Assembly (NCBI GenBank): GCA_017795005.1 | Contig: CP051242.1 | Span: forward strand, 1,116,001-1,180,000 | Source: Balneolaceae bacterium | GTDB lineage: Bacteria > Bacteroidota > Rhodothermia > Balneolales > Balneolaceae | Direction: 5' to 3' | Length of the DNA stretch: 64,000 nucleotides | Shown: piece by piece, positions 1 through 64,000 of the stretch | Layout: each line of letters starts with the position of its first letter | Numbering within the stretch: the first letter of the stretch is position 1 | Position numbers and translations under genes: made by a program | Notes under the pieces: generated by a model | What the model saw: the letters and a program-made list of their open reading frames with translations, nothing else | Told to the model about the DNA's origin: nothing | Databases searched by the model: none

Positions 1-1404
1 CTTCCGTAATGCATTTTCAATCTTTTTAGGATCCTGAGAGAAATAAGCACCGGTAAGTCCGTAATCGGTACTATTTGCAATTCGAAGAGCATCTTCGGTG
101 TCCTTCGCTTTGATGAAAGCTGTAACAGGACCAAAAATCTCTTCCTGAGCAATGCGTGCATTTTCATCCACATCAGCAAAAACTGTTGGTTCGATATAGT
201 AACCCGGATTTTCAGTATCCGCTAATTTTCCTCCAGCCATTAGCTTTGCTTCGGATTTCCCAATCTCGATATAGCTCATAATTTTATCTACAGCTTTTTG
301 ATTTACTACCGGACCGGAAGGGAAATTATCTTTCGCATCTCCAACTTTAAGTGCCTTTGTTTTCTCAACCACTTTCTGAAGTACTTCATCATAGACTGAT
401 TCCACCACAATAGTTCTGGAACCAGCAGAACATTTTTGTCCCTGAAATCCAAAAGATCCTTTCACGATTTCCTCAGCTGCTCTGTCCAGATCCGCATCTG
501 CATCTACAACAGTGGCATTTTTACCACCTAGCTCACATACCAGACGCTTTAAGAAATTTTGACCTTCAACCACTTTTCCGGCAATTTCTGCCATGTGTAG
601 TCCTACTGCTTTCGAACCTGTAAAACTAATGAACCGGGTTTTAGGACTGGTAGTCAGAGCCTCACCCACTTCAATGTTATCTCCGGTAACAAAGTTGAAT
701 ACACCTTTAGGTAATTCCACTTCCTCAAAAATTTCAGCAACGATATGCCCCATTTTTGGAGTATCAGGAGCTGGTTTAGCAACAACAGTATTTCCCGCTG
801 CAATTGGAGCAGCTGCCATTCCCAGGTAGATTGCAAAAGGGAAGTTCCATGGAGAAATCGAAACTCCGGCTCCAATAGGCATATAAATGGTTTTATTGGC
901 ATCGCCCCATGTATCTTTAACGGGCATCCCTTTATCCAAACGCATTGCTTCGTACGCGTAATAGATCAGGAAGTCGATTCCTTCAGCAGTATCTGCATCA
1001 GCTTCCAGGTAATTTTTACCGGCTTCGCTAATCATCCACGCATTTATTTCCATTCTGCGTCGCTTAACCACATTGGCAGCTTTAAGCAAATATTCAGCTC
1101 TTTCTTTAGCAGGAGTATACTGCCAGGTTTCGAATGCTTCCCAAGCCGAATCCAGTGCACCAAGTGCTTGCTCGGTACTAGCCATTTGAAAGGTGCCGAT
1201 TACTTCATTAGTATTTGATGGGTTATAACTTTCGAAGGTTCCGGAATCTCCTTTCACCCATTCGCCATTAATATATAAATCGTACTCTTGCCCGAAATTA
1301 GAGCGGGCATTTTCTAACGCTTTTTTTTGAGCAGAGTCTATGGTAGGATCAGAGAAGTCGAGATATTCTTCGTTTTTAAATTTTTCTAGTGTGATATCAG
1401 ACAT
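1..1404 (-). CDS. pruA: L-glutamate gamma-semialdehyde (1-pyrroline-5-carboxylate) dehydrogenase, C-terminus beyond window
   Basis: This aldehyde dehydrogenase oxidises glutamate semialdehyde/P5C to glutamate with NAD, the second step of proline breakdown, in the cytoplasm. Reading down from the ATG at 1404 gives 468 uninterrupted codons to the window edge, so the protein continues to the left. Visible family features are the SPWNFPF segment (residues 184-190), the FTGSK glycine motif near 261, the general-base Glu in CELGGK (E291) and the nucleophile Cys in GQKCSAG (C325). The long N-terminal region before residue 60 matches the RocA/P5CDH type rather than short ALDHs. No proline dehydrogenase is next to it on the visible side. 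It is divergent from gap, with a 246-base spacer. The ALDH family call is very safe; the P5C specificity is recalled from family resemblance. Confidence 0.9.
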   Translation of the reverse strand, partial: MSDITLEKFKNEEYLDFSDPTIDSAQKKALENARSNFGQEYDLYINGEWVKGDSGTFESYNPSNTNEVIGTFQMASTEQALGALDSAWEAFETWQYTPAKERAEYLLKAANVVKRRRMEINAWMISEAGKNYLEADADTAEGIDFLIYYAYEAMRLDKGMPVKDTWGDANKTIYMPIGAGVSISPWNFPFAIYLGMAAAPIAAGNTVVAKPAPDTPKMGHIVAEIFEEVELPKGVFNFVTGDNIEVGEALTTSPKTRFISFTGSKAVGLHMAEIAGKVVEGQNFLKRLVCELGGKNATVVDADADLDRAAEEIVKGSFGFQGQKCSAGSRTIVVESVYDEVLQKVVEKTKALKVGDAKDNFPSGPVVNQKAVDKIMSYIEIGKSEAKLMAGGKLADTENPGYYIEPTVFADVDENARIAQEEIFGPVTAFIKAKDTEDALRIANSTDYGLTGAYFSQDPKKIENALRK

Positions 1405-2649
<1,245 letters not shown>

Positions 2650-2671
2650 TTCTAAGAATCGATTCAAATTC

Positions 2672-2705
2672 AACCCTGCACATATTTTATGTGCGGGGTT
2701 TTTTT
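2672..2705 (+). terminator. intrinsic terminator of gap
   Basis: A 12-base stem (AACCCTGCACAT pairing with ATGTGCGGGGTT, one G-T pair) with a 5-base loop leads into a run of seven T. It lies 22 bases after the gap stop. The core CCCTGCACAT is shared with the dnaK terminator near 54588. Confidence 0.9.
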
Positions 2706-2797
2706 ATGCTCATAAGTTGTAAAAATGATTTGAGATGGTTGAGGCGAATAGCTGGCAGAAGTACCTTTATCAAAATTCAAATAAGACATTTCTTTCC

Positions 2798-3691
2798 ATG
2801 AAAAACACAGTCCTTTTATTCCTGGTATCAGCATTAATTATTGGTTGTTCTTCTCCAAAACAGCGGGCGCTTACTCTCGATACCGATCATCTTATTGAAG
2901 ACATTAGAATTCTTTCCTCTGATGAAATGCAAGGCCGGTTGGTTGGAACAGAAGGGAATGCAATGGCAAGAGAATACATAATTAACAGGTTTACGGAAGC
3001 TGAGCTTCCCGTATTTGATGGAAGTTATACTCATGACTTCAGCTTAGAACGACCGAATGGAAATACTGTGGAAGGAATCAATGTGATTGGAATGGTAGAA
3101 GGGTTGTCTGATTCTTTAATTGTTATTACAGCACATTATGATCATTTGGGAGTTAGAGACGGTTTGATTTTCAACGGTGCAGATGATAACGCTTCCGGCA
3201 CAGCGGCATTAATTGCAATAGCAGATTATTTCACGGGAACAACGCCGAATCATACGCTTATCTTTGCAGCGTTGGATGCTGAGGAGGGTGGATTAAACGG
3301 AGCCAGAGCTTTTGTAATGGATTCGGTTTTGATGGAAAGAGTGGTATTAAATATCAATATGGACATGATTTCCCAGAATGATAAAAATGAACTGTATGCT
3401 GTCGGAACTTATCACTACCCTGAATTGAAGACCATTTTGGAAACAATAGATACCGGAGAAATAAGTTTATTATTTGGTCACGATCGTCCCGAAGATCAGA
3501 ATCAGGATTGGACGTTTGCTTCTGATCACGCCCCGTTTCACAGGCTAGGAATTCCATTTATCTACTTTGGGGTAGAAGATCACGAACATTATCACCGTCC
3601 AACCGACACTTTTGAAACAATCCCTCAGGAATTTTACAAACAATCCGTTCAGGTCATTTTGAATGCTGTGATTGCAATGGATAACAACTAA
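2798..3691 (+). CDS. M28 family zinc aminopeptidase, lipoprotein
   Basis: This is a di-zinc exopeptidase of the peptidase M28 family, predicted to be membrane-anchored outside the cytoplasm. I start at the ATG at 2798 because it gives a lipoprotein signal at once: a hydrophobic stretch ending in LIIGC, with the lipid-modified Cys at residue 17. The frame is open to 2735 but the extra 21 residues would bury the signal. Metal-ligand motifs appear in order: HYDHLG (H113), GADDNASG (D130), DAEEGG (E162/E163), NINMDM (D189) and the final His in HYHRPTDT (H266). The 297-residue length fits a single M28 domain. The substrate is unknown. It is followed after 12 bases by another exported protein, so the two are probably co-transcribed. 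Confidence 0.9.
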   Translation: MKNTVLLFLVSALIIGCSSPKQRALTLDTDHLIEDIRILSSDEMQGRLVGTEGNAMAREYIINRFTEAELPVFDGSYTHDFSLERPNGNTVEGINVIGMVEGLSDSLIVITAHYDHLGVRDGLIFNGADDNASGTAALIAIADYFTGTTPNHTLIFAALDAEEGGLNGARAFVMDSVLMERVVLNINMDMISQNDKNELYAVGTYHYPELKTILETIDTGEISLLFGHDRPEDQNQDWTFASDHAPFHRLGIPFIYFGVEDHEHYHRPTDTFETIPQEFYKQSVQVILNAVIAMDNN

Positions 3692-3703
3692 ACCATCGAA
3701 AAA

Positions 3704-4285
3704 ATGAAATATTTAACACTACTCAGTTTGTTTCTTTTCCCTTTGTTAGTACATGCACAAACGTCAGTAGAAGATCAGATTAAATACGCTTTACTTGCAG
3801 CCCCGAGTGAATACAGGGAAGGTGCTACCGTGTATGGATTGGATGAAAATGAAGAACCAATCATTTTAAAAGAAGGCACTAACGAGTTTGTCTGTGTTGC
3901 AGATAACCCGAATACTAGGTTTCAGGTGTCTTGTTATCACAATAGTCTGGAACCTTTTATGAATCGTGGTAGAGAACTTAGAAAAGAAGGGAAAAATCCT
4001 CAGGAGATTTTTGATATTCGGGAACAGGAGGCGAGGAATGGAACACTTCAAATGCCGGACAGACCTGCAGCCCTACATGTGTATTATGGCGATAATGTAG
4101 GTTTTAATGCAGAGACAAATACCATGGAAGGGGCGAAATACAGATATGTGGTGTACATCCCTTTTGCAACTGAAGAGAGTACTGGGATCCCAATTCGTCC
4201 AAATGCACCCGGACATCCATGGTTAATGAATCCCGGAACTCATAGAGCTCATATTATGATAACTCCACAATATGTTGATCAATAG
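3704..4285 (+). CDS. exported protein of unknown function
   Basis: I do not recognise this 193-residue protein. It opens with a clear Sec signal peptide (MKYLTLLSLFLFPLLVHAQ, cleavage after AQ near residue 19) and has no lipobox or transmembrane segment, so it should be periplasmic or secreted. The mature part has two cysteines close together (FVCVADN and QVSCYHN, about 15 residues apart) that could form a disulfide, and an end rich in Pro, His and Tyr (RPNAPGHPWLMNPGTHRAHIMITPQ). It starts 12 bases after the M28 peptidase and is likely in the same operon. Confidence 0.75.
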   Translation: MKYLTLLSLFLFPLLVHAQTSVEDQIKYALLAAPSEYREGATVYGLDENEEPIILKEGTNEFVCVADNPNTRFQVSCYHNSLEPFMNRGRELRKEGKNPQEIFDIREQEARNGTLQMPDRPAALHVYYGDNVGFNAETNTMEGAKYRYVVYIPFATEESTGIPIRPNAPGHPWLMNPGTHRAHIMITPQYVDQ

Positions 4286-4290
4286 TTAGA

Positions 4291-4464
4291 TTAATAAAAC
4301 TTCTTGACGTAGCTGGTGCACTCTTTGCACTCTTTTCCGTCTTTTCGGGCTTCTTCTTCTGTTTCAAAACCCTGGGTTGAGTGTGCTTCTATATCACCAT
4401 CCTTATTAACTCTTCTCCATCTCCATTCTTCTTTAACGTCCTGATATAATTCACACTTAGCCAT
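4291..4464 (-). CDS. small DUF1508/YegP-like protein
   Basis: A 57-residue protein. From the ATG at 4464 it reads MAKCELYQDVKEEWRWRRVN followed by a GDIEAHSTQGF segment. This beta-hairpin pattern (a 'x-ELY-D-x-x-x-EWRWR' strand, then 'G-x-I-x-A-x-S-x-x-G-F') is what I know from the DUF1508 (YegP) family, which has no established biochemical role. Three late cysteines (CKECT near the end and C4) are unusual for that family. The frame is open upstream to 4530, but that extension resembles AT-rich leader, so I choose the internal ATG. It is convergent with the exported-protein gene, with only 5 bases between their ends. Confidence 0.6.
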   Translation of the reverse strand: MAKCELYQDVKEEWRWRRVNKDGDIEAHSTQGFETEEEARKDGKECKECTSYVKKFY

Positions 4465-4539
4465 ATATAACTTATTATTTTTTTGAATCTTATAAGTATA
4501 CAACATACAAAACAAGAGGCGGGAGGGCAAAAAAAGAGA

Positions 4540-4615
4540 ATTACGAATAGCAGAATAAAGAATTAGGAATAGGGATTTTAAACATCCTATTCCTAATTCA
4601 ACTATTCGTAATTAC
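4540..4615. repeat. long imperfect inverted repeat overlapping the end of the OsmC gene
   Basis: The outer arms read GAATTACGAATAG and CTATTCGTAATTAC. The inner arms read AATTAGGAATAGG and CCTATTCCTAATT around a short loop. The right arm supplies the last codons and stop of the OsmC gene. It may also act as a bidirectional stop, but no clean T-run follows. Confidence 0.8.
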
Positions 4616-5020
4616 AAAGTCGTAGCTGATTTCGGATCCTTTTTCCAAAGCTTTAGAGACGGAACAATATTTAGTGATGGATAAGTCTAAAGCTCGCTGT
4701 ACTTTCTTTTCATCTAAGTCGCCGGAAAGAATGAAATGCATATGAATAGTCTTGAATTCTGAATATCCTACGTCAAGCTTTTGCTTATCTCCATCTACTT
4801 CCACTGTTAGTGATTCCAGCTTCTGTTTTTGTTTTTCAAGAATAGAAATCACATCTATAGCACTACAGCCACCGATTCCGGCTAATAAAAGTTGCATAGG
4901 ACTCATTCCGCCTTCAAGTCCACCAATATTCGTTTTACCGTCAATACGGATATTTCCACCTTCTTCATTTCCTGCTTCCATGTGAAAATCTTTTCCAAGC
5001 CAGTTTACATCTACTTTCAT
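4598..5020 (-). CDS. OsmC/Ohr family protein (peroxide-reducing type)
   Basis: This is a 140-residue member of the OsmC family, small cytoplasmic thiol peroxidases that reduce organic hydroperoxides. The two redox cysteines expected for the family are present: C52 in AGIGGCSAIDV and C119 in KYCSVSKALEKG. The arrangement 'GGMSPMQLLLAG' before the first Cys and 'YC-S-V-S-K-A-L' around the second is typical of the YhfA-like OsmC branch. The last four residues (ITNS) and the stop are encoded inside an inverted repeat, which suggests the repeat replaced the original 3' end. The exact substrate is not visible. Confidence 0.88.
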   Translation of the reverse strand: MKVDVNWLGKDFHMEAGNEEGGNIRIDGKTNIGGLEGGMSPMQLLLAGIGGCSAIDVISILEKQKQKLESLTVEVDGDKQKLDVGYSEFKTIHMHFILSGDLDEKKVQRALDLSITKYCSVSKALEKGSEISYDFVITNS

Positions 5021-5611
5021 AATGATCCATTTTATTAAATTCGTTTGAAAGTAAGGGTTTTGAAATGAAGTTCAGATGAATTCTTTTTTAGTCGTCATCC
5101 TAATACCGTGAAAACGGGACGAAGGGTCTTAGTTATATCAATTTGTGATAATAATAAACTTTGTCATCCTGAGGATACTTCCGAAGGATCTAATCGGGTA
5201 TAGGCCTCTGCATAACTTTCATGAAACGCCACGTTTTTATTCCTTCCACTTTTGGATGGGCAAAAGTGGAGCAAAACCCACCGGCCGGGATTTATTCTGG
5301 GCAGATATTCTCCGCTTCAGGCAAATAATCAAATGTCCCGGTTTGCGGGACTGATTTTTTGCTTCTCTGAAGCTGTGATGAATATCTGCTATTCCTCCAT
5401 AACTCCAATGCCGGTTTTTTTTGGTCATCATGAACCTGTTTCAGAATCTTTACAAAAGCCTTTGTGAGGAGTGAATACGACGAAGCAGTCTCATAGATCA
5501 GATAAGAAACTCTCCGCTTGTAACAGACCTCCCCTGATTTCGAGTCAAAATCTGAGTTTCGATAAAGAGCCTCCCCTCCTTAGCTAAGGAGGGGATAGAG
5601 GGGAGGTTTGA
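5021..5611. other. intergenic region made of dispersed palindromic repeats
   Basis: I see no convincing gene here. The stretch is a mosaic of repeat modules also found near 7460-7824 and elsewhere: a GTCATCCTGAGGATACTTCC module (5162 and again 7482), a hairpin TCCACTTTTG/CAAAAGTGGA (5245-5270), a CCAATGCCGG module (about 5407 and 7465) and the long repeat that ends at 5616. Confidence 0.6.
5245..5270. repeat. perfect 10-bp hairpin
   Basis: TCCACTTTTG and CAAAAGTGGA flank a 6-base loop. A related hairpin (GTACTTTTGT/ACAAAAGTAC) lies at 50032-50055, so this looks like a recurring intergenic element. Confidence 0.7.
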
Positions 5612-5616
5612 AAAGT
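5441..5616. repeat. long direct repeat, copy 1
   Basis: Bases 5522-5616 are almost identical to 7731-7824, and similarity continues leftward more weakly to about 5441. The copy contains nested palindromes: a perfect inner one centred on CCTTAGCTAAGG and outer arms ACCTCCCCT/AGGGGAGGT. It forms the left border of the tRNA-Tyr segment. Confidence 0.85.
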
Positions 5617-5824
5617 AATTCAATCAGCAAAAAATTTAAACGAAGCTTCTTTTAACCTTAGAACGATTCTAAAAAACACCACAATTTTGGAATCTAAAAT
5701 TATCACCCCTAACTTTGAATGGAATTTTCAAACTATGAAACAGTTCGGATTACATATCAACCCAGATTTTGGAGGCACTAATTATTATGAGGTGTCATGG
5801 GAAAGGAGTACGTCCGGATTGTAA
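5612..5824 (+). pseudogene. possible gene remnant or small protein gene
   Basis: Seventy codons are open from just inside the repeat at 5612 to a TAA at 5822-5824. The reading has a protein-like composition (for example TPNFEWNFQTMKQFGLHINP, then DFGGTNYYEVSWE). No good start lies at the left end. A TTG at 5687 or an ATG at 5735 (29 residues) could begin a small protein. A strong terminator follows at 5853. I read it either as the 3' end of a gene cut off by the repeat or as a short real gene; I do not recognise the sequence. Confidence 0.35.
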
Positions 5825-5852
5825 CGAGTGGTAGATAATTACCAGGATTTTG

Positions 5853-5887
5853 AAGCCCGGACAATCTGTTGTTCGGGCTTTTTTTTT
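5853..5887 (+). terminator. intrinsic terminator upstream of tRNA-Tyr
   Basis: A 10-base stem AAGCCCGGAC/GTTCGGGCTT with an 8-base loop runs directly into a nine-base T run. The tRNA begins at the next base. It must end transcription of whatever lay upstream, which supports the idea that 5612-5824 is or was a gene. Confidence 0.85.
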
Positions 5888-5971
5888 GGGAGTACGCCAA
5901 AGTTGGAGAGTTGGACCGGACTGTAAATCCGGGGCTGAAAAGTTTAGCAGGTTCGAATCCTGCTATTCCCA
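5888..5971 (+). tRNA. tRNA-Tyr (anticodon GTA)
   Basis: The acceptor arms GGGAGTA and TATTCCC pair (one G-T) and are followed by discriminator A. The anticodon stem CCGGA/TCCGG holds loop CTGTAAA, giving anticodon GTA. A long variable arm of about 14 bases makes it a class II tRNA, as expected for bacterial tRNA-Tyr. The T arm is GCAGG-TTCGAAT-CCTGC. The CCA end is not encoded. The gene starts directly after a T run. Confidence 0.93.
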
Positions 5972-6042
5972 CAAACTATTAATAAAAAGATCGACGCTTA
6001 TGTTTTACAACAAAACGAATCCGCCGGAAACCGGCAATTTTT

Positions 6043-6189
6043 ATGAAATCGATACTACAAGGAAGGGAAGCTATACCTCTACCTGAACTGCTTATTGAAT
6101 AAATATTAACAAAAGCAGCCTGGGTTAATGCAGCTGGTTTCCCATCCAAAAAATCAAACGCATTAACTAAAAACGAAAGGCTGTTTTGA
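6043..6189 (+). pseudogene. possible small ORF broken by an in-frame TAA, coupled to the next gene
   Basis: From the ATG at 6043 the frame reads MKSILQGREAIPLPELLIE, then TAA (6100-6102), and then continues protein-like (ILTKAAWVNAAGFPSKKSNA) to TGA at 6187-6189. That TGA overlaps the TTG start of the following gene as TTGA, the layout of translationally coupled genes. This suggests a 48-codon partner gene that acquired a nonsense codon, or a 19-residue leader. The product is not recognised. Confidence 0.35.
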
Positions 6190-7145
6190 CACCTGCAGAA
6201 TACACATTTATAAAAGAGTGCCTTGGCATTCAAAAAGATTCATTTTACTACTACAAGGATAAGTACGCGCTGGAATTAGCACGTATACTTTGCCAACGAA
6301 ATGAAGAATTAAAAATCGGACAGCTTAAGCAGTCCAGGTTCTCATTTCTGTTGCAAAAGGAACCCGTCAAAAAAGTGGTTTCAGGTATAGGTAGAGATAC
6401 CATCACGTACAAAGATCTGGAAGAGGAGCATAACCTTAATGGAAAAGGTTTTAGCTATACCATTTCAGAATGGGGCGAGTATAAACGTCACCGGAATGAC
6501 AGCTATTTTCAAACCTCCAGACCTGGAATAAACCTTGTACTCCAACTTAACTTTGATGATATCCATAACCGACATTACAACGAACTTATTAACCCTGAAT
6601 CGGAAGATCACCCGTTTGCCTGTACGCTACATCCTGTATTGGTAAAAGGAGACTACACCATGTGCTGGGCAAGACTGGATATTTCCCTCGAGACCGGAGA
6701 GGTGCTGGTGGAAGAAATCCAGAACGACTGGCTTAGGGATACCAAATGGATGCTTGGGTACCTCGAGCGGTGGGAGAAGTCTGGCCGGGATTATACCAAA
6801 CACTGGCTGATGGAAAGAACTTCTCTTAAAAAGCTGAGGGAATATTATACCTTACTGCTTGAATCATATATTAAACTATGGGATGAAGCAATTCTTTGTC
6901 TGGTACTCAAGTTTAGTAAAGAAGAGCTGGGTGCCGATAAAATCTGGTACCATACCTTTGAAAGCGGGAAGTTTCTGAAAGGCTATGGAAATTACTCTCT
7001 GCCTCCAAAATCGGTATATACAAAACTTCCAAAGCGTTTTGGATTTACTGAAACGGAAGAGGCTCCGGAGTTTATAAAAAAGGAAGCTTTCCTGAAGAAA
7101 AAACTCCGCCGTAAAGCTTTGAGGTGGTTTACGATGGTTCTATAA
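6186..7145 (+). CDS. Trp/Tyr-rich protein of unknown function
   Basis: I do not recognise this 319-residue protein. It has no signal peptide or membrane segment and is rich in Trp, Tyr and Lys, with segments such as EEIQNDWLRDTKWMLGYLER near residues 177-196 and a very basic end (KKKLRRKALRW). The only plausible start is TTG at 6186, preceded five bases upstream by AAAGG; no ATG exists before the middle of the protein, and the frame is closed at 6168. It sits alone between two repeat clusters beside tRNA-Tyr, with a terminator after it, so it may be accessory. Length and codon pattern make it a real gene. Confidence 0.75.
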   Translation: MTPAEYTFIKECLGIQKDSFYYYKDKYALELARILCQRNEELKIGQLKQSRFSFLLQKEPVKKVVSGIGRDTITYKDLEEEHNLNGKGFSYTISEWGEYKRHRNDSYFQTSRPGINLVLQLNFDDIHNRHYNELINPESEDHPFACTLHPVLVKGDYTMCWARLDISLETGEVLVEEIQNDWLRDTKWMLGYLERWEKSGRDYTKHWLMERTSLKKLREYYTLLLESYIKLWDEAILCLVLKFSKEELGADKIWYHTFESGKFLKGYGNYSLPPKSVYTKLPKRFGFTETEEAPEFIKKEAFLKKKLRRKALRWFTMVL

Positions 7146-7148
7146 AAT

Positions 7149-7183
7149 AAAAGCCGTGGGTTTGAGTTTTTCTCACGGCTTTT
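7149..7183 (+). terminator. intrinsic terminator after the unknown gene
   Basis: AAAAGCCGTGGG pairs with CTCACGGCTTTT (one G-T pair) around a loop containing GAGTTTTT. The 3' arm ends in the T run. It begins 4 bases after the stop codon. Confidence 0.8.
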
Positions 7184-7837
7184 AAAACATTTGTTAGATA
7201 TCGGTATGAAAAGTACTGCTTTATTCACTTTCTCTACTTTTGTTCCGATACTGATCTTCATCAGCACAGGCGCCTGAACCAAAAACTCTCCGCTGCGAAA
7301 TCAGAATGGCGTTCGTGAAGAATCACCTGAATAAATCCAATGGTCCATGTTCATCTTATGGCATGAATTACGTTCTCCCGGTGTGGATTTATTCACCCTT
7401 TGGGTACGCTGATCCTTCTACTCTCTTTTCCCATTCTTATTTCTAATGCGGAATATTTTTCTCCAATGCCGGATTTTTTAGTCATCCTGAGGATACTTCC
7501 GAAGGATCTGCAAAACACGGTCCTCCCTCTGACTTCACGCAAGCGTGAAATCTGTCTCCCCTGTCTGCCGACAGGCAGGCCCCGAGGGGAGACACAGTAC
7601 GGCGCAAAAAGTCATCCTGAATACTGAATCTAGTTCAGCACAGGATCTTTAGAAAAGTCTTTGCGAGGAGTCCCGGGAATACGGGACGACGAAGCAATCT
7701 AATAGATCACATTAGAAACTCTCAGCCTTTAACAGACCTCCCCTGATTTCGAGTCAAATTCTGAGTTACGATAAAGAGCCTCCCCTCCTTAGCTAAGGAG
7801 GGGATAGAGGGGAGGTTGAAAAGTGTTCTCAGAGTAA
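7184..7837. other. intergenic repeat mosaic
   Basis: No gene is visible. The left third (7184-7440) shows nothing I can name. From about 7459 it consists of repeat modules also seen at 5162-5616, a CACGCAAGCGTGA palindrome near 7538 (related to one near 49725), a GTCTGCCGACAGGCAG hairpin near 7563, and the second long repeat copy. Confidence 0.55.
7645..7824. repeat. long direct repeat, copy 2
   Basis: Bases 7731-7824 match 5522-5616 almost base for base, in the same orientation, and weaker similarity extends left to about 7645. It carries the same nested palindromes. The two copies flank tRNA-Tyr and the unknown 319-residue gene. Confidence 0.85.
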
Positions 7838-8311
7838 TCACTCAATCCTCTTCATAGAAAACACTTCCGTTCTTGTCTCGCCATTTTGTATGAGGCGCAA
7901 CCGGATTTCCATTTCATTTTCGGATTTGAGCTCGAAAGACAATCCTTTCATTTCCAGTTTGGTATCAGAGAAGCTGATCATCTCAAACCGGACCATATCT
8001 TCTTTTTCTTCCCAGGAGGTTAAATCGGGATTAAAATGTTTGAGACGGATTCCGTTTTCGTCCAATAACAGGAATTCGTAAAAGACGATCTTCCCGTCTT
8101 TATAATGCCGGTACATTCCCATCATGGTGCCGTCTACAGGAAGTGACCAACTTTCCTCGGAAACTCCTCCAAAACCGTCTCCGACCCAAGTCCCGGCCAG
8201 CCATTGGTAATCCTCAATCCTGAACTCTGCGGATGTATTGGGTTCTGTTTCTAAAATAGGACTAAAAGAAAGTCCTGCTAAAAGGGTACATGCGATAATG
8301 ATGAATTTCAT
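7838..8311 (-). CDS. exported DUF6265-like protein
   Basis: A 157-residue protein with an N-terminal Sec signal (MKFIIIACTLLAGLSFS). After it comes the pattern I associate with DUF6265: 'DYQWLAGTWVGDGFGG', a Trp-rich start near residue 34, then 'GTMMGMYRHYKDGKIVFYEF'. Such proteins form a lipocalin-like beta barrel of unknown role. No lipobox is evident, so it is probably periplasmic. It ends next to the repeat copy at 7824 and is divergent from the AT-rich operon at 8433. Confidence 0.75.
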   Translation of the reverse strand: MKFIIIACTLLAGLSFSPILETEPNTSAEFRIEDYQWLAGTWVGDGFGGVSEESWSLPVDGTMMGMYRHYKDGKIVFYEFLLLDENGIRLKHFNPDLTSWEEKEDMVRFEMISFSDTKLEMKGLSFELKSENEMEIRLRLIQNGETRTEVFSMKRIE

Positions 8312-8432
8312 ACTGTGATTGGATTAGTTCATATTCACTAGTATGACAAATGGAAGGGGAGTGTGGGGACAGGTATTTTTTATTTAAAGAGTTATATGAT
8401 TGTTCAAATTTTATTAAAAATGACACTTACTT
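8312..8432. promoter_or_regulatory. divergent spacer that should hold the promoter of the four-gene operon
   Basis: This 121-base, AT-rich spacer separates the DUF6265-like gene from the methyltransferase operon. A decoy ATG at 8420 opens only seven codons. I cannot place promoter boxes with confidence. Confidence 0.3.
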
Positions 8433-9755
8433 TTGGGAGATAGTTTTTTTATTAATAATTTAAATTGGTATTTAAACTTCTACAAAAAAAACATGGACTT
8501 ACTACATTCCGAAATTGGTTCAGCGAAAGATAATTTTAAAAGTCCTGTTCATAATTGGTATAAATTCACGGCAGGCTTTTCATATAAATTTGTAGATGGT
8601 ATAATAGAATTGGAAAATCTAAAAAGTGAAGAATCTCCAATTATTTTTGATCCTTTTTCTGGGTGTGGTACTACTCTCGTTTCTTGTCAAAAACATGGTA
8701 TTAAAGCTGTTGGCAATGAAAGCCAACTTTTTATGTTAGATGTTATAAATGCTAAGCTAAATTGGAACCTAAGTGAAGTAGAACTCATTGAGAAACTAAA
8801 TAACTTAAAGGGGCATGTTTTTTCTAACAAAGAAGGAGTAGAACAAGATTTTCATACACTTTTAGAAACCCTTTATACAAAAACTACTCTAACTACACTT
8901 TATACAATAAGAAATTTTATTAGAAGGTTTGAAAAAGAAGACATTCGGCTTTTTTTTAAATTGGCACTTAGTCAAACCCTTCATAAAGTTTCTATACATC
9001 CTATTGCTGTTCCATACATTTCGCGAAATAAGATTTTGAAGAATGAGAAATTACCTTGGGATGTTTTCGAAGATATTTTTAGAGGCATGATTTCTGATCT
9101 TATTGATTTAAGAGGCAAGAAGAGGACTTCTAGAGTATATAATCATGATTCAAGAAAAAAGAACCAACATATTAAATATAGATCTTGTGATTTATGTATA
9201 ACGTCTCCTCCATACTTAAATAATCTTGATTATGGAGAAGTTTCGAAAGTTCATACTCATTTTTTTGAAATAACAGATGATTGGGGTGATATAACAAATA
9301 AGGTTAGAAGAAAACTAGTAACAGGTTCTACTACACATTACAAAGAAGCAGAATTCAATACGAAAGATTATATGAGCTCTGAATTTGTAATAAAAAACAA
9401 AGAGATTGTGAATCGCTTAATGAAATTAGCCTCAAAAATTAAAAAAATATCTCAAGAACGTGCAGGGAAAAAAAGCTTTAATATTTTGATGCTTTATTAT
9501 TTCAAAGACATGTATGAGGTATTAAATGAAATAAGAAGAGTTTTGAAAAATGGGAGTAAAGCATATTTAATTTTAGGAGATTCAGCACCATACGGAGTGT
9601 ATGTAGAAACAACAAAATTACTTGGGGAAATTGCACTAAATTGTGGTTTTAGTTCATATGAAATAGAAGAAATTAGGTCAAGAGGTACTAAGTGGAAAAG
9701 TTTAAAATATCGACATTCTATTCGATTGAGCGAGAACCTATTAATTCTTGAATGA
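8433..9755 (+). CDS. DNA adenine-N6 or cytosine-N4 methyltransferase, alpha-type motif order
   Basis: This is an S-adenosylmethionine-dependent DNA amino-methyltransferase. The AdoMet motif I is DPFSGCGTT at residues 73-81, preceded by a motif X-like SPVHNWYKFTAGFS. The catalytic motif IV is TSPPY at 257-261. This order (X, I, long insert, IV) fits the alpha class, and the roughly 170 residues between could be the target-recognition region. TSPPY is more common in m4C enzymes, but base specificity cannot be read. The start is uncertain: TTG at 8433 (440 residues, frame closed at 8421) or ATG at 8493 (420 residues); both keep all motifs. It is the first gene of an AT-rich operon and overlaps the next by ATGA. 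No restriction endonuclease of a known type is adjacent. Confidence 0.88.
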   Translation: MGDSFFINNLNWYLNFYKKNMDLLHSEIGSAKDNFKSPVHNWYKFTAGFSYKFVDGIIELENLKSEESPIIFDPFSGCGTTLVSCQKHGIKAVGNESQLFMLDVINAKLNWNLSEVELIEKLNNLKGHVFSNKEGVEQDFHTLLETLYTKTTLTTLYTIRNFIRRFEKEDIRLFFKLALSQTLHKVSIHPIAVPYISRNKILKNEKLPWDVFEDIFRGMISDLIDLRGKKRTSRVYNHDSRKKNQHIKYRSCDLCITSPPYLNNLDYGEVSKVHTHFFEITDDWGDITNKVRRKLVTGSTTHYKEAEFNTKDYMSSEFVIKNKEIVNRLMKLASKIKKISQERAGKKSFNILMLYYFKDMYEVLNEIRRVLKNGSKAYLILGDSAPYGVYVETTKLLGEIALNCGFSSYEIEEIRSRGTKWKSLKYRHSIRLSENLLILE

Positions 9756-10765
9756 GTAAATATATAAGCTTAAATAATTCTGAGACAAAAAGGGTGCATT
9801 TTTTAAGTGATTTCGACTATCAAAAAGCGTTCGAAAAGGGTTGGGCTTACTCATTTGTATATCATTTTAAAGAAATTAGAGACGTTTTTTTAGTATTGAG
9901 AGAAATTGGATTTAGCAACCTTAAGGACTTTTCCAAAAAATTTATTGAAGAATTAAACGTAGAGCATATAAAAACTCCTTGGCACTCTAGAAGAATTTTA
10001 GAGCATATTAATGCGTTAGTTAATTTTGGGTTAGTTAGTCAGGAGGAAAAAAAAATCAAAGATTTTAGCTTTTTCAAAAATTCCGAAATTGGAGACCCTC
10101 TTACTGATTCGGATTTAGAAGATTTCAAAAGAATATTCTTCTCTTATTATAGATTCCAAGAGATTATGTCTTGGTTTATATCATTAGATACAGAGTTTAA
10201 AAAAGATTTTATAATTTCATTAAATGAAAAGGTAGTTAAGGATAAGTCTTCATTAATTTATACTTTTATTAGAGATAGCAGGTTTAATGATACGTTTCTT
10301 TCAGATCTAAAAAAGGATTCAACTGTCTACATAATTCCAAATTCAGAAGAAGATAAAAATGAACACTTAATGCGTTTTTGGGATATGTTCATTAAATGGG
10401 GTACAGAATTGTCCGTAATCGAAAAGTTCAGTTTAAAAAGTTATGATATTGAATTATCATTACCTCATAAAAGCCTTTCATGTGTATATTTTAAAAGAGA
10501 TTTAGAACCAGGTTTTAATCTCTATAATTATTTAAATGTTAATTATAATGAAAGATACATTGGCATCAAGGAACTAATATTTGATTTAATTAAGAAGTAT
10601 AGATATTCAATTAAAGATCTTCATAACGAAATAATAAAATTAGAGAGAGAAAAATTTGAAGAAATTAGTTTGCAGAGAACGTCGGAAAAGTTTTTGTTTA
10701 ACTCAGATTCGCTATTGTTACCAAAAGTTAATGACGCTTATGTCTCACATATTTTAAGATACTAA
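9752..10765 (+). CDS. unknown protein of the methyltransferase-ATPase-PIN operon, possible winged helix
   Basis: I do not recognise this 337-residue protein. It is cytoplasmic (no signal or membrane segment), very rich in Lys, Phe, Ile and Asp/Glu, and looks mostly helical. Residues about 75-100 (WHSRRILEHINALVNFGLVS) resemble the recognition part of a winged helix: a helix ending 'N-A-L-V-N-F-G-L-V'. The stretch RFWDMFIKWGTELSV near residue 212 recalls helical repair or defence adaptors, without a named family. Its start overlaps the methyltransferase stop (ATGA at 9752-9755) and its stop overlaps the ATPase start (TAATG), so the three are translationally coupled. Possible roles are an adaptor or DNA-recognition subunit; this is inference from context. 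Confidence 0.8.
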   Translation: MSKYISLNNSETKRVHFLSDFDYQKAFEKGWAYSFVYHFKEIRDVFLVLREIGFSNLKDFSKKFIEELNVEHIKTPWHSRRILEHINALVNFGLVSQEEKKIKDFSFFKNSEIGDPLTDSDLEDFKRIFFSYYRFQEIMSWFISLDTEFKKDFIISLNEKVVKDKSSLIYTFIRDSRFNDTFLSDLKKDSTVYIIPNSEEDKNEHLMRFWDMFIKWGTELSVIEKFSLKSYDIELSLPHKSLSCVYFKRDLEPGFNLYNYLNVNYNERYIGIKELIFDLIKKYRYSIKDLHNEIIKLEREKFEEISLQRTSEKFLFNSDSLLLPKVNDAYVSHILRY

Positions 10766-12087
10766 TGGAAAAAACAGACCAAATAAAAGAATTTTTAAAA
10801 TCGAGGGGTGTTTCAGCTGATACTGCTGAAAACTTGAGAAAATTTAATTTGTCATTTAATCCATTTCCAAAGTCTGGAATTTCGGATTTAAATATTAGTG
10901 ATAAAGTTATCAGCGATTTATCACTAATTGATGAAGAAGTTGAGAAAGAGTTACTAAGATTTGTAATAGACTCACTCTTTACTGAGAATCCAAATAGTAC
11001 AGATAACTATTTAAGTGCTTTAATTAGAGGTGATTATGGGTATGGTAAAACCCAAACATTACTTTATGCAAAATATTTTATTGAGTCATTTTCTTCATTA
11101 AGAGACGAGTTACATAGAAACCCATATGTAGTTTACATTGATAATCCAGGTGCAAAATTAACGGAGCTAATTGGGGCAATTGTGACACAAATTGGAGAAG
11201 AAAATTTAAAGAAGTATTTATGGAACGTTGTGATTTCATCTCTGAAAAAAGATGAAGGAATACGAAAAAAATTAACCTCACACATGCCACAAGGTTATAG
11301 TCTTTTTAAAAAAGATGACCTTGAACCATTCTCAGATTCAAATACTGTTAATTATAGGGCTTTTATAGATGCCTTCATTAAATTTTTACCTAATTCAGGG
11401 AAAAAGAATACCTTTTTGGAAGAATTAAAAGTGTATTCAATCGGAGCACTCACCAATGAATTTGAAAATATTACAATCTCTACTTATTTCTATGACTTTT
11501 TATCCGAGAAAATTGGTGTAAATAAAACTTGGGAAATTCTAACCGGAGGATCCAAAAATTTAGATAAAAAAGAAGTTTATATAATTAGAGCAATCGTTAA
11601 ACTTATTAAAAGCCAAGGATATACTGATTTTTTTATTTTAGTTGATGAGTTTGAGGCAGTAACAGCAGGTCGGTTAACGAATAAAGAAATTGATCAATAC
11701 ATTACTAATCTTAGGACTTTAATAGATAAAGAAAGAAACTGGTGTTCAATATTTGCAATGACTGGTTTTGCATTTTCAAAATTAAAGACAATGTCTCCTC
11801 CTCTTGCTGAAAGGATTAGTACTAGAATATTAGACTTAAAACCTTTGAATAAGGAAAGGTCTGAAAAATTAGTTCTTAATTACTTAAATCTTGCGAGAGA
11901 AGATTCAGATGATTTATATCCATTTGACAACTCAGGAATAGATGAATTAAGAAAAAAATCAAAAGGAGTACTAAGAATTTTTTTGAGGGGATGTTATAGT
12001 TTAATTCAAAGAGCAAGTGAGGGTCTCAGTGGTGATCAAAAAATTGATAAAGTATTTGTTGAATCGCATTATAAATTCGAAGAGTAG
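10765..12087 (+). CDS. AAA+ (Orc1/Cdc6-like) ATPase
   Basis: This is a 440-residue P-loop ATPase. Walker A is GDYGYGKT (residues 89-96) and Walker B is FFILVDEFE (289-297, with D294 and E295). A sensor-1-like AMTGFAF (331-337) and arginines in AERISTRI (349-355) follow, then a helical/winged-helix-like C-terminus with SKGVLRIFLRGC. The opening FNPFPKSGISDLN is a pattern I know from Orc1/Cdc6-like and BREX-type (BrxC/BrxD) ATPases that handle DNA. About 190 residues between the Walker motifs is longer than in simple AAA+ domains. In the operon it probably couples ATP hydrolysis to DNA remodelling or to loading the PIN protein. ATPase identity is safe; the subfamily is tentative. Confidence 0.85.
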   Translation: MEKTDQIKEFLKSRGVSADTAENLRKFNLSFNPFPKSGISDLNISDKVISDLSLIDEEVEKELLRFVIDSLFTENPNSTDNYLSALIRGDYGYGKTQTLLYAKYFIESFSSLRDELHRNPYVVYIDNPGAKLTELIGAIVTQIGEENLKKYLWNVVISSLKKDEGIRKKLTSHMPQGYSLFKKDDLEPFSDSNTVNYRAFIDAFIKFLPNSGKKNTFLEELKVYSIGALTNEFENITISTYFYDFLSEKIGVNKTWEILTGGSKNLDKKEVYIIRAIVKLIKSQGYTDFFILVDEFEAVTAGRLTNKEIDQYITNLRTLIDKERNWCSIFAMTGFAFSKLKTMSPPLAERISTRILDLKPLNKERSEKLVLNYLNLAREDSDDLYPFDNSGIDELRKKSKGVLRIFLRGCYSLIQRASEGLSGDQKIDKVFVESHYKFEE

Positions 12088-12106
12088 TAAAATTGAAGTC
12101 CGAAAA

Positions 12107-13195
12107 ATGGAGGAATGGAGTGATTCTGAGATAATAAAAGATTTTAAAGTAAAACTGTTTTTAGACACAAACATTCTTGTCTTTTTGGTGGACCATAAAT
12201 TTAAAGCACTCACTTACTCAATAAACTTTCTCAACGAGTTAAAATTTATTGAGCTTCTTTCATCTAGATTTGTTGTTTTTGAGTTTATGGGTGTTCGAAA
12301 AAAAGAGCATTATTGTAGGTTAGTTATTGATCAACAAGGAAAGTCTTCTTCTAATATTAAAGTTAATTACTCAAGTCTGATTAAAAATATTAGCAGTTTT
12401 AAAGATCACATTGGAGGAGATCAAGAATTTGAAAAACTCATTAAAAAAGTAAAAGTTGAAGTAGAAAATGAATTGGAATTAATTACAAAGGATTTCAATA
12501 TAGAATACTCAAATAATTTACTTCATGATGATTTATTAGCTCCAACTTTTGATGTTTGTTTATCAACTAAAATAAGTAAAGAAGATTCTCTGGTACTTCT
12601 TACGGCACTTTTCCCAAGTGAAACTATTACAGAAGAGAAAATATCAATACTAACAAAAGATAGTGGGTTTGTATCAGGGTATGATGAAAAAGTTGTCCAT
12701 CCAATTTTAGAAAATTATGATTTAGTATCTCCCAATGTTGAAAGTATTGAAGGCTTAAAAATCGAAAGTGGAATCAATATAAACCTCAGTCAAGATCTAA
12801 GCGAAAAACAAATAAAGGATTTTTGGGAGAAAAAAGTATTAGAGAAAATTTTATTAAACAACGAACATCTATTTCTTGGTAAGACGTTTGTACCAAGTAG
12901 CTTACCTGATAGTATTATCTGTTTTAAGCTAAAACCTAAAGTTGAACTAAAAGGAAATGTTTTTGTAACCATTATTTCAAAAAACTTATTGTTTATCTAT
13001 ACAAGTAAACACCCAATTGATGCATTTTGGAATAATGGAAATATATTGAAAAATACTTTTGTGTCTGATAATCCTGAAAATATTGCTTTTAAACTCCAAG
13101 TCGAAAGAGATGGAAAATGGGGCAATATTTCAAGTGAAATGACTAAAAAATTACGTAATGATGGGAACCTAGTTTTTCTTCATCCCGATAACTAA
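12107..13195 (+). CDS. PIN-domain (putative nuclease) protein with an unknown C-terminal domain
   Basis: This 362-residue protein begins with a PIN-type fold: KLFLDTNILVF (D20), an acidic residue in FVVFEFMG (E59), then SKEDSLVLLTAL (D160) and ISILTKDSGF (D185), the usual four acidic metal ligands. PIN domains are Mg/Mn-dependent nucleases, usually RNases, though relatives cut DNA. About 90 charged residues are inserted between the second and third ligands. Residues from about 210 to 362 form a second domain that I do not recognise. I choose the ATG at 12107, 19 bases after the ATPase stop; the frame is open to a GTG at 12017 inside the ATPase gene, but that extension resembles shadow sequence. 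As last gene of the operon it is the likely effector. No antitoxin-like partner is adjacent. Confidence 0.78.
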   Translation: MEEWSDSEIIKDFKVKLFLDTNILVFLVDHKFKALTYSINFLNELKFIELLSSRFVVFEFMGVRKKEHYCRLVIDQQGKSSSNIKVNYSSLIKNISSFKDHIGGDQEFEKLIKKVKVEVENELELITKDFNIEYSNNLLHDDLLAPTFDVCLSTKISKEDSLVLLTALFPSETITEEKISILTKDSGFVSGYDEKVVHPILENYDLVSPNVESIEGLKIESGININLSQDLSEKQIKDFWEKKVLEKILLNNEHLFLGKTFVPSSLPDSIICFKLKPKVELKGNVFVTIISKNLLFIYTSKHPIDAFWNNGNILKNTFVSDNPENIAFKLQVERDGKWGNISSEMTKKLRNDGNLVFLHPDN

Positions 13196-13276
13196 AGTTA
13201 TCATTAGGTACATCCACACCTTTACTAATTGATTAACTATAATTACAGTATTTTGGATAATTGAAGGCTTAAAAAA

Positions 13277-13930
13277 TTAAATCTCCACAACCTCTTCAAC
13301 AGAAACCTCAATAAAATCAGAAATGAATTTGATGACGTTTGGATTGTTGTTGAACTCTTCGGGTTGATGAGTGGTAGTTACCACGATAACCTTGCAACCG
13401 GCTCTTCGGGCTGCTTCTGCTCCGGCGGGGGTGTCTTCAAATATGATACAGTCAGACGGTTTTGTGCCCAGTTCATTCAATAAGGTGAGATACACTTCGG
13501 GGTGTGGCTTTCCTTCTTTGACGTCGTCGGAATGTTTGACCACATCAAAATAATGCCATAGATTGAGGGCATTCATCACAAAATCAACATTTTCCGGGGG
13601 AGCAGCGGAACCAATACCCATCGGAATATTCATGCCTTTTAACTCATGCAGAAGTTCAGCAAGACCGTCAATCAGGGTGAGTTCGGGCGCAAAAATTCTT
13701 CTGTACTCGTCTTCTTTCTCCGCCGAAATTTTCTTCCGTTGTTCCAGAGTAAAGCAGTCTCCAAACAATCGCTCAAGAATCTCGGTATTTACTCCATGTA
13801 CTTTCTGGTGGACTTCCTCAATAGACATATCCAGCCCCAGTTCCGAAAGCTTTCGCTGCCACGCCCGATGATGAACCATCATATTGTCGATCATCGTGCC
13901 GTCCATATCAAATATGATGCTTTTATTCAT
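13277..13930 (-). CDS. HAD-superfamily sugar-phosphatase/beta-phosphoglucomutase-like protein
   Basis: A 217-residue HAD subfamily IA enzyme that should act on a small phosphate ester in the cytoplasm. Motif I is FDMDGT (D8 and D10), followed by a helical cap. Motif II is the Ser in GSAAPPE, motif III the Lys in KEGKPHPEVY, and motif IV FEDTPAGAEAARRAG. The DGT variant with a 'MMVHHRAW' segment in the cap and the 'PAGAEAA' loop are typical of beta-phosphoglucomutase and sugar-phosphatase relatives. It is not possible to say which sugar. It lies directly downstream (convergent) of the AT-rich operon, and the base composition returns to normal at this gene. Confidence 0.85.
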   Translation of the reverse strand: MNKSIIFDMDGTMIDNMMVHHRAWQRKLSELGLDMSIEEVHQKVHGVNTEILERLFGDCFTLEQRKKISAEKEDEYRRIFAPELTLIDGLAELLHELKGMNIPMGIGSAAPPENVDFVMNALNLWHYFDVVKHSDDVKEGKPHPEVYLTLLNELGTKPSDCIIFEDTPAGAEAARRAGCKVIVVTTTHQPEEFNNNPNVIKFISDFIEVSVEEVVEI

Positions 13931-13959
13931 AATGAGTTGGATTAAAGAACAGGACTTTA

Positions 13960-14059
13960 AAATTTCTCGAATAATTAAAAATTCAAAATTATGAATTAAA
14001 GATTAATCGCTTACTTCCATAAGCCAATCTTTAATTTTAAATTTTTCATTTTGAATTTC
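13960..14059. repeat. AT-rich imperfect inverted repeat
   Basis: Arms of the kind AAATTCAAAATTATGAATTA and AATCTTTAATTTTAAA/TTTTGAATTT surround CGCTTACTTCCATAAGC. A related element (GAATTTTGAATTG/CAATTCAAAATTC) lies at 56285-56330. Probably a small intergenic repeat. Confidence 0.6.
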
Positions 14060-14398
14060 TTATTCACCGATGTGTTTATGGTTTCCTTTGTCGTGGCGTT
14101 TACGGAGGGTTTTAACCACTTTATGCATGGGGATTCCTTTTTCGGCTAGGAGCAGCATTAAATGGAAGAGTAAATCAGCAGCTTCAGCAATGGTTTCTTT
14201 CTTGCCTTTGTTTTTGGAAGCAATCACAGTTTCTACCGCTTCTTCTCCAACTTTCTGGGCAATTTTATCAACGCCCTTGCGGAACATGGAGGTCGTATAA
14301 GACCCTTTCGGCATCTCATCTTTACGATCGTAGATTAAGTCCTCAAGTTCTTTGAGGAATTCTAAATCTTTATCTGTTAGCTGTTTTTTAACACCCAT
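14060..14398 (-). CDS. hisE: phosphoribosyl-ATP pyrophosphatase
   Basis: HisE hydrolyses phosphoribosyl-ATP to phosphoribosyl-AMP and pyrophosphate, the second step of histidine synthesis. This 112-residue protein carries the MazG-like all-alpha pattern: LEDLIYDRKDEMPKGSYTT at the start, then the metal-binding helix 'KVGEEAVETVIASKNK' (E-E-x-x-E) and 'IAEAADLLFHLMLLLAEKG'. It is a stand-alone HisE, not fused to HisI as in enterobacteria. hisF lies 10 kb away on the same strand, so the histidine genes are scattered. The ATG at 14398 gives the expected length. Confidence 0.93.
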   Translation of the reverse strand: MGVKKQLTDKDLEFLKELEDLIYDRKDEMPKGSYTTSMFRKGVDKIAQKVGEEAVETVIASKNKGKKETIAEAADLLFHLMLLLAEKGIPMHKVVKTLRKRHDKGNHKHIGE

Positions 14399-14485
14399 GA
14401 ATAGTTTGTTAGCTTCTGATTTTAATGCGGTGCAAAGTTCACCATTTTAAAAGTGCGAATCAAAAAAACTGAGAAATTTAATATT

Positions 14486-14500
14486 GCGTTCATTGAACGC
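14486..14500 (-). terminator. weak hairpin after the SGNH-lipoprotein gene
   Basis: GCGTTC and GAACGC pair around a three-base loop 12 bases beyond the stop at 14512. On the minus strand a seven-base T run comes about 15 bases later, which is farther than in a classic terminator. Confidence 0.35.
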
Positions 14501-14511
14501 CAGAACTCAAC

Positions 14512-16008
14512 TTATTGACCGGTTTCGGGAGTATTTAGTGAGAATGGAATACCTGGAAAATCATTTAAATTCAGGGTAGGAATAGATGATCCTGTAACAA
14601 TATTTAATCTTTTGATCAATTCATTCGCAATCAATGCATTTCCACGGGCATTAAAGGTGTACCCATCGGCAGAGTAAATGCTGTATTGATCAAGTTTTGC
14701 TGATAGTTGCACTCCATCAAAAAAGAACTCTTCATCAAGGATTTTATTTATCTGGGTGTTAATGTCTATTAAATGTATCCGGTTTGATAATGCAGCGATA
14801 TCTGTAAGAATAAAATTAAAATCACTGTTTCTGCTTTCGATTACTTGTATCTCCTCTAAGGTAAGTACAAGGTTATCCGGTAACGGAACAGCTCCTCCCA
14901 ACTGGTTTTCATAAAAAATAAATGGTTCGAGATTATATCCCAAAAGCTCACCTTCGGACATTTGTCGCCACTTATCTAAGATAGTCCCATCATTTAATTG
15001 AGCATCAAATAAAGTTTCGTCATGAATTACTCTGGCACGGCTTATTGGATTCGGAAAATTATCCAGGTCAAAATTTACTCTTGGTCGTAGCGGTCCGCCA
15101 GGATTTTCATTGTAATTATATCGTGCAACCCAACTATTGAATGTAGAGTAATGCGCTTCAAGAAAACCAACAAATCCGATGTCAAAAATCTCCAATTCGA
15201 AAAACCAGCTAAGTGTGTTGAAATAAGGAGTTTTCAGTATTTCAGGAAAATTAATAACAAAAATCTGGGCATCTGTTTCATTAACAAAACGGTTTACTAT
15301 TTCCGAGTAAACAGATTGAAAATCAGCATTAGATATAAGGTCCTGATCGGTTATGGAATTAATATCCGGATTGTCATCTCCGGAAGCCCCATAAAAGGCG
15401 TAATTGAATAGTTCATCTTTTCCTAAATCAATAATAATGATTTCAGGATTCTGAGAAATAATGGCGTCTACCGGATTTTCTGTCAGGCCGGTGACTCTTC
15501 CAACATAGGGGTTGTCATTGGATAAGTTAGCAGGATTATTAAGGTCACCAAGTGTTAATCCGGGGAAGGAAAAATTATTTAACTGGTTGACACCAAATGT
15601 CCAGTCTGCAAAAGGTTCCGCATCCACTGTTCTTCGGTTAGGATAAAAATCGGTAGATGTTTCGAAGTAGAGATCTATAAATCTGCTTTGGTCATTCATG
15701 AAAGGTTCTGCATTTACTCCCACTTCAGACTCAACAACTGCCTGTGTGAATACAGAATCGTTCAGAATTTCTTCAATTTGCGAAGCCAGTAGATTTGGGT
15801 AAGAATACGATTGGCCGGTTTTGTACAGTGCTCCATCCATCAAACCTGAACTGTAGGTTCCACCTAATACATACATTTTAGAATAATCGATGGAAGGAGA
15901 TACTTCATTGGAAGTTGGAGTTATATCGGCAGGTGTGTACTCGCACGAAGTCAACCCGTAGATAACAAGAAGAGTGAAAAGACTGTATTTGATTGTTGAC
16001 ATACTCAT
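14512..16008 (-). CDS. SGNH/GDSL-hydrolase-like lipoprotein with lost catalytic residues
   Basis: This 498-residue lipoprotein (lipobox LTSC, Cys 22) has the overall layout of Bacteroidota SGNH/GDSL lipoproteins: 'DGALYKTGQSYSYPNLLASQ' follows block I, and 'NARGNALIANELI' ends block V. The key residues are missing. Block I, usually G-N-S-L, reads GGTYSSG with Thr in place of Ser. Block III, usually G-N-N-D, reads LGKDELF. Block V, usually D-G-x-H-P-N, reads DGYTFN without His. It is therefore probably a binding or structural protein, not an esterase. The start at 16008 is 2 bases after the stop of the TonB receptor gene, so the pair should work together at the outer membrane. An ATG at 16002 is an alternative start. 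Confidence 0.8.
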   Translation of the reverse strand: MSMSTIKYSLFTLLVIYGLTSCEYTPADITPTSNEVSPSIDYSKMYVLGGTYSSGLMDGALYKTGQSYSYPNLLASQIEEILNDSVFTQAVVESEVGVNAEPFMNDQSRFIDLYFETSTDFYPNRRTVDAEPFADWTFGVNQLNNFSFPGLTLGDLNNPANLSNDNPYVGRVTGLTENPVDAIISQNPEIIIIDLGKDELFNYAFYGASGDDNPDINSITDQDLISNADFQSVYSEIVNRFVNETDAQIFVINFPEILKTPYFNTLSWFFELEIFDIGFVGFLEAHYSTFNSWVARYNYNENPGGPLRPRVNFDLDNFPNPISRARVIHDETLFDAQLNDGTILDKWRQMSEGELLGYNLEPFIFYENQLGGAVPLPDNLVLTLEEIQVIESRNSDFNFILTDIAALSNRIHLIDINTQINKILDEEFFFDGVQLSAKLDQYSIYSADGYTFNARGNALIANELIKRLNIVTGSSIPTLNLNDFPGIPFSLNTPETGQ

Positions 16009-16010
16009 GA

Positions 16011-19000
16011 TCAAAATATGGATGGGTCGTATGTGAAAGAAGCGAAGACAATAGTACCAATGTTTGGTCCGGCAAAGACATCGTAATAATTTTGAACTCC
16101 AAAATTGGTAACTCCAAATTTTACCATAGAGGTAATGGTTGGAATGCTAATATTAAATTGAAAGTCGAGGTGACTGTAAGACTCTATTCTTCCATCAAGG
16201 AAAGAGCTTTGCCAGTCATGCGCTGCACGATACTTGTAATTAATTTTAAAGCCTACGTCCGGGATAATTTCACGGCTCCCCCATTCAAAGTTGATTTTAA
16301 AGGGAGGTGTATTATATCCGGGAATAACGGGATCATCAGGATCTGTAAGAAGTTGAGTCCAGGTTCCGTTTGCGCCTGTAAAGAAATTTCCTGAAACGTA
16401 TCTAAGATCGAAGGCCATCCCCTGAGCCACAACATTGCTGGTAGAGTTGCTATATACGTGTATCACTTCACTTTCAGTACCGATAACAGACTGTGTAGCG
16501 GAAGCATAAAGGTCAACAGATGGGGAGGTTCTTGGCTTTACAAATCTTTTTATTCCAATAAAATCTCTGTAGTAGCTGAAGAAATAATTCAGATCAAGAT
16601 AGAGGTTTTCAGAAAAAAGCCTTCTCATACCAAACTCAAAAGCCCATACTTTTTCAGGCTTAATTTCTACCAGGTCTGATTCAGTGACTAACCCATTTTC
16701 AATAATTGGAAGAAGTGCCAGTTCTGCCTGCCTTCTTCCTCTTGGAGGTCCTTGCGAAACACCCGTATCAGGCGCGGCTAAAGAAACCTGTTGGTAATAT
16801 TCATCAACAGTCTGCTGAAAAAATGAATTATCTTGAATTTCATAGGGATCCGTGATCAGGCTTAGCCCCCCAAGCAAACGGGAAGTTCCCGTGTTAGTAT
16901 TTAAGAATTGTTCTCTGACTGTAGGGAATCTGAAACTGTTCTGCGTTGAGAAACGGAAGAACTGTATACTTGAAGCACGATAGTTAAAAGCCACTTGTTG
17001 GCTCGATGCAACAGGAAAGCTTTCATTTTTATCAAGCCGTATTGTAGCCGCCATACTTAAAGAGTTATCCAGAAACCCGGTCTCATATTGAAGAAAGCTT
17101 CCAACTTCAAAATTGGTGATGTCATTTCCAAGAGTGTCAGGATAGATGGTGCCATCCGAATCCAGATCATAGAATCTCCCTGAAGCTCCGGTAGTAAATC
17201 CGGTTTCCCCGATTTTTTGAACCATGTCAACATGGTATAGGTTCGAATTGTCCTTAATTCCGGCGCCTTCATCAAAGTCAGTAATTCGAATAAGTTCATC
17301 CACTTTTTCATCAAACCGCTCTGTTCCCGGTTCATATCTCGGAATAGCTGTACTGTTAGCTAATAAAGTTCTTCCTCCGTCGGCAAAGCGTCTTGCAGCA
17401 CTTAGACTGCCGGCAGGAATTCCTGAAGTTGCTATACCTCTTGTAAAAGCAATTTCAAAATCCCGAAACCAATCATTATCCGCTTTTGCCAGCCGGGTTA
17501 ATTCTTCCGAAAGGCGGTTTACATTGTAGGATGTACCTGAGCGTTGTGTTGTGGTGTAAGCAGAGGCTTCAAAGTTTTGGATAACCAGTGAAGTTTGCAG
17601 TTGGAATACTTCAAAATCTTGTAGTCTGATTCGACTATCACTGGTGAAGAGTGTATTAGTTATCCCATATTTCCCATCAATAGAAAATCTGGAGGAGGAG
17701 GAAAATTTATAAGCGAGTTCTGCGGCTAGTTTAGCAGTGAAGATATCGTAATCAACAAGTGCGGGTTCTTTATATCCCGTTCGGGTTGTAGGTGCAATAT
17801 CTCCTGTAGCATTCCCTTGTTCATCAACATCTGTTCTAAGAATAGCAAAACGTTCATCACTATATACGTTTACGCCATTATATCCCGCAATATTATTTCT
17901 ATCCAACGTAGCTCTACCCGGACCAATGTTATCGAAGTTATCGGCTCTCCAATCTGATCCTCTTGTAAAGCCGCCGGTAACTTTATATCCAAATTTAGAT
18001 TTAATGGTATTCGCATACCTGAATGATGCGTCGGTAATGGTACTTCCCTGTAAACCAAGGGCGGATCCTCCACCTGAATTCAAGCTATGAGCACCTGATT
18101 TTACGAGAAATGTGAGTCCGCGATCGATAAACATATCTCTAGAAGAAGTTAGTAAAACCCCATTTATAGCACTGGAGCCATACCTTGCTGATGCAGACCC
18201 AACTACTAAATCAATTGAAGAGATGTCCAACTCAGAAGGTCCGAGCAAGTTTCCAATGGGAAATCCTAATCCAGGAATTTGATTGTCTACTCCATCGGTA
18301 AGTTGAAGGAACCTGGGATTTGCACCTGTATTAAATCCTCTGGTACTTACCGATTGCATGTTCATACTCTGAGTGGCAATGTCCACTTCTCTGAGTGATG
18401 AAACCAAATCAAAAACACTAAATGAAGCTACTTGTTGAACATCTACTGAACTTACCCTGTCGAATGTTCTTGGGACACTTAATTCTTCTTCAGCTACTAA
18501 ACTAGCCTGTACTACAATTTCACCGGATTCAAATGATTGTTGTCTCATTCGGGCTTCAAAACCCGAAGTATTAGCTCTGGTAATTCGAATTATTCTGGTC
18601 TCATAAGAAACGTGGGAAATCTGAAGTTTGTATGGCAATGACATTTTAAAATTCAGATCAAAATTTCCTTGTTCGTCAGTAGCGGTGCCAATAGGCCGAG
18701 ATAGGATTACATCATCATTATCAGATAGAATTTGGACGGTTGCTAATTCAATAGGCATACTTCCTGAGAAATCGAAGATGGTACCTGAAATTGAAATTTG
18801 GGTATTCTGCGAACTGATAAAGACTTCATTAAGTAGATCCCTTTCCTCGGGGTATTCTACCAAGATATCCATTTCAAGATAGTCCGGATGTTTGAAAGAA
18901 ATATAGAAAGATCTTCCCGGCTGATTAAGGTTGATTGTTAATGGCAATGAAAACATTCCATTTTCATCAGAACGGATTTCACGGCTTGTACCTGATACTG

Positions 19001-19469
19001 ATCCGGGTCTTCCGGAATATGAAACTCTGGCTCCTGTAATCGGTTCGGAGTTTCCTCTTGATAAAAGTATCCCATTGTAATTAAAGTCGATAACTGAAGT
19101 CTCCATAACTACGGAGAGCGGCTCCCGTGTAAAAGACTGAATAGTAATTTTTTTTCCAATGAAATTGGGATGAGAAACAAGCACCCGAAAAGGGAAGGAG
19201 AAATTTAACCCTGTAAAATTGAATTCACCATTAGCATCCGTCTCAGTAATGAGTGTTGTTCCGTTAGAACTACTTAGCCCAAATAGTTCAACGGTGGCTC
19301 CTGCGATTGGTGTTCCATCTGAAGATGTGACTTTACCTGAAAAGTCTTCCGCAGAAATAGAGCTATTAAGCTCAGGATTTTCAAAATAGTGTGTACCTGT
19401 AGAATAACTCTGTGTGTTTAATAGTAATACCGTAGCGATGACCAATACGGAGAAGCGGAATAAATACAA
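16011..19469 (-). CDS. TonB-dependent outer-membrane receptor with three carboxypeptidase-like regulatory domains
   Basis: A 1152-residue outer-membrane receptor. After a Sec signal (FRFSVLVIATVLLLNTQSYS) come three successive carboxypeptidase-regulatory-like (beta-sandwich) domains: about residues 44-115 (GKVTSSDGTPIAGATVELFG), 130-215 (GNSEPITGARVSYSG) and 225-300 (ISGTIFDFSGSMPIELATVQ). A plug domain follows near residues 350-460 (RGFNTGANPRFLQLTDGVDNQ, then VVGSASARYGSSAINGVL), then a beta barrel ending in the aromatic terminus YDPSIF. Most relatives have one regulatory domain; three is unusual. Aromatic and acidic barrel strands do not reveal the substrate. No ATG lies before the signal peptide; TTG at 19469 is the best start, and the frame stays open to 19556. 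It is coupled to the following lipoprotein gene. Confidence 0.9.
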   Translation of the reverse strand: MYLFRFSVLVIATVLLLNTQSYSTGTHYFENPELNSSISAEDFSGKVTSSDGTPIAGATVELFGLSSSNGTTLITETDANGEFNFTGLNFSFPFRVLVSHPNFIGKKITIQSFTREPLSVVMETSVIDFNYNGILLSRGNSEPITGARVSYSGRPGSVSGTSREIRSDENGMFSLPLTINLNQPGRSFYISFKHPDYLEMDILVEYPEERDLLNEVFISSQNTQISISGTIFDFSGSMPIELATVQILSDNDDVILSRPIGTATDEQGNFDLNFKMSLPYKLQISHVSYETRIIRITRANTSGFEARMRQQSFESGEIVVQASLVAEEELSVPRTFDRVSSVDVQQVASFSVFDLVSSLREVDIATQSMNMQSVSTRGFNTGANPRFLQLTDGVDNQIPGLGFPIGNLLGPSELDISSIDLVVGSASARYGSSAINGVLLTSSRDMFIDRGLTFLVKSGAHSLNSGGGSALGLQGSTITDASFRYANTIKSKFGYKVTGGFTRGSDWRADNFDNIGPGRATLDRNNIAGYNGVNVYSDERFAILRTDVDEQGNATGDIAPTTRTGYKEPALVDYDIFTAKLAAELAYKFSSSSRFSIDGKYGITNTLFTSDSRIRLQDFEVFQLQTSLVIQNFEASAYTTTQRSGTSYNVNRLSEELTRLAKADNDWFRDFEIAFTRGIATSGIPAGSLSAARRFADGGRTLLANSTAIPRYEPGTERFDEKVDELIRITDFDEGAGIKDNSNLYHVDMVQKIGETGFTTGASGRFYDLDSDGTIYPDTLGNDITNFEVGSFLQYETGFLDNSLSMAATIRLDKNESFPVASSQQVAFNYRASSIQFFRFSTQNSFRFPTVREQFLNTNTGTSRLLGGLSLITDPYEIQDNSFFQQTVDEYYQQVSLAAPDTGVSQGPPRGRRQAELALLPIIENGLVTESDLVEIKPEKVWAFEFGMRRLFSENLYLDLNYFFSYYRDFIGIKRFVKPRTSPSVDLYASATQSVIGTESEVIHVYSNSTSNVVAQGMAFDLRYVSGNFFTGANGTWTQLLTDPDDPVIPGYNTPPFKINFEWGSREIIPDVGFKINYKYRAAHDWQSSFLDGRIESYSHLDFQFNISIPTITSMVKFGVTNFGVQNYYDVFAGPNIGTIVFASFTYDPSIF

Positions 19470-19605
19470 TTCTCTTAGCTTTTTAAATATATAACAAACC
19501 TTTAAAATAGAACGAATAGGTGTTATTTCATATACGTGAAAATGTAAAAAAACACATCAACTGGTTGAACCAGCATAAACAAATGTTAAATCGCAGAAGG
19601 ATATT

Positions 19606-22600
19606 TCAGGAAGATTTCTCATCAAGTTTGTTAACACTATTGTTTTCTGCATTTACCATTGAAAGAGGGACATACTTTTTAATTTCTGAAGAAGCATTCT
19701 CCCAGTCGGAAAGGATGTATTTAGCTTTTGATGAACCCGTTTCAGCCAGATAGTCTTCCAGTATGGATTTAAATCTGAAAAGGTCTGCTTCAGAAATTTT
19801 GTCCTCTCCGATATAATCGCTGTTTATTTTACTACCAGGATCTTCATACATATATAAAATGCCACCGGTCATACCAGCTCCAATATTGTCTGATGTAGAT
19901 CCAAGAATAACAACTGTTCCGTTGGTCATATATTCGCAGGCATGCAATCCCGTTCCTTCCACAACGGCGGTAGATCCACTATTTCGAACAGCAAAACGAT
20001 CTCCGGCCTGACCATGCACATAAAGGGTTCCTCCAGTAGCACCGTAAAGTGCACAGTTACCGATTATGGCATTATCCTCCGGTTTATATTTTGCATTGGC
20101 AGGTGGAACAATAACTGTTTTACCGCCACTCATAGACTTACAAACTGAGTCGTTTGCCTCGCCAATTAACTTGATATCAACATCTTTAGTCTGGAAAACA
20201 CCAAAGCTTTGTCCTGCACTTCCTGTAAATGTGAGATTAATTTTACCGGAATAAGGTTCGATGGAAGTTTTCTCCTCTCGAATACCTGCAAGTCTGGCAA
20301 CGCTTTGCCGGGAAGCCAGATGTCCAAATAGAGTTGCCATTGCAGACCGATCAGTATTGATGATCTTATACTCTCTTTCAGCATCTTCATTTTTTCCGAT
20401 GCTTTCTTTCAGGTCATGAACTAACTCGGAGTTAAGAGAGCTCACAGGTTCAGATAAACTTTCGAGATCAATTTCCTTCTTATATGCCGGAGCATTCAGG
20501 AAGAAACCAAGGTCGAGGTTAAGTTCGTTGATAAGCTCGAGATGAGTTCCATTAATGGTTAACAACTCTGTATTTCCACAAATATCCTGAAGTGATGTTT
20601 CACCTATTGTAGCGAGCATTCTACGAACGTCTTCAGCGATGTACGTCAGACCTTTAACAATATGGTCTTTATGGCCAACATACTTTGCTTTGAACTTTGG
20701 ATCATGAGTTGCAATACCTCGTGGGCAGGTATTTTTCTCACAAATCCTTGCCATAATACATCCTTCGGCAATAAGTAAGAATTTTCCGAAATCAAATTCT
20801 TCTGCTCCTAAAATGGAGGCTAGGACAATATCTTTTCCGGTTGAAAGTCCGCCATCGGTTCTGAGTATTACATGATCACGCAAATTATTTTCAACCAAAG
20901 CCTGATGTACTTCTAATAACCCGATTTCCCATGGAAGTCCGGCATGTTTCATAGAACTCAGGGAAGCGGCACCGGTACCACCTTCACCACCAGATACCTG
21001 GATGGAATCTGCACCTGCTTTTGCAACTCCCACAGCAATGGTTCCTATATTAACTCCAGCAACTAATTTTACACTAACCCTTCCATTTGGATGGATTTGT
21101 TTTAAATCGTTGATGAGCTGCTTCAGGTCCTCAATACTGTATATGTCATGAAGTGGTGGGGGAGAAATAAGATCAAAACCGGGATTAGCAAAGCGAGCCT
21201 TAGCAATATCAGCATCCACTTTAAGCCCCATTAATTGTCCACCTTCTCCGGGTTTCGCTCCCTGACAAACTTTGATCTGGATTTCCTCTCCGGAAACCAG
21301 ATATTCGGCTGTAACACCAAATCTTCCGGATGCAATTTGTTTGATGGAAGCTCCAATTCCTTCTTTAAAGTAATAGGGATTTTCACCGCCTTCACCACTG
21401 TTACATCTCCCACCGATTTCTTTCATGGCAAGAAAGATGTCCCGTTGTGACTCAGCACTAATTGCTCCGAACGACATTGCTCCAGAGCCAAATGTTTTCA
21501 GGATATGATCAACAGGCTTGACATCTTTAAGTTCAACGGGAGAATCCGATTTTTTGACATTAAATAAGTGACGAAGTGCAACAGGTTCATCTTCAAGACC
21601 AAGTTTTAAATACTCATCATAAAGCTCCATATCTGTTAGGTCAAACCCTGTTTTCTGCACTAAATCATGAATGATCTTAGTTCTGGAACTGGTCATGGAG
21701 TGCTTTTCGCCCATTTTACCACGGGCATGTTCTTTATACTGGAAACTTTTGATAGGAGAGAAGTCGCCTACGTTTTCAGTACTTAGATCTGCAGTTCTTT
21801 TAAGAACCATTTCTGCAACCTGATCAATTTCCAGTCCTCCAATCGGACTTTGAATTCCAGGGAAGTATTCATCTATAATTCCCTGCCCAAGACCCAAGGC
21901 AGAATATAATTTTGCACTTTGGTAGCTGCGAACAACAGATATCCCGGATTTAGCCATAATTTTTAACAGGCCACTTTCCAAGGCTTTAAGAAGATTACGC
22001 TCTTTAGTATTGGGGTCTAGATCTTTAAGTGTACGGTTTTCATCGTTTCGTGCAATATCAAGCGCTAAATAAGGGCACACTGCCTGAGCACCAAACCCAA
22101 TCAATGAGGCAGCGTGATGCGTACTCTTTACTTCTCCGGTATCTACAATAACGGCTGCGTTTAGTTTAAGCCCTTCATCATTTAACGAATTTACCACTCG
22201 TCTTAACGTCAATAGACTTGGAAGAGGAATTTGATCCAAATTTGATGATCTGTCTGAAAGAATCAGAATGGTATGTCCATCTTTAACCGCTTTGATAGCT
22301 TCATTTCCAATATGCTCTAGTTTCGCTTTAAAGCCTACAACACCATGTGTTCTTTTGAAAGTAGTATCAATCACATAAGGTACAACCCGATCCAGTTCGG
22401 TTCTGTTATCAATACATGAATACACAAAATCCATTTGTGCAAGACTCAAAAAAGGACTTTTGATTTCATATGCAGGAGCGGGAGGAATCAGCTCTTTTGG
22501 CTCGAAAATATTCGGCTTTTTACCAAGATAAACAGTGAGATCAGTAACAACTTTTTCCCTGATATAATCCAATGGAGGATTGGTCACTTGAGAGAAATTC

Positions 22601-24045
22601 TGGAAAAAGAAGTCAAAGAATGGCCGGGGTTCATTAGACAGAACTGCTAGTCGGGCTGTATCTCCCATAGATCCAATAGGCTCTTTTCCGGTTTCAGCCA
22701 TTGGATATATAATCTTCGAAAGATCTTCGTCAGTAAAAGAGAAAAATGCTTTTTTGTCATCAAAACGCTCTTCGATTTCTCCAACTTTTTCCGGGATTAA
22801 TTCAACTCGTGCATCAAATGGTGCGTCATAATTTTCGCGGGAGTGACTTGGATCCCGAAATAAAACGTTTCCACTCGCAAGGTCAACAGTAACCCCTCGT
22901 CCGGCATAAAGTGTGCCTTTTGCTTCAATGATGCTCTCATCTAAATTAAAAGTCCCAGCTTCTGAAGAAAGATAGAAGTGGTCTTCAGTACGAGTCCAGC
23001 GGCAAGGACGGAATCCATTTCGATCAAGACGGGCACCAATGGTATAACCGTTTGCGTAAGTAATTAGTGCAGGTCCATCCCAGGGTTCCATTGCACGACT
23101 CCAGAATTTATAAAATTTATTTCCCTCTGAAGCCGGAGGCATACAAATAGCCAGAATATCCTCCACATTAGGAATACTACTTCGGTAGCGTAAAGCTTCA
23201 ACCATTTCATTCAAACTACCGGAGTCACTGATCTTTTCTCTGGTAAGAATTTCATTTTTCTCGGCACCAATCATCTTTTCACGAGACTTCGCCCACGAAC
23301 GGTTTCCGGCAATGGTATTAATCTCGCCGTTATGTCCAATCAATCGGAAAGGCTGTGCTTTATCCCATGAAGTAGTTGTATTAGTACTGAATCGTCTGTG
23401 AAATAAACAAAAACGGGTTGTGTATTTTGGATTCTTTAAATCCAGATAAAATTCTTCCAACGCATATGATTGTGTCAAAGCTTTATAAACAATTGTCTTT
23501 GCAGACAGAGAAGTGAAGAACAGGCTGTCTTCCAGATTCGTATTAAACAGTTTTGACTTGGTAAGCTGTTTGGCAGTGTATAAACGCTTATCAAAAGAAA
23601 GCATGGTTTTTGCTCGGGGAGGACGTTTTATTACCGCATGCACAATAACAGGGACACTTTCTGAGGCACTTTCGCCTAGTACTTCTCTGTTTACAGGAAC
23701 ATCGCGGTATTCTAAAATGTCGAGTCCGAATAAAGCAAAAGTCTGCTCGAAGATTTTAAGTGCTTTTTGTTGCTTTGATTTATCCCTTGAAAGGAATAGA
23801 GTGGCAACTGCTACGGTATCTTGCTCATAACCTAACATATCAAAAGGGATGTCAGTCATGATTCCGGCACCATCACCTGTTAATCCATCGGCTGCACAAG
23901 CTCCACGGTGTTCTACACAACGAAGCGCATGCAATCCTTCCAACAAATGTTTATTACTGTATTCCTGATGTCGGCTAACAACAAATCCAACTCCACACGC
24001 CGATCTCTCCGGGCCTGTATACCTAAATTTTTTTTGACTGTCCAT
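19606..24045 (-). CDS. gltB: glutamate synthase, large subunit
   Basis: This enzyme makes two glutamates from glutamine and 2-oxoglutarate. The 1479 residues match full-length GltB. In order: N-terminal class II amidotransferase domain with nucleophile Cys at residue 17 (ERSACGVGF, so about 16 residues should be cleaved off), the central domain, and the FMN-binding synthase barrel (GSMSFGAISAE-like 'GAMSFGAISAESQRD', 'GGRCNSGEGGE', 'QVSGGEGGTGA'). Iron-sulfur cysteines follow in 'CIMARICEKNTCPRGIATHD', and a C-terminal GXGXG beta-helix (GNCALYGATGG) ends it. No gltD small subunit is adjacent, so either gltD is elsewhere or the enzyme takes electrons from ferredoxin. A 136-base spacer without a gene separates it from the TonB receptor. 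Confidence 0.96.
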   Translation of the reverse strand: MDSQKKFRYTGPERSACGVGFVVSRHQEYSNKHLLEGLHALRCVEHRGACAADGLTGDGAGIMTDIPFDMLGYEQDTVAVATLFLSRDKSKQQKALKIFEQTFALFGLDILEYRDVPVNREVLGESASESVPVIVHAVIKRPPRAKTMLSFDKRLYTAKQLTKSKLFNTNLEDSLFFTSLSAKTIVYKALTQSYALEEFYLDLKNPKYTTRFCLFHRRFSTNTTTSWDKAQPFRLIGHNGEINTIAGNRSWAKSREKMIGAEKNEILTREKISDSGSLNEMVEALRYRSSIPNVEDILAICMPPASEGNKFYKFWSRAMEPWDGPALITYANGYTIGARLDRNGFRPCRWTRTEDHFYLSSEAGTFNLDESIIEAKGTLYAGRGVTVDLASGNVLFRDPSHSRENYDAPFDARVELIPEKVGEIEERFDDKKAFFSFTDEDLSKIIYPMAETGKEPIGSMGDTARLAVLSNEPRPFFDFFFQNFSQVTNPPLDYIREKVVTDLTVYLGKKPNIFEPKELIPPAPAYEIKSPFLSLAQMDFVYSCIDNRTELDRVVPYVIDTTFKRTHGVVGFKAKLEHIGNEAIKAVKDGHTILILSDRSSNLDQIPLPSLLTLRRVVNSLNDEGLKLNAAVIVDTGEVKSTHHAASLIGFGAQAVCPYLALDIARNDENRTLKDLDPNTKERNLLKALESGLLKIMAKSGISVVRSYQSAKLYSALGLGQGIIDEYFPGIQSPIGGLEIDQVAEMVLKRTADLSTENVGDFSPIKSFQYKEHARGKMGEKHSMTSSRTKIIHDLVQKTGFDLTDMELYDEYLKLGLEDEPVALRHLFNVKKSDSPVELKDVKPVDHILKTFGSGAMSFGAISAESQRDIFLAMKEIGGRCNSGEGGENPYYFKEGIGASIKQIASGRFGVTAEYLVSGEEIQIKVCQGAKPGEGGQLMGLKVDADIAKARFANPGFDLISPPPLHDIYSIEDLKQLINDLKQIHPNGRVSVKLVAGVNIGTIAVGVAKAGADSIQVSGGEGGTGAASLSSMKHAGLPWEIGLLEVHQALVENNLRDHVILRTDGGLSTGKDIVLASILGAEEFDFGKFLLIAEGCIMARICEKNTCPRGIATHDPKFKAKYVGHKDHIVKGLTYIAEDVRRMLATIGETSLQDICGNTELLTINGTHLELINELNLDLGFFLNAPAYKKEIDLESLSEPVSSLNSELVHDLKESIGKNEDAEREYKIINTDRSAMATLFGHLASRQSVARLAGIREEKTSIEPYSGKINLTFTGSAGQSFGVFQTKDVDIKLIGEANDSVCKSMSGGKTVIVPPANAKYKPEDNAIIGNCALYGATGGTLYVHGQAGDRFAVRNSGSTAVVEGTGLHACEYMTNGTVVILGSTSDNIGAGMTGGILYMYEDPGSKINSDYIGEDKISEADLFRFKSILEDYLAETGSSKAKYILSDWENASSEIKKYVPLSMVNAENNSVNKLDEKSS

Positions 24046-24376
24046 CCTGGTCCTGGTTTCTTAAAGAGAGTGATAAACAGTAAATAGCATAAAAATTTCG
24101 GGTTTGTCAAACTTTTGGAAATTTCTAAAAACAGAGTTTGAACTAAATAAGTAAGGATTTTAGATGGAATTTGTAGGGTTATCCGTACTTATGAAGGAGG
24201 GTATTATGAAATTCAATTTTGGAAAAGCGCTTTCGGAAAGAATTGCTGTTCATTATTTATTTAGGATTTTAAATAATATTACCTAAATAAATAAAATTGA
24301 AATTTTTTTCTAATTAGGTTGGTCATCCCGCATCAAGTGCGGGATGACAAGCTTCACTTTATTAAGTAAACGAAAC
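24046..24376. other. intergenic region with two hairpins between gltB and hisF
   Basis: No gene is visible in these 331 bases. An AT-rich inverted repeat lies at 24254-24293 (TATTTATTTAGG and CCTAAATAAATA around 16 bases). A dispersed intergenic hairpin lies at 24320-24346 (GTCATCCCGCA and TGCGGGATGAC around TCAAG). The first could be a regulatory site upstream of gltB, the second a repeat unit that may also stop hisF transcription. Confidence 0.5.
24320..24346. repeat. GTCATCCCG-type intergenic hairpin
   Basis: A perfect 11-base stem with a 5-base loop. Variants of the same element, with different stems but the same GTCATCC ends, occur near 5093, 5162, 7482, 51808, 51890 and 54640. Confidence 0.75.
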
Positions 24377-25132
24377 TCAAATCCGAACAGAAATTCCTTT
24401 TTTAGACATTTCCGACTTAAGATCTGATATTTCGATTTCTTTGAAATGAAAAATACTTGCGGCAAGAACTGCATCTGACTTCGCAATTTCTACAGCATCA
24501 ATACAATGCTGAATAGTTCCGGCGCCACCGCTTGCAATTACAGGAATAGATACAAGACTATTCACTTTTTGAAGAAGCTCTATATCAAAGCCGCTTTTAG
24601 TACCGTCGCGATCCATACTTGTAAGTAGAATTTCACCGGCACCTCGTTCTTCCACTTCTTTCATCCAGGCTAAAGCATCCAACCCGGTGTCTTCTGTTCC
24701 TCCTTTCACAAATACATTCCAGGTATGGTTGGTTTTTTTAGCATCAACAGCTGCAACTATAGCCTGAGCTCCAAATGCTTCGGATGCCCTGTTTATTAAT
24801 TCCGGATCCCGAACAATACTGCTGTTTAAGGAAACCTTATCCGCCCCGGCTTTCAGTAGTTCTTCAATTTCGTCTACGGTTTTAATCCCGCCACCTACAG
24901 TAAAAGGTATATTGATATGTTTAGCTATTCTGGTAACCAGCTCAACCAGTGTTTTTCTTTTTTCCAGAGTAGCAGTGATATCCAGGAAAACCAGCTCATC
25001 AGCTCCTTCTTCAGAATACCGTTGTGCAAGTTCAACCGGATCACCTGCATCCCGTAGCTCCAGAAAGTTCACTCCTTTTACGGTTCTGCCGTCTTTTATA
25101 TCGAGGCATGGAATGATTCTTTTTGTGAGCAT
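24377..25132 (-). CDS. hisF: imidazole glycerol phosphate synthase, cyclase subunit
   Basis: HisF is the TIM-barrel subunit that combines ammonia from HisH with PRFAR to form imidazole glycerol phosphate and AICAR. From the ATG at 25132 the protein has 251 residues, the normal length, and starts [20 protein letters not shown] with the catalytic D11. The second catalytic Asp is in '[12 protein letters not shown]', and phosphate loops are seen in FTVGGGIK and VIASGGAGT. The frame opens six codons earlier with a TTG, but the ATG fits the family start. No hisH is adjacent. Confidence 0.95.
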
Positions 25133-25231
25133 AGTTCTTGGTTTGAGCAATTAACAATTATAGACATAAAGTTAACACTTCTTTTACATTGTTTTGAAGA
25201 AAGGATGGTATTGTTATAACAAAGGTGGTCT

Positions 25232-26089
25232 ATGAATTATGAAATCACATCGCTGGAAGGGTCAGGTAAGGAAATTATCCAAAGGGTAATTAATGCTCGC
25301 GACTCTCAATTACTTATTCCTCCAAAACTGAGGGATCAGGAGTTAACTATTCCCGAAGTCCCCAATGATGGGAAGTACATTGGACTTTTCTCCAGTGGAA
25401 CTACTTCACAACCAACCTGCATCTGGAATAGATTCGATCACCTTGAGTTGAATGCCGTCAGATCAGCCGCTGCTTTCGAAATAAAACCACGAGATGTGCT
25501 TTTAATGATGGCGCTACCCTGGCATGTCGCTGGATTTTCCTGGATGTTAATGGCTGAGTATCTGGATTCAGATTATTTCTTTATTACTACTCAAAAAGGG
25601 GAACATAATTTTTGGCTTAAGACTGTTCAGGATATCCAACCGGATTATTTATTGACGGTACCTGCAGTGCTTAAGTCACTTTACGGGGAAGACTGGTTTG
25701 TAGAAAATGTCGCTTATGGGGGCTATCCGATTTTGCTTGAAGACTACAAACAGCTTTCACCTCATTGCAGTTACATGTATCAGGGCTACGGTCAAACTGA
25801 AGCTGGTGGACTTATTTCATCCTATAAAAGAAGAAGTACCGTACTACCTTTTGAAATGGAAAATTTCTGTAATGGAATACCTATAGAAGGAGTGGAATTA
25901 ACCTGTATTGGAACAAAGGAAAGTCCAGAGCCTATTCTGATCACATCCGAAACAGCCTTTACTACAGAAACCTACCATTCAGGTGATGTAGGATTTAAAG
26001 ACGAGAAAGGGAATATCTATGTAGTGGGAAGATCAACTGATTTAGCAAATAACAGGGAGCCCAGAAAGAAAGAATTGCTCGATAACTAA
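25232..26089 (+). CDS. very short ANL-superfamily adenylate-forming enzyme (MenE-like)
   Basis: Only 285 residues, although ANL acyl-CoA synthetases usually have 450 or more. Present in order: the phosphate loop LFSSGTTSQP (residues 51-60), the A4-like WHVAGFSW, the A5 motif YGQTEAGG (about 187-194) and the A7/A8 region YHSGDVGFKDEKGNIYVVGRSTD. It begins almost at the phosphate loop, without most of the first subdomain, and stops right after the hinge, without the C-terminal domain that normally carries the catalytic Lys. It could be a minimal o-succinylbenzoate-CoA ligase-like enzyme, a fatty-acid binding relic, or a degraded copy. Codons read cleanly to the stop, and the ATG at 25232 has a GGTGG about 7 bases upstream. 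Confidence 0.75.
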   Translation: MNYEITSLEGSGKEIIQRVINARDSQLLIPPKLRDQELTIPEVPNDGKYIGLFSSGTTSQPTCIWNRFDHLELNAVRSAAAFEIKPRDVLLMMALPWHVAGFSWMLMAEYLDSDYFFITTQKGEHNFWLKTVQDIQPDYLLTVPAVLKSLYGEDWFVENVAYGGYPILLEDYKQLSPHCSYMYQGYGQTEAGGLISSYKRRSTVLPFEMENFCNGIPIEGVELTCIGTKESPEPILITSETAFTTETYHSGDVGFKDEKGNIYVVGRSTDLANNREPRKKELLDN

Positions 26090-26179
26090 CCGCCCATAAA
26101 ATTCAGACGAAAAAAGCTTTCAAATAGATGGCAAAGGTCTTAACTTTGCAGCCTTTCGCAAATCACTTGCGGATGAGTC

Positions 26180-26253
26180 GGGCCCATAGCTCAGTTGGTT
26201 AGAGCAGTCGACTCATAATCGATTGGTCGGGGGTTCAAGTCCCTCTGGGCCCA
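26180..26253 (+). tRNA. tRNA with CAT anticodon, probably tRNA-Ile2 (lysidine type)
   Basis: Acceptor GGGCCCA/TGGGCCC, D arm GCTC/GAGC, anticodon stem GTCGA/TCGAT around CTCATAA, T arm GGGGG-TTCAAGT-CCCTC, discriminator A, no encoded CCA. The loop CTCATAA inside a GTCGA stem is what I know from the minor tRNA-Ile whose C34 becomes lysidine; elongator Met usually has TTCATAC or similar. Automated callers often label it tRNA-Met. Confidence 0.85.
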
Positions 26254-26254
26254 C

Positions 26255-26297
26255 AAAACCCTGTTAACTCATTGATTTAACAGGGTTTTTGTTTTTT
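26255..26297 (+). terminator. intrinsic terminator of the CAT tRNA
   Basis: A perfect 13-base stem AAAACCCTGTTAA/TTAACAGGGTTTT with a 9-base loop continues into TTTTTGTTTTTTT. It starts 2 bases after the tRNA. Confidence 0.92.
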
Positions 26298-26353
26298 TAA
26301 AACTATAATGTTCGTTCAATCGTCTATTAGTGACTCTTAATAACACAGCCGCT

Positions 26354-27568
26354 ATGTATAGACTACTACGAATAGGACTTACCTTCTTTATTGCAATAAT
26401 TGCTACAGACCTTAAATCACAAAACCTGAATATTGGTAACGATGCGAGCCATATTGTGTTCAACAATATTCATAATTCTGATAGGGAGTCTATTACAGTA
26501 AAAGATCTTAGAGGTAAAGTAATTGTGCTGGAATATTGGGCTGTGTGGTGTGGTCCATGTATCCCCGCTCTTGAGAATCTTGGTAATTTGAAGAATGAGT
26601 TTAGAGATGATCTTGAAATAATTGCCATTTCTTATGATTCCGAAGAAAGACTAAATCGTTTTATTAAAAATAAGCCGCTTCCAATCCGTCATATTTCAGA
26701 TGAAGAAAAATATTATAGCAGGTATTTTGAACATTATTCAATTCCACATACCGTATTGATCGATAGGAACGGGAAAGTTGCTGCTATTACCAGACCAGAT
26801 GAGTTAAATAGTAAAGTGATAAATGATTTAATTAATGGAGAAACGATTACTGTTGCTCAGAAAGAAACTACAAGATTATCCGGATTTGATTACACTAAAG
26901 ACTATTTCCCTCCGAAAAAGGGGGGTAAGCAGTTATTCATGTTACAGCCTGAAATTGAAGGAGCGCTCCCTATAACACGTAGACCTTCAAGAGGAGAGTT
27001 TAAAGGAAGGCGTATAACCATATTAAATCAGCCGTTACTTAGTATATATAAAACAGCTTTTGAGGTACAAACAAATCTATTTACAATGATCGACCCTGAG
27101 ATAGAAAAGGAGTTGCTTAATAAAAGGTTTTGTGTTGAGGTAATTGCTGAAACAGAAGACGAATTATATAAACAATTTAGAGAAGGACTTAACCAAACTG
27201 ATGATGGGTATGTTGCTTCTTTTGAAAAAAAAGATATTGCAGTTATTGAATTACAGGTGAATGATGAGTTAAAACTTAAGAAGGCAAGTGGAGAAAGTGG
27301 AGGAAGGGTAATAAATCGCTTAGATCAGTATAATGGTAATAATAAAACTATAGAAGATTTTGTTCAGGAATATTTAAACCCTTTTTTATCTGAATCAATT
27401 GGGAAACCATTTGTAAACGGTACCAATGTTGAAGGAAGATATGATTTTAGTTTTACTTTTGATGTTGAGGATTCAAAAAGCTTCAAAAGAAATCTGGAGG
27501 AATTAGGACTTAAAATGGTTGAAAAAAACTTACCAGTAGAGGTGCTTGTTATAAAGAAAGATATATAA
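26354..27568 (+). CDS. thioredoxin-like (TlpA) and DUF3738 fusion protein
   Basis: A 404-residue exported or membrane-anchored protein. The N-terminal hydrophobic segment (LLRIGLTFFIAIIATDLKSQ) is followed by a redoxin/TlpA domain with the active site EYWAVWCGPC and the cis-Pro loop SIPHTVLID, so it is a periplasmic thiol-disulfide protein. From about residue 200 the sequence resembles DUF3738, a domain of unknown role often joined to TlpA-like or BlaR-like proteins. I prefer the ATG at 26354 over a GTG at 26330. A perfect hairpin (27556-27580) contains the stop codon. The gene is alone and convergent with the NlpC gene. Confidence 0.8.
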   Translation: MYRLLRIGLTFFIAIIATDLKSQNLNIGNDASHIVFNNIHNSDRESITVKDLRGKVIVLEYWAVWCGPCIPALENLGNLKNEFRDDLEIIAISYDSEERLNRFIKNKPLPIRHISDEEKYYSRYFEHYSIPHTVLIDRNGKVAAITRPDELNSKVINDLINGETITVAQKETTRLSGFDYTKDYFPPKKGGKQLFMLQPEIEGALPITRRPSRGEFKGRRITILNQPLLSIYKTAFEVQTNLFTMIDPEIEKELLNKRFCVEVIAETEDELYKQFREGLNQTDDGYVASFEKKDIAVIELQVNDELKLKKASGESGGRVINRLDQYNGNNKTIEDFVQEYLNPFLSESIGKPFVNGTNVEGRYDFSFTFDVEDSKSFKRNLEELGLKMVEKNLPVEVLVIKKDI

Positions 27569-27580
27569 GCTATATCTTTC
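27556..27580. terminator. hairpin across a stop codon
   Basis: GAAAGATATA and TATATCTTTC form a perfect 10-base stem around a 5-base loop that starts with the TAA stop codon (27566-27568). No T run follows, so it may protect the mRNA 3' end rather than terminate. Confidence 0.5.
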
Positions 27581-27617
27581 TAAAATTTCGGTTTTCTCTT
27601 GGTTACTATTTTTTAGT

Positions 27618-28817
27618 TCAGTTCACTAAAAAATCGTTGTACATATTTGCTGTTTCAATAATGTTGCCTTCCCAATTATCCACGTAACGGCGGGATTCCA
27701 GATAACGATTGGTATTAAACTCATCATAAATCTCAGAGGCAGGATCTACACTGTTAATTCGAACTTTACTCGCTGCATGAATAAACTGATTATCACCTAC
27801 CCACATTCCAACATGAGTTACAGCTCTTGGGCTAGTATCAGTCGCTTCTCTTCCAAAAAATAAAAGATCTCCTACTTCCAGTTTATCCCAGTCTTTTTCT
27901 GAATCCACAAGGATTCCTGCATGCACTTGTTGGCTTGCATCCCGGGGAATAATGTGTCCACTCATAAAATAAATCGTCTTTGTAAATCCGCTGCAATCCA
28001 TTCCCTTAGTGGAGGTTCCTCCCCATAAATACGGAGAACCAATGAGAGTTTTTGCAGTAGTAGTTAATGATGCAGGAGTAGCGGAAACGCTGCTTACCCA
28101 GTCTTCGAGTACACGGGATTCACGTTTTGGAACAAAGGCTTTTCTCCCATCGGGATATTCTACTTCGTAATAACTTCCATTACTTCCAACCAGCTTCAGG
28201 ATATTTCCGGCAACTAAATCAGAAACTTTTTCTGAGGTCGTATTAGCTTGAGCATATGAAAACCCAACCGTGTTCAGATAAATAATTTTATCTGCATTTG
28301 CCCAGTCCTCCATTTCTGAACGGTTGGCAAGAGTAATACCTCCACCATCTACCCATGAAAGATAATCTTCCGGAGTTTGAACCAAATACCATCCGCTATC
28401 TTTCTTTAAAACTTTAAGGGGCATGCCCAGAATAGCCTGTGTAGCTAATTGGGACGAATGTTTTGGTTCTGATCTCAAATTTGAAACTGAATTATTAACC
28501 AGTGCATAAATTTCTTCTCCCAGTTCCACAGAAGGTAATACATTGATGTTGTCGGAATAGGTGATTCCTTGCTCATCTAGTTTAGCCAGAAAAGAAGCTT
28601 TGGCATCGGAAAGTGATGTTTCTCCGGTGAGTAAAACAGTACCACTAACAGACTCGATTTTAGCATCAAATAATGCGACACGGGAATCTGGTACAAATTC
28701 ATCTTTAATCTCCTGAAAAGATTGTTTGGCTAACCGTACATCTCCTTGATTAGTACAGCCGAAGAAGACCATGGTTATTAAAAGAAAAAGGGCTGAGAAA
28801 ACAGTATTACGCTTCAT
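27618..28817 (-). CDS. NlpC/P60 cell-wall endopeptidase lipoprotein with SH3 domains
   Basis: A 399-residue lipoprotein (signal ending VFFGC, Cys 21) predicted to cut peptidoglycan stem peptides. Bacterial SH3-type domains lie around residues 105-165 (ALVNNSVSNLRSEPKHSSQL, then WYLVQTPEDYLSWVDGGG) and 180-240 (YEVEYPDGRKAFVPK). The C-terminal NlpC/P60 domain has the catalytic Cys in GMDCSGFTK, the His in AVTHVGMWVGD and a following FIHAASK. The order SH3-SH3-NlpC resembles the YkfC-type gamma-D-glutamyl-L-diamino-acid endopeptidases. The ATG at 28817 is chosen over a TTG two codons upstream. It is 39 bases from the upstream PGRP amidase gene and probably in the same transcript. Confidence 0.9.
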   Translation of the reverse strand: MKRNTVFSALFLLITMVFFGCTNQGDVRLAKQSFQEIKDEFVPDSRVALFDAKIESVSGTVLLTGETSLSDAKASFLAKLDEQGITYSDNINVLPSVELGEEIYALVNNSVSNLRSEPKHSSQLATQAILGMPLKVLKKDSGWYLVQTPEDYLSWVDGGGITLANRSEMEDWANADKIIYLNTVGFSYAQANTTSEKVSDLVAGNILKLVGSNGSYYEVEYPDGRKAFVPKRESRVLEDWVSSVSATPASLTTTAKTLIGSPYLWGGTSTKGMDCSGFTKTIYFMSGHIIPRDASQQVHAGILVDSEKDWDKLEVGDLLFFGREATDTSPRAVTHVGMWVGDNQFIHAASKVRINSVDPASEIYDEFNTNRYLESRRYVDNWEGNIIETANMYNDFLVN

Positions 28818-28856
28818 AAACAAAAGGTGTTATGTTAAATAGGAAGTAAGTTCAAT

Positions 28857-29426
28857 TTAGTTTTTATAAATCTCTGAGAGGAAGTTAGTCCAGTCTTTGG
28901 TGCCTAAATATTCGGTTAATTTCTTGCCAGGACAAAGAGTTTCCGTGTAATCCTTATGAGTTTTTATGTTTTCTAATGAAACAGACTCTTTTTTTATTAA
29001 ATACTCAGTGACAATTTTTAGAGATATAATCTGTTCTTCAAGTACTTCTTGTTCTTCAAAATTACCAAGAAGAACAATGAGTGCATGTCCTGATGGGTCG
29101 TAGGAGGTATTAGTATCTCCTTGATATTCAATTGGACGTCCTTCGAATATCCTTCCTTTCCGATCCACAATATAATGATAAGGTACGTCCATCCATTTTC
29201 GGGCACTTCGGCTCCAGTTTTGCAAATTCTTTAAATAAGTATAGGTGTCTTTATCATCTTCAAAAATTTCACCACCATGATGAATCGTAATGTAGGAGAT
29301 AGTATGCTTGTGAGTTTCCACAAAAGAATCGGTACTTCCCCAGTCAGAACGCTCAATCAACCAGCTCTGTGCGAAAGTGGAATTGATGCTGAAAAAGAAA
29401 ATAAAAAGAAGAAAATGCTTATTCAT
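28857..29426 (-). CDS. PGRP-type N-acetylmuramoyl-L-alanine amidase
   Basis: A 189-residue secreted amidase that would cleave between MurNAc and L-Ala. I start at the ATG at 29426 because it puts a Sec signal (MNKHFLLFIFFFSINSTFAQ) at the N-terminus; the frame is open to 29531. The PGRP/amidase_2 zinc ligands are visible: His in YITIHHGG, His in IKTHKDY and Cys in ETLCPGKKL. Also visible are the substrate-pocket WMDVPYHYIVDRKGRIFEGR and GHALIVLLGNFE segments. It forms a cell-wall pair with the NlpC/P60 gene downstream, which would act on the peptide it releases. It is divergent from the transporter gene at 29562. Confidence 0.92.
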   Translation of the reverse strand: MNKHFLLFIFFFSINSTFAQSWLIERSDWGSTDSFVETHKHTISYITIHHGGEIFEDDKDTYTYLKNLQNWSRSARKWMDVPYHYIVDRKGRIFEGRPIEYQGDTNTSYDPSGHALIVLLGNFEEQEVLEEQIISLKIVTEYLIKKESVSLENIKTHKDYTETLCPGKKLTEYLGTKDWTNFLSEIYKN

Positions 29427-29561
29427 AATAGAGGATAACATAAAAGCTGATGTAACGAAATCATAAATTGTTAAATGTTCAAATATTCTGATTAATCTCA
29501 CCTTGTCGCTTAGTGTATCCGTTAGTATCATTGCGACTCCTTTTTTAACAAATTTCTTTTT

Positions 29562-31811
29562 TTGGCAAAAAAATCATCCGTAAAAATAGAGAAAACCATT
29601 GAGGCTAAGGAAGGCGGTCTTGGTACATTTGGTGGGGTATATACACCGTCTATTCTGACTATTCTCGGGGTAATTATGTACCTGCGTTTCGGATGGGTTG
29701 TTGGAAATGTCGGACTCTGGAGTAGCTTGTTGATAGTAACACTGGCAACTTCTATTACTTTTCTTACCAGTTTATCTGTTGCTGCCATTGCCACAGATCA
29801 AAGAGTTAGAATTGGCGGAGCCTATTATATGATAAGTCGTTCTTTGGGGATTGAATCCGGAGGAGCGATAGGAATTCCACTGTATATTGCACTATCGCTT
29901 TCTGTAGCATTATATGTGGTTGGTTTTGCAGAGAGTGTTGTGGGTGTTTTTCCAAACCTGGATGTGCGTTGGGTCGGCTTAGTAACAACCCTTGGAGTAA
30001 CGAGTTTGGCTCTATTATCGGCAAAAGCTGCAATCAGAGCTCAGTATATCATAATGCTGGCAATTGGTATTTCGTTGCTATCTCTGATATTTGGAAGTCC
30101 GGTTGAAGCGTCAGCTACAGCAGAATTAGTTTCTGATTCTACTGCAACCAAAGAACCATTCTGGGTAGTTTTTGCGGTATTCTTTCCTGCGGTTACAGGG
30201 ATTATGGCAGGCGTAAATATGTCGGGTGATTTGAAAGATCCAACCAATTCGATTCCAAAGGGAACCTTCGCTGCGATTGGAACAGGTTATGTGATTTATA
30301 TCGGACTGGTACTAATTCTTGCATTCAGAGCAACGCCTGATCAGTTAATTGAAGATCCTCTAATTATGCGAAAAATGGCTTTCTGGGGAGATGCCATTTT
30401 GCTGGGAGTTTGGGGAGCTACGCTATCCAGTGCGGTTGGAAGTATTCTTGGAGGCCCAAGAGTGCTTCAGGCCTTGGCAAAAGATAAGATATTACCTAAT
30501 TGGCTTTCCTGGTTGGGAACAGGAAGTGGAGAAGATGAAGAACCCCGATATGGTACTATTTTTACTATGTTAGTTGCCTTAGTTGCTGTTTGGTTTGGTG
30601 ATCTTAATTTAATTGCCCCGGTATTGTCTATGTTCTTTTTGACGACTTATGGAGTCATTAATCTGGCAGCCGGAATTGAAAAGTTACTGGATAGCCCATC
30701 ATACCGACCAACTTTTAAAGTTCATTGGGCGATTTCACTTCTTGGGGCTGTTGGTTGTTTTTCAGTGATGGTACTTATCAATTTAACAGCTACACTAATC
30801 GCTTTGGTTTTTGTGGGTATCATATTTATATGGCTGGAACGGAGGGAACTTACTTCAGTTTGGGGAAATCTGAAGAATGGTCTGTTAATGGCGGTAGTTC
30901 GTGAAATTCTTCTGAAGTTGAGTGATGATTACGAACCAAAAACGTGGCGGCCCCGACCGCTGGTTCTTTCCGGCTCACCCAGTAAAAGATGGCATTTAAT
31001 CGATTTTGCGAATTCACTTACCCATAACAGAGGTATTCTTACCGTTGCTACTGTTTTTCCGGAAGGAAATGTCTCCCGTGAGCGACTCGATAATATGGAA
31101 GATGAAATAGGTAATTTTTTGAAGAAGAGAGCGATAGAGGCGTTGGTTCGGGTTGTTTCTTCTGATGATCCATTTTCAGGGTCGGTCAAATTAGTGGAAG
31201 CCTATGGGATTGGGAAATTAGTTCCTAATACTATAATTCTGGGTGGAAGTGAGAATCCTGACATAAGGAAGAAGTATTGTGATATGGTAAAAAGCTTCTA
31301 TGAGATGAAGCGAAATGTGGTTTTAATACATGGCGCTGACGATTCTCATAAAAACCCAAAGGGTAAAGCCCGTAAGCAACAAAGGATAGATGTATGGTGG
31401 GGTGGAGTAAAAGGAAATGGTGGATTGATGATGATTCTTGTTCATATGCTTCAAAACAGTTTGTCCTGGAAAAATGCACAAGTGAATCTGAAAATTATGG
31501 TTGGAGACGAGGCAGCAGTGGATGAGATCAAGACCAACATGAAAAGAATCATCAATGAAATTCGATTTGAAGCCAATATTGAAGTGATTGTTTCTGGCGG
31601 GAAATCATTCCGGGAAGTATTTCAGGAAAGTTCATCTGCTGCGGATTTAATTTTATTGGGGATGGCCATCCCGGATGAGAAATTTGCAAGCTATTATGAA
31701 AACATGCTTCATTTAACGGAAGGAATGCCAAGCACCGCCTTTGTACTTGCAGGTCAGGAAATTTCTTTCGGGGAAGTGCTTATTCCTCAGGATACGATGT
31801 CGGATACTTAA
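29562..31811 (+). CDS. cation-chloride cotransporter (SLC12-like, APC superfamily)
   Basis: A 749-residue inner-membrane transporter. The first helix region GVYTPSILTILGVIMYLRFGW and the segment FPAVTGIMAGVNMSGDLKDPTNSIPKGT are hallmarks of the SLC12 (NKCC/KCC) family, secondary carriers of Na/K with chloride. About twelve membrane segments fill residues 25-430. From 460 on there is a soluble domain like the SLC12 C-terminus (LVLSGSPSKRWHLIDFANSL, then DVWWGGVKGNGGLMMILVHML). The start is TTG at 29562, with no upstream ATG in frame and the frame closed at 29523. Bacterial members are less common than eukaryotic ones; ion specificity is not readable. Confidence 0.88.
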   Translation: MAKKSSVKIEKTIEAKEGGLGTFGGVYTPSILTILGVIMYLRFGWVVGNVGLWSSLLIVTLATSITFLTSLSVAAIATDQRVRIGGAYYMISRSLGIESGGAIGIPLYIALSLSVALYVVGFAESVVGVFPNLDVRWVGLVTTLGVTSLALLSAKAAIRAQYIIMLAIGISLLSLIFGSPVEASATAELVSDSTATKEPFWVVFAVFFPAVTGIMAGVNMSGDLKDPTNSIPKGTFAAIGTGYVIYIGLVLILAFRATPDQLIEDPLIMRKMAFWGDAILLGVWGATLSSAVGSILGGPRVLQALAKDKILPNWLSWLGTGSGEDEEPRYGTIFTMLVALVAVWFGDLNLIAPVLSMFFLTTYGVINLAAGIEKLLDSPSYRPTFKVHWAISLLGAVGCFSVMVLINLTATLIALVFVGIIFIWLERRELTSVWGNLKNGLLMAVVREILLKLSDDYEPKTWRPRPLVLSGSPSKRWHLIDFANSLTHNRGILTVATVFPEGNVSRERLDNMEDEIGNFLKKRAIEALVRVVSSDDPFSGSVKLVEAYGIGKLVPNTIILGGSENPDIRKKYCDMVKSFYEMKRNVVLIHGADDSHKNPKGKARKQQRIDVWWGGVKGNGGLMMILVHMLQNSLSWKNAQVNLKIMVGDEAAVDEIKTNMKRIINEIRFEANIEVIVSGGKSFREVFQESSSAADLILLGMAIPDEKFASYYENMLHLTEGMPSTAFVLAGQEISFGEVLIPQDTMSDT

Positions 31812-31882
31812 CCTGATTTAGTGCGAAATAAAAGCCTTGATGCAAATGACATCTATCTGTATCCTCTACAAAAAATCATACT

Positions 31883-32866
31883 ATGATCTCAACTCCTCAA
31901 TACGAACAAATTCCATACAGAAAGTGCGGAAATAGCGGATTATATCTTCCGGCAATATCTCTTGGTTTATGGCACAACTTTGGTGGTTTACAAACTCCCG
32001 AAAAAGTAAATAAAATGGTATTAAAAGCCTTCGAAATGGGAATTACTCATTTCGATCTGGCTAATAATTATGGACCACCCCCCGGAAGTGCGGAAGAGCA
32101 ATTCGGACGTGCTTTGAAAACCGTTTTGGCTGGAAAAAGAGATGAACTGATTATCTCAAGTAAAGCTGGATATGGAATGTGGCCAGGGCCTTATGGTGAT
32201 GGCGGCTCCAGAAAGTTTATAATTGCCAGTTGTAATCAAAGTCTTAAAAGAATGGATCTGGAATATGTTGATATTTTCTATCACCACCGACCTGATCCGG
32301 ATACTCCACTTGAAGAAAGTATGAGGGCGCTGGAACAAATTGTTAGATCCGGGAAAGCACTCTACGCCGGGATTTCAAATTATCCAGCCGAATTGGCGAG
32401 GGAAGCAATTCAAATGCTTAAATCATGGGGAGTTCCAATTGTTATTCATCAGCCTAAATACAATATGTTTTTAAGAGATCCCGAAGATGCGTTGTTTGAT
32501 GTACTGGAGGAAGAAGGTGTTGGGTGTATTCCATTTTCACCATTGGCTCAGGGTTTACTAACCAATAAATACATTCATGGAATTCCAGAGGAATCGAGAA
32601 TTGCTGATCCGGAAGGATTCCTGCAACGGGAAGACCTGACAGAAAAGAAGCTTGATCAAATCAAAAAGCTAAATGCGTTAGCAGAATCAAGAGGTCAAAG
32701 TCTCGCACAATTAGCCCTGGTTTGGGTGCTAAGAAAAGAAGCAGTTACCTCGGCTTTGATTGGAATTAGTAGTGTTAAACAACTCGAAGATAATTTAGCT
32801 GCCCTGGATAATCTTGCATTAAGTGTGGATGAAACAGATCAAATAGAACAAATTTTAAACAGCTGA
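31883..32866 (+). CDS. aldo/keto reductase, YghZ (L-glyceraldehyde-3-phosphate reductase)-like
   Basis: A 327-residue NADPH-dependent aldo/keto reductase of the AKR14/YghZ type, a TIM-barrel enzyme reducing small aldehydes. The catalytic tetrad is visible: D58 and Y63 in FDLANNYGPPPGSAE, K94 in ISSKAGYG, and H134/H135 in FYHHRPD. The cofactor region shows ALIGISSVKQLEDNL near the end. The 'NNYGPPPGSAEEQFG' and 'SSKAGYGMWPGPYGDGGS' segments are characteristic of the YghZ branch, which detoxifies methylglyoxal and L-GAP in E. coli. It is followed after 8 bases by an exported DUF1080 protein, probably the same transcript. Confidence 0.92.
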   Translation: MISTPQYEQIPYRKCGNSGLYLPAISLGLWHNFGGLQTPEKVNKMVLKAFEMGITHFDLANNYGPPPGSAEEQFGRALKTVLAGKRDELIISSKAGYGMWPGPYGDGGSRKFIIASCNQSLKRMDLEYVDIFYHHRPDPDTPLEESMRALEQIVRSGKALYAGISNYPAELAREAIQMLKSWGVPIVIHQPKYNMFLRDPEDALFDVLEEEGVGCIPFSPLAQGLLTNKYIHGIPEESRIADPEGFLQREDLTEKKLDQIKKLNALAESRGQSLAQLALVWVLRKEAVTSALIGISSVKQLEDNLAALDNLALSVDETDQIEQILNS

Positions 32867-32874
32867 TATCAGCT

Positions 32875-33927
32875 ATGAAAAAGGTACTATCGATTTTTTT
32901 AATGGGGATTCTGTTTTCATTTCCTGCAAATGCACAATATGAATCAGATACGGAATCCATCGATTCTATTATAAAAGCTCTTTATGAATCTATTTCAGGG
33001 GATGCCGGTGTAGAAAGAGATTGGGATAGATTTAAAAATCTGTTTGTTGAAGGAGCTTTATTAACCCCAACATTTAAGAATCAGCAAGGACAAATTGGTT
33101 TGGTTCAATGGAGTCCGGAAGAGTATATAGAAAGAGCCGGAGCAAGTTTAGAAAGAGACGGTTTTCATGAAGATGAAATCGGAAGAGAGGTAGATTCGTA
33201 CCGATATATAACTCAGGTATTCAGTTCCTATCAGTCAAAAAGAACGAAAGATGGTGAAGTGTTCTCCCGGGGAATAAATAGTATTCAATTGTTTAACGAT
33301 GGTTCGAGATGGTGGGTGGTTTCTGTATTCTGGTCTTCAGAAAATCAGGAATATCCTATTCCTTCCCAATACCTGAAACATGAATGGATGGCATTGTTCA
33401 ATGGAGAGAACCTCGATGGATGGGTCGCTAATGAAAACGAAGGTACGTTCACAGTCGAGAATGGAACTATAAAAGTGTATGGAAACCGTTCACATCTTTT
33501 TTATAACGGAAACGTTGGGAATGCAAACTTCACTGACTTCGAATTCAAAGCAAAGGTAATGACCATGAATAATTCTAATTCAGGGATTTATTTTCATACA
33601 AAATTTCAGGAGTCAGGATGGCCAATTCATGGATACGAGGCTCAGGTGAACAACACGTACAATAACGATCCGCGTAGGTCAGGTAGTTTATACGGTATCG
33701 ATGATAATGAAGAAATTACATTTCCTGATGAAGAATGGATGGACTACTACATTAAAGTAGAAGGAAAACATATTGTGATTAAGATCAACGGAGATACAAT
33801 TTCGGAATTTACCGAAGATGATGATGTGGAAGGTTTTCGAAGACTTTCCAGTGGGACGTTTGCACTTCAGGGACATGATTCAAATAGTATAGTATACTAC
33901 AAAGACATTTTTGTAAGAGAACTTTAG
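32875..33927 (+). CDS. exported two-domain protein: nuclear-transport-factor-like N-terminus plus DUF1080 C-terminus
   Basis: A 350-residue secreted protein (signal MKKVLSIFLMGILFSFPANAQ). Residues about 25-165 look like an NTF2/SnoaL-type alpha-beta cone (DSIIKALYESISG, YIERAGASLERDGFHEDEI, a WWVVSVFWSSEN strand). From residue 175 the pattern WMALFNGENLDGWVANENEG, then NSGIYFHTKF and WPIHGYEAQVNN matches DUF1080 (3-keto-disaccharide hydrolase / laminin-G-like sandwich), usually linked to sugar degradation. The fusion is uncommon. It could act on a sugar together with the adjacent aldo/keto reductase, but that is context only. Confidence 0.82.
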   Translation: MKKVLSIFLMGILFSFPANAQYESDTESIDSIIKALYESISGDAGVERDWDRFKNLFVEGALLTPTFKNQQGQIGLVQWSPEEYIERAGASLERDGFHEDEIGREVDSYRYITQVFSSYQSKRTKDGEVFSRGINSIQLFNDGSRWWVVSVFWSSENQEYPIPSQYLKHEWMALFNGENLDGWVANENEGTFTVENGTIKVYGNRSHLFYNGNVGNANFTDFEFKAKVMTMNNSNSGIYFHTKFQESGWPIHGYEAQVNNTYNNDPRRSGSLYGIDDNEEITFPDEEWMDYYIKVEGKHIVIKINGDTISEFTEDDDVEGFRRLSSGTFALQGHDSNSIVYYKDIFVREL

Positions 33928-34015
33928 ACAATATTTTTTTTACAGATTCTCCCGTTAGTTTTAGTTATTGTTAACAACTCACATCATCGCTTAATCAATA
34001 ATAAATATTACTACT

Positions 34016-37000
34016 ATGGGGAATCGATTACTTGTCTCAATAATTCTAATCTCATCTTTTACTTTTCATTCATTGGATGTGCACGCTCAGGATAAACCTG
34101 AAGACCCGAGATATGAAACTGCATGGAACAGTCTGAAATTCAGAAGTATTGGTCCTGCGTTTACTTCAGGGAGAATTGCAGATTTTGCAGTGAATCCTAA
34201 AAACACCAGCGAATTTTATGTTGCAGTTGCCTCAGGTGGTGTTTGGAAAACTACAAACCGGGGAATAAGCTTTACACCCGTTTTTGATAGTCAGGGTTCA
34301 TACTCGATAGGTTTTGTTGCCCTCGATCCAAATAATCCAAATATAGTTTGGGTTGGAACCGGAGAAAATAATAACCAGCGTAGTGTGGCTTATGGTGATG
34401 GAGTATATAAATCGCTGGATGGAGGCAAAAGCTGGAAGCATATGGGTTTGAAGAATTCTGAGCATATCGGGATGATTGAAATCGATCCGAGAGATTCTGA
34501 TGTAGTGTATGTCGCTGCAGTTGGTCCGCTTTGGAGTGAAGGTGGAGATCGTGGACTTTTTAAAACAACTGATGGGGGCGAAACCTGGGAAAATATTCTG
34601 GAAATCAGTGAGCATACAGGTATTAATGAAGTGCATTTAGATCCCCGTAATCCGGATGTTATTTATGCAACTGCTCATCAAAGAAGAAGACACGTATTTA
34701 CCTACATAAGCGGAGGACCTGAATCTGCTGTTTATAAATCCAATGATGGGGGAGAGAACTTCAAAAAAATAATGAAGGGAATGCCAAGTGGTGATATCGG
34801 AAGAATTGGAATGGATATTTCTGATGCCGATCCGAATATCGTTTACGCGGTAGTAGAAGCACAGGGAAATAAAGGCGGATTTTATCGTTCTACTGATTTA
34901 GGCGAAAGCTGGGAGCGAAGAAGCGATTATTCTTCCAGTGGAAACTATTATCAGGAAGTTGTTGCCGATCCTGTTGATCCGGATTTAGTATATGTTATGA
35001 ATACTTTTGCAGGAGTTTCAGAAGATGGTGGGAAGAGCTTTGAAAATGTTGGCGAGTTAAATAAACATATTGATAATCATGCCTTATGGATTGATCCTGA
35101 TAACCCAAACTATTTGTTGAACGGAAATGATGGAGGAGTATATGAATCCTACGATCGTGGTAAAACATGGAGATTTTATACGAACCTTCCTGTTACTCAA
35201 TTCTATAAAGTAGCAGTAGATAATGATTACCCATTCTATAATGTTTATGGTGGGACTCAGGATAACTTTACTTTTGGAGGTCCATCAAGATCGATCGAAC
35301 CAACCGGATTAACGTTTAATGACTGGAAGATTACTTTGTTAGGTGATGGTTTCGAGCCGCATGTGGATCCTAAAAATCCAAATATTGTATACAGTCAGGC
35401 TCAATACGGCGTACTTTATCGGTTTGATAAACAAAGTGGTGAAGCACAGAATATTATTCCACAACCTCCATCAGGAGATTACTCTTACAACTGGAATTGG
35501 GATTCCCCATTTTTTGTGAGCGTTCATGATAATAAGCGTTTGTATTATGCTTCAGATCGAGTGTTAAGAAGCGATGACATGGGACAAAGCTGGGAGGAAA
35601 TAAGTGGAGATTTAACGCGGCAAATTGATCGTAATACCTTAGAAGTGATGGGAAAAGTCTGGCCGATGGATGCGGTTGCTAAAAATGCTTCTACTACTCC
35701 ATATGGAAATATTGTAGCCTTAGCTGAATCACCAATCAATGAAGACATACTATTTGCCGGAACAGATGACGGACTGATTCATATCAGTGAGGATGGCGGA
35801 GAAAACTGGAGGAAACTGGATGATTTTCCTGGTGTTCCCGATATGACCTATGTAAATGAAATTGTCGCTTCTGCTCATGATGTAAATACCGTGTATGCTG
35901 CATTCAATAATCACAAAAGAGGCGATTTTAAACCATACATTCTGAAAAGTACTAACCTTGGACGTTCCTGGGAGTCTATTTCTAATAACCTTCCGGAAAG
36001 AGGATCCATCTATGCAATTGAAGAAGATCATATTAAACCAGAGCTACTATTTGTAGGAACTGAGTTTAGCTTATTTGCAACATTAGATGGGGGTGATTAC
36101 TGGAAAGAATTAAATAGCGGTCTTCCTACAATTGCTGTTAGGGATATTAATATTCAACAGAGAGAAAATGATCTGGTCTTAGCAACCTTCGGGAGAGGTT
36201 TCTATATCATGGATGATTATTCAGCTCTGAGGGAATTTACTTCTGATGTTCAGGAGAAAGAAGCTCATTTATTTTCCGTTCGCGATCCGTTTCAATATAT
36301 AGAGTACAGTGCAATTGCTGCATCTGATGTGGTATTCTGGCTCGGACCAAAAGGTTTTCAGGGGGAAGATTACTACCTGGGTGAAAACCCAAAGTTTGGA
36401 GCAGCCTTTACTTTTTATGTAAAAGACGGGTACAAAACGCTGGAACAAAGTCGGGAAGCAGATGAGAAAGAACGAAGAAAAGAAGGCGAATCAGTTTATT
36501 ATCCATCCTACGATCAACTGGTAGCTGAGGGAGAGGAAGAGGTTCCTTTTCTGATTTTTACCGTTCGGGATGCAAATGGTGAAGTAATTAACGATATACG
36601 CGCATCAGCGAGCAAAGGAATAAACAGAGCGTACTGGGATTTGACCTATCCTGATTTCGATCAGGTTAGAACCAATACTGCGAATCCAAAAACTAATTTG
36701 AATTCAGGAATTATGGTATTACCTGGAACCTATTCCGTTCAACTTTCAAAGAGCATAAATGGAGAAATCTCTGTTCTCTCCGAACCGGTTGAGTTTGAAG
36801 TGAAATCGCTGAACAACCGGACTTTACCCGCTTCGAATCCTGAAGAAATGCTGGTCTATCATAAACAATTAACCAGTCTTTCTAAGACTGCTAACAGTGC
36901 ACGTAATGCCTATAATGAGTTAAATGACAGACTCAGTTACTATAAAGCAGCATCCAGAATTACTACAAATGAGGCTTTGGAATCAATGATTTCAGAAATG

Positions 37001-37300
37001 GAGTCTGATCTGGATGAAGTACGATTGATTATGTTTGGAGATCAAAATAAATCCAGACTGGAAATTGATCAGGCGCCATCACTTAATTCAAGAATTAATG
37101 TCGCAATCGGCTCGGGAATGTCTTCTCAGTCGGATCCAACCCAAACATCGATGATGGTGAAAGAGATAGCCGAAACTCAGCTAAAACCGGTTATAGAAAC
37201 ACTGAAAGAGATGTTGAATAACACTTTGCCGGAAATAGATGCAGAACTAAATCGACTCGGCGCTCCATGGACTCCGGGAAGAATTATTGATCTCGACTAA
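34016..37300 (+). CDS. large exported BNR/sortilin-type beta-propeller protein
   Basis: A 1094-residue secreted protein (Sec signal ending HSLDVHAQ). It carries many Asp-box repeats of the BNR/sialidase kind, such as DGGKSWKH, DGGETWEN, DLGESWER, DGGKSFEN and DGGENWRK, spread over residues 60-720. These form one or two large beta-propellers like those of the VPS10/sortilin group. The C-terminal third (from about 750) has a beta-sandwich (YFLIFTVRDANGEVINDIRASAS-like 'FLIFTVRDANGEV') and a helical end. Such proteins are common in Bacteroidota and usually annotated as glycosyl hydrolases, but I see no catalytic signature. It is single-gene and has a strong terminator after it. Confidence 0.85.
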   Translation: MGNRLLVSIILISSFTFHSLDVHAQDKPEDPRYETAWNSLKFRSIGPAFTSGRIADFAVNPKNTSEFYVAVASGGVWKTTNRGISFTPVFDSQGSYSIGFVALDPNNPNIVWVGTGENNNQRSVAYGDGVYKSLDGGKSWKHMGLKNSEHIGMIEIDPRDSDVVYVAAVGPLWSEGGDRGLFKTTDGGETWENILEISEHTGINEVHLDPRNPDVIYATAHQRRRHVFTYISGGPESAVYKSNDGGENFKKIMKGMPSGDIGRIGMDISDADPNIVYAVVEAQGNKGGFYRSTDLGESWERRSDYSSSGNYYQEVVADPVDPDLVYVMNTFAGVSEDGGKSFENVGELNKHIDNHALWIDPDNPNYLLNGNDGGVYESYDRGKTWRFYTNLPVTQFYKVAVDNDYPFYNVYGGTQDNFTFGGPSRSIEPTGLTFNDWKITLLGDGFEPHVDPKNPNIVYSQAQYGVLYRFDKQSGEAQNIIPQPPSGDYSYNWNWDSPFFVSVHDNKRLYYASDRVLRSDDMGQSWEEISGDLTRQIDRNTLEVMGKVWPMDAVAKNASTTPYGNIVALAESPINEDILFAGTDDGLIHISEDGGENWRKLDDFPGVPDMTYVNEIVASAHDVNTVYAAFNNHKRGDFKPYILKSTNLGRSWESISNNLPERGSIYAIEEDHIKPELLFVGTEFSLFATLDGGDYWKELNSGLPTIAVRDINIQQRENDLVLATFGRGFYIMDDYSALREFTSDVQEKEAHLFSVRDPFQYIEYSAIAASDVVFWLGPKGFQGEDYYLGENPKFGAAFTFYVKDGYKTLEQSREADEKERRKEGESVYYPSYDQLVAEGEEEVPFLIFTVRDANGEVINDIRASASKGINRAYWDLTYPDFDQVRTNTANPKTNLNSGIMVLPGTYSVQLSKSINGEISVLSEPVEFEVKSLNNRTLPASNPEEMLVYHKQLTSLSKTANSARNAYNELNDRLSYYKAASRITTNEALESMISEMESDLDEVRLIMFGDQNKSRLEIDQAPSLNSRINVAIGSGMSSQSDPTQTSMMVKEIAETQLKPVIETLKEMLNNTLPEIDAELNRLGAPWTPGRIIDLD

Positions 37301-37308
37301 TTATGATT

Positions 37309-37348
37309 AAAAAACGCTACTCATATAGTTTGAGTAGCGTTTTTTTTA
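37309..37348. terminator. bidirectional terminator between the BNR gene and uup
   Basis: AAAAACGCTACTCA and TGAGTAGCGTTTTT form a 14-base stem with a 7-base loop. A-rich left and T-rich right flanks let it serve both converging genes. Confidence 0.92.
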
Positions 37349-39226
37349 AACCCTCTCAGCCAATTCCAACCACCGAAGTTCTTTTTCTTCGATTAACGCT
37401 TTAGTGTTCGCATAGGATTGAGATAACTCCTGAAGTTTTTCATAATCCTGCTCGGAATTCATCTGATGTTCGATTTCAGTTTTTTTGGATTCCAGTTCTT
37501 CGATCTCTTTTTCTAACTTCTGATATTCTTTCTTTTCGTTAAAACTTAATTTTTTAGTCTCATTTGAAGATGAATTGGTAGGCTTTGGCGATTCTTTTTT
37601 TGGTTGGTTTTTTTTTTCTTCATTAAGAACAGCTTCAACCTCTTCTTTGTATTCCTGATAGGTACCGTTGAAATCTCTGATTACTCCATCTCCTTCAAAC
37701 ACAAAGTAGTGATCAACTAAATTATCCATGAAATAGCGGTCATGCGATACAATGATCAGACAGCCTCCGAAATCAGAAAGAAAATCTTCCAGTTTTTCTA
37801 AGGTAATCAGATCAAGGTCGTTGGTAGGTTCGTCCAGAATTAGAAAATTAGGGTTTTTGATCAGAACCATCATTAATCCAAGTCTACGCTTTTCACCACC
37901 ACTTAATTTTGCAACAGGGGTATACTGCATTTTAGAGTTAAACATGAAATGCTCCAGAAATTGGGACGCTGAAATAGTATCTCCATTGGAAAGCTCTATG
38001 ACCTCAGCTACTTCTTTGATAACATCGATCACACGTTCATTCTCTTTAAAAGAAATTCCCTGTTGTTTATAGTGCCCATAGATAATGGTTTGTCCGGTTA
38101 GGACGTCGCCGGAGTCTGGCTTTTCTTCACCTGTTATAATTTTCAGGAAGGTACTTTTTCCAACTCCGTTCTTCCCGATGATTCCAATTTTCTCTCCTTT
38201 GTTAAAAGAGTATTCAAAGTCTTTCAGGATCGTCAGATCATCATACTTTTTATTCACCTTTTTAAGTTCGAGAACCTGTCCTCCAATTCTGGAAACACTT
38301 ACATCTAACTGAATCTCCTGCTTTACTTTTCCGGACTTAGCTTTCTTTTCGGTTTCGTAAAAGGCATCAATTCGGGATTTAGATTTAGTGGTTCTCGCTT
38401 TAGGTTGCCGGCGCATCCATTGCAATTCTTTCTTCGCCAGCTTACCGGCTTTGGCTACTTCCGTGGCATAAACTTCTTCCCGTTCCGCTTTCTTTAGGAG
38501 GAAGTAGTCATAGTTTCCTTTGTGGTGATAGAGTTGCCCGTCCTCAATTTCCAGAATATGATTACAAACCCGGTCAAGGAAGTAGCGATCGTGAGTTACC
38601 ATAAGTAATGTCAAGGTACTTTTTGTAAGGTAAGCCTCCAGCCATTCTATCATTTCCACATCCAGATGGTTGGTAGGTTCATCCAAAATCAATAGGTCGG
38701 GTTCATCCAGCAAAGCAAAAGCAAGGGCTACTCTTTTTCTCTGACCACCGGAAAGCGATTTAATTGACTGATCCAGATTGTGAATATTCAGATGTCCAAG
38801 AATTTGTTGAAGCCGTTGTTCGTAATCCCAGGCATTAGCAGCATCCATTTTTGCAAGAGCTTGATCAAAGGCTTTTTGCGTCTCTTCAGAATAGTTTTGA
38901 GACTGGGCTTCAACTGCTTTTTCGTATTGTCTCACCACTTTAACCATCTCATTATCACCATGAGTGATGAATTCATTGATCGTTAGCGAGTCATCCAAAT
39001 CCGGTTCCTGTTCCAAAAGACTGACTCGGATACCATTCCGAACCATTACTTCACCGGAGTCGGGTTGTTCTTTTCCAGCGAGAATCTTTAGTAGAGTCGA
39101 CTTTCCGGTTCCATTCTGTGCTATCAGGGCAGTTTTATCTCCTTTAGATATACCAAATGTGAGCCCTTCAAAAAGAAGTTTAAGGCCGTATTTTTTGGTC
39201 AGATTTTCAGTAGAAAGATAAGTCAT
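37346..39226 (-). CDS. uup: ABC-F ATPase of the Uup type
   Basis: A 626-residue cytoplasmic ABC-F protein, a translation or ribosome-associated ATPase without membrane segments. The two ABC domains are complete: Walker A NGTGKST and NGVGKST, signatures LSGGQRKR and LSGGEKRR, Walker B DLLILDEPTNHLD and NFLILDEPTNDLD. The linker is Lys/Arg-rich. The last 70 residues form a charged coiled coil (EKKEYQKLEKEIEELESKK), the mark of Uup, which in E. coli affects transposon excision and ribosome function. The ATG at 39226 gives the usual MTYLSTENLTKKYG start; the frame is open 29 codons further. It is 31 bases from the upstream lipoprotein gene, probably co-transcribed. Confidence 0.92.
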   Translation of the reverse strand: MTYLSTENLTKKYGLKLLFEGLTFGISKGDKTALIAQNGTGKSTLLKILAGKEQPDSGEVMVRNGIRVSLLEQEPDLDDSLTINEFITHGDNEMVKVVRQYEKAVEAQSQNYSEETQKAFDQALAKMDAANAWDYEQRLQQILGHLNIHNLDQSIKSLSGGQRKRVALAFALLDEPDLLILDEPTNHLDVEMIEWLEAYLTKSTLTLLMVTHDRYFLDRVCNHILEIEDGQLYHHKGNYDYFLLKKAEREEVYATEVAKAGKLAKKELQWMRRQPKARTTKSKSRIDAFYETEKKAKSGKVKQEIQLDVSVSRIGGQVLELKKVNKKYDDLTILKDFEYSFNKGEKIGIIGKNGVGKSTFLKIITGEEKPDSGDVLTGQTIIYGHYKQQGISFKENERVIDVIKEVAEVIELSNGDTISASQFLEHFMFNSKMQYTPVAKLSGGEKRRLGLMMVLIKNPNFLILDEPTNDLDLITLEKLEDFLSDFGGCLIIVSHDRYFMDNLVDHYFVFEGDGVIRDFNGTYQEYKEEVEAVLNEEKKNQPKKESPKPTNSSSNETKKLSFNEKKEYQKLEKEIEELESKKTEIEHQMNSEQDYEKLQELSQSYANTKALIEEKELRWLELAERV

Positions 39227-39257
39227 GTAAGAATATGGTCGATATAAATGAAGGAAC

Positions 39258-41894
39258 CTATTCTTCCATTTTATTAATTGTCCAGCAACGCAGACCTTCT
39301 CTCGTTTGGGCAATCAACTCCTTTTGACCGTCTCCATTCAAGTCTGCAATAATCGGATATTTCATCCCGGATGTAGGAATATTAAAAATCCGGCGATCTG
39401 TTAAAATCTCCCATGCAAACAAGCGTCCGAAATCAGCTAATGCAACTAATTCCAGGTCTCCATCTCCATTCAGGTCAATAATTTTTGGAGCCATTGTTGT
39501 AGAAGAAGGCTGACCAAGGCTATGAGTGATTTCCAATTCTCCATCGGGATTGAACATGAAAATGGAGCCGTTTGCACTTTGGGTCAGGTAGAGATCGGAC
39601 CAATAAAAGCGTACACTATCTCTCAAAAGCACATTGGGTTCTACAGAAAAACTGGTAAGCTGGTTATTAGTTGCATAAACCGATTTAATTGAAATAGAAT
39701 CCATCTGGATACTGATAGCTATAGAATCCTTAAAACTTGGTCTTTTACCAACTGAATAAATATATCCATCCGTTGCGGATCCAAGAATTTGGTTATTGAA
39801 AATAGTAGGCGAACTGGTGAAACTTGAGTTTGTAAAGGTAGGGTAACCGGGACGAATACCACCACTTCTTAACCAGCTGTGCAAAATATTTTGAGAATAA
39901 GCCCAGATCGACCAGGTGTCATCCACTTGTGTGAAAACAGGTTTAGTGGTTACAATGGTATTAGTTATTTGAGGCCAACCACGAACATTTTGCCCACGAC
40001 CATCAATAACGTGAATTCTCCTATTCTCAGTAGCTACGATAATTTCAGGAATTCCATTTCTTAGTACATCGGTAACTACAATAGGAGCGCTTATACGTTC
40101 ACCTATTTCAATTGGGAATTGAGGTAATGGATTACCACCTTCATTCCATGCATATATTTTAGTACCTGCCGCTAGTAGAATTATAGGTTGACCATTTCCA
40201 TACCAGTCATACAAAACAGGGCTGCCAACAGGGATATCACCTCCGGTAGTAGCGTTCATCACTACAGTCCCATCAAATGCTAAGGCGCGAATATTTCCAG
40301 CTCTTGTTGAAAAAATAATTTCTTCCGTTGGATTTCCAACAATATTCGCTAAAACAGGAGCACCTGATAGCTCTTCATTATTGATAGGAAGTACCCATAG
40401 TTCATCATAAGGTTGAGTTGAACCTTCTTCAGTGATCGATTTGAAATTGAAGCTTACCGAATTAGAATTTTCAATTCGGGTAAAACTCATCATGGTTAAA
40501 TCGTATTGCCCTAATAATCCCGATAACGTATTGTTTGGCATCAAATAAGGGTCGATAAACTTCAGGAAATCATTAGTTTTAGACCATACAAAACCACTTG
40601 TTTCGGGAGGTAAATTTCTTCTTGTTGTTGAATATGTATCATTGTAGTAAACAACCCGTCTTCTATTTCGATCCGATTCAACACTCTCTGAAAGTCCTCT
40701 ACGCTTGGAGATTACGGCAACATCTCTGGAAAAAGAAAGATAGAAATCTGTGAAGGGCACCATTTCAGAGCCGATAAGTTTTGCAAGTATTTCACTTTGA
40801 ATGTAATAAGAGTTACCTGCTTCGGAAGCAAAGCCTTTCTCTACAAAGTCATCCACTATATTGCGAAATGCTGTTACACTTTGAAGTTTCCTTAGAAATA
40901 GAAATTCTCCTGCTGCAAGTAATCCTGATTCAGGGAAAGTAACTACGGCAAATTCAGAATCCGTGGCCAAAGCTAAATCACGATAGATATCTGAATCTGA
41001 AATCAGAAGAGAGTCTATTCTTGAAAGTGATTCAGCCGGAGCTTGAGGAATACGAGCGGGTTGCAATCGGAAAATTCCAAATGCAGCAGAATTACTAGCA
41101 ATATAACGATCTAGTGAAATGGCTTTGTTTTCTGAAGTAAGAGACTGAATAAGCTCTGATCTAGTGGTGTCTTTCAAATTTAATGTACCACTGAAGTCGA
41201 AAGCAGGGTTTCCGTTATCAGAAGGACTGAAAGTAAGCGATGCAGGTTGAACACCGGTAAATGCCCCCATAATTGAAGGGCGATAAGTAACCTGAGAAAA
41301 TTGCTGAACCCAATGATCAATATGTTCGCTGTTTATGATTAATTGACCAGGACCGGGTTCGGAGTCAATTTCCATGCTTCTTTCATATCCTAAATAAGCT
41401 TTAAGTGAGGTTTCAACAGCCCGGCTGGATGGAGATGCGATTAGCCAATTATTGACCTGGGCAATAAATAGCTGGTATTCCCGGATATTTACTTTGTGAA
41501 TATTAATTCCTGAAAAGGAATAATTGTTTTGTTCAAATGCCTTATAAAAGGCGGATACCCAATTTTCAATATTAGCACTGCTTTCACTTATCCAAAGAAA
41601 CTGGGATACGGTTGAAGCTGATGGGTATAGTACCAAAGCTTTTAAATCAAGCTGTTCTGTAATCATGGAATCAATTTCCAACACTTGTTGCAGAGCTGTT
41701 GGGCTGAGGTCATCAAGTATGGGAGCATATTCAGTTTCACCAATATCTGACAAATCTATTCCTGTCTTTGGAATAATCAGAAAGGTAGATTCCTCAGGAA
41801 TTAACTTAATCCAGCTTTTATCTGAGACAGAATTGCACGACAAAAAAATGACTATGCAAAAAAAGGTAATGATTGAGCAATGAGTTCGTTGCAT
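39258..41894 (-). CDS. large lipoprotein with C-terminal FG-GAP/PQQ-like propeller
   Basis: An 878-residue lipoprotein (signal FFCIVIFLSC, Cys 20). The first 480 residues match no family I recognise; they alternate strands and helices, with many Ser and Phe. From about residue 500 the pattern of repeated 'APVLANIVGNPTEEIIFSTRAGNI', 'PIVVTDVLRNGIPEIIVATENRR' and 'IDLNGDGDLELVALADFGRLFAW' units looks like FG-GAP/VCBS beta-propeller blades with Asp-rich loops (DLNGDGD, DLNGDGQ) that could bind calcium. It is probably on the outer surface or in the periplasm. It lies just upstream of uup and is divergent from the BatA gene. Confidence 0.8.
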   Translation of the reverse strand: MQRTHCSIITFFCIVIFLSCNSVSDKSWIKLIPEESTFLIIPKTGIDLSDIGETEYAPILDDLSPTALQQVLEIDSMITEQLDLKALVLYPSASTVSQFLWISESSANIENWVSAFYKAFEQNNYSFSGINIHKVNIREYQLFIAQVNNWLIASPSSRAVETSLKAYLGYERSMEIDSEPGPGQLIINSEHIDHWVQQFSQVTYRPSIMGAFTGVQPASLTFSPSDNGNPAFDFSGTLNLKDTTRSELIQSLTSENKAISLDRYIASNSAAFGIFRLQPARIPQAPAESLSRIDSLLISDSDIYRDLALATDSEFAVVTFPESGLLAAGEFLFLRKLQSVTAFRNIVDDFVEKGFASEAGNSYYIQSEILAKLIGSEMVPFTDFYLSFSRDVAVISKRRGLSESVESDRNRRRVVYYNDTYSTTRRNLPPETSGFVWSKTNDFLKFIDPYLMPNNTLSGLLGQYDLTMMSFTRIENSNSVSFNFKSITEEGSTQPYDELWVLPINNEELSGAPVLANIVGNPTEEIIFSTRAGNIRALAFDGTVVMNATTGGDIPVGSPVLYDWYGNGQPIILLAAGTKIYAWNEGGNPLPQFPIEIGERISAPIVVTDVLRNGIPEIIVATENRRIHVIDGRGQNVRGWPQITNTIVTTKPVFTQVDDTWSIWAYSQNILHSWLRSGGIRPGYPTFTNSSFTSSPTIFNNQILGSATDGYIYSVGKRPSFKDSIAISIQMDSISIKSVYATNNQLTSFSVEPNVLLRDSVRFYWSDLYLTQSANGSIFMFNPDGELEITHSLGQPSSTTMAPKIIDLNGDGDLELVALADFGRLFAWEILTDRRIFNIPTSGMKYPIIADLNGDGQKELIAQTREGLRCWTINKMEE

Positions 41895-42004
41895 GAATGG
41901 AATTAAACCGTCCTTTTTTGAATATTACAATACATCGTTAATGCAGGAAAATTCAAAAAGTTCCTTCGTTAGTATTTCAACAAAATAACATTTTTCAGAG
42001 CTAA

Positions 42005-44101
42005 ATGAGTTTTTTAAGTCCGCTTTTTTTAATTGCTGTTTCTGCCATCGGGCTTCCACTCATCATTCACCTTCTTAATCTGAAGCGCCCTCAACGTATT
42101 CAGTTCTCTACACTTGCTTTTTTTAAAGAACTCCAGAAAACTACCATTCGCAAAATTAGAATAAAAAAGTACCTATTACTGCTCTTAAGGTTACTTGCAA
42201 TTGCATGTTTGGCTATAGTACTTGCTCGTCCTTTTTTACCTCCGGGATTAAATACTTCTGCCAACAGTCAGGCTCCTTCATTAAATGCAATTCTTATCGA
42301 TAATAGTATAAGTATGAGTAGAATTGGTGAAAAAGGGCCTTTATTAGAGCAGGCAAAAGAAATAGTGCAATCAATACAAGAGTCTTCAAAAGATGAAGAC
42401 AGGTTTATTCTTCAGGTTACTAACGGCGAAGCGCAGTACACAACTATTATCGGCCATAATCAACTAGTTAGAAGAATTGATGACATAGATATTTCCTCAT
42501 CCGGCAATTACACTAATCAAAGAATTGAAAACTTATATCAAATTTTAGAGGAAGCTCCGTACGAAAATAAACGTCTTTTTATTATCGGAGATGGTCAGCT
42601 AACTCAGTTTAAGGATCAGGGATTACCTCAATCACCCGGGCAATTAATTTCTTCCACCTATATCGATTTGGGTAATGTGGATGTTCAGAATACAGCGATT
42701 ACCAATCTTGAATCCTCAACCAATATGATAGGAGCACGATTACCTGTGAATCTATCTGTTACTGTACAGAATAAGAGTGATGTTCCGATTGCCAATCAAT
42801 TTGTATCACTGGAATTTATGGGAGAACTGGTGGGACAGTATTCACTATCTACGGAAGCTAATTCAAGTCAGATTTTCAGATTTGAGGTAATTCCGCAGGA
42901 AGTTGGTTCTTCGAATGGGAGAGTAATAATTGAAGGAGATGAATTTACATTAGATAACGAATATTTCTTCACTATTGAAGTGCCAGAGACTAGAAAAATA
43001 TTGTGGATAAATGAAGAAAATGACCTTAGTGCATCTCTAAAATCCTATACAGAAGTAGTGTTGGAAGCATCAGGGAATAATGATTCACAACTATCTTATC
43101 TGAAATCTGAATCTGAATTTCTAGGAACAGATGAAATATTTGAATACGATATTATCATTTTGGATGGAATAAAGTCTGTACCCGAATATGCAATTAATAA
43201 TTTACAGGATTTTGTTCAGTCAGGAAGGGGAGTAATTTTTTACCCTTCCCAGGAAGGAGATATCAGAAACTATAATAACTTCTTGCAGCAATTTAATATT
43301 GGTGACTTTGAAGGAATTGTCGGTGAATATGCGTCTTTCAGACCGGTGGCAAGAGGAAATGGTTTTCTAGAAGACCATCCAATATTTACAGGGTTATTTG
43401 AACGATCAGATAATGAAGCGCTAAGAATAGCCGACCCGGATGTATATTACTATTATAAATTGAAGCCTTCTTCATCTCCCGGCGGATTTAATATTATCTC
43501 GTTAAATACAGGAGATCCATTGATTAGAGAAAAAAGATTTGGAGATGGAAAGCTGATTATTTCTGCTATTGGCAATACTCCGGGATGGTCTAATTTTTCC
43601 GTTAAGCCATTATATGCTCCATTTTATTACAGATCATTATTATATGTGGCTTCATCAGAAGAAGGAGGCTTTTCTAACCACCAACTTGGTAAACCTTTCC
43701 GTTGGACCGGAAACCTTGATGCAGAGCAATCCTCTATTATCGTAAATTCTGAAACCATCATACCTGAGAGCAGAATTACTGCAAACGGTTCAGAATTAAC
43801 CTACTCGGCAGAAAACTGGAATCCAGGCTGGGTTACACTTACTGATGATAATAAAACTTATTCGGTTGCAGTTAACCTTGAGCGGAATGAGTCCGATTTT
43901 GGTAATGAAAATATTGGAAGATTATTTAATGATATTGCCTATGTAAATACTACAGGTATTGGTGAGCAATCTATTGAAAATGAAATAAAAGCATCAGGTT
44001 TCGGTCGTGAAATTTGGTCTTGGTTTATGTTGGCAGGTTTGTTTTTTTTAATTGCAGAATCTTTAATCTCTGTATTTTATAAAGCAGAAACTATTAGTTG
44101 A
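42005..44101 (+). CDS. BatA-domain membrane protein (aerotolerance-operon type)
   Basis: A 698-residue inner-membrane protein. The N-terminus FLSPLFLIAVSAIGLPLIIHLLNLKRPQ with RIQFSTLAFFKELQK is the typical BatA (PF07584) start, and a second membrane helix lies at 57-77. The next segment, 'LNAILIDNSISMSR', is the metal-binding start of a von Willebrand A fold. Residues 240-580 include a beta-sandwich region and a DUF4159/glutamine-amidotransferase-like core. A last helix near 675-692 anchors the C-terminus. The family is found in Bacteroidota and Spirochaetes beside MoxR/BatB genes, which are absent here. The stop TGA overlaps the next start (TGATG). Confidence 0.85.
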   Translation: MSFLSPLFLIAVSAIGLPLIIHLLNLKRPQRIQFSTLAFFKELQKTTIRKIRIKKYLLLLLRLLAIACLAIVLARPFLPPGLNTSANSQAPSLNAILIDNSISMSRIGEKGPLLEQAKEIVQSIQESSKDEDRFILQVTNGEAQYTTIIGHNQLVRRIDDIDISSSGNYTNQRIENLYQILEEAPYENKRLFIIGDGQLTQFKDQGLPQSPGQLISSTYIDLGNVDVQNTAITNLESSTNMIGARLPVNLSVTVQNKSDVPIANQFVSLEFMGELVGQYSLSTEANSSQIFRFEVIPQEVGSSNGRVIIEGDEFTLDNEYFFTIEVPETRKILWINEENDLSASLKSYTEVVLEASGNNDSQLSYLKSESEFLGTDEIFEYDIIILDGIKSVPEYAINNLQDFVQSGRGVIFYPSQEGDIRNYNNFLQQFNIGDFEGIVGEYASFRPVARGNGFLEDHPIFTGLFERSDNEALRIADPDVYYYYKLKPSSSPGGFNIISLNTGDPLIREKRFGDGKLIISAIGNTPGWSNFSVKPLYAPFYYRSLLYVASSEEGGFSNHQLGKPFRWTGNLDAEQSSIIVNSETIIPESRITANGSELTYSAENWNPGWVTLTDDNKTYSVAVNLERNESDFGNENIGRLFNDIAYVNTTGIGEQSIENEIKASGFGREIWSWFMLAGLFFLIAESLISVFYKAETIS

Positions 44102-44685
44102 TGAAAGAGATACTACTCATATTCTTTTATGGCACTGTGATTTTATTCACAGTTGCTTCTACTTTTCTTGCCGGATATTCCCTACAGAATAAATTCCGTC
44201 TAAGAAATGTACGTCTGAATTGGCGCGCAGGGAAGATGAAAGGATATCCCTTATTCGCAACCGTATTTCTTGGTCTGATTGGTGTTTTATCTTCCATTGT
44301 TTATCTAATTGGTGATGCATCAAACTACTCAATATTTGCAGCTTACTTTTGGATAGGATGTATGTGGTTCATTTCCAGCTACCTTGCATCAAAGCACTAT
44401 ATCACAGATCACGGGATAGTCAAAAATTTAAATGAACCTTCGCAAACTATCCCATGGTTTCAGGTGATGGATTTTGTAGAAAGAGAAGGATTGCAAGGAT
44501 CAGAATTCACTTTTACCTATTCGGAAATGGATAAATCCCTTACAAAGGGCTATAAACAACTAAGGCTTTTTGTTCCGGTTACAAAACGCAAAGCTTTTAA
44601 AAAAGTGGTATCTTTGAAGTTGAAATCAAGGTTCGAGGAAGAGTCACTTCCTGAAATTGATCTCAGAAGAATTCAAGAAGATTAA
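44101..44685 (+). CDS. inner-membrane protein of unknown function
   Basis: A 194-residue membrane protein that I do not recognise. Three hydrophobic segments are visible (residues about 4-24, 52-72 and 79-95: LLIFFYGTVILFTVASTFLAG, LFATVFLGLIGVLSSIVYLI, IFAAYFWIGCMWFISSYLA). These are followed by a charged soluble tail with a PH-like strand pattern (ITDHGIVKNLNEPSQTIPW). That kind of tail is seen in small membrane PH-domain proteins. Its ATG overlaps the BatA-gene stop, so the two are coupled and may work together at the membrane. HflX starts 10 bases after its stop. Confidence 0.75.
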   Translation: MKEILLIFFYGTVILFTVASTFLAGYSLQNKFRLRNVRLNWRAGKMKGYPLFATVFLGLIGVLSSIVYLIGDASNYSIFAAYFWIGCMWFISSYLASKHYITDHGIVKNLNEPSQTIPWFQVMDFVEREGLQGSEFTFTYSEMDKSLTKGYKQLRLFVPVTKRKAFKKVVSLKLKSRFEEESLPEIDLRRIQED

Positions 44686-44695
44686 AGGATACTGA

Positions 44696-45985
44696 TTGTT
44701 AGACGACGTTAAAAATTCAGATATAGAGAAAGAAAGAGTAATGCTGGTCGGATTGTATGGTCCCGATATCTCCCGCCGACAAGCCGAAGAATATTTAGAA
44801 GAACTTGAAATGCTTACCGACACTGCGGGTGGCGTAACGGTTGAAAAAGTATTACAGAACAGAACCAGACCAGACGTTTCAACTTACGTTGGTAAGGGTA
44901 AGTTGCAGGAATTGAAAGGGCAGATGAAGGGACTTAACATAGGTACTGTTATTTTTGATGATGACCTTTCTCCCACACAAATTCGGAATGTTGAAGCAGG
45001 TACCGACGCCAAAGTTTTGGATAGAAGTGCTTTGATTTTGGATATTTTCGCATCCAGAGCGAAAACATCGGCTGCAAAAACACAGGTAGAACTAGCTCAG
45101 CTTCAATATTTGCTTCCTCGGTTAACCAGATACTGGACTCACCTTTCTCGACAAAGTGGTGGAATTGGTACTAAAGGTCCGGGTGAAACCCAGATTGAAA
45201 CTGACAGAAGGATTATCGGTCAGCGCATTGGAGTTTTAAAGAGTAAGCTCGAAAAACTGGATCGCCAGCGAACAACTCAGCGGAAAAGTCGGGAAAGTAT
45301 GAATCGTATTTCGTTGGTTGGATATACTAATGCTGGTAAATCAACTTTGATGAATGCATTTACGGAAACCAATGTACTGGCTGAAAACAGGTTGTTTGCT
45401 ACCCTGGATTCCACCGTACGAAGACATCAGTTAGAAAATCACGAGATATTACTTTCTGATACGGTAGGGTTTATCAGAAAACTACCCCACAATTTGATAG
45501 AAAGTTTTAAGTCTACACTGGATGAAGTTCGCGAAGCTGATATCCTGTTACATGTGGTAGATGGATCTTCCAATATGGCACATGAATACATTGAAGTAGT
45601 TGAAACAACACTGGAAGAAATTGGGGCGACAAATAAACGCACTTTGCTAGTACTCAATAAAGTGGATAAAATGGACGCTGAGCAAATTGCTTACATGCGT
45701 GATGAATATCCGGAAGCTTGTTTTATCTCTGCAGAACGGGGGATAGGATTATCTGAATTGGAAGATAGATTGGAAGAGTTAATTGAGGATAATTACATAA
45801 CTGAAACGCTTCAAATTCCGGTAGCAAAATATAAAGCGGTAGCCTTCATTCATGAAAATGCAAATGTGGAGCATGAAGAATATGTCGGAAGTGATGTTAA
45901 ACTTACGTTTAGCATTTCTAAAAAAGATTTTAAGCAATTATCCCATTTGTTGGATACTATACGCTCAGAGAAAGAAGTTATCTAG
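44696..45985 (+). CDS. hflX: ribosome-splitting GTPase HflX
   Basis: HflX is a GTPase that splits stalled 70S ribosomes, especially under heat stress. The 429 residues have an N-terminal HflX domain (ending ETQIETDRRIIGQRIGVLK, with the GGIGTKGPGETQ signature) and then the G domain: G1 GYTNAGKST, G2/G3 LFATLDST and DTVGFIRKLPH, G4 NKVDKMD, and G5-like ISAERGIG. TTG at 44696 is the start; AAAGGA lies 6 bases upstream and it gives the usual MLDDV-type opening. It is in the compact cluster BatA, membrane protein, hflX, CBS protein, TPR protein. Confidence 0.95.
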   Translation: MLDDVKNSDIEKERVMLVGLYGPDISRRQAEEYLEELEMLTDTAGGVTVEKVLQNRTRPDVSTYVGKGKLQELKGQMKGLNIGTVIFDDDLSPTQIRNVEAGTDAKVLDRSALILDIFASRAKTSAAKTQVELAQLQYLLPRLTRYWTHLSRQSGGIGTKGPGETQIETDRRIIGQRIGVLKSKLEKLDRQRTTQRKSRESMNRISLVGYTNAGKSTLMNAFTETNVLAENRLFATLDSTVRRHQLENHEILLSDTVGFIRKLPHNLIESFKSTLDEVREADILLHVVDGSSNMAHEYIEVVETTLEEIGATNKRTLLVLNKVDKMDAEQIAYMRDEYPEACFISAERGIGLSELEDRLEELIEDNYITETLQIPVAKYKAVAFIHENANVEHEEYVGSDVKLTFSISKKDFKQLSHLLDTIRSEKEVI

Positions 45986-45987
45986 TT

Positions 45988-46650
45988 ATGCAGGTACGAG
46001 AAATATTAAATACTGACATCGCTCCACTCAAAACCATGGATACCGTGGCTTTGGCTTTAACCAAGTTGGATTTGCTGCATACAACCAAATTTCCGGTTGT
46101 AGATGAAAGTAAACTCATTGGTATGGTTTCTCTGGAAACGTTGATAGAAGTTGAAAACGAGCAGGTTCTGATTAGTCAGGTACCTTTGGATGATAACATA
46201 TCGTTACCTCAGGAACAGCATTTGTTTGAAGCCACCAGAAAAATGCTTTCTCATGAACTTTTTATTCTTCCGGTTGTTGATAGTGAGAATAATTTCCTTG
46301 GAGTAATTAAGAAAAGAGAAGTGCTCGAAGCTCTTGGGAATTTATTTAATCTGGAGTCATTTGGATCTGTTCTTACCATCGAAATGATGCCGTATGATTT
46401 CACTTTATCGGAAATGATTCGAATCATTGAATCAGAGGATGCTAAAATTTTGGGAGTTGCCGTACAACAGCCGGGTGAAAATAATGATTTTTATAGAGTC
46501 TCTGTTAAACTAAGCATTGAAGATTCATCTGCTGTTAGTGCTGCTTTGCAACGTTATGGATATGTAGTAACGTCTCAAATAAGTAGTGCAACGATAGAAA
46601 AAGATTTTTCTGACAGAGCTGACGAACTTATTCGCTATCTTGACATATAA
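45988..46650 (+). CDS. CBS-domain pair protein
   Basis: A 220-residue cytoplasmic protein. Two CBS motifs lie at residues about 1-55 (REILNTDIAPLKTMDTVALALTKL, KFPVVDESKLIGMVSLETLI) and 65-115 (LPQEQHLFEATRKML, FILPVVDSENNFLGVIKKRE). CBS pairs bind adenine nucleotides such as AMP or ATP. The last 100 residues have a beta-alpha-beta pattern like an ACT-type regulatory domain (LTIEMMPYDFTLSEMIRIIESEDAKIL). It starts 2 bases after the hflX stop, so the two are coupled. The signal sensed is unknown. Confidence 0.88.
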   Translation: MQVREILNTDIAPLKTMDTVALALTKLDLLHTTKFPVVDESKLIGMVSLETLIEVENEQVLISQVPLDDNISLPQEQHLFEATRKMLSHELFILPVVDSENNFLGVIKKREVLEALGNLFNLESFGSVLTIEMMPYDFTLSEMIRIIESEDAKILGVAVQQPGENNDFYRVSVKLSIEDSSAVSAALQRYGYVVTSQISSATIEKDFSDRADELIRYLDI

Positions 46651-46682
46651 GGAGTAAACCTAACCCATATTTCGCGATCTAA

Positions 46683-49676
46683 ATGCGCTTAGTTGTCAAA
46701 AGCTGCTTCTTACTTATTTTAATTTTCCTGACTGGGAATACTGTTTTTTCGCAGGATCTCCAGCAAGCATCTACTTCTAATTACGAAAGAGGGATTTATC
46801 TTTACAAAGCCGGCTTTTTTGAAGAGTCAATTGATGAATTAGAACGGTTCAATCAGAATTATCCAAAACACGAACTTGGAATTTCTTCAGATTACTATAT
46901 CGCAAGAGCCAAAACCGGAACGGACTCTCTGAATATTGAATCTTATTATCAGGAATTTATTCTGGAATACCCGGGAAGTGACCTTTCAGTAATTCTTCTC
47001 AAAGATCTTGGTCATCGTTTTACTGATAATCGCGAGTACGATGAGGCAATCCGTTATTACAATCAGGCGGTAGATTCATGGATGGGGAAATCAAAGGCTG
47101 CTGAGACTATATATTGGGTAGCTGAAGCTGCAGCCGAGAAAAAAGATTATGTAGAGTCCCGGTATTACTTTTTAAAACTGGCAGATGATTACCCCCAATC
47201 ACATTGGGCACCAAAAGCACTATATGCCCGGGGTAGATTATATCTTACCGAAAATGAATATGATTCTTCTGCAATAGCCTTTGAATTGCTCAAATTGAGA
47301 TACCCGAATAATCCGGTTACCAGAAGAGTTGGTACAGCTTTAGGAGAGTCCTATTACCAACAAGGCAGATATCCTGAAGCTATTGATGCGTTAAATGCAC
47401 AGATGCCATATCTGGATGAGCAGTCTAAAATTAAAGCTCTATTCCTGATGGCTGAGGCTCATAATTATCTCGGAAACTATGACGAAGCTACCAAAGACTA
47501 TCTCCAGTATATCAATCTAACAAAAGGGACAGAGCTTGAAGCCGCTGCACATTATGGACTAGGTTGGTTATATCACAGACAAGGTGTATATCATTGGGCA
47601 GCACAATCATTTGAGAAAGCCATTACAAGCGATAATGAATTATCACGTAAAGCAACATACTACGAAGCTGTAAACCATAAACTTGCTGGGAACTTCCAGC
47701 GATCTATGCAAACCTTTCAGCAGTTTGGTGACAACTATAAATCAGGTTTATGGGTTGAGGAAGCATACTATGAATGGGCTATTTCTGCTTTTGAAGGAGG
47801 TAGCTATGGTGAATCCATAGAAACCTTATTAACACTTATCAGAAATCAGGAAACACTAAAAGATCCCGGTAAGATTTATACAATGCTGGGGGAAGCTTAC
47901 TTCGCCAATAATGAATTTACCAGAGCAACACAGGCATTTGAAGAGGCGGAAAAAGTTGGAGACATTGATCCCGCTTTAAAAAGACAGGCTCGCTTTCAGA
48001 AAGGATGGATATTATTTCGGAATCAGGCTTATGAACAGGCCCAACCCATTTTTGAATCTGTTTATGCGGAAGCACCAGATACCGAATTAGGAGAAGAGGC
48101 ACTGTTCTGGAGTGCAGACAGCTATTATAAATTAGATCAGTTTTCAAGTGCTGCCCGCCGTTTTGATATGTTTATTAAAAACTATCCGGATAATGAAATG
48201 GTAGGGGCAGCCAAATATTCGTTGGGATGGAGTTATTTTAAAACGGGTCAGTATGATCTGGCAGTTGGACCACTCGAAGATTTTCTGAATAATTACGAAG
48301 CTCCACCAATTGCACTTTTTCCATATGATATTGATACACAATTAAGAATAGGAGACGCTTATTACGCACTTGGACAATATCGTGATGCAATTCGCTTCTA
48401 CAATAAAGCAATTGGAGCTGAGCCGGGCGGAGATTATGCGATGTTTCAGGTTGCAAACAGTTACTACCGTTCTAACCGAACATTTGAAGCAGTAAGTAAT
48501 TTCAGAAGGATGCTTCGCATCTATCCTTATAGCAGGCTTAGAGAACAGGCTCAATATAATGTGGCCTACATTTATCTGAATACTTCCAATTATTCTCAGG
48601 CCATTGAGGAATTTCAAACCGTAATTAATCGCTATCCGGGAACAGATTGGGCTGCCCGTTCACAGTATAATATTGGGGATGCCTATTACAATGCTGGGGA
48701 ATACAACAGAGCTATCGATGCATACCGTAAAGTGTTGGATAACTATCCAAGAAGCAGATATATCATAGAAGCCATTAATGGAATTCAGTATGCACAGCTT
48801 TCTTCAGGAGGACAGGACTCAAGTTCGGTAATACTTGAAGAATTTTTAGGTGATAACCCACAAAGCTCAACTGCGGATCGGTTACGCTACAGACAGGCTG
48901 AAACTGTTTTTCAAACAGGAGATTATGAAGGAGCAATTCGTGAATTTCGACAATACCTGAGAGTTACAAATTCAGATGAATTAGCTCCGGAAGCATATTC
49001 AAATTTGGGGGAATCATATCGGCAGCTTGGTCAGATTGACAGAGCGATTAATTCTTATCAAACTATAGTTGATGATTACCCAAACGATGGGCAGGTACCT
49101 TCCGCTCTTACATCATTGGGACTACTCTATTATGAACAGGGAGAGTACGAAATTTCACACGGTTATTTTGATCAGCTGTTACGAACAGCAAGTCGGTTTG
49201 CTCAGGAAGCTTACATTGGAATGGGGAATGCCAGTCTTGCTGAAGGATCATTAGAAACTGCCCGTGATGAATACGAAAGTGCATTACAGGTTAATCAAGG
49301 CAACGAAGCTGCAAGTGTTGGTTTAGGTAAAGTTGCCAGAGCAGAAGCTGAGTATGAAGAGGCAAAGAATATTTTGACCCCGATCGCTGAGAGAAATACT
49401 ACAGAAATTGGAGCAGAAGCTCAGTTTTATTTGGGCCGTCTCCAACAGGATCAGAATAATTTAGAAGAAGCAATTGCTGAATATGCAAAAGTAAAAGTGC
49501 TCTTCGAAGCTTTCGATAGTTGGGTATCTTTGGCCATGTACAATTCTGCTGAGAGTAATATTATGCTAGGGAACCGGGGAGATGCTTTGGCTATTCTCAA
49601 TGAAATTATCGAAACGTATCCTGGCACCGAAGCTGCAGAAAAAGCACAGACGCTCATCGACCAGACAGATTCGTAA
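46683..49676 (+). CDS. large exported TPR-repeat protein
   Basis: A 997-residue protein with a Sec signal (VVKSCFLLILIFLTGNTVFSQ). The rest is almost wholly tetratricopeptide repeats, more than twenty units of about 34 residues with patterns such as 'AIRYYNQAV', 'EAIDALNAQMPYL', 'AIEEFQTVINRYPG' and 'AIDAYRKVLDNYP'. It probably lies in the periplasm or at the outer membrane and scaffolds other proteins. Similar long TPR proteins in Bacteroidota accompany gliding, biofilm or envelope functions, but no specific role can be read. It closes the plus-strand cluster that starts at 42005. The 33-base gap to the CBS gene suggests co-transcription. Confidence 0.9.
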   Translation: MRLVVKSCFLLILIFLTGNTVFSQDLQQASTSNYERGIYLYKAGFFEESIDELERFNQNYPKHELGISSDYYIARAKTGTDSLNIESYYQEFILEYPGSDLSVILLKDLGHRFTDNREYDEAIRYYNQAVDSWMGKSKAAETIYWVAEAAAEKKDYVESRYYFLKLADDYPQSHWAPKALYARGRLYLTENEYDSSAIAFELLKLRYPNNPVTRRVGTALGESYYQQGRYPEAIDALNAQMPYLDEQSKIKALFLMAEAHNYLGNYDEATKDYLQYINLTKGTELEAAAHYGLGWLYHRQGVYHWAAQSFEKAITSDNELSRKATYYEAVNHKLAGNFQRSMQTFQQFGDNYKSGLWVEEAYYEWAISAFEGGSYGESIETLLTLIRNQETLKDPGKIYTMLGEAYFANNEFTRATQAFEEAEKVGDIDPALKRQARFQKGWILFRNQAYEQAQPIFESVYAEAPDTELGEEALFWSADSYYKLDQFSSAARRFDMFIKNYPDNEMVGAAKYSLGWSYFKTGQYDLAVGPLEDFLNNYEAPPIALFPYDIDTQLRIGDAYYALGQYRDAIRFYNKAIGAEPGGDYAMFQVANSYYRSNRTFEAVSNFRRMLRIYPYSRLREQAQYNVAYIYLNTSNYSQAIEEFQTVINRYPGTDWAARSQYNIGDAYYNAGEYNRAIDAYRKVLDNYPRSRYIIEAINGIQYAQLSSGGQDSSSVILEEFLGDNPQSSTADRLRYRQAETVFQTGDYEGAIREFRQYLRVTNSDELAPEAYSNLGESYRQLGQIDRAINSYQTIVDDYPNDGQVPSALTSLGLLYYEQGEYEISHGYFDQLLRTASRFAQEAYIGMGNASLAEGSLETARDEYESALQVNQGNEAASVGLGKVARAEAEYEEAKNILTPIAERNTTEIGAEAQFYLGRLQQDQNNLEEAIAEYAKVKVLFEAFDSWVSLAMYNSAESNIMLGNRGDALAILNEIIETYPGTEAAEKAQTLIDQTDS

Positions 49677-50137
49677 TTGTGTTTATTGATAGGACTGTCC
49701 CTCCTTGGGGAGGGACAGATTTTCACGCTTGCGTGCAAATCAGGGAGAGGACAGTGCTGGCATGAAATTCGGAGCCACACCAGTCCTCCCTCTGAGTCCA
49801 AACAAGTTCGGACTCTGTCTCCCTCCAGCGGGAGACAAATTTAAGCCACAAGCAAATTGTTACTGTTGAATGCTAGATTAGTTTTTCGGAGAAAGATTTT
49901 CGAATCTGCCTCCAAAACTAACTCCAAAAGAAATGCGGTAGGAATGATTTTGGAGGAAGGCAGTATCCAGTTATAGAAAGTATATCAAAGGGTAGGCTTT
50001 TGAACATCTTCATTTCTTTTGGTGGTTTTTGGTACTTTTGTCCACACAAAAGTACATAAGATAAATACGAAACTTTCTTAGCTTGAATTCGCTAAATTCA
50101 CCCGCTCTATAAACGAATTAAATACCAACATTCATCA
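49677..50137. other. intergenic repeat mosaic between the TPR gene and aroA
   Basis: No gene is visible in these 461 bases. A CTGTCCCT/AGGGACAG hairpin lies near 49695-49718 and may end the TPR transcript. A CACGCTTGCGTG palindrome lies near 49723 and a GTCTCCCTCCAGCGGGAGAC hairpin near 49816-49835. A perfect 10-base hairpin GTACTTTTGT/ACAAAAGTAC lies at 50032-50055. These are the same modules as at 7530-7600 and 5245-5270. Confidence 0.55.
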
Positions 50138-51424
50138 ATGATCAAAAGCGTTACACCAGCGAATTCTTTACGAGGTACAATCACACCGCCGCCGGATAAA
50201 TCTATTTCTCAAAGGGCAGCTATTTTTTCTTTGTTGCACGATGGTGTTTCAGTGATAAGAAATTATTCCCCGGCGCAGGATCCACAAAGTGCACTGGCTT
50301 GCGTTGAGCAATTAGGTGCAGATGTAACTCAGTTAGACGATGTAGTTTCGATTGAAGGTCCGGGCAGATATGGAATCAGACCTCTTTCTGATGAATTGGA
50401 TTGTGGTAATTCCGGAACAGCGATGCGTTTACTGGCGGGAGTGTTAGTGGGAGCAGGAACAGGAGTTAAACTAATTGGTGATCCATCTCTTTCATCCAGA
50501 ACGATGAAGCGAATTATTGATCCTTTGGAAGAAATGGGTGCTCATATTCTGGCAAGAAACGGAGCTTATGCACCACTTTTTGTGACACGTGAAGATCCTT
50601 TAGTGCCGATGGAGTATGAACTTCCGATAGCAAGTGCACAACTAAAATCCTGTATACTGCTTGCAGGACTGTTCGGGGAAAAACCAACCAAAGTGATTGA
50701 AACGCTACAAAGTCGTGATCATACTGAACGACTACTTAATCTTGATATAGAAGAGAAGAACGGGAAAAAAATTATCTCTGCTTCATTGAAAGATGAAATT
50801 CCTAATCAAAGTTATACCATCCCAGCTGATTTCTCTGCTGCAGCGTTTTGGTTAGTGGCGGGTTCCATTGTGGAAGATTCTGAAATAAAAATGGAATCAG
50901 TTGGATTAAATCCTACCAGAAATGCACTTTTAGAAATTCTGAAGAAAATGGGGGCGGACATCACCATCGAAAATGAACGGATGGAAGGAGCTGAGCCTGT
51001 TGGAGATATCATTGTAAAATCTGCTGAACTGAGGTCTATCCATATTGAAGAAGAACTCATTCCAAATTGTATTGATGAACTGCCCATTATAGCTGTTGCA
51101 ATGACCTTTGCCTACGGTACATCTACCATCTCAGGAGCAGGAGAACTTCGCCATAAAGAAACAGATCGAATTATGGCCATTGCTAAAATGCTTAAGGCCG
51201 TGGGAGCCAACTACGAAGAAATGGAAGATGGGTTAGTTATTCGTGGCAACCCCGATTTTAAATTCAAATCCGCTCGATTCCGAAGTTTCCATGACCATAG
51301 AATTGCTATGGCTTCAGCTGTTCTTTCTCTCAAAGGAAGCGATGACTCTCAAATCGAAGATGCCGAATGTGCGGCAGTTTCCTACAAAGGTTTCTGGGAT
51401 GATTTGGAAGTATTATTGCAATAA
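50138..51424 (+). CDS. aroA: 5-enolpyruvylshikimate-3-phosphate synthase
   Basis: EPSP synthase joins PEP and shikimate-3-phosphate in the shikimate pathway. The 428 residues match the family. The substrate-binding elements are visible: PPDKSISQRAAI at residues 17-28, the LDCGNSGTAMRLLAG loop near 89-103, DPSLSSRTMKRI near 116-127, a catalytic Asp in IDELPIIAVAM, and ELRHKETDRI near 336-345. It has the conserved 'HDHRIAMA' near the C-terminus. No other aromatic amino-acid gene is adjacent. It lies 14 bases before a DUF2750 gene, possibly the same transcript. Confidence 0.96.
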   Translation: MIKSVTPANSLRGTITPPPDKSISQRAAIFSLLHDGVSVIRNYSPAQDPQSALACVEQLGADVTQLDDVVSIEGPGRYGIRPLSDELDCGNSGTAMRLLAGVLVGAGTGVKLIGDPSLSSRTMKRIIDPLEEMGAHILARNGAYAPLFVTREDPLVPMEYELPIASAQLKSCILLAGLFGEKPTKVIETLQSRDHTERLLNLDIEEKNGKKIISASLKDEIPNQSYTIPADFSAAAFWLVAGSIVEDSEIKMESVGLNPTRNALLEILKKMGADITIENERMEGAEPVGDIIVKSAELRSIHIEEELIPNCIDELPIIAVAMTFAYGTSTISGAGELRHKETDRIMAIAKMLKAVGANYEEMEDGLVIRGNPDFKFKSARFRSFHDHRIAMASAVLSLKGSDDSQIEDAECAAVSYKGFWDDLEVLLQ

Positions 51425-51438
51425 CTAAATTCAACGCT

Positions 51439-51795
51439 ATGTCAAGTATGGCTCAAGTTGCTATGTTTTGTAAGGACGTGGCTAAAAATAATGAAATTTG
51501 GGTCATTCAATTTGATGGGGGTACATTCGTTAATTGGGTTGAAGAAGATGGTTCTGAGATTTTCCCAATTTGGTCTTCAAAAAAAAGAGTAGAAAAGATT
51601 ATAAGTTTGGTCGAAGAATTTTCAAGTGGACAAGCTGAGAAAATTATTTGGGAGAATTTTAAAATTGAATGGATACCAAAATTCATTGATAAAAAGGTCT
51701 CTTTAGGTCCAAATTGGATAGGTGAAAATTTAAAAGGGATAAGCTTTAATCCAATTTCACTTGTACAGCGGGTAGATAGGTTAATAAATTCCTAA
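51439..51795 (+). CDS. DUF2750-like protein
   Basis: A small cytoplasmic protein of 118 residues. The start MSSMAQVAMFCKDVAKNNEIW, followed by a beta strand 'WVIQFDGGTFVNW' and 'IFPIWSSKKRVEKI', fits the DUF2750 pattern I know, a family without a proven function. A second ATG three codons in (51448) is an alternative start. It follows aroA by 14 bases. Confidence 0.65.
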   Translation: MSSMAQVAMFCKDVAKNNEIWVIQFDGGTFVNWVEEDGSEIFPIWSSKKRVEKIISLVEEFSSGQAEKIIWENFKIEWIPKFIDKKVSLGPNWIGENLKGISFNPISLVQRVDRLINS

Positions 51796-52059
51796 ACCTT
51801 TGAACTGTCATGCTGAACTTGATTCAGCATCTGTAGAGAGTTCAGCTTTGTTATATATCTTTTCAAATCAACGCTTCAATCTTCACAGATCCCGGATCAA
51901 GTCCGGGATGACAACTAAAAAACCCATTTAAAATCCATATTCTTCATCTTCAATTCCGCGTCAGAGTCGCGGGTGTCAATACGTCAGTTTCTAAAAACTC
52001 ATCAAATCTTGGCATTGTGCTTGCTTTAACCTTTATGAATTAAACAAAAGGTGAGCGCT
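51796..52059. other. intergenic region with two repeat hairpins before hsp20
   Basis: Two elements of the GTCATCC family lie here: ATGCTGAA/TTCAGCAT near 51811-51831, and ATCCCGGA/TCCGGGAT near 51890-51910. The rest should contain the hsp20 promoter, which I could not place. No CIRCE element is seen. Confidence 0.5.
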
Positions 52060-52494
52060 ATGGGAGACTTCACAGAATTTGGAATCGAAATCGAAAAGCA
52101 TCTTTCTAAAATTGGAAAGGATGTCCAGCAGTTTATGGAGAAAGTGGTGCCTCTGACTAACGAGGACAAAGATTTTGCTCCCGATTGCGATATCGTGGAA
52201 AGCGAAAGCGAATATAAAATTCTGCTGGACCTTCCCGGACTTGCCAAGAAAGAAATCGGAATTGCTCTGAAGAACAACGTGCTAACTGTGAAAGGGGAAC
52301 GTGTTATTTCTGCGGGAGAAGGAGAAGAGTTTAAACGTCAGGAGAGAAAACGTGGTGCATTTGCCCGATCTTTCGCACTTCCTGAAAATGTAAATTCCGC
52401 CGAGATCAGTGCAAACTTCAGGAATGGAGTGTTGACCGTGTCTATGCCGAAATCGGACAAACTCAAAGACACGACTTCAATCCCTGTAAACTAA
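52060..52494 (+). CDS. small heat-shock protein of the Hsp20/alpha-crystallin family
   Basis: An ATP-independent holdase chaperone of 144 residues. The alpha-crystallin domain runs from about residue 42 (CDIVESESEYKILLDLPGLAKKEIGIALKNNVLTVKGER) to 138 (FRNGVLTVSMPKSD), with the typical A-x-x-x-n-G-v-L motif seen as 'ANFRNGVLTV'. The N-terminal part is short and Glu-rich. The ATG at 52060 has AAAAGGTG about 6 bases upstream; GTG at 52051 would add three residues. It is just ahead of dnaK, and both are probably heat-induced. Confidence 0.93.
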   Translation: MGDFTEFGIEIEKHLSKIGKDVQQFMEKVVPLTNEDKDFAPDCDIVESESEYKILLDLPGLAKKEIGIALKNNVLTVKGERVISAGEGEEFKRQERKRGAFARSFALPENVNSAEISANFRNGVLTVSMPKSDKLKDTTSIPVN

Positions 52495-52636
52495 AATAAT
52501 CAGAATGATTCAACGCAGAGCGTTGGATCAAGAATTGACATAATGGCTATTTAATCTTGTTCCGTACGCTCGGCGTCGGAACAAAAAGAATATCAAACAA
52601 GAAAACAGTAAACAGACTTAAAACAGATTTAGACCA

Positions 52637-54565
52637 ATGGGAAAAATCATAGGAATTGACTTAGGAACTACAAACTCATGCGTTGCCGTAATGGAAGGTA
52701 ACGAACCTGTAGTAATTCAGAATGCAGAAGGTGGACGTACCACGCCTTCCGTGGTTGCTTTTAGTAAAGACGGAGAGCGTTTGGTTGGTGCACCAGCAAA
52801 ACGTCAGGCTATCACTAATCCTGATAAAACTATCGCTTCAGTAAAGCGTTTTATGGGACGTATGTTTAACGAAGTTGGAGAAGAAACCAAGCAGGTAGCG
52901 TATAAAGTGGTTAAAGGCGATGACGGAACCGCTCGTGTTGAGATTGAAGACCGTAAGTATGCTCCACAGGAAATTTCTGCTATGGTGCTACAGAAAATGA
53001 AGCAAACGGCAGAAGAATATTTAGGTGAAAAAGTAACCGAAGCAGTAGTTACAGTGCCTGCTTACTTCAATGATGCTCAGCGTAAAGCAACTCAGGAAGC
53101 CGGTAAAATTGCCGGATTGGAAGTAAAGAGAATTATCAACGAGCCAACCGCAGCAGCACTTGCTTACGGACTGGATAAAAAAGATGTTGATCAAACTATT
53201 GCGGTATACGACCTTGGCGGTGGAACATTTGATGTTTCTATTTTGGAATTAGGTGATGGTGTATTTGAAGTGAAATCAACTAATGGTGATACTCACCTTG
53301 GTGGTGACGATTTTGACCAATTACTGATCAACTTCCTTGCAGATGAATTTAAAAGTGCCGAAGGTGTTGATTTAAGAAATGATGCTATGGCTATGCAGCG
53401 TTTGAAAGATGCTGCAGAGAAAGCAAAAATTGAGCTTTCAAGTTCACAGAAAACCAATGTGAATCTTCCGTTCATTACTGCTACCCAGGAAGGTCCAAAG
53501 CACTTGAATGTGGATATTAGTCGTTCAAAATTCGAGCAACTTTCTGATGCATTGGTGAAGAGATCAATCACGCCATGCGAGAAAGCATTGAAAGATGCAG
53601 GATTAAGCAAAAGTGATATTGACCAGGTAATTCTGGTAGGTGGATCTACTCGTATTCCAAGAATTCAGGAAGCAGTAAAAGAATTCTTCGGTAAAGAGCC
53701 AAGTAAAGGTGTTAATCCTGACGAAGTGGTAGCTGTAGGTGCTGCCATTCAGGGTGGTGTTCTTTCCGGTGATGTGGAAGACGTAGTACTTCTGGATGTA
53801 ACTCCACTTACTTTGGGTATTGAAACACTAGGTGGTGTAATGACTCCACTTATTGAATCTAACAGTACTATCCCAACAAGTAAATCGCAGGTATTCTCTA
53901 CTGCTGCTGACAATCAAAGCAGTGTGGAAATCCACGTACTTCAGGGAGAAAGAGCTCAGGCTGCCTCAAACAGAACGCTTGGACGATTCCATTTAGATGG
54001 AATTCCACCTGCACCACGTGGTATGCCGCAAATCGAAGTGACTTTTGATCTGGATGCTAACGGAGTTTTAAATATTGTAGCAAAAGATAAAGGAACAGGA
54101 AAAGAGCAAAGTATTCGTATTGAATCTTCATCCGGATTAAGTGATGAGGAAATCGAAAAGATGAAGCAGGCTGCGAAAGAGCACGAAGAAGAAGATAAAA
54201 AGCTTCGTGAGAAAGTAGAGAAAATGAATCAGGCTGACGGACTGATTTTCTCAACCAAAAAGCAGCTGGATGAATATGGCGACAAAATTTCTGAAGCCAA
54301 TAAAACAGCAATAAAAGAAGCTGTCGCTAAACTGGAAGAAGCACACAAAGCAGAAAATCTCGATGAGATTGATGCTGCCATGGAAACTGTAAACACAGCA
54401 TGGTCAGCTGCTTCTCAGGAAATCTATGCCGCTTCACAAGCAGAAGCTGCTGCCGGAAGCGATGCTGAAGGTAACGCAGAACCTTCTTCAGACGGTGCAT
54501 CAGAAAGCGAAGAAGCTGTTGATGCAGACTTCGAAGTAGTAGACGACGAAGACGACAAGAAGTAG
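52637..54565 (+). CDS. dnaK: chaperone DnaK (Hsp70)
   Basis: DnaK folds and protects proteins using ATP. The 642 residues start with the canonical [20 protein letters not shown] phosphate loop. They contain the ATPase signatures [15 protein letters not shown] and [13 protein letters not shown], then the substrate-binding domain with [13 protein letters not shown], and a helical lid. The end is Asp/Glu-rich ([10 protein letters not shown]), as in most bacteria. The upstream 142-base spacer has two short hairpins. grpE and dnaJ are not adjacent, so the operon is split. A strong terminator follows. Confidence 0.98.
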
Positions 54566-54587
54566 ATAAATTTACTTTTGAGAATTT

Positions 54588-54624
54588 AAGCCCTGCACAT
54601 GGTTCATGTGCAGGGCTTTTTTGT
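54588..54624 (+). terminator. intrinsic terminator of dnaK
   Basis: A perfect 14-base stem AAGCCCTGCACATG/CATGTGCAGGGCTT with a 3-base loop is followed by a six-base T run. The core CCCTGCACAT also occurs in the gap terminator. Confidence 0.93.
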
Positions 54625-55037
54625 TTCTAACATATACGTCATCCTGAACTTGTTTCAGGATCTTAGTGATGCATATATTTTTAAAATTGGATAGGATTCA
54701 GATCAAAGTCTTTGCATAAGATTCAGAAACAAGTTTGACTGTTGGCAGACAGGTTCGGAATGACCCAATCAATTGATTTAATTCCCTTATTCCACTCTCA
54801 AAAATTAACATTTATTCTTTAAAAAAGCGCTTTTCTACGACGAAAAGGTTACTTTTTAATTTCTGAAAAAGAACCAGTTCTTATTAAATATTAATCCGGT
54901 CGTTCAATTATCAAGAATGATTTAAGTGATTCTGTTTCTTTTTCCTGCATATAGAAATGCCAACTCAATCTATTGAATTTCAAATCATGCGGATATAAGT
55001 TTATGCTATACAATGAATTAAATAATTGAGGCAGACA
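54625..55037. other. intergenic region with a GTCATCC repeat pair
   Basis: No gene is visible. A GTCATCCTGAACTTGTTTCA module (from 54639) and a partly complementary AGATTCAGAAACAAGTTTGA/GGAATGACCC module (54718-54765) form a long, broken inverted repeat. To the right, AT-rich sequence leads to the small gene at 55038. Confidence 0.55.
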
Positions 55038-55214
55038 ATGACGGCAGAATCTGAGCTTATAATGCAGAAGGTGATAAAAAACCGGGAGAAGATTTTAATT
55101 CTTGAACAACTACTGGAAGAATTAGTCAATAACGGAAGTGTTAATCAGGAAGATTTCAGAAGAATTAAAAAGAGAGTAAAGAATCAAATTAAAAGAGACT
55201 TTGAATTAGTTTAA
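55038..55214 (+). CDS. small helical protein of unknown function
   Basis: A 58-residue, highly charged protein (MTAESELIMQKVIKNREKIL, then an EQLLEELVNNGSVNQEDFRR helix and a basic end KKRVKNQIKRD). It is probably two helices or a coiled coil. The ATG at 55038 follows GAGG by 6 bases; the TTG at 55026 is an alternative. It has no family I recognise, and sits alone upstream of tsaD. Confidence 0.55.
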   Translation: MTAESELIMQKVIKNREKILILEQLLEELVNNGSVNQEDFRRIKKRVKNQIKRDFELV

Positions 55215-55284
55215 AACAAGATTTATCTCATTTATATACCAAGATTAAAAGTTCAAATAAGTCAATCTTTCCTTATTTTTGAGG

Positions 55285-56268
55285 ATGAATATTCTTGGAA
55301 TTGAATCCTCCTGTGATGATACCTCTGCATCAGTTCTCACTGAAGATGGTATCAAATCAAATATTATTGCATCCCAATCTATCCATGTTAAGTTTGGAGG
55401 AGTAGTACCCGAACTCGCGTCCAGAGCTCATCAAACTACTATCACACAAACAGTGGAACAGGCTATAGATGAAGCAAATATCTCTCTGGATGAAATAGAT
55501 GCAATTGCTGTAACTCAAGGTCCTGGTTTGATGGGATCTTTACTGGTTGGATTGTGTTTTGCGAAAGGACTGGCCCTATCAAAAAATATTCCATTGGTGG
55601 GAGTGAACCATATGGATGCTCACATTTATGCCAATTTCATTGACTCAAATCCTCAATTCCCGTTCGTAAGTCTTACTGTATCCGGTGGGCACACTCAGCT
55701 TGTACATATTAAATCGCCTTTTGATCATGAGGTTTTGGGTAAAACAAGAGATGATGCCGCAGGAGAGGCATTTGATAAAATTGGCAAGATATTTGGTCTT
55801 CCGTATCCAGCAGGTCCGTTGATGGATAAGCTTTCTAAAGATGGAGATGTGAGTTTCCATAAATTCCCGCAAGCTCTTGCTAATGAAGGGCTGGATTTTA
55901 GTTTTTCAGGTCTTAAAACAAGTGCACTTTATTTTGCGCAGGACAAGGATGACGAGTGGATAAAAGAGAATCTGAATGATTTATGTGCAAGTGTTTCAGA
56001 GGCCATAACTGAAATCCTGATAAAGAAGTTAAGGCGAGCTGTTAAAAAAACTGGTGTGAAAACGATTGCTCTGGCAGGGGGTGTTTCAGCAAACTCAATG
56101 CTTAGAACTAAAGCCGAACAACTTGCAGAACAAATGGGGCTTTCGCTTCATATCCCAAAACTAAGTTATTGTACCGATAATGCGGCTATGATTGCTATTA
56201 CCGGCAAAATGAAGGCAGAACTTGGAGAGTTTGATGATTTAGCAATGAAGCCCTTCGCTTCCATATAA
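55285..56268 (+). CDS. tsaD: tRNA N6-threonylcarbamoyladenosine transferase TsaD
   Basis: TsaD transfers threonylcarbamoyl to A37 of ANN-reading tRNAs with TsaB and TsaE. The 327 residues have the ASKHA ATPase fold: GIESSCDDTSAS at the start, the iron-binding HMDAH motif near residues 110-114, TVSGGHTQL, DDAAGEAFDK and the C-terminal ALAGGVSANSMLR. ATG at 55285 is chosen; a TTG two codons earlier is unlikely. It ends 80 bases before the BASS transporter gene, with a small inverted repeat between them. Confidence 0.96.
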   Translation: MNILGIESSCDDTSASVLTEDGIKSNIIASQSIHVKFGGVVPELASRAHQTTITQTVEQAIDEANISLDEIDAIAVTQGPGLMGSLLVGLCFAKGLALSKNIPLVGVNHMDAHIYANFIDSNPQFPFVSLTVSGGHTQLVHIKSPFDHEVLGKTRDDAAGEAFDKIGKIFGLPYPAGPLMDKLSKDGDVSFHKFPQALANEGLDFSFSGLKTSALYFAQDKDDEWIKENLNDLCASVSEAITEILIKKLRRAVKKTGVKTIALAGGVSANSMLRTKAEQLAEQMGLSLHIPKLSYCTDNAAMIAITGKMKAELGEFDDLAMKPFASI

Positions 56269-56284
56269 TTTTAAATTATAAATG

Positions 56285-56330
56285 TTGAATTTTGAATTGG
56301 CTTGAAACAATTCAAAATTCATAATCCAAA
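56285..56330. repeat. AT-rich inverted repeat between tsaD and the transporter
   Basis: GAATTTTGAATTG and CAATTCAAAATTC flank GCTTGAAA. It resembles the element at 13960-14059. Confidence 0.6.
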
Positions 56331-56347
56331 ATTACTAAATTGTCTTC

Positions 56348-57274
56348 ATGGCGGAATCTATCGATGCTTTGCAGCTTAATTTAGGGGGTGGGGGACTCAT
56401 GGTGATGAATATATCACTGTGTTTTATCATGTTTGGGGTTGCATTAGAGCTTACGATTCAGGACTTCAAGGATTTATCCAAAACTCTCAGATCAACGTTA
56501 GGAGGAGTTTTTTCGCAGTTTATTTTTCTTCCTGCTATTACTTTTGCACTGATTTATATACTTAATCCAGCTCCAAGTTTGGCATTGGGAATGATGATGG
56601 TCGCTGCTTGTCCGGGAGGTAATATTTCAAACTTTTTTTCCCAACTGGCAGGCGCAAATACTGCGCTTTCGGTAAGTATGACTGCCATTGCTACTTTATT
56701 GGCAATAATAGCTACTCCATTGAATTTTACTTTTTGGGCAAGTATGTATGGTCCCACAAATGCAATTCTCCAAGAAGTAAGTCTGGATATTTATGAAGTC
56801 TTTAAAATTGTGGTTCTGATTTTGGGTATCCCACTGATTTTAGGAATGATTTTAAGACATAACAGACCAGAAATAGCAGCAAGGTTAACAAAAGGAATCA
56901 AAATTTTTGGAATTATATTTTTTGGAGCATTTGTACTCATTACCTTTGCTCTGAATTTTGAAAACTTCCTTAACTATGTACATCATGTAATAGGATATGT
57001 TTTCATTCATAATGCCTTCGCTTTATTAGGCGGTTACACTATTGCAATGCTTCTGAAACTTGGTTTGGAAGATCGAAAATCGATTGCGATTGAAACCGGA
57101 ATTCAAAACTCTGGTCTTGGTCTTTTACTCATCTTCAATTTCTTCGATGGTCTAGGTGGAATGGCACTAATTGCAGCTTGGTGGGGTATTTGGCATATAA
57201 TTATGGGCTTTGCAATCGGTTGGTATTGGTCGATAGGGAAAACTCGTATTCAAAAACTATTTTCAAATGCGTAA
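56348..57274 (+). CDS. bile acid:sodium symporter (BASS) family transporter
   Basis: An inner-membrane secondary transporter of 308 residues with about nine to ten membrane segments. The pattern ISLCFIMFGVALELTIQDFKDL at the start, MVAACPGGNISNFFSQLAGAN (the first sodium-site region) and AIETGIQNSGLGLLL (the second) match the BASS/SBF family. Substrates in bacteria include bile acids, pantoate, keto acids and sulfur compounds, and cannot be told here. The gene overlaps the next one by 8 bases. Confidence 0.9.
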   Translation: MAESIDALQLNLGGGGLMVMNISLCFIMFGVALELTIQDFKDLSKTLRSTLGGVFSQFIFLPAITFALIYILNPAPSLALGMMMVAACPGGNISNFFSQLAGANTALSVSMTAIATLLAIIATPLNFTFWASMYGPTNAILQEVSLDIYEVFKIVVLILGIPLILGMILRHNRPEIAARLTKGIKIFGIIFFGAFVLITFALNFENFLNYVHHVIGYVFIHNAFALLGGYTIAMLLKLGLEDRKSIAIETGIQNSGLGLLLIFNFFDGLGGMALIAAWWGIWHIIMGFAIGWYWSIGKTRIQKLFSNA

Positions 57275-58538
57275 AAATCATTTATGGTATAATTTCTGGA
57301 GATACTTTATAGTTAAAGTAGGCTTAATACTTTTCTATAAGAAGGTTCAGGTTTTTGGAAAAGAGAATTATCCAAAAGGAAAACCAATTCTTATTGCTCT
57401 AAATCATCAAAATGCATTAATAGATGCACTATTGATTGAAACCCATGTACCTGGAACTATCTTCGCACTAACAAGATCGGGAGCATTTGGTACAAAATTT
57501 TCGAACTGGTTTCTTCGCAGTTTAAATATGTTACCCGTTTATCGTGTAAGAGATGGATTAAGTTCCGTTACCAAGAACAATGCAATTTTTGATCAATGCA
57601 TTGAGTACCTGGGTGACAGACATTCAGTGTTAATTTTTCCAGAAGCAAATCATGATTTAAGGAGACGAATACGTCCATTAAGTAAAGGATTCACGCGAAT
57701 TGCTTTTGACGCCGAGGTTAAAAATAACTGGGAATTAGATCTTCAGATTTTACCGGTTGGAATAAATTATACCGAACATAGGCGATCCAGAAACAGAGTT
57801 AACATTGTGTATGGGAAGCCTGTTTCAGTGAAGAATTATCAGGAACGGTACGAAGCGGATGAAAGAAAAGCAGCTAATCAATTAAAAAGTGACGTTTCTG
57901 ACGAAATGAAGAAAACAGTCATGCATGTGCCAAATTTGGATCAATATCCGGCTATGCAAGTTATTCTTACTGATTTGGAAAATCAGGAACAAGAGTACCT
58001 CAATCCTGAAAAAGTAAATTCGAAGGTCAAGAAACTTAGTGAACAACTAACTCCGGAACTTATCGAAACTGGCAAGGAAGTAGTTGAAATAGCCAATCAG
58101 TACGATATTTCTATCAAAACAACCTTTGGAAGAAAAAAGGCTTGGGCATATTTAATTCTTCTATTTCCATTTTATTTATTCAGTTGGCTCAACAATATCC
58201 TTCCTTATCAACCCATAAAGCGCTTGATCAATACAAAGATTAAAGATCATACGTTTGATGCTACAGTAAAATACATGTTAGCTCTTTTCCTATTTCCAAC
58301 ATTTTGGGCTCTCATTACTCTGATTATTTGGTTAATTGGTGTGCCCTGGGAGTATGCGTTTGCCTATTTGGGCATAAGTGTAGGAACATCCATTTTTTTT
58401 AAGAATGCAAACCACCTATTCAGGGAATCTTTGACTCGGAAAAAATTAGAAAAGCTACAAAAAGATGAGCCTGAGGTATATAGGACTTTTATAGAGGGAA
58501 TAAAAAGTCTGAACGAATTCAGGTCAAAAGTCCTTTAG
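57267..58538 (+). CDS. glycerol-3-phosphate/lysophospholipid acyltransferase family membrane protein
   Basis: A 423-residue PlsC-like acyltransferase for phospholipid synthesis. The acceptor motif is NHQNALIDALL (His followed by five residues and Asp, like the yeast Gpt2/Sct1 type). The glycerophosphate motif is VLIFPEANHDLRRR. Two hydrophobic segments at residues about 288-308 and 338-370 anchor the C-terminal part. The first 20 residues include a short hydrophobic stretch. It overlaps the BASS gene by 8 bases. The exact acyl substrate is unknown. Confidence 0.85.
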   Translation: MRKNHLWYNFWRYFIVKVGLILFYKKVQVFGKENYPKGKPILIALNHQNALIDALLIETHVPGTIFALTRSGAFGTKFSNWFLRSLNMLPVYRVRDGLSSVTKNNAIFDQCIEYLGDRHSVLIFPEANHDLRRRIRPLSKGFTRIAFDAEVKNNWELDLQILPVGINYTEHRRSRNRVNIVYGKPVSVKNYQERYEADERKAANQLKSDVSDEMKKTVMHVPNLDQYPAMQVILTDLENQEQEYLNPEKVNSKVKKLSEQLTPELIETGKEVVEIANQYDISIKTTFGRKKAWAYLILLFPFYLFSWLNNILPYQPIKRLINTKIKDHTFDATVKYMLALFLFPTFWALITLIIWLIGVPWEYAFAYLGISVGTSIFFKNANHLFRESLTRKKLEKLQKDEPEVYRTFIEGIKSLNEFRSKVL

Positions 58539-58569
58539 TAAGCTGAATGATAAAGCAAAAAAAGAGCCA

Positions 58570-59103
58570 ATGAGATTATATTTATTTTCACTTCTATTCA
58601 TTTTTGTAACAGTAAGCTGTCAATCCAACTCAGGAGATCAGAAAATTTCTTCTTCTCCTACATTTGATAAATTAATCGCTGTTATTCATTCAATTAATGA
58701 TAGCGATGTTTCAGGTGTTGTTTATTTTGAGAAAGTCGAGTCAGGTGTTCAGGTTACCGCTGAAGTAAATGGCTTAACTGGAGAAAAGCATGGATTTCAT
58801 ATCCATCAATATGGAGATTGTACTGAGGAAGATGGAACATCTACGGGAGGCCACTTTAATCCCAGAGGAGTAGAACATGGAGCGCCTGAATCTACAAATC
58901 GACATATGGGGGCAATGGGTAATTTAGTCGTAAATGAAGAGGGAATCGGGATTAGAGATTATATAGATCCTATAATAGTGCTAAATGAAATCATAGGTCG
59001 TGGAATTATTGTTCATGCCGGTGAAGATGATCTTACTTCACAACCATCAGGTGCGGCCGGAGCAAGAATTGGATGCGGAGTAATTGGTATTTCAGGAAAT
59101 TAA
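58570..59103 (+). CDS. sodC: Cu/Zn superoxide dismutase-like lipoprotein lacking one zinc ligand
   Basis: A 177-residue envelope lipoprotein (signal FVTVSC, Cys 17) that would turn superoxide into oxygen and peroxide. Copper ligands H77, H79 (GFHIHQYGDC), H95 (GGHFN) and H149 (IIVHAGEDD) are present, and so are the disulfide cysteines C84 and C169 and the active-site Arg in GARIGCG. Zinc ligands H95, H103 and H112 are present, but the usual Asp of 'R-H-x-G-D' is Ala115 (codon GCA at 58912), giving RHMGAMGN. The Zn site is therefore likely weak or absent. Activity may persist as a copper-only type; this is unproven. Confidence 0.9.
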   Translation: MRLYLFSLLFIFVTVSCQSNSGDQKISSSPTFDKLIAVIHSINDSDVSGVVYFEKVESGVQVTAEVNGLTGEKHGFHIHQYGDCTEEDGTSTGGHFNPRGVEHGAPESTNRHMGAMGNLVVNEEGIGIRDYIDPIIVLNEIIGRGIIVHAGEDDLTSQPSGAAGARIGCGVIGISGN

Positions 59104-59141
59104 TCAGGTATAAAATATTCATCTAATCCGTATCTTGGGAT

Positions 59142-59528
59142 ATGGAAATTACTCTGACTACTCCTGGGCTACTTTTCTCAGCAATATCACTATTGCTACT
59201 AGCTTATACGAATAGATTTCTGACATTAGCTAATCTAATCCGAACCTTACATGATCAGTATGAAGAAACGGAAGATAAGAAAAAGAAGGACCAAATTCAG
59301 AATCTTGAAAAAAGGGTGTCACTCATAAAAAATATGCAACTACTCGGAATAGGCTCTCTATTTGTGTCAGTCTTTTGTATGGTTGCGTTATTTGCAGGAT
59401 TAATTATTGTAGGAAAAATCTTATTTGGTATGAGTCTTGTAATGCTGCTCATTTCTTTAGGATTATCGATCATCGAAATTCAAATAAGTGTAGACGCATT
59501 GAAAATTCAGCTTCGGGATTTAGAATAA
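59142..59528 (+). CDS. DUF2721-like membrane protein
   Basis: A 128-residue inner-membrane protein. A helix at the start (LLFSAISLLLLAYTNRFLTL) is followed by a charged segment (LHDQYEETEDKKKKDQIQNLEKRV). Two more membrane helices follow (residues about 68-90 and 93-113), with a short tail QISVDALKIQLRDLE. The 'YTNRFL-LANLIR-LH' and 'EI-IS--AL-I-LRDLE' parts match the DUF2721 family, which has no known role. It sits between sodC and the sdpR-like gene. Confidence 0.75.
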   Translation: MEITLTTPGLLFSAISLLLLAYTNRFLTLANLIRTLHDQYEETEDKKKKDQIQNLEKRVSLIKNMQLLGIGSLFVSVFCMVALFAGLIIVGKILFGMSLVMLLISLGLSIIEIQISVDALKIQLRDLE

Positions 59529-59561
59529 ATTTGAAACTTTTGATTAATCAAATAGTAGTCT

Positions 59562-59585
59562 ATATTTAGATAATTATCTAAATAT
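59562..59585. promoter_or_regulatory. perfect 24-bp palindrome, probable operator of the SdpR-like repressor
   Basis: The half-site is ATATTTAGATAA and its exact reverse complement follows, ending 4 bases before the start codon of the ArsR-type gene. Perfect palindromes of this size at such a place are typical operators for ArsR/SdpR autorepressors. A further partial half-site TATCTAA follows toward the ATG. Confidence 0.75.
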
Positions 59586-59589
59586 CTAA

Positions 59590-59850
59590 ATGAATACGTT
59601 ATTCAAAGCACTTAATGATCCGACCCGAAGGGAGATTCTTGATCTTTTAAAAGAGAAAGATCTCACTGCAGGAGAGATAGCGGAAGCCTTCGATATTACC
59701 CGTCCAAGTATTTCGCATCATCTGGATTTGTTAAAACAGGCCGGGCTTGTATCAACAGTACGAAACGGTCAGTTCATATCATATTCTTTGGAAACTACGG
59801 TGCTTGAGGAAGCAACACAGTGGTTGTTTAACCTATTAAATTCGAAATGA
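59590..59850 (+). CDS. ArsR-family autorepressor (SdpR-like)
   Basis: An 86-residue DNA-binding protein with one winged-helix domain. The sequence MNTLFKALNDPTRREILDLL, then DITRPSISHHLDLLKQAGLV and a wing with RNGQFISYSL, matches SdpR of Bacillus subtilis, an ArsR-type repressor of its own operon with SdpI. No metal-binding ELCVCDL motif is present, so it is not an arsenic or cadmium sensor. It is 4 bases from the SdpI-like gene and preceded by a palindrome at the start. Confidence 0.9.
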   Translation: MNTLFKALNDPTRREILDLLKEKDLTAGEIAEAFDITRPSISHHLDLLKQAGLVSTVRNGQFISYSLETTVLEEATQWLFNLLNSK

Positions 59851-59854
59851 AATC

Positions 59855-60523
59855 ATGAGTATCACAGAAAATTTTAGAAAAGAATGGTTTGTATGGCCCA
59901 TTTTAATTGCGCCATTTATAGTGTCTTATTTTTTATGGGATAAGTTACCTGAAGAAGTACCCACTCATTTTAATATAAAAGGGGAGGCTGATGATTGGGG
60001 ACCTAGATGGATAAATGCACTAATGATTCCCGGCATAGGAGTAATAACCTATATCATGCTTCTTGTATTACCAATGATTGATCCCAAAAAGAAAATTTCA
60101 AATACTCAAAAACCAATTGCAGCGATCAGGATTTTCACTTCCATTTTCTTTGTATTTCTGTATGCCTTTGTAATGACGGTTTCGATGGGAATAGAGGTAA
60201 ACCTTACCCATTACATTTATCTGGGAACCGGGTCACTTTTTCTAATTCTGGGTAATTATATGAACTCAGTTAAACCAAATTATTTTATTGGGATAAGAAC
60301 TCCATGGACATTGGAAAATCCAGAAGTATGGAAGAAAACCCATAGGCTTGGTAGTAAAATCTGGGTTGTGGGCGGACTTTTTCTAATGGCAATTCCATTT
60401 GTATTACCAATTGAATGGATGGTTATAGGTTCTACTTCTTTAGTGCTTGTTCTGGCGGGAATACCTGCGATTTATTCCTATGTAATTTTTAAGAAAATCG
60501 AATCTGAAGGAGAGGCTTTATGA
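59855..60523 (+). CDS. SdpI-like membrane protein (DUF1648)
   Basis: A 222-residue inner-membrane protein. It has the DUF1648 start (FIVSYFLWDKLPEEVPTHFNIKGEADDWGPRW), the SdpI core near NYMNSVKPNYFIGIRTPWTLENPEVWKKTHRLGSKIW, and six predicted membrane helices. In B. subtilis SdpI protects against the SdpC toxin and inactivates SdpR by holding it at the membrane; the same pair is common in bacteria without SdpC. No toxin gene is seen here. Its stop overlaps the next start as ATGA, so the hydrolase is coupled. Confidence 0.88.
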   Translation: MSITENFRKEWFVWPILIAPFIVSYFLWDKLPEEVPTHFNIKGEADDWGPRWINALMIPGIGVITYIMLLVLPMIDPKKKISNTQKPIAAIRIFTSIFFVFLYAFVMTVSMGIEVNLTHYIYLGTGSLFLILGNYMNSVKPNYFIGIRTPWTLENPEVWKKTHRLGSKIWVVGGLFLMAIPFVLPIEWMVIGSTSLVLVLAGIPAIYSYVIFKKIESEGEAL

Positions 60524-61905
60524 AAACTCTATATTTACTCATTATTGGTGTCCTTTTTATGACAATATCCGCTAACGCTCAAAATTCCTTGGAAGGTATT
60601 TGGGAGGGAGGAATAACTGTTCCAGGTGGACAGCTTAAAATCATTTTTAAAATCAGTGAAACTAATAGCGAATATGAGGGAACCTTAGATATTCCTCAGC
60701 AAGGAGCTAAAGGATTAAGACTTGATCCGGTTTCTCAAACAGGTGATTCGGTTTTGATAGTATTTTCAGCAGGACAGATTACAGGAACGTTCTCCGGTCA
60801 ATTCGAATCAGACACGAGAATCATAGGGACTTATAGTCAGGGTGGTCCAAATACACCGTTTTCTGTAGAACGAACTTCATCTTCAATCGAAGAAGAAGCA
60901 AAACCAAAAAACGAAACGGAGTACTTGATTCCAAATGGAGATATTCAAATCGGGGGTACTTTGACTTTACCAGAGGGCGAAATTAAAGCCCCATTGGTAA
61001 TAATGAGTTCGGGAAGTGGAGCTCAGGACAGGGATTCGAATATTTATGATTTTAAGATATTCGCTGTTATCGCACAGCATTTGGCAGACCAGGGCATTCC
61101 CAGTTACAGGTATGATGATCGGGGAATTGGAAAGTCCACCGGTAATTTTTCTGATGCGACTTTAGATGATTTGGTATCAGATGTTTATGCTATTATCAAT
61201 TACTTCAAAAATGAGGCAAATAATAAATTTGAAAGCTTTACTGCGTTAGGTCACAGTCAGGGTGGAGTAGTAGCCGGAAAAGTAGCTTCTGAAAGTGAAG
61301 ATGTGGAGCAATTAATTTTAGTAGGGTCAACAGCACCTTCAATTAGTGAAATATTACGATATCAGGTAGGTTTAGCCTATACAGGAACTCCAGTAGATCA
61401 GGAACTCATAGAAATTGAGATAGACGCCCGAGAAGATTTAATGAGGTCGATTGTTAATGAGGATACCATTGATAGAGCAAAAGAAAACTATATAGCCGCG
61501 TATCTGAATGTACTTAATGGGCTACCGGAAGAACAAAAAAGTACAATACCGGATATAAACAGAACAGCAACAACTCAGGCCAATCAGCTTGTTGCGATAT
61601 ATGGGAATCCCCAGATGAAATCATTGCTGTTTTATGTTCCCACCGAAGATTTAAAGAAAGTGAAGGTACCTGCTTTAGTGCTTTTTGGGGGTAAGGATAC
61701 TCAGGTTACCGTTGACCAAAACAGGGCGTTGATTGAAGCTTCACTGGAGGAATCCGGAAGTGAATATGAAGTTCATATTTTTGATACTGCAAATCACTTA
61801 TTTCAGGACGCAAATACAGGATTGGTGAATGAATACCCTTTTTTAGCTAAAGAATTTACGGATACATTTTTAACTACTTTAAGCGACTGGATCCTGAAAA
61901 ATTAA
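60520..61905 (+). CDS. exported alpha/beta hydrolase
   Basis: A 461-residue secreted protein (signal ending ANAQ). An N-terminal beta domain (GIWEGGITVPGGQLKIIFKI, about residues 25-118) resembles the lipocalin-like module seen before such hydrolases. The alpha/beta hydrolase core has SGSGAQDRDSN (oxyanion region), the nucleophile in LGHSQGG, an Asp in LFGGKDTQVT and a His in ANHLFQ. It is probably an esterase or peptidase of unknown substrate. It overlaps the SdpI-like gene by 4 bases and so falls under the SdpR-like operator. Confidence 0.88.
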   Translation: MKTLYLLIIGVLFMTISANAQNSLEGIWEGGITVPGGQLKIIFKISETNSEYEGTLDIPQQGAKGLRLDPVSQTGDSVLIVFSAGQITGTFSGQFESDTRIIGTYSQGGPNTPFSVERTSSSIEEEAKPKNETEYLIPNGDIQIGGTLTLPEGEIKAPLVIMSSGSGAQDRDSNIYDFKIFAVIAQHLADQGIPSYRYDDRGIGKSTGNFSDATLDDLVSDVYAIINYFKNEANNKFESFTALGHSQGGVVAGKVASESEDVEQLILVGSTAPSISEILRYQVGLAYTGTPVDQELIEIEIDAREDLMRSIVNEDTIDRAKENYIAAYLNVLNGLPEEQKSTIPDINRTATTQANQLVAIYGNPQMKSLLFYVPTEDLKKVKVPALVLFGGKDTQVTVDQNRALIEASLEESGSEYEVHIFDTANHLFQDANTGLVNEYPFLAKEFTDTFLTTLSDWILKN

Positions 61906-61978
61906 TTCAAACCACTAATTCAGGTATCATTCTTTGATATTCAATTGATTATATTGATTTCAAATAAGTCAAAAGAAT

Positions 61979-64000
61979 ATGTTTTTAAGAATTACCCTCT
62001 TCGTGATCCTTTCAGTAATATGTACTGTAAGTGCTTCTGCTCAAATCAGGATTAATGAAATAATGGCCTCTAATTCATCTACTATTGAAGATGAACAAGG
62101 CGATTATGATGACTGGATCGAAATCATAAACCTTGGAGATGTCTCAGTTAACTTTGGAGGCTATTATGTATCTGATGATCCGGGAGATTTAACAAAGTGG
62201 CAGATTCCTTCCAATCAAAGCGCAGCAACGACGATTGCACCCGGTCAGTTTTTACTTATCTGGTTTGATGATGATGCAGAGGATGGAGCTCTTCATGTAG
62301 AACCAAAGCTTAGTGCCGATGGGGAGTATGTTATTCTTAGTGAAAGTGATGGAAGTACCATCGTCCACTCGGTTCAGTTTGGGGAACAGGAATCAGATGT
62401 TTCCTGGGCAGCCACAGAAGATGGAGGAGATACTTTTTCATTTCAAAGTCCTACTCCGGGTGCTTCAAACTCAGGAGAGGAAGTTAAAGTACCAGCAGAA
62501 GCCCCCACTTTTACATTAGAGACAGGTTTTTATTCCGGAACACAAGTTATAGGGATTTCATCTGTTTCTGAAAACACTGAAATACGATATACAACTGATG
62601 CTTCAATTCCAGATGAAACTTCAACATTGTATGAAAATCCAATTTCGTTAGATAGTTCAACAGTAATTCGAGCAATAGCTGTTGGAGATGATTTCTCACC
62701 AAGTCCAATATCAACGAATACCTATCTTTTTGAAGAGACACATACCATCCCGGTTATGACTTTTACTATGGATCCTGATAGTTTGTTTGGAAATGATGCT
62801 GGGATTTATGCATATGGGGATTCTGCAGAAGCTAATTATCCTTTTCGTGGAGCAAATTTCTGGCAGGAATGGGAGTATTCAGTTCATTTGGAATTCCTGG
62901 AAACAGACGGGCAAGTTGAGTTTGAAATAAATGCGGGTGCTTCTATAGGTGGAAATTTTAGTCGCGGATTTAACAAGAAATCCTTCATCGTTAACAATAA
63001 CGAAAAGTATGGGGTAAACCGACTTGATTATGAGCTGTTTGAGGAAAACAGCTACGAAGAATATGATGGTTTTGGTCTGCGTGCTGGTGCAGAAGAACGC
63101 TCACGCTTGTTAAATGAATTGATGTATGCCATCAATCAGAAATGGAACCATAAAAATGATATGCAGGCAAGCCGACCTGTAGTACTTTATATAAATGGTG
63201 AATATTGGGGAGTGTATCTGCTTCAGGAGCGAAAAAACGATGATTTTGTAGAATCCAGGTACGGCTTTGAAGATATCGATATGATTAAAGATTACAATGG
63301 ACTCAAAGACGGCGATTGGGAAGCTTACTGGGATCTAGTTGGTGACATTGATGCGATGGATGCTTCTGATCCGGAGTTTTTTGCTTTTCTTGATGAAAAC
63401 ATCAATCTGGAAAGTTTTACGGATCACTGGATCTATCAGGTATATACTTCTCACGGAGATCCCAACAACCTTCGGTACTGGAGACCTCGCGAAGAAGGTG
63501 GGAAATGGAATTTTATTTCCCACGATTTTGACTGGTGGAGGAGTTTAGGAGACGAACCCGAAGAGTTTTTTCCAACCCTTGAATTTTTTCTCGAAACCGG
63601 AACATATGATTTCTGGATTTTAGGAAAGATGATGGAAAACCCCACCTATAAGGAATATTTTCTAACCCGTCTTGCAGATATGCTGAATACGGCATTTAGA
63701 CCAGAGAATGTATTAGCACTCATCGATTCTATAGATACGACTATAGACCCGGAAATGTCACGTGATATCGCACGGTGGACCGATGGATGGATGGATATAA
63801 GCGGACCAGTAAATTATGATATGGAATACATCCGTGATCTAACCGAAGATTATGCGGTAGATTATCCTCAATTTATTTACAAAGAAGTACTCGACACGCT
63901 TGGTGTGGATACGGTTGGAATTACCTTACAGCAAACCATAAATGGTCGCGCTCAGCTTAATTCAGAAATTATTGATGCACAGGATGGAAACTGGCACGGG
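61979..64000 (+). CDS. CotH-kinase-family protein with lamin-tail domain, C-terminus beyond window
   Basis: At least 674 residues, open to the right edge. A Sec signal (TLFVILSVICTVSASAQ) is followed by a lamin-tail domain (INEIMASNSSTIEDEQGDYDDWIEI, about residues 21-150). A chitobiase-C-like beta domain comes next (about 170-245, IRYTTDASIPDETS). Then a CotH domain has RPVVLYINGEYWGVYLLQER and ISHDFDWW, the ATP- and metal-binding signatures of secreted CotH kinases. Such secreted proteins phosphorylate coat proteins in Bacillus spores; in Bacteroidota the target is unknown. The ATG at 61979 is the only good start. Confidence 0.88.
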   Translation, partial: MFLRITLFVILSVICTVSASAQIRINEIMASNSSTIEDEQGDYDDWIEIINLGDVSVNFGGYYVSDDPGDLTKWQIPSNQSAATTIAPGQFLLIWFDDDAEDGALHVEPKLSADGEYVILSESDGSTIVHSVQFGEQESDVSWAATEDGGDTFSFQSPTPGASNSGEEVKVPAEAPTFTLETGFYSGTQVIGISSVSENTEIRYTTDASIPDETSTLYENPISLDSSTVIRAIAVGDDFSPSPISTNTYLFEETHTIPVMTFTMDPDSLFGNDAGIYAYGDSAEANYPFRGANFWQEWEYSVHLEFLETDGQVEFEINAGASIGGNFSRGFNKKSFIVNNNEKYGVNRLDYELFEENSYEEYDGFGLRAGAEERSRLLNELMYAINQKWNHKNDMQASRPVVLYINGEYWGVYLLQERKNDDFVESRYGFEDIDMIKDYNGLKDGDWEAYWDLVGDIDAMDASDPEFFAFLDENINLESFTDHWIYQVYTSHGDPNNLRYWRPREEGGKWNFISHDFDWWRSLGDEPEEFFPTLEFFLETGTYDFWILGKMMENPTYKEYFLTRLADMLNTAFRPENVLALIDSIDTTIDPEMSRDIARWTDGWMDISGPVNYDMEYIRDLTEDYAVDYPQFIYKEVLDTLGVDTVGITLQQTINGRAQLNSEIIDAQDGNWHG

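Follow-up and report, generated by a model that had tools for sequence, protein, structure and literature searches.

Two adjoining genes on the reverse strand of the window (the whole stretch of 64,000 nucleotides of Balneolaceae DNA analysed here) encode a TonB-dependent receptor and a lipoprotein (Table 1). When the lipoprotein is read from the ATG at 16008, it begins 2 bases past the receptor stop, as an earlier note on this DNA had stated and as re-reading of the open reading frame confirms; an alternative TTG start at 16014 (frame 14512-16014, reverse strand, 500 aa) gives a 4-base overlap with the receptor stop. Under either start the genes adjoin on the same strand, which supports the receptor-lipoprotein coupling claimed in that note.

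Table 1. Features of the receptor-lipoprotein locus (positions in the window)
Feature	Position	Strand	Description	Basis
TonB-dependent receptor	16011..19469	-	1152 aa from TTG; several N-terminal carboxypeptidase-regulatory-like domains, then plug and barrel	ORF, Pfam, model
N-terminal carboxypeptidase-regulatory-like extension of the receptor	18510..19340	-	aa 44-118 and 227-320	Pfam stretches
Plug domain of the receptor	18156..18479	-	aa 331-438	PF07715, E 1e-8
SGNH-fold lipoprotein without catalytic residues	14512..16008	-	498 aa from ATG 16008	
Lipidation Cys24 and C-x-Y motif just after (CEYTPAD)	15937..15945	-	lipobox-like Cys	
Thr53	15856..15858	-	at the block I nucleophile (Ser) position	codon ACC, re-read by script
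Gly152	15559..15561	-	block II Gly, retained	alignment and codon
Asp200	15415..15417	-	at the block III oxyanion (Asn) position	codon GAT
Asp450	14665..14667	-	block V Asp, retained	alignment and codon
Thr453	14656..14658	-	at the block V His position	codon ACC

The Pfam matches of the receptor are CarboxypepD_reg, CarbopepD_reg_2 and Plug; PF07715 scores above its cut-off and PF00593 was not reported. The best match of the receptor model (pLDDT 80.0), among those listed, is to BtuB over residues 325-1149 (Z 36.4), and BtuB3, BtuB1 and XusA, all of which have lipoprotein partners, are among the 50 Foldseek matches listed. No match titled SusC is among the 50 listed in either receptor fold comparison, which excludes nothing. 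The receptors of L042, L043, L044, L046 and L047 align to the window receptor only from about residue 220 onward.

The lipoprotein models with high confidence (pLDDT 89.9) as an alpha/beta/alpha SGNH fold, and its closest match among those listed is the GDSL esterase 5xtu (Z 18.1, rmsd 3.2, 235 residues aligned), which bears out the overall SGNH layout that had been read from the sequence. The 50 fold matches listed are all SGNH/GDSL-type enzymes, by their titles or by what we take to be their family; Foldseek gave no match for the model at E<=0.001 (best 1.1e-3). The protein had no match at E<=1 to Pfam or NCBIfam models, SusD-like profiles included; another gene, SusD-like to the eye, gave no SusD match either. 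A PDB sequence search at E<=1 returned nothing for the window lipoprotein or for one FadL-linked relative, and a family profile found only weak SGNH matches there. The PF00657 cut-off is passed by the intact relatives L110, from Balneola sp. EhC07, and L055, and also by L132, which has lost Ser and Asn; the paralogue L047 falls below it and L104 has no match.

The window lipoprotein is missing the block I Ser, the block III Asn and the His of the block V Asp-x-x-His that mark an active enzyme, and the Asp that comes after the oxyanion Asn is replaced by Glu201. The loss of catalytic residues described earlier holds at the codon level, with Ser changed to Thr53 and His to Thr453. At block III the Asn is indeed gone, but its replacement is Asp200 and not Lys as had been proposed: that assignment was off by one, since in 'LGKDEL' the variable x of GxND is Lys199. 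The anchors around the blocks that are common to dead and intact copies are G51, G57 and D450, and in alignment A3 (38 rows) G51, G57, S448 and D450 do not vary, whether the row is dead or intact. These anchors, and an Asn loss common to the whole clade of the window copy in the tree, speak for more than a chance pattern. Realignment of the window lipoprotein found no alternative with an intact Ser-His pair, and none can be rebuilt because the protein has only three His, none of them well conserved (retained in 4, 3 and 5 of the 18 members of its clade).

In the lipoprotein tree, the window copy belongs to a clade of 18 rows with support 100/100, hereafter the dead clade. The Asn is lost in 18/18 members, the Ser in 14/18 and the His in 12/18, Ser being retained in four and His in six; the Asn place is occupied by D, S, E, A, Q or T. 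The earlier note had turned on whether the losses are conserved or close relatives carry normal residues only, and with the Asn gone from every clade member the former is the case. The frames of all 18 are full-length (487-535 aa); one further copy (L045, in G066), assigned to the clade by score and excluded from the lipoprotein tree, is interrupted by a stop. The 15 receptors that go with the main dead clade form a single clade (SH-aLRT 100) that matches the lipoprotein clade, and the mean identity of the 15 members that have a receptor is only 33%. There is little sign of decay: the ratio of lipoprotein to receptor divergence is 1.30 for dead pairs and 1.21 for intact pairs. Twelve positions are conserved at >=80% in the dead clade but at <40% in intact receptor-linked copies, and no column of the window protein has His in >=40% of the clade. 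Judged from these relatives, the losses are old and maintained. Sequence searches of the window's own genome found two family members, both dead, and a distant intact copy may have escaped them; the window's genome is not alone in this loss.

Members of the same lipoprotein family also lie directly behind FadL-type outer-membrane channels in Bacteroidota. Losses are found in 27 of 133 receptor-linked copies versus 0 of 57 FadL-linked copies, one of which ends before block V. Counted as losses are L171, L209, L222 and L226, which retain Ser and His but have an altered Asn (in L222 and L226 the block II Gly is Ala as well), and L162, whose receptor is remote (40 bits in the receptor profile). 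In the phylum draw the losses number 5/36 versus 0/38 (Fisher p 0.023), in the order draw, where the window protein and the dead-clade profile served as queries and distant copies are therefore under-represented, 8/44 versus 0/16 (p 0.095), and in both draws pooled 13/80 versus 0/54 (p 0.0016), all uncorrected for kinship. In three of the five phylum-draw losses, Ser and His are intact and only the Asn is altered. Few independent loss events underlie these counts. Frames shorter than 280 aa were dropped and copies with identical last 200 residues were merged across all sets; because merging shifted some copies from one draw to another, each draw was counted anew by itself. Two peptide patterns of the dead clade led to 97 confirmed stretches, of which the best 80 are the named loci; because the patterns came from that clade, the dead share among these loci is no frequency. 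The gap in profile scores is likewise partly built in, as 10 of the 11 top copies had gone into the profile. From the matches to the window protein and the dead-clade profile, 59 distinct regions were taken, which are not all matches; from the non-Rhodothermia matches listed, 80 regions were taken, and 23 lower-scoring ones and unlisted ones were left out.

The pairing itself is tight, the median gap in the 133 receptor-linked copies being 13 bases (118 at <=40). Sixteen of 206 copies have no receptor or channel directly upstream: four lie at contig ends, seven have an opposite-strand neighbour, four follow another gene and one is behind another SGNH copy; losses occur in four of the 16. Since many Bacteroidota across the phylum have an intact SGNH lipoprotein behind a homologous receptor, the receptor-lipoprotein pair is probably older than the loss of catalysis.

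A second, separate lineage with losses consists of six Algoriphagus rows (support 100/99), joined by Pararhodonellum at a weak fork (84/40). Ser and Asn are lost in 7/7 and the block II Gly in 6/7, and the remaining 19 of the 22 most conserved columns are retained in 7/7. As the tree places them, Algoriphagus and its kin lost Ser and Asn separately from the window's clade. Elsewhere in the tree, five Bacteroidales members retain the His and have Asp instead of the Ser. G002 and G005 each carry dead as well as intact copies, and G002 also holds two further lipoprotein copies without a receptor directly upstream.

Just after the lipidated Cys, the C-x-Y motif is found in 22/27 receptor-linked copies with losses, in 20/106 without losses and in 0/51 FadL-linked copies with a recognisable Cys (six more have none); the CEYTPAD of the window deviates from the usual C-x-Y-[DE]-F-P. 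One paper (PMC12578637) takes at least two acidic residues among the six that follow the Cys as a surface-export signal. The window lipoprotein has two such residues after Cys24, and the signal is present in 103/106 receptor-linked copies without losses versus 15/27 with losses; because it is rarer in the latter, it is less certain that the dead form is exposed at the surface.

On balance, and with modest confidence, we favour the view that the lipoprotein is a non-catalytic partner of the receptor, likely at the cell surface, which captures cargo or caps the barrel and which derives from an active, receptor-coupled SGNH lipoprotein. An active SGNH lipoprotein already tied to this receptor family would be the ancestor; the nucleophile, the oxyanion Asn and the His would then have been dropped, while the post-Cys tail stayed, as did parts of the former pocket loops. 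The resulting pseudo-esterase, presumably inactive, would capture its ligand at the cell surface and, in contact with the receptor, pass it to the barrel or close over the barrel as a movable lid, much as BtuG, XusB or SusD do, on an unrelated fold. In the portions available of the papers on these systems, BtuG, XusB and SusD are lipoproteins that act on TonB receptors (PMC10404256, PMC13142918, PMC7618045). The binding role suggested in the earlier note is the most economical reading, although cargo binding is inferred, and its 'new type of uptake lipoprotein' is plausible.

A lipoprotein that folds, holds or closes the receptor and binds no cargo itself would leave traces identical to those seen here: tight gene coupling, matching clades and a conserved post-Cys tail. 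Surface lipoproteins do take part in Bacteroidota barrel assembly, according to the available text of two papers (PMC12611786, PMC12578637). However, in the BtuBG and XusAB pairs, as far as the available descriptions go, the lipoprotein is the cargo binder, and parts of the old pocket remain conserved; we regard such an assembly or stability factor as unlikely. Rather improbable, in our estimation, is a protein that is still an enzyme, its pocket using other residues (e.g. Thr53 or a shifted base) on another substrate. Some active SGNH families also manage without the block III Asn, as stated in the accessible part of one source (PMC9487903), the active-site loops are in part the same in every dead and intact row of alignment A3, and the five Bacteroidales members have kept the His with an Asp at the Ser place. 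Against this, each of the three His of the window is conserved in at most five of the 18 clade members, no column offers a His shared by as much as 40% of the clade, and the Asn place varies among six residues.

The co-occurrence of dead and intact copies in G002 and G005 would suit a protein that regulates an active SGNH copy of its own cell or competes with it, but the two members found in the window's genome are both dead, even if a distant intact copy may have been missed, and we give this explanation a very small chance. Least credible is a gene that is decaying after its function was lost, an idea already disfavoured: the interrupted copy in G066 and the slightly higher relative divergence of the dead pairs point that way, whereas the full-length frames of the 18 tree members, despite the low mean identity of those with a receptor, and the newly conserved positions of the dead clade argue against it.

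The favoured role, that of a non-catalytic receptor partner, has its nearest parallels in Bacteroides. BtuB-BtuG (vitamin B12) is likewise a receptor with a lipoprotein, and the window receptor model fits BtuB best; in the available account of BtuBG, receptor loops hold the BtuG linker behind the lipidated Cys, a possible hinge, and the window family has a conserved tail at this place. However, BtuG is described there as a seven-bladed propeller whereas the window lipoprotein models as SGNH, and the window receptor has extra N-terminal domains. XusA-XusB, for xenosiderophore uptake, is a similar pair in which XusB is reported, in the text available, to recognise the cargo and pass it on, but XusB is a DUF4374 propeller there. 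SusC-SusD systems and utilisomes also have a lipoprotein lid on a TonB barrel, and enzymes can join the SusCD complex according to the accessible portion of the source; in contrast, the window lipoprotein models as SGNH and no SusC/SusD-like gene adjoins the window pair. With the SGNH/GDSL hydrolases (PF00657) and the intact receptor-linked lipoproteins, the window lipoprotein shares fold, block layout and descent, unlike them lacking the nucleophile, oxyanion Asn and His; the FadL-linked copies, of the same family, differ from it by the absence of catalytic losses. That the FadL-linked lipoproteins are the BamH of BamG-BamH was thought unlikely, given the BamH fold as described in the part of the source available; the window lipoprotein, for its part, models as SGNH.

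Genes that look SusC/SusD-like by eye adjoin several relatives of the window pair; with Pfam, one gave a SusD-like match at E 0.012 and another candidate none. A small conserved lipoprotein (~160 aa) lies near the pair in five relatives. It was rejected as a third member, having a homologue elsewhere in the window's genome beside a gene SusD-like by eye, and for that reason it seems to go with SusCD.

In summary, the two lineages suggest, with changes counted on a tree on which loss and gain are indistinguishable, that SGNH enzymes have turned at least twice into non-cutting receptor partners, which probably serve to catch cargo for the receptor. More tentatively, receptors capped by an SGNH esterase may form a further class of lipoprotein-capped TonB receptors in Bacteroidota, whose ancestral cap would have held the cargo and trimmed an ester during import, the chemistry being dropped at least twice to leave a pure binder. 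In the literature covered, mostly outside subscription papers, no SGNH lipoprotein is described as a TonB receptor partner, and the lids in the available text of the papers cited are SusD-type or propellers. If the view is true, an SGNH lid that exists in living and dead versions on homologous receptors constitutes a natural experiment on cutting versus catching, and the dead caps would show directly that the receptor needs docking and capture, not cutting. There is also a warning for annotation, since the label 'SGNH/GDSL hydrolase' misleads in two lineages or more, and the widespread intact pair may point to a nutrient, so far unrecognised and perhaps bearing an ester, that is imported via TonB receptors.

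The window's genome is a single contig of 3.75 Mb, in which a second receptor-lipoprotein pair (contig C1, about 1209297-1213642) is also dead, that is, its SGNH lipoprotein has lost the Ser, Asn or His that intact copies keep. For the window receptor, Pfam recognises carboxypeptidase-regulatory-like domains and a plug, and in its model (pLDDT 80.0) residues 325-1149 fit BtuB with a Z of 36.4. The window lipoprotein gave no Pfam, NCBIfam or PDB sequence match at E ≤ 1; its model (pLDDT 89.9) has the SGNH fold and superposes on a GDSL esterase (Z 18.1, rmsd 3.2), and because only 235 of 500 residues are aligned, about half of the chain lies outside the classical SGNH core of that esterase.

Features in and around the window pair (window coordinates)
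Feature	Position	Strand	Remarks
TonB-dependent receptor	16011-19469	-	ORF; lipoprotein gene comes next
Lipoprotein	14512-16008 from ATG; 14512-16014 from TTG	-	ORF directly behind receptor
Four-gene cassette	8433-13195	+	DNA methyltransferase, two proteins without matches, one weak BrxD match

Alignment with intact relatives places Thr53, Gly152, Asp200, Asp450 and Thr453 at the five SGNH positions. It bears out the claims of the earlier note that the block I Ser is replaced by Thr and that the block V His is absent (Asp450 is kept); the Lys (residue 199) which that note read in place of the block III Asn falls on the variable x of GxND, and the Asn place is held by Asp200. The protein has just three His (288, 331 and 414), kept in 4, 3 and 5 of the 18 members of its clade, so that no Ser-His pair can be rebuilt, and a check for an alternative intact pair found none. 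By descent, the window lipoprotein belongs to the SGNH hydrolases, but it does not have the residues by which an active member is recognised.

In a lipoprotein tree of 70 rows, from which catalytic blocks I, III and V were excluded, these 18 members form the main dead clade (support 100/100), comprising Balneolaceae, the Bacteroidetes MAG L103, Bacteroidales MAGs and L231. All 18 have lost Asn, 14 have lost Ser (its place is taken by T, D, G, V or R) and 12 have lost His, which all six Bacteroidales rows keep. A second dead lineage, in Cyclobacteriaceae, consists of six Algoriphagus rows (100/99), which Pararhodonellum (L174) joins at 84/40; here Ser has become Gly or Ala and Asn has become Ser, and the tree neighbours Belliella and Echinicola are intact. 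The fewest changes on the tree are five for Ser, six for Asn and one for His, counts that give no direction, and single or odd changes occur in copies L162, L171, L209, L222 and L226. We read these sequences as indicating that catalytic loss probably arose separately at least two times. Among 56 receptors, the 15 belonging to the main dead clade likewise form one clade (SH-aLRT 100), whose inner order differs from that of the lipoproteins at L046, L103 and L231. Five Bacteroidales MAG copies (L104, L106, L107, L109 and L113) combine Asp at the nucleophile place with a kept His. At locus L040 of genome G002 (7608-12619), one receptor is followed by three dead lipoprotein copies in tandem, the first two of which are separated by a small frame on the opposite strand.

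The dead copies show little sign of decay, as far as can be judged from sequence. Of 22 columns with an identity of 97% or more across 160 intact copies, 19 are kept in 7/7 copies of the Algoriphagus type, which lost S53 and N200 in 7/7 (losses that help to define the group) and G152 in 6/7. The main dead clade has also lost G40, P92 and N147, outside the triad, and G152 in half of its members; 12 positions reach at least 80% in this clade and stay below 40% in intact copies with a TonB receptor directly upstream (receptor-linked), most clearly N300, K348 and I446. The lipoprotein:receptor divergence ratio is 1.30 in dead pairs vs 1.21 in intact pairs, and constraint in the former would thus be at most slightly weaker.

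The window protein had matches in 75 of 128 genomes of the order (E ≤ 0.001), and a dead-clade profile in 79 of the 244 class genomes (E ≤ 1e-5), where 11 copies in 8 genomes scored at least 607 bits and the next 256, a gap that arises partly by construction. A scan of named genomes with peptide patterns from the dead clade gave 79 loci (from the best 80 of 97 confirmed stretches), and the phylum draw gave matches in 147 of 394 genomes (E ≤ 1e-25). Merging left 206 unique copies, which we grouped according to the gene upstream. Receptor-linked copies numbered 133: all five SGNH positions are present in 104, Ser, Asn or His has been lost in 27, and the remaining 2 are cut off ahead of block V. 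A FadL-type channel precedes 57 copies (56 with all five positions, 1 cut), and no catalytic-residue loss was found among them where the blocks are covered. Losses in receptor-linked vs FadL-linked copies, compared with kinship ignored and stemming from few independent events, were 5/36 vs 0/38 in the phylum draw (Fisher p 0.023), 8/44 vs 0/16 in the order draw (p 0.095) and 13/80 vs 0/54 in both together (p 0.0016). In three of the five phylum-draw losses, Asn alone is changed among Ser, Asn and His. An SGNH lipoprotein directly behind a FadL-type channel is a widespread arrangement (L051, L055, L059, L065, L073, L082 and others).

Among receptor-linked copies, 22 of the 27 with losses and 20 of the 106 without carry C-x-Y, mostly C-x-Y-[DE]-F-P, behind the lipidated Cys; none of the 51 FadL-linked copies whose Cys can be recognised does. 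The window tail, CEYTPAD, is a diverged form. In BtuBG, receptor loops hold the linker between Cys and propeller, which may be a hinge (PMC10404256), and by analogy the C-x-Y tail may dock on the receptor. At least two acidic residues within six after Cys occur in 103/106 receptor-linked copies without losses and in 15/27 with losses, the window protein having two; this sparser distribution in dead copies counts against easy export.

The cassette near the pair resembles a defence or modification cassette of no assigned type, its methyltransferase matching PADLOC MTase_II (1.7e-47) and Pfam N6_N4_Mtase, and one protein matching BrxD weakly (1.2e-4). Five relatives (L041, L042, L043, L044 and L046) carry a conserved lipoprotein of ~160 aa close to the dead pair; in the window's genome it lies at G000:C1:3213246-3213701, adjoining a gene that is SusD-like by eye; two copies tested had no Pfam match over the cut-off. 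At L132, L140, L174 and L222, receptor-SGNH pairs lie downstream of frames that we take to encode CoA-transferase subunits, and a GldC-like gene (PF19937, tested in L132 only) is also ahead of them.

The likeliest scheme, towards which we lean modestly, is that a receptor-coupled SGNH lipoprotein turned into a non-catalytic partner of the TonB receptor. The modelled fold, the residue loss, the conservation, the gene coupling and the matching clades are the observations on which it is built. An active SGNH lipoprotein would first have become the receptor's partner, and its catalytic residues would then have been lost where capture alone was enough; the protein would have kept its fold, its docking tail and portions of its pocket loops. 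The present protein would be inactive, exposed and in contact with the receptor, capturing cargo and moving as a lid. The receptor model resembles B12, siderophore and heme receptors among the structure matches listed, which hints at a small molecule as cargo. Lipoprotein-capped TonB receptors are known in SusCD (PMC7618045), BtuBG (PMC10404256) and XusAB (PMC13142918), and by analogy the window lipoprotein may work like a lid; in the descriptions consulted, none of the three has an SGNH cap, whereas the window lipoprotein models as SGNH. In our literature search, which covered mainly open-access papers, we recognised no paper on an SGNH lipoprotein paired with a TonB receptor. As a system, the principle of the capped TonB receptor is already known, and what would be new is an SGNH cap.
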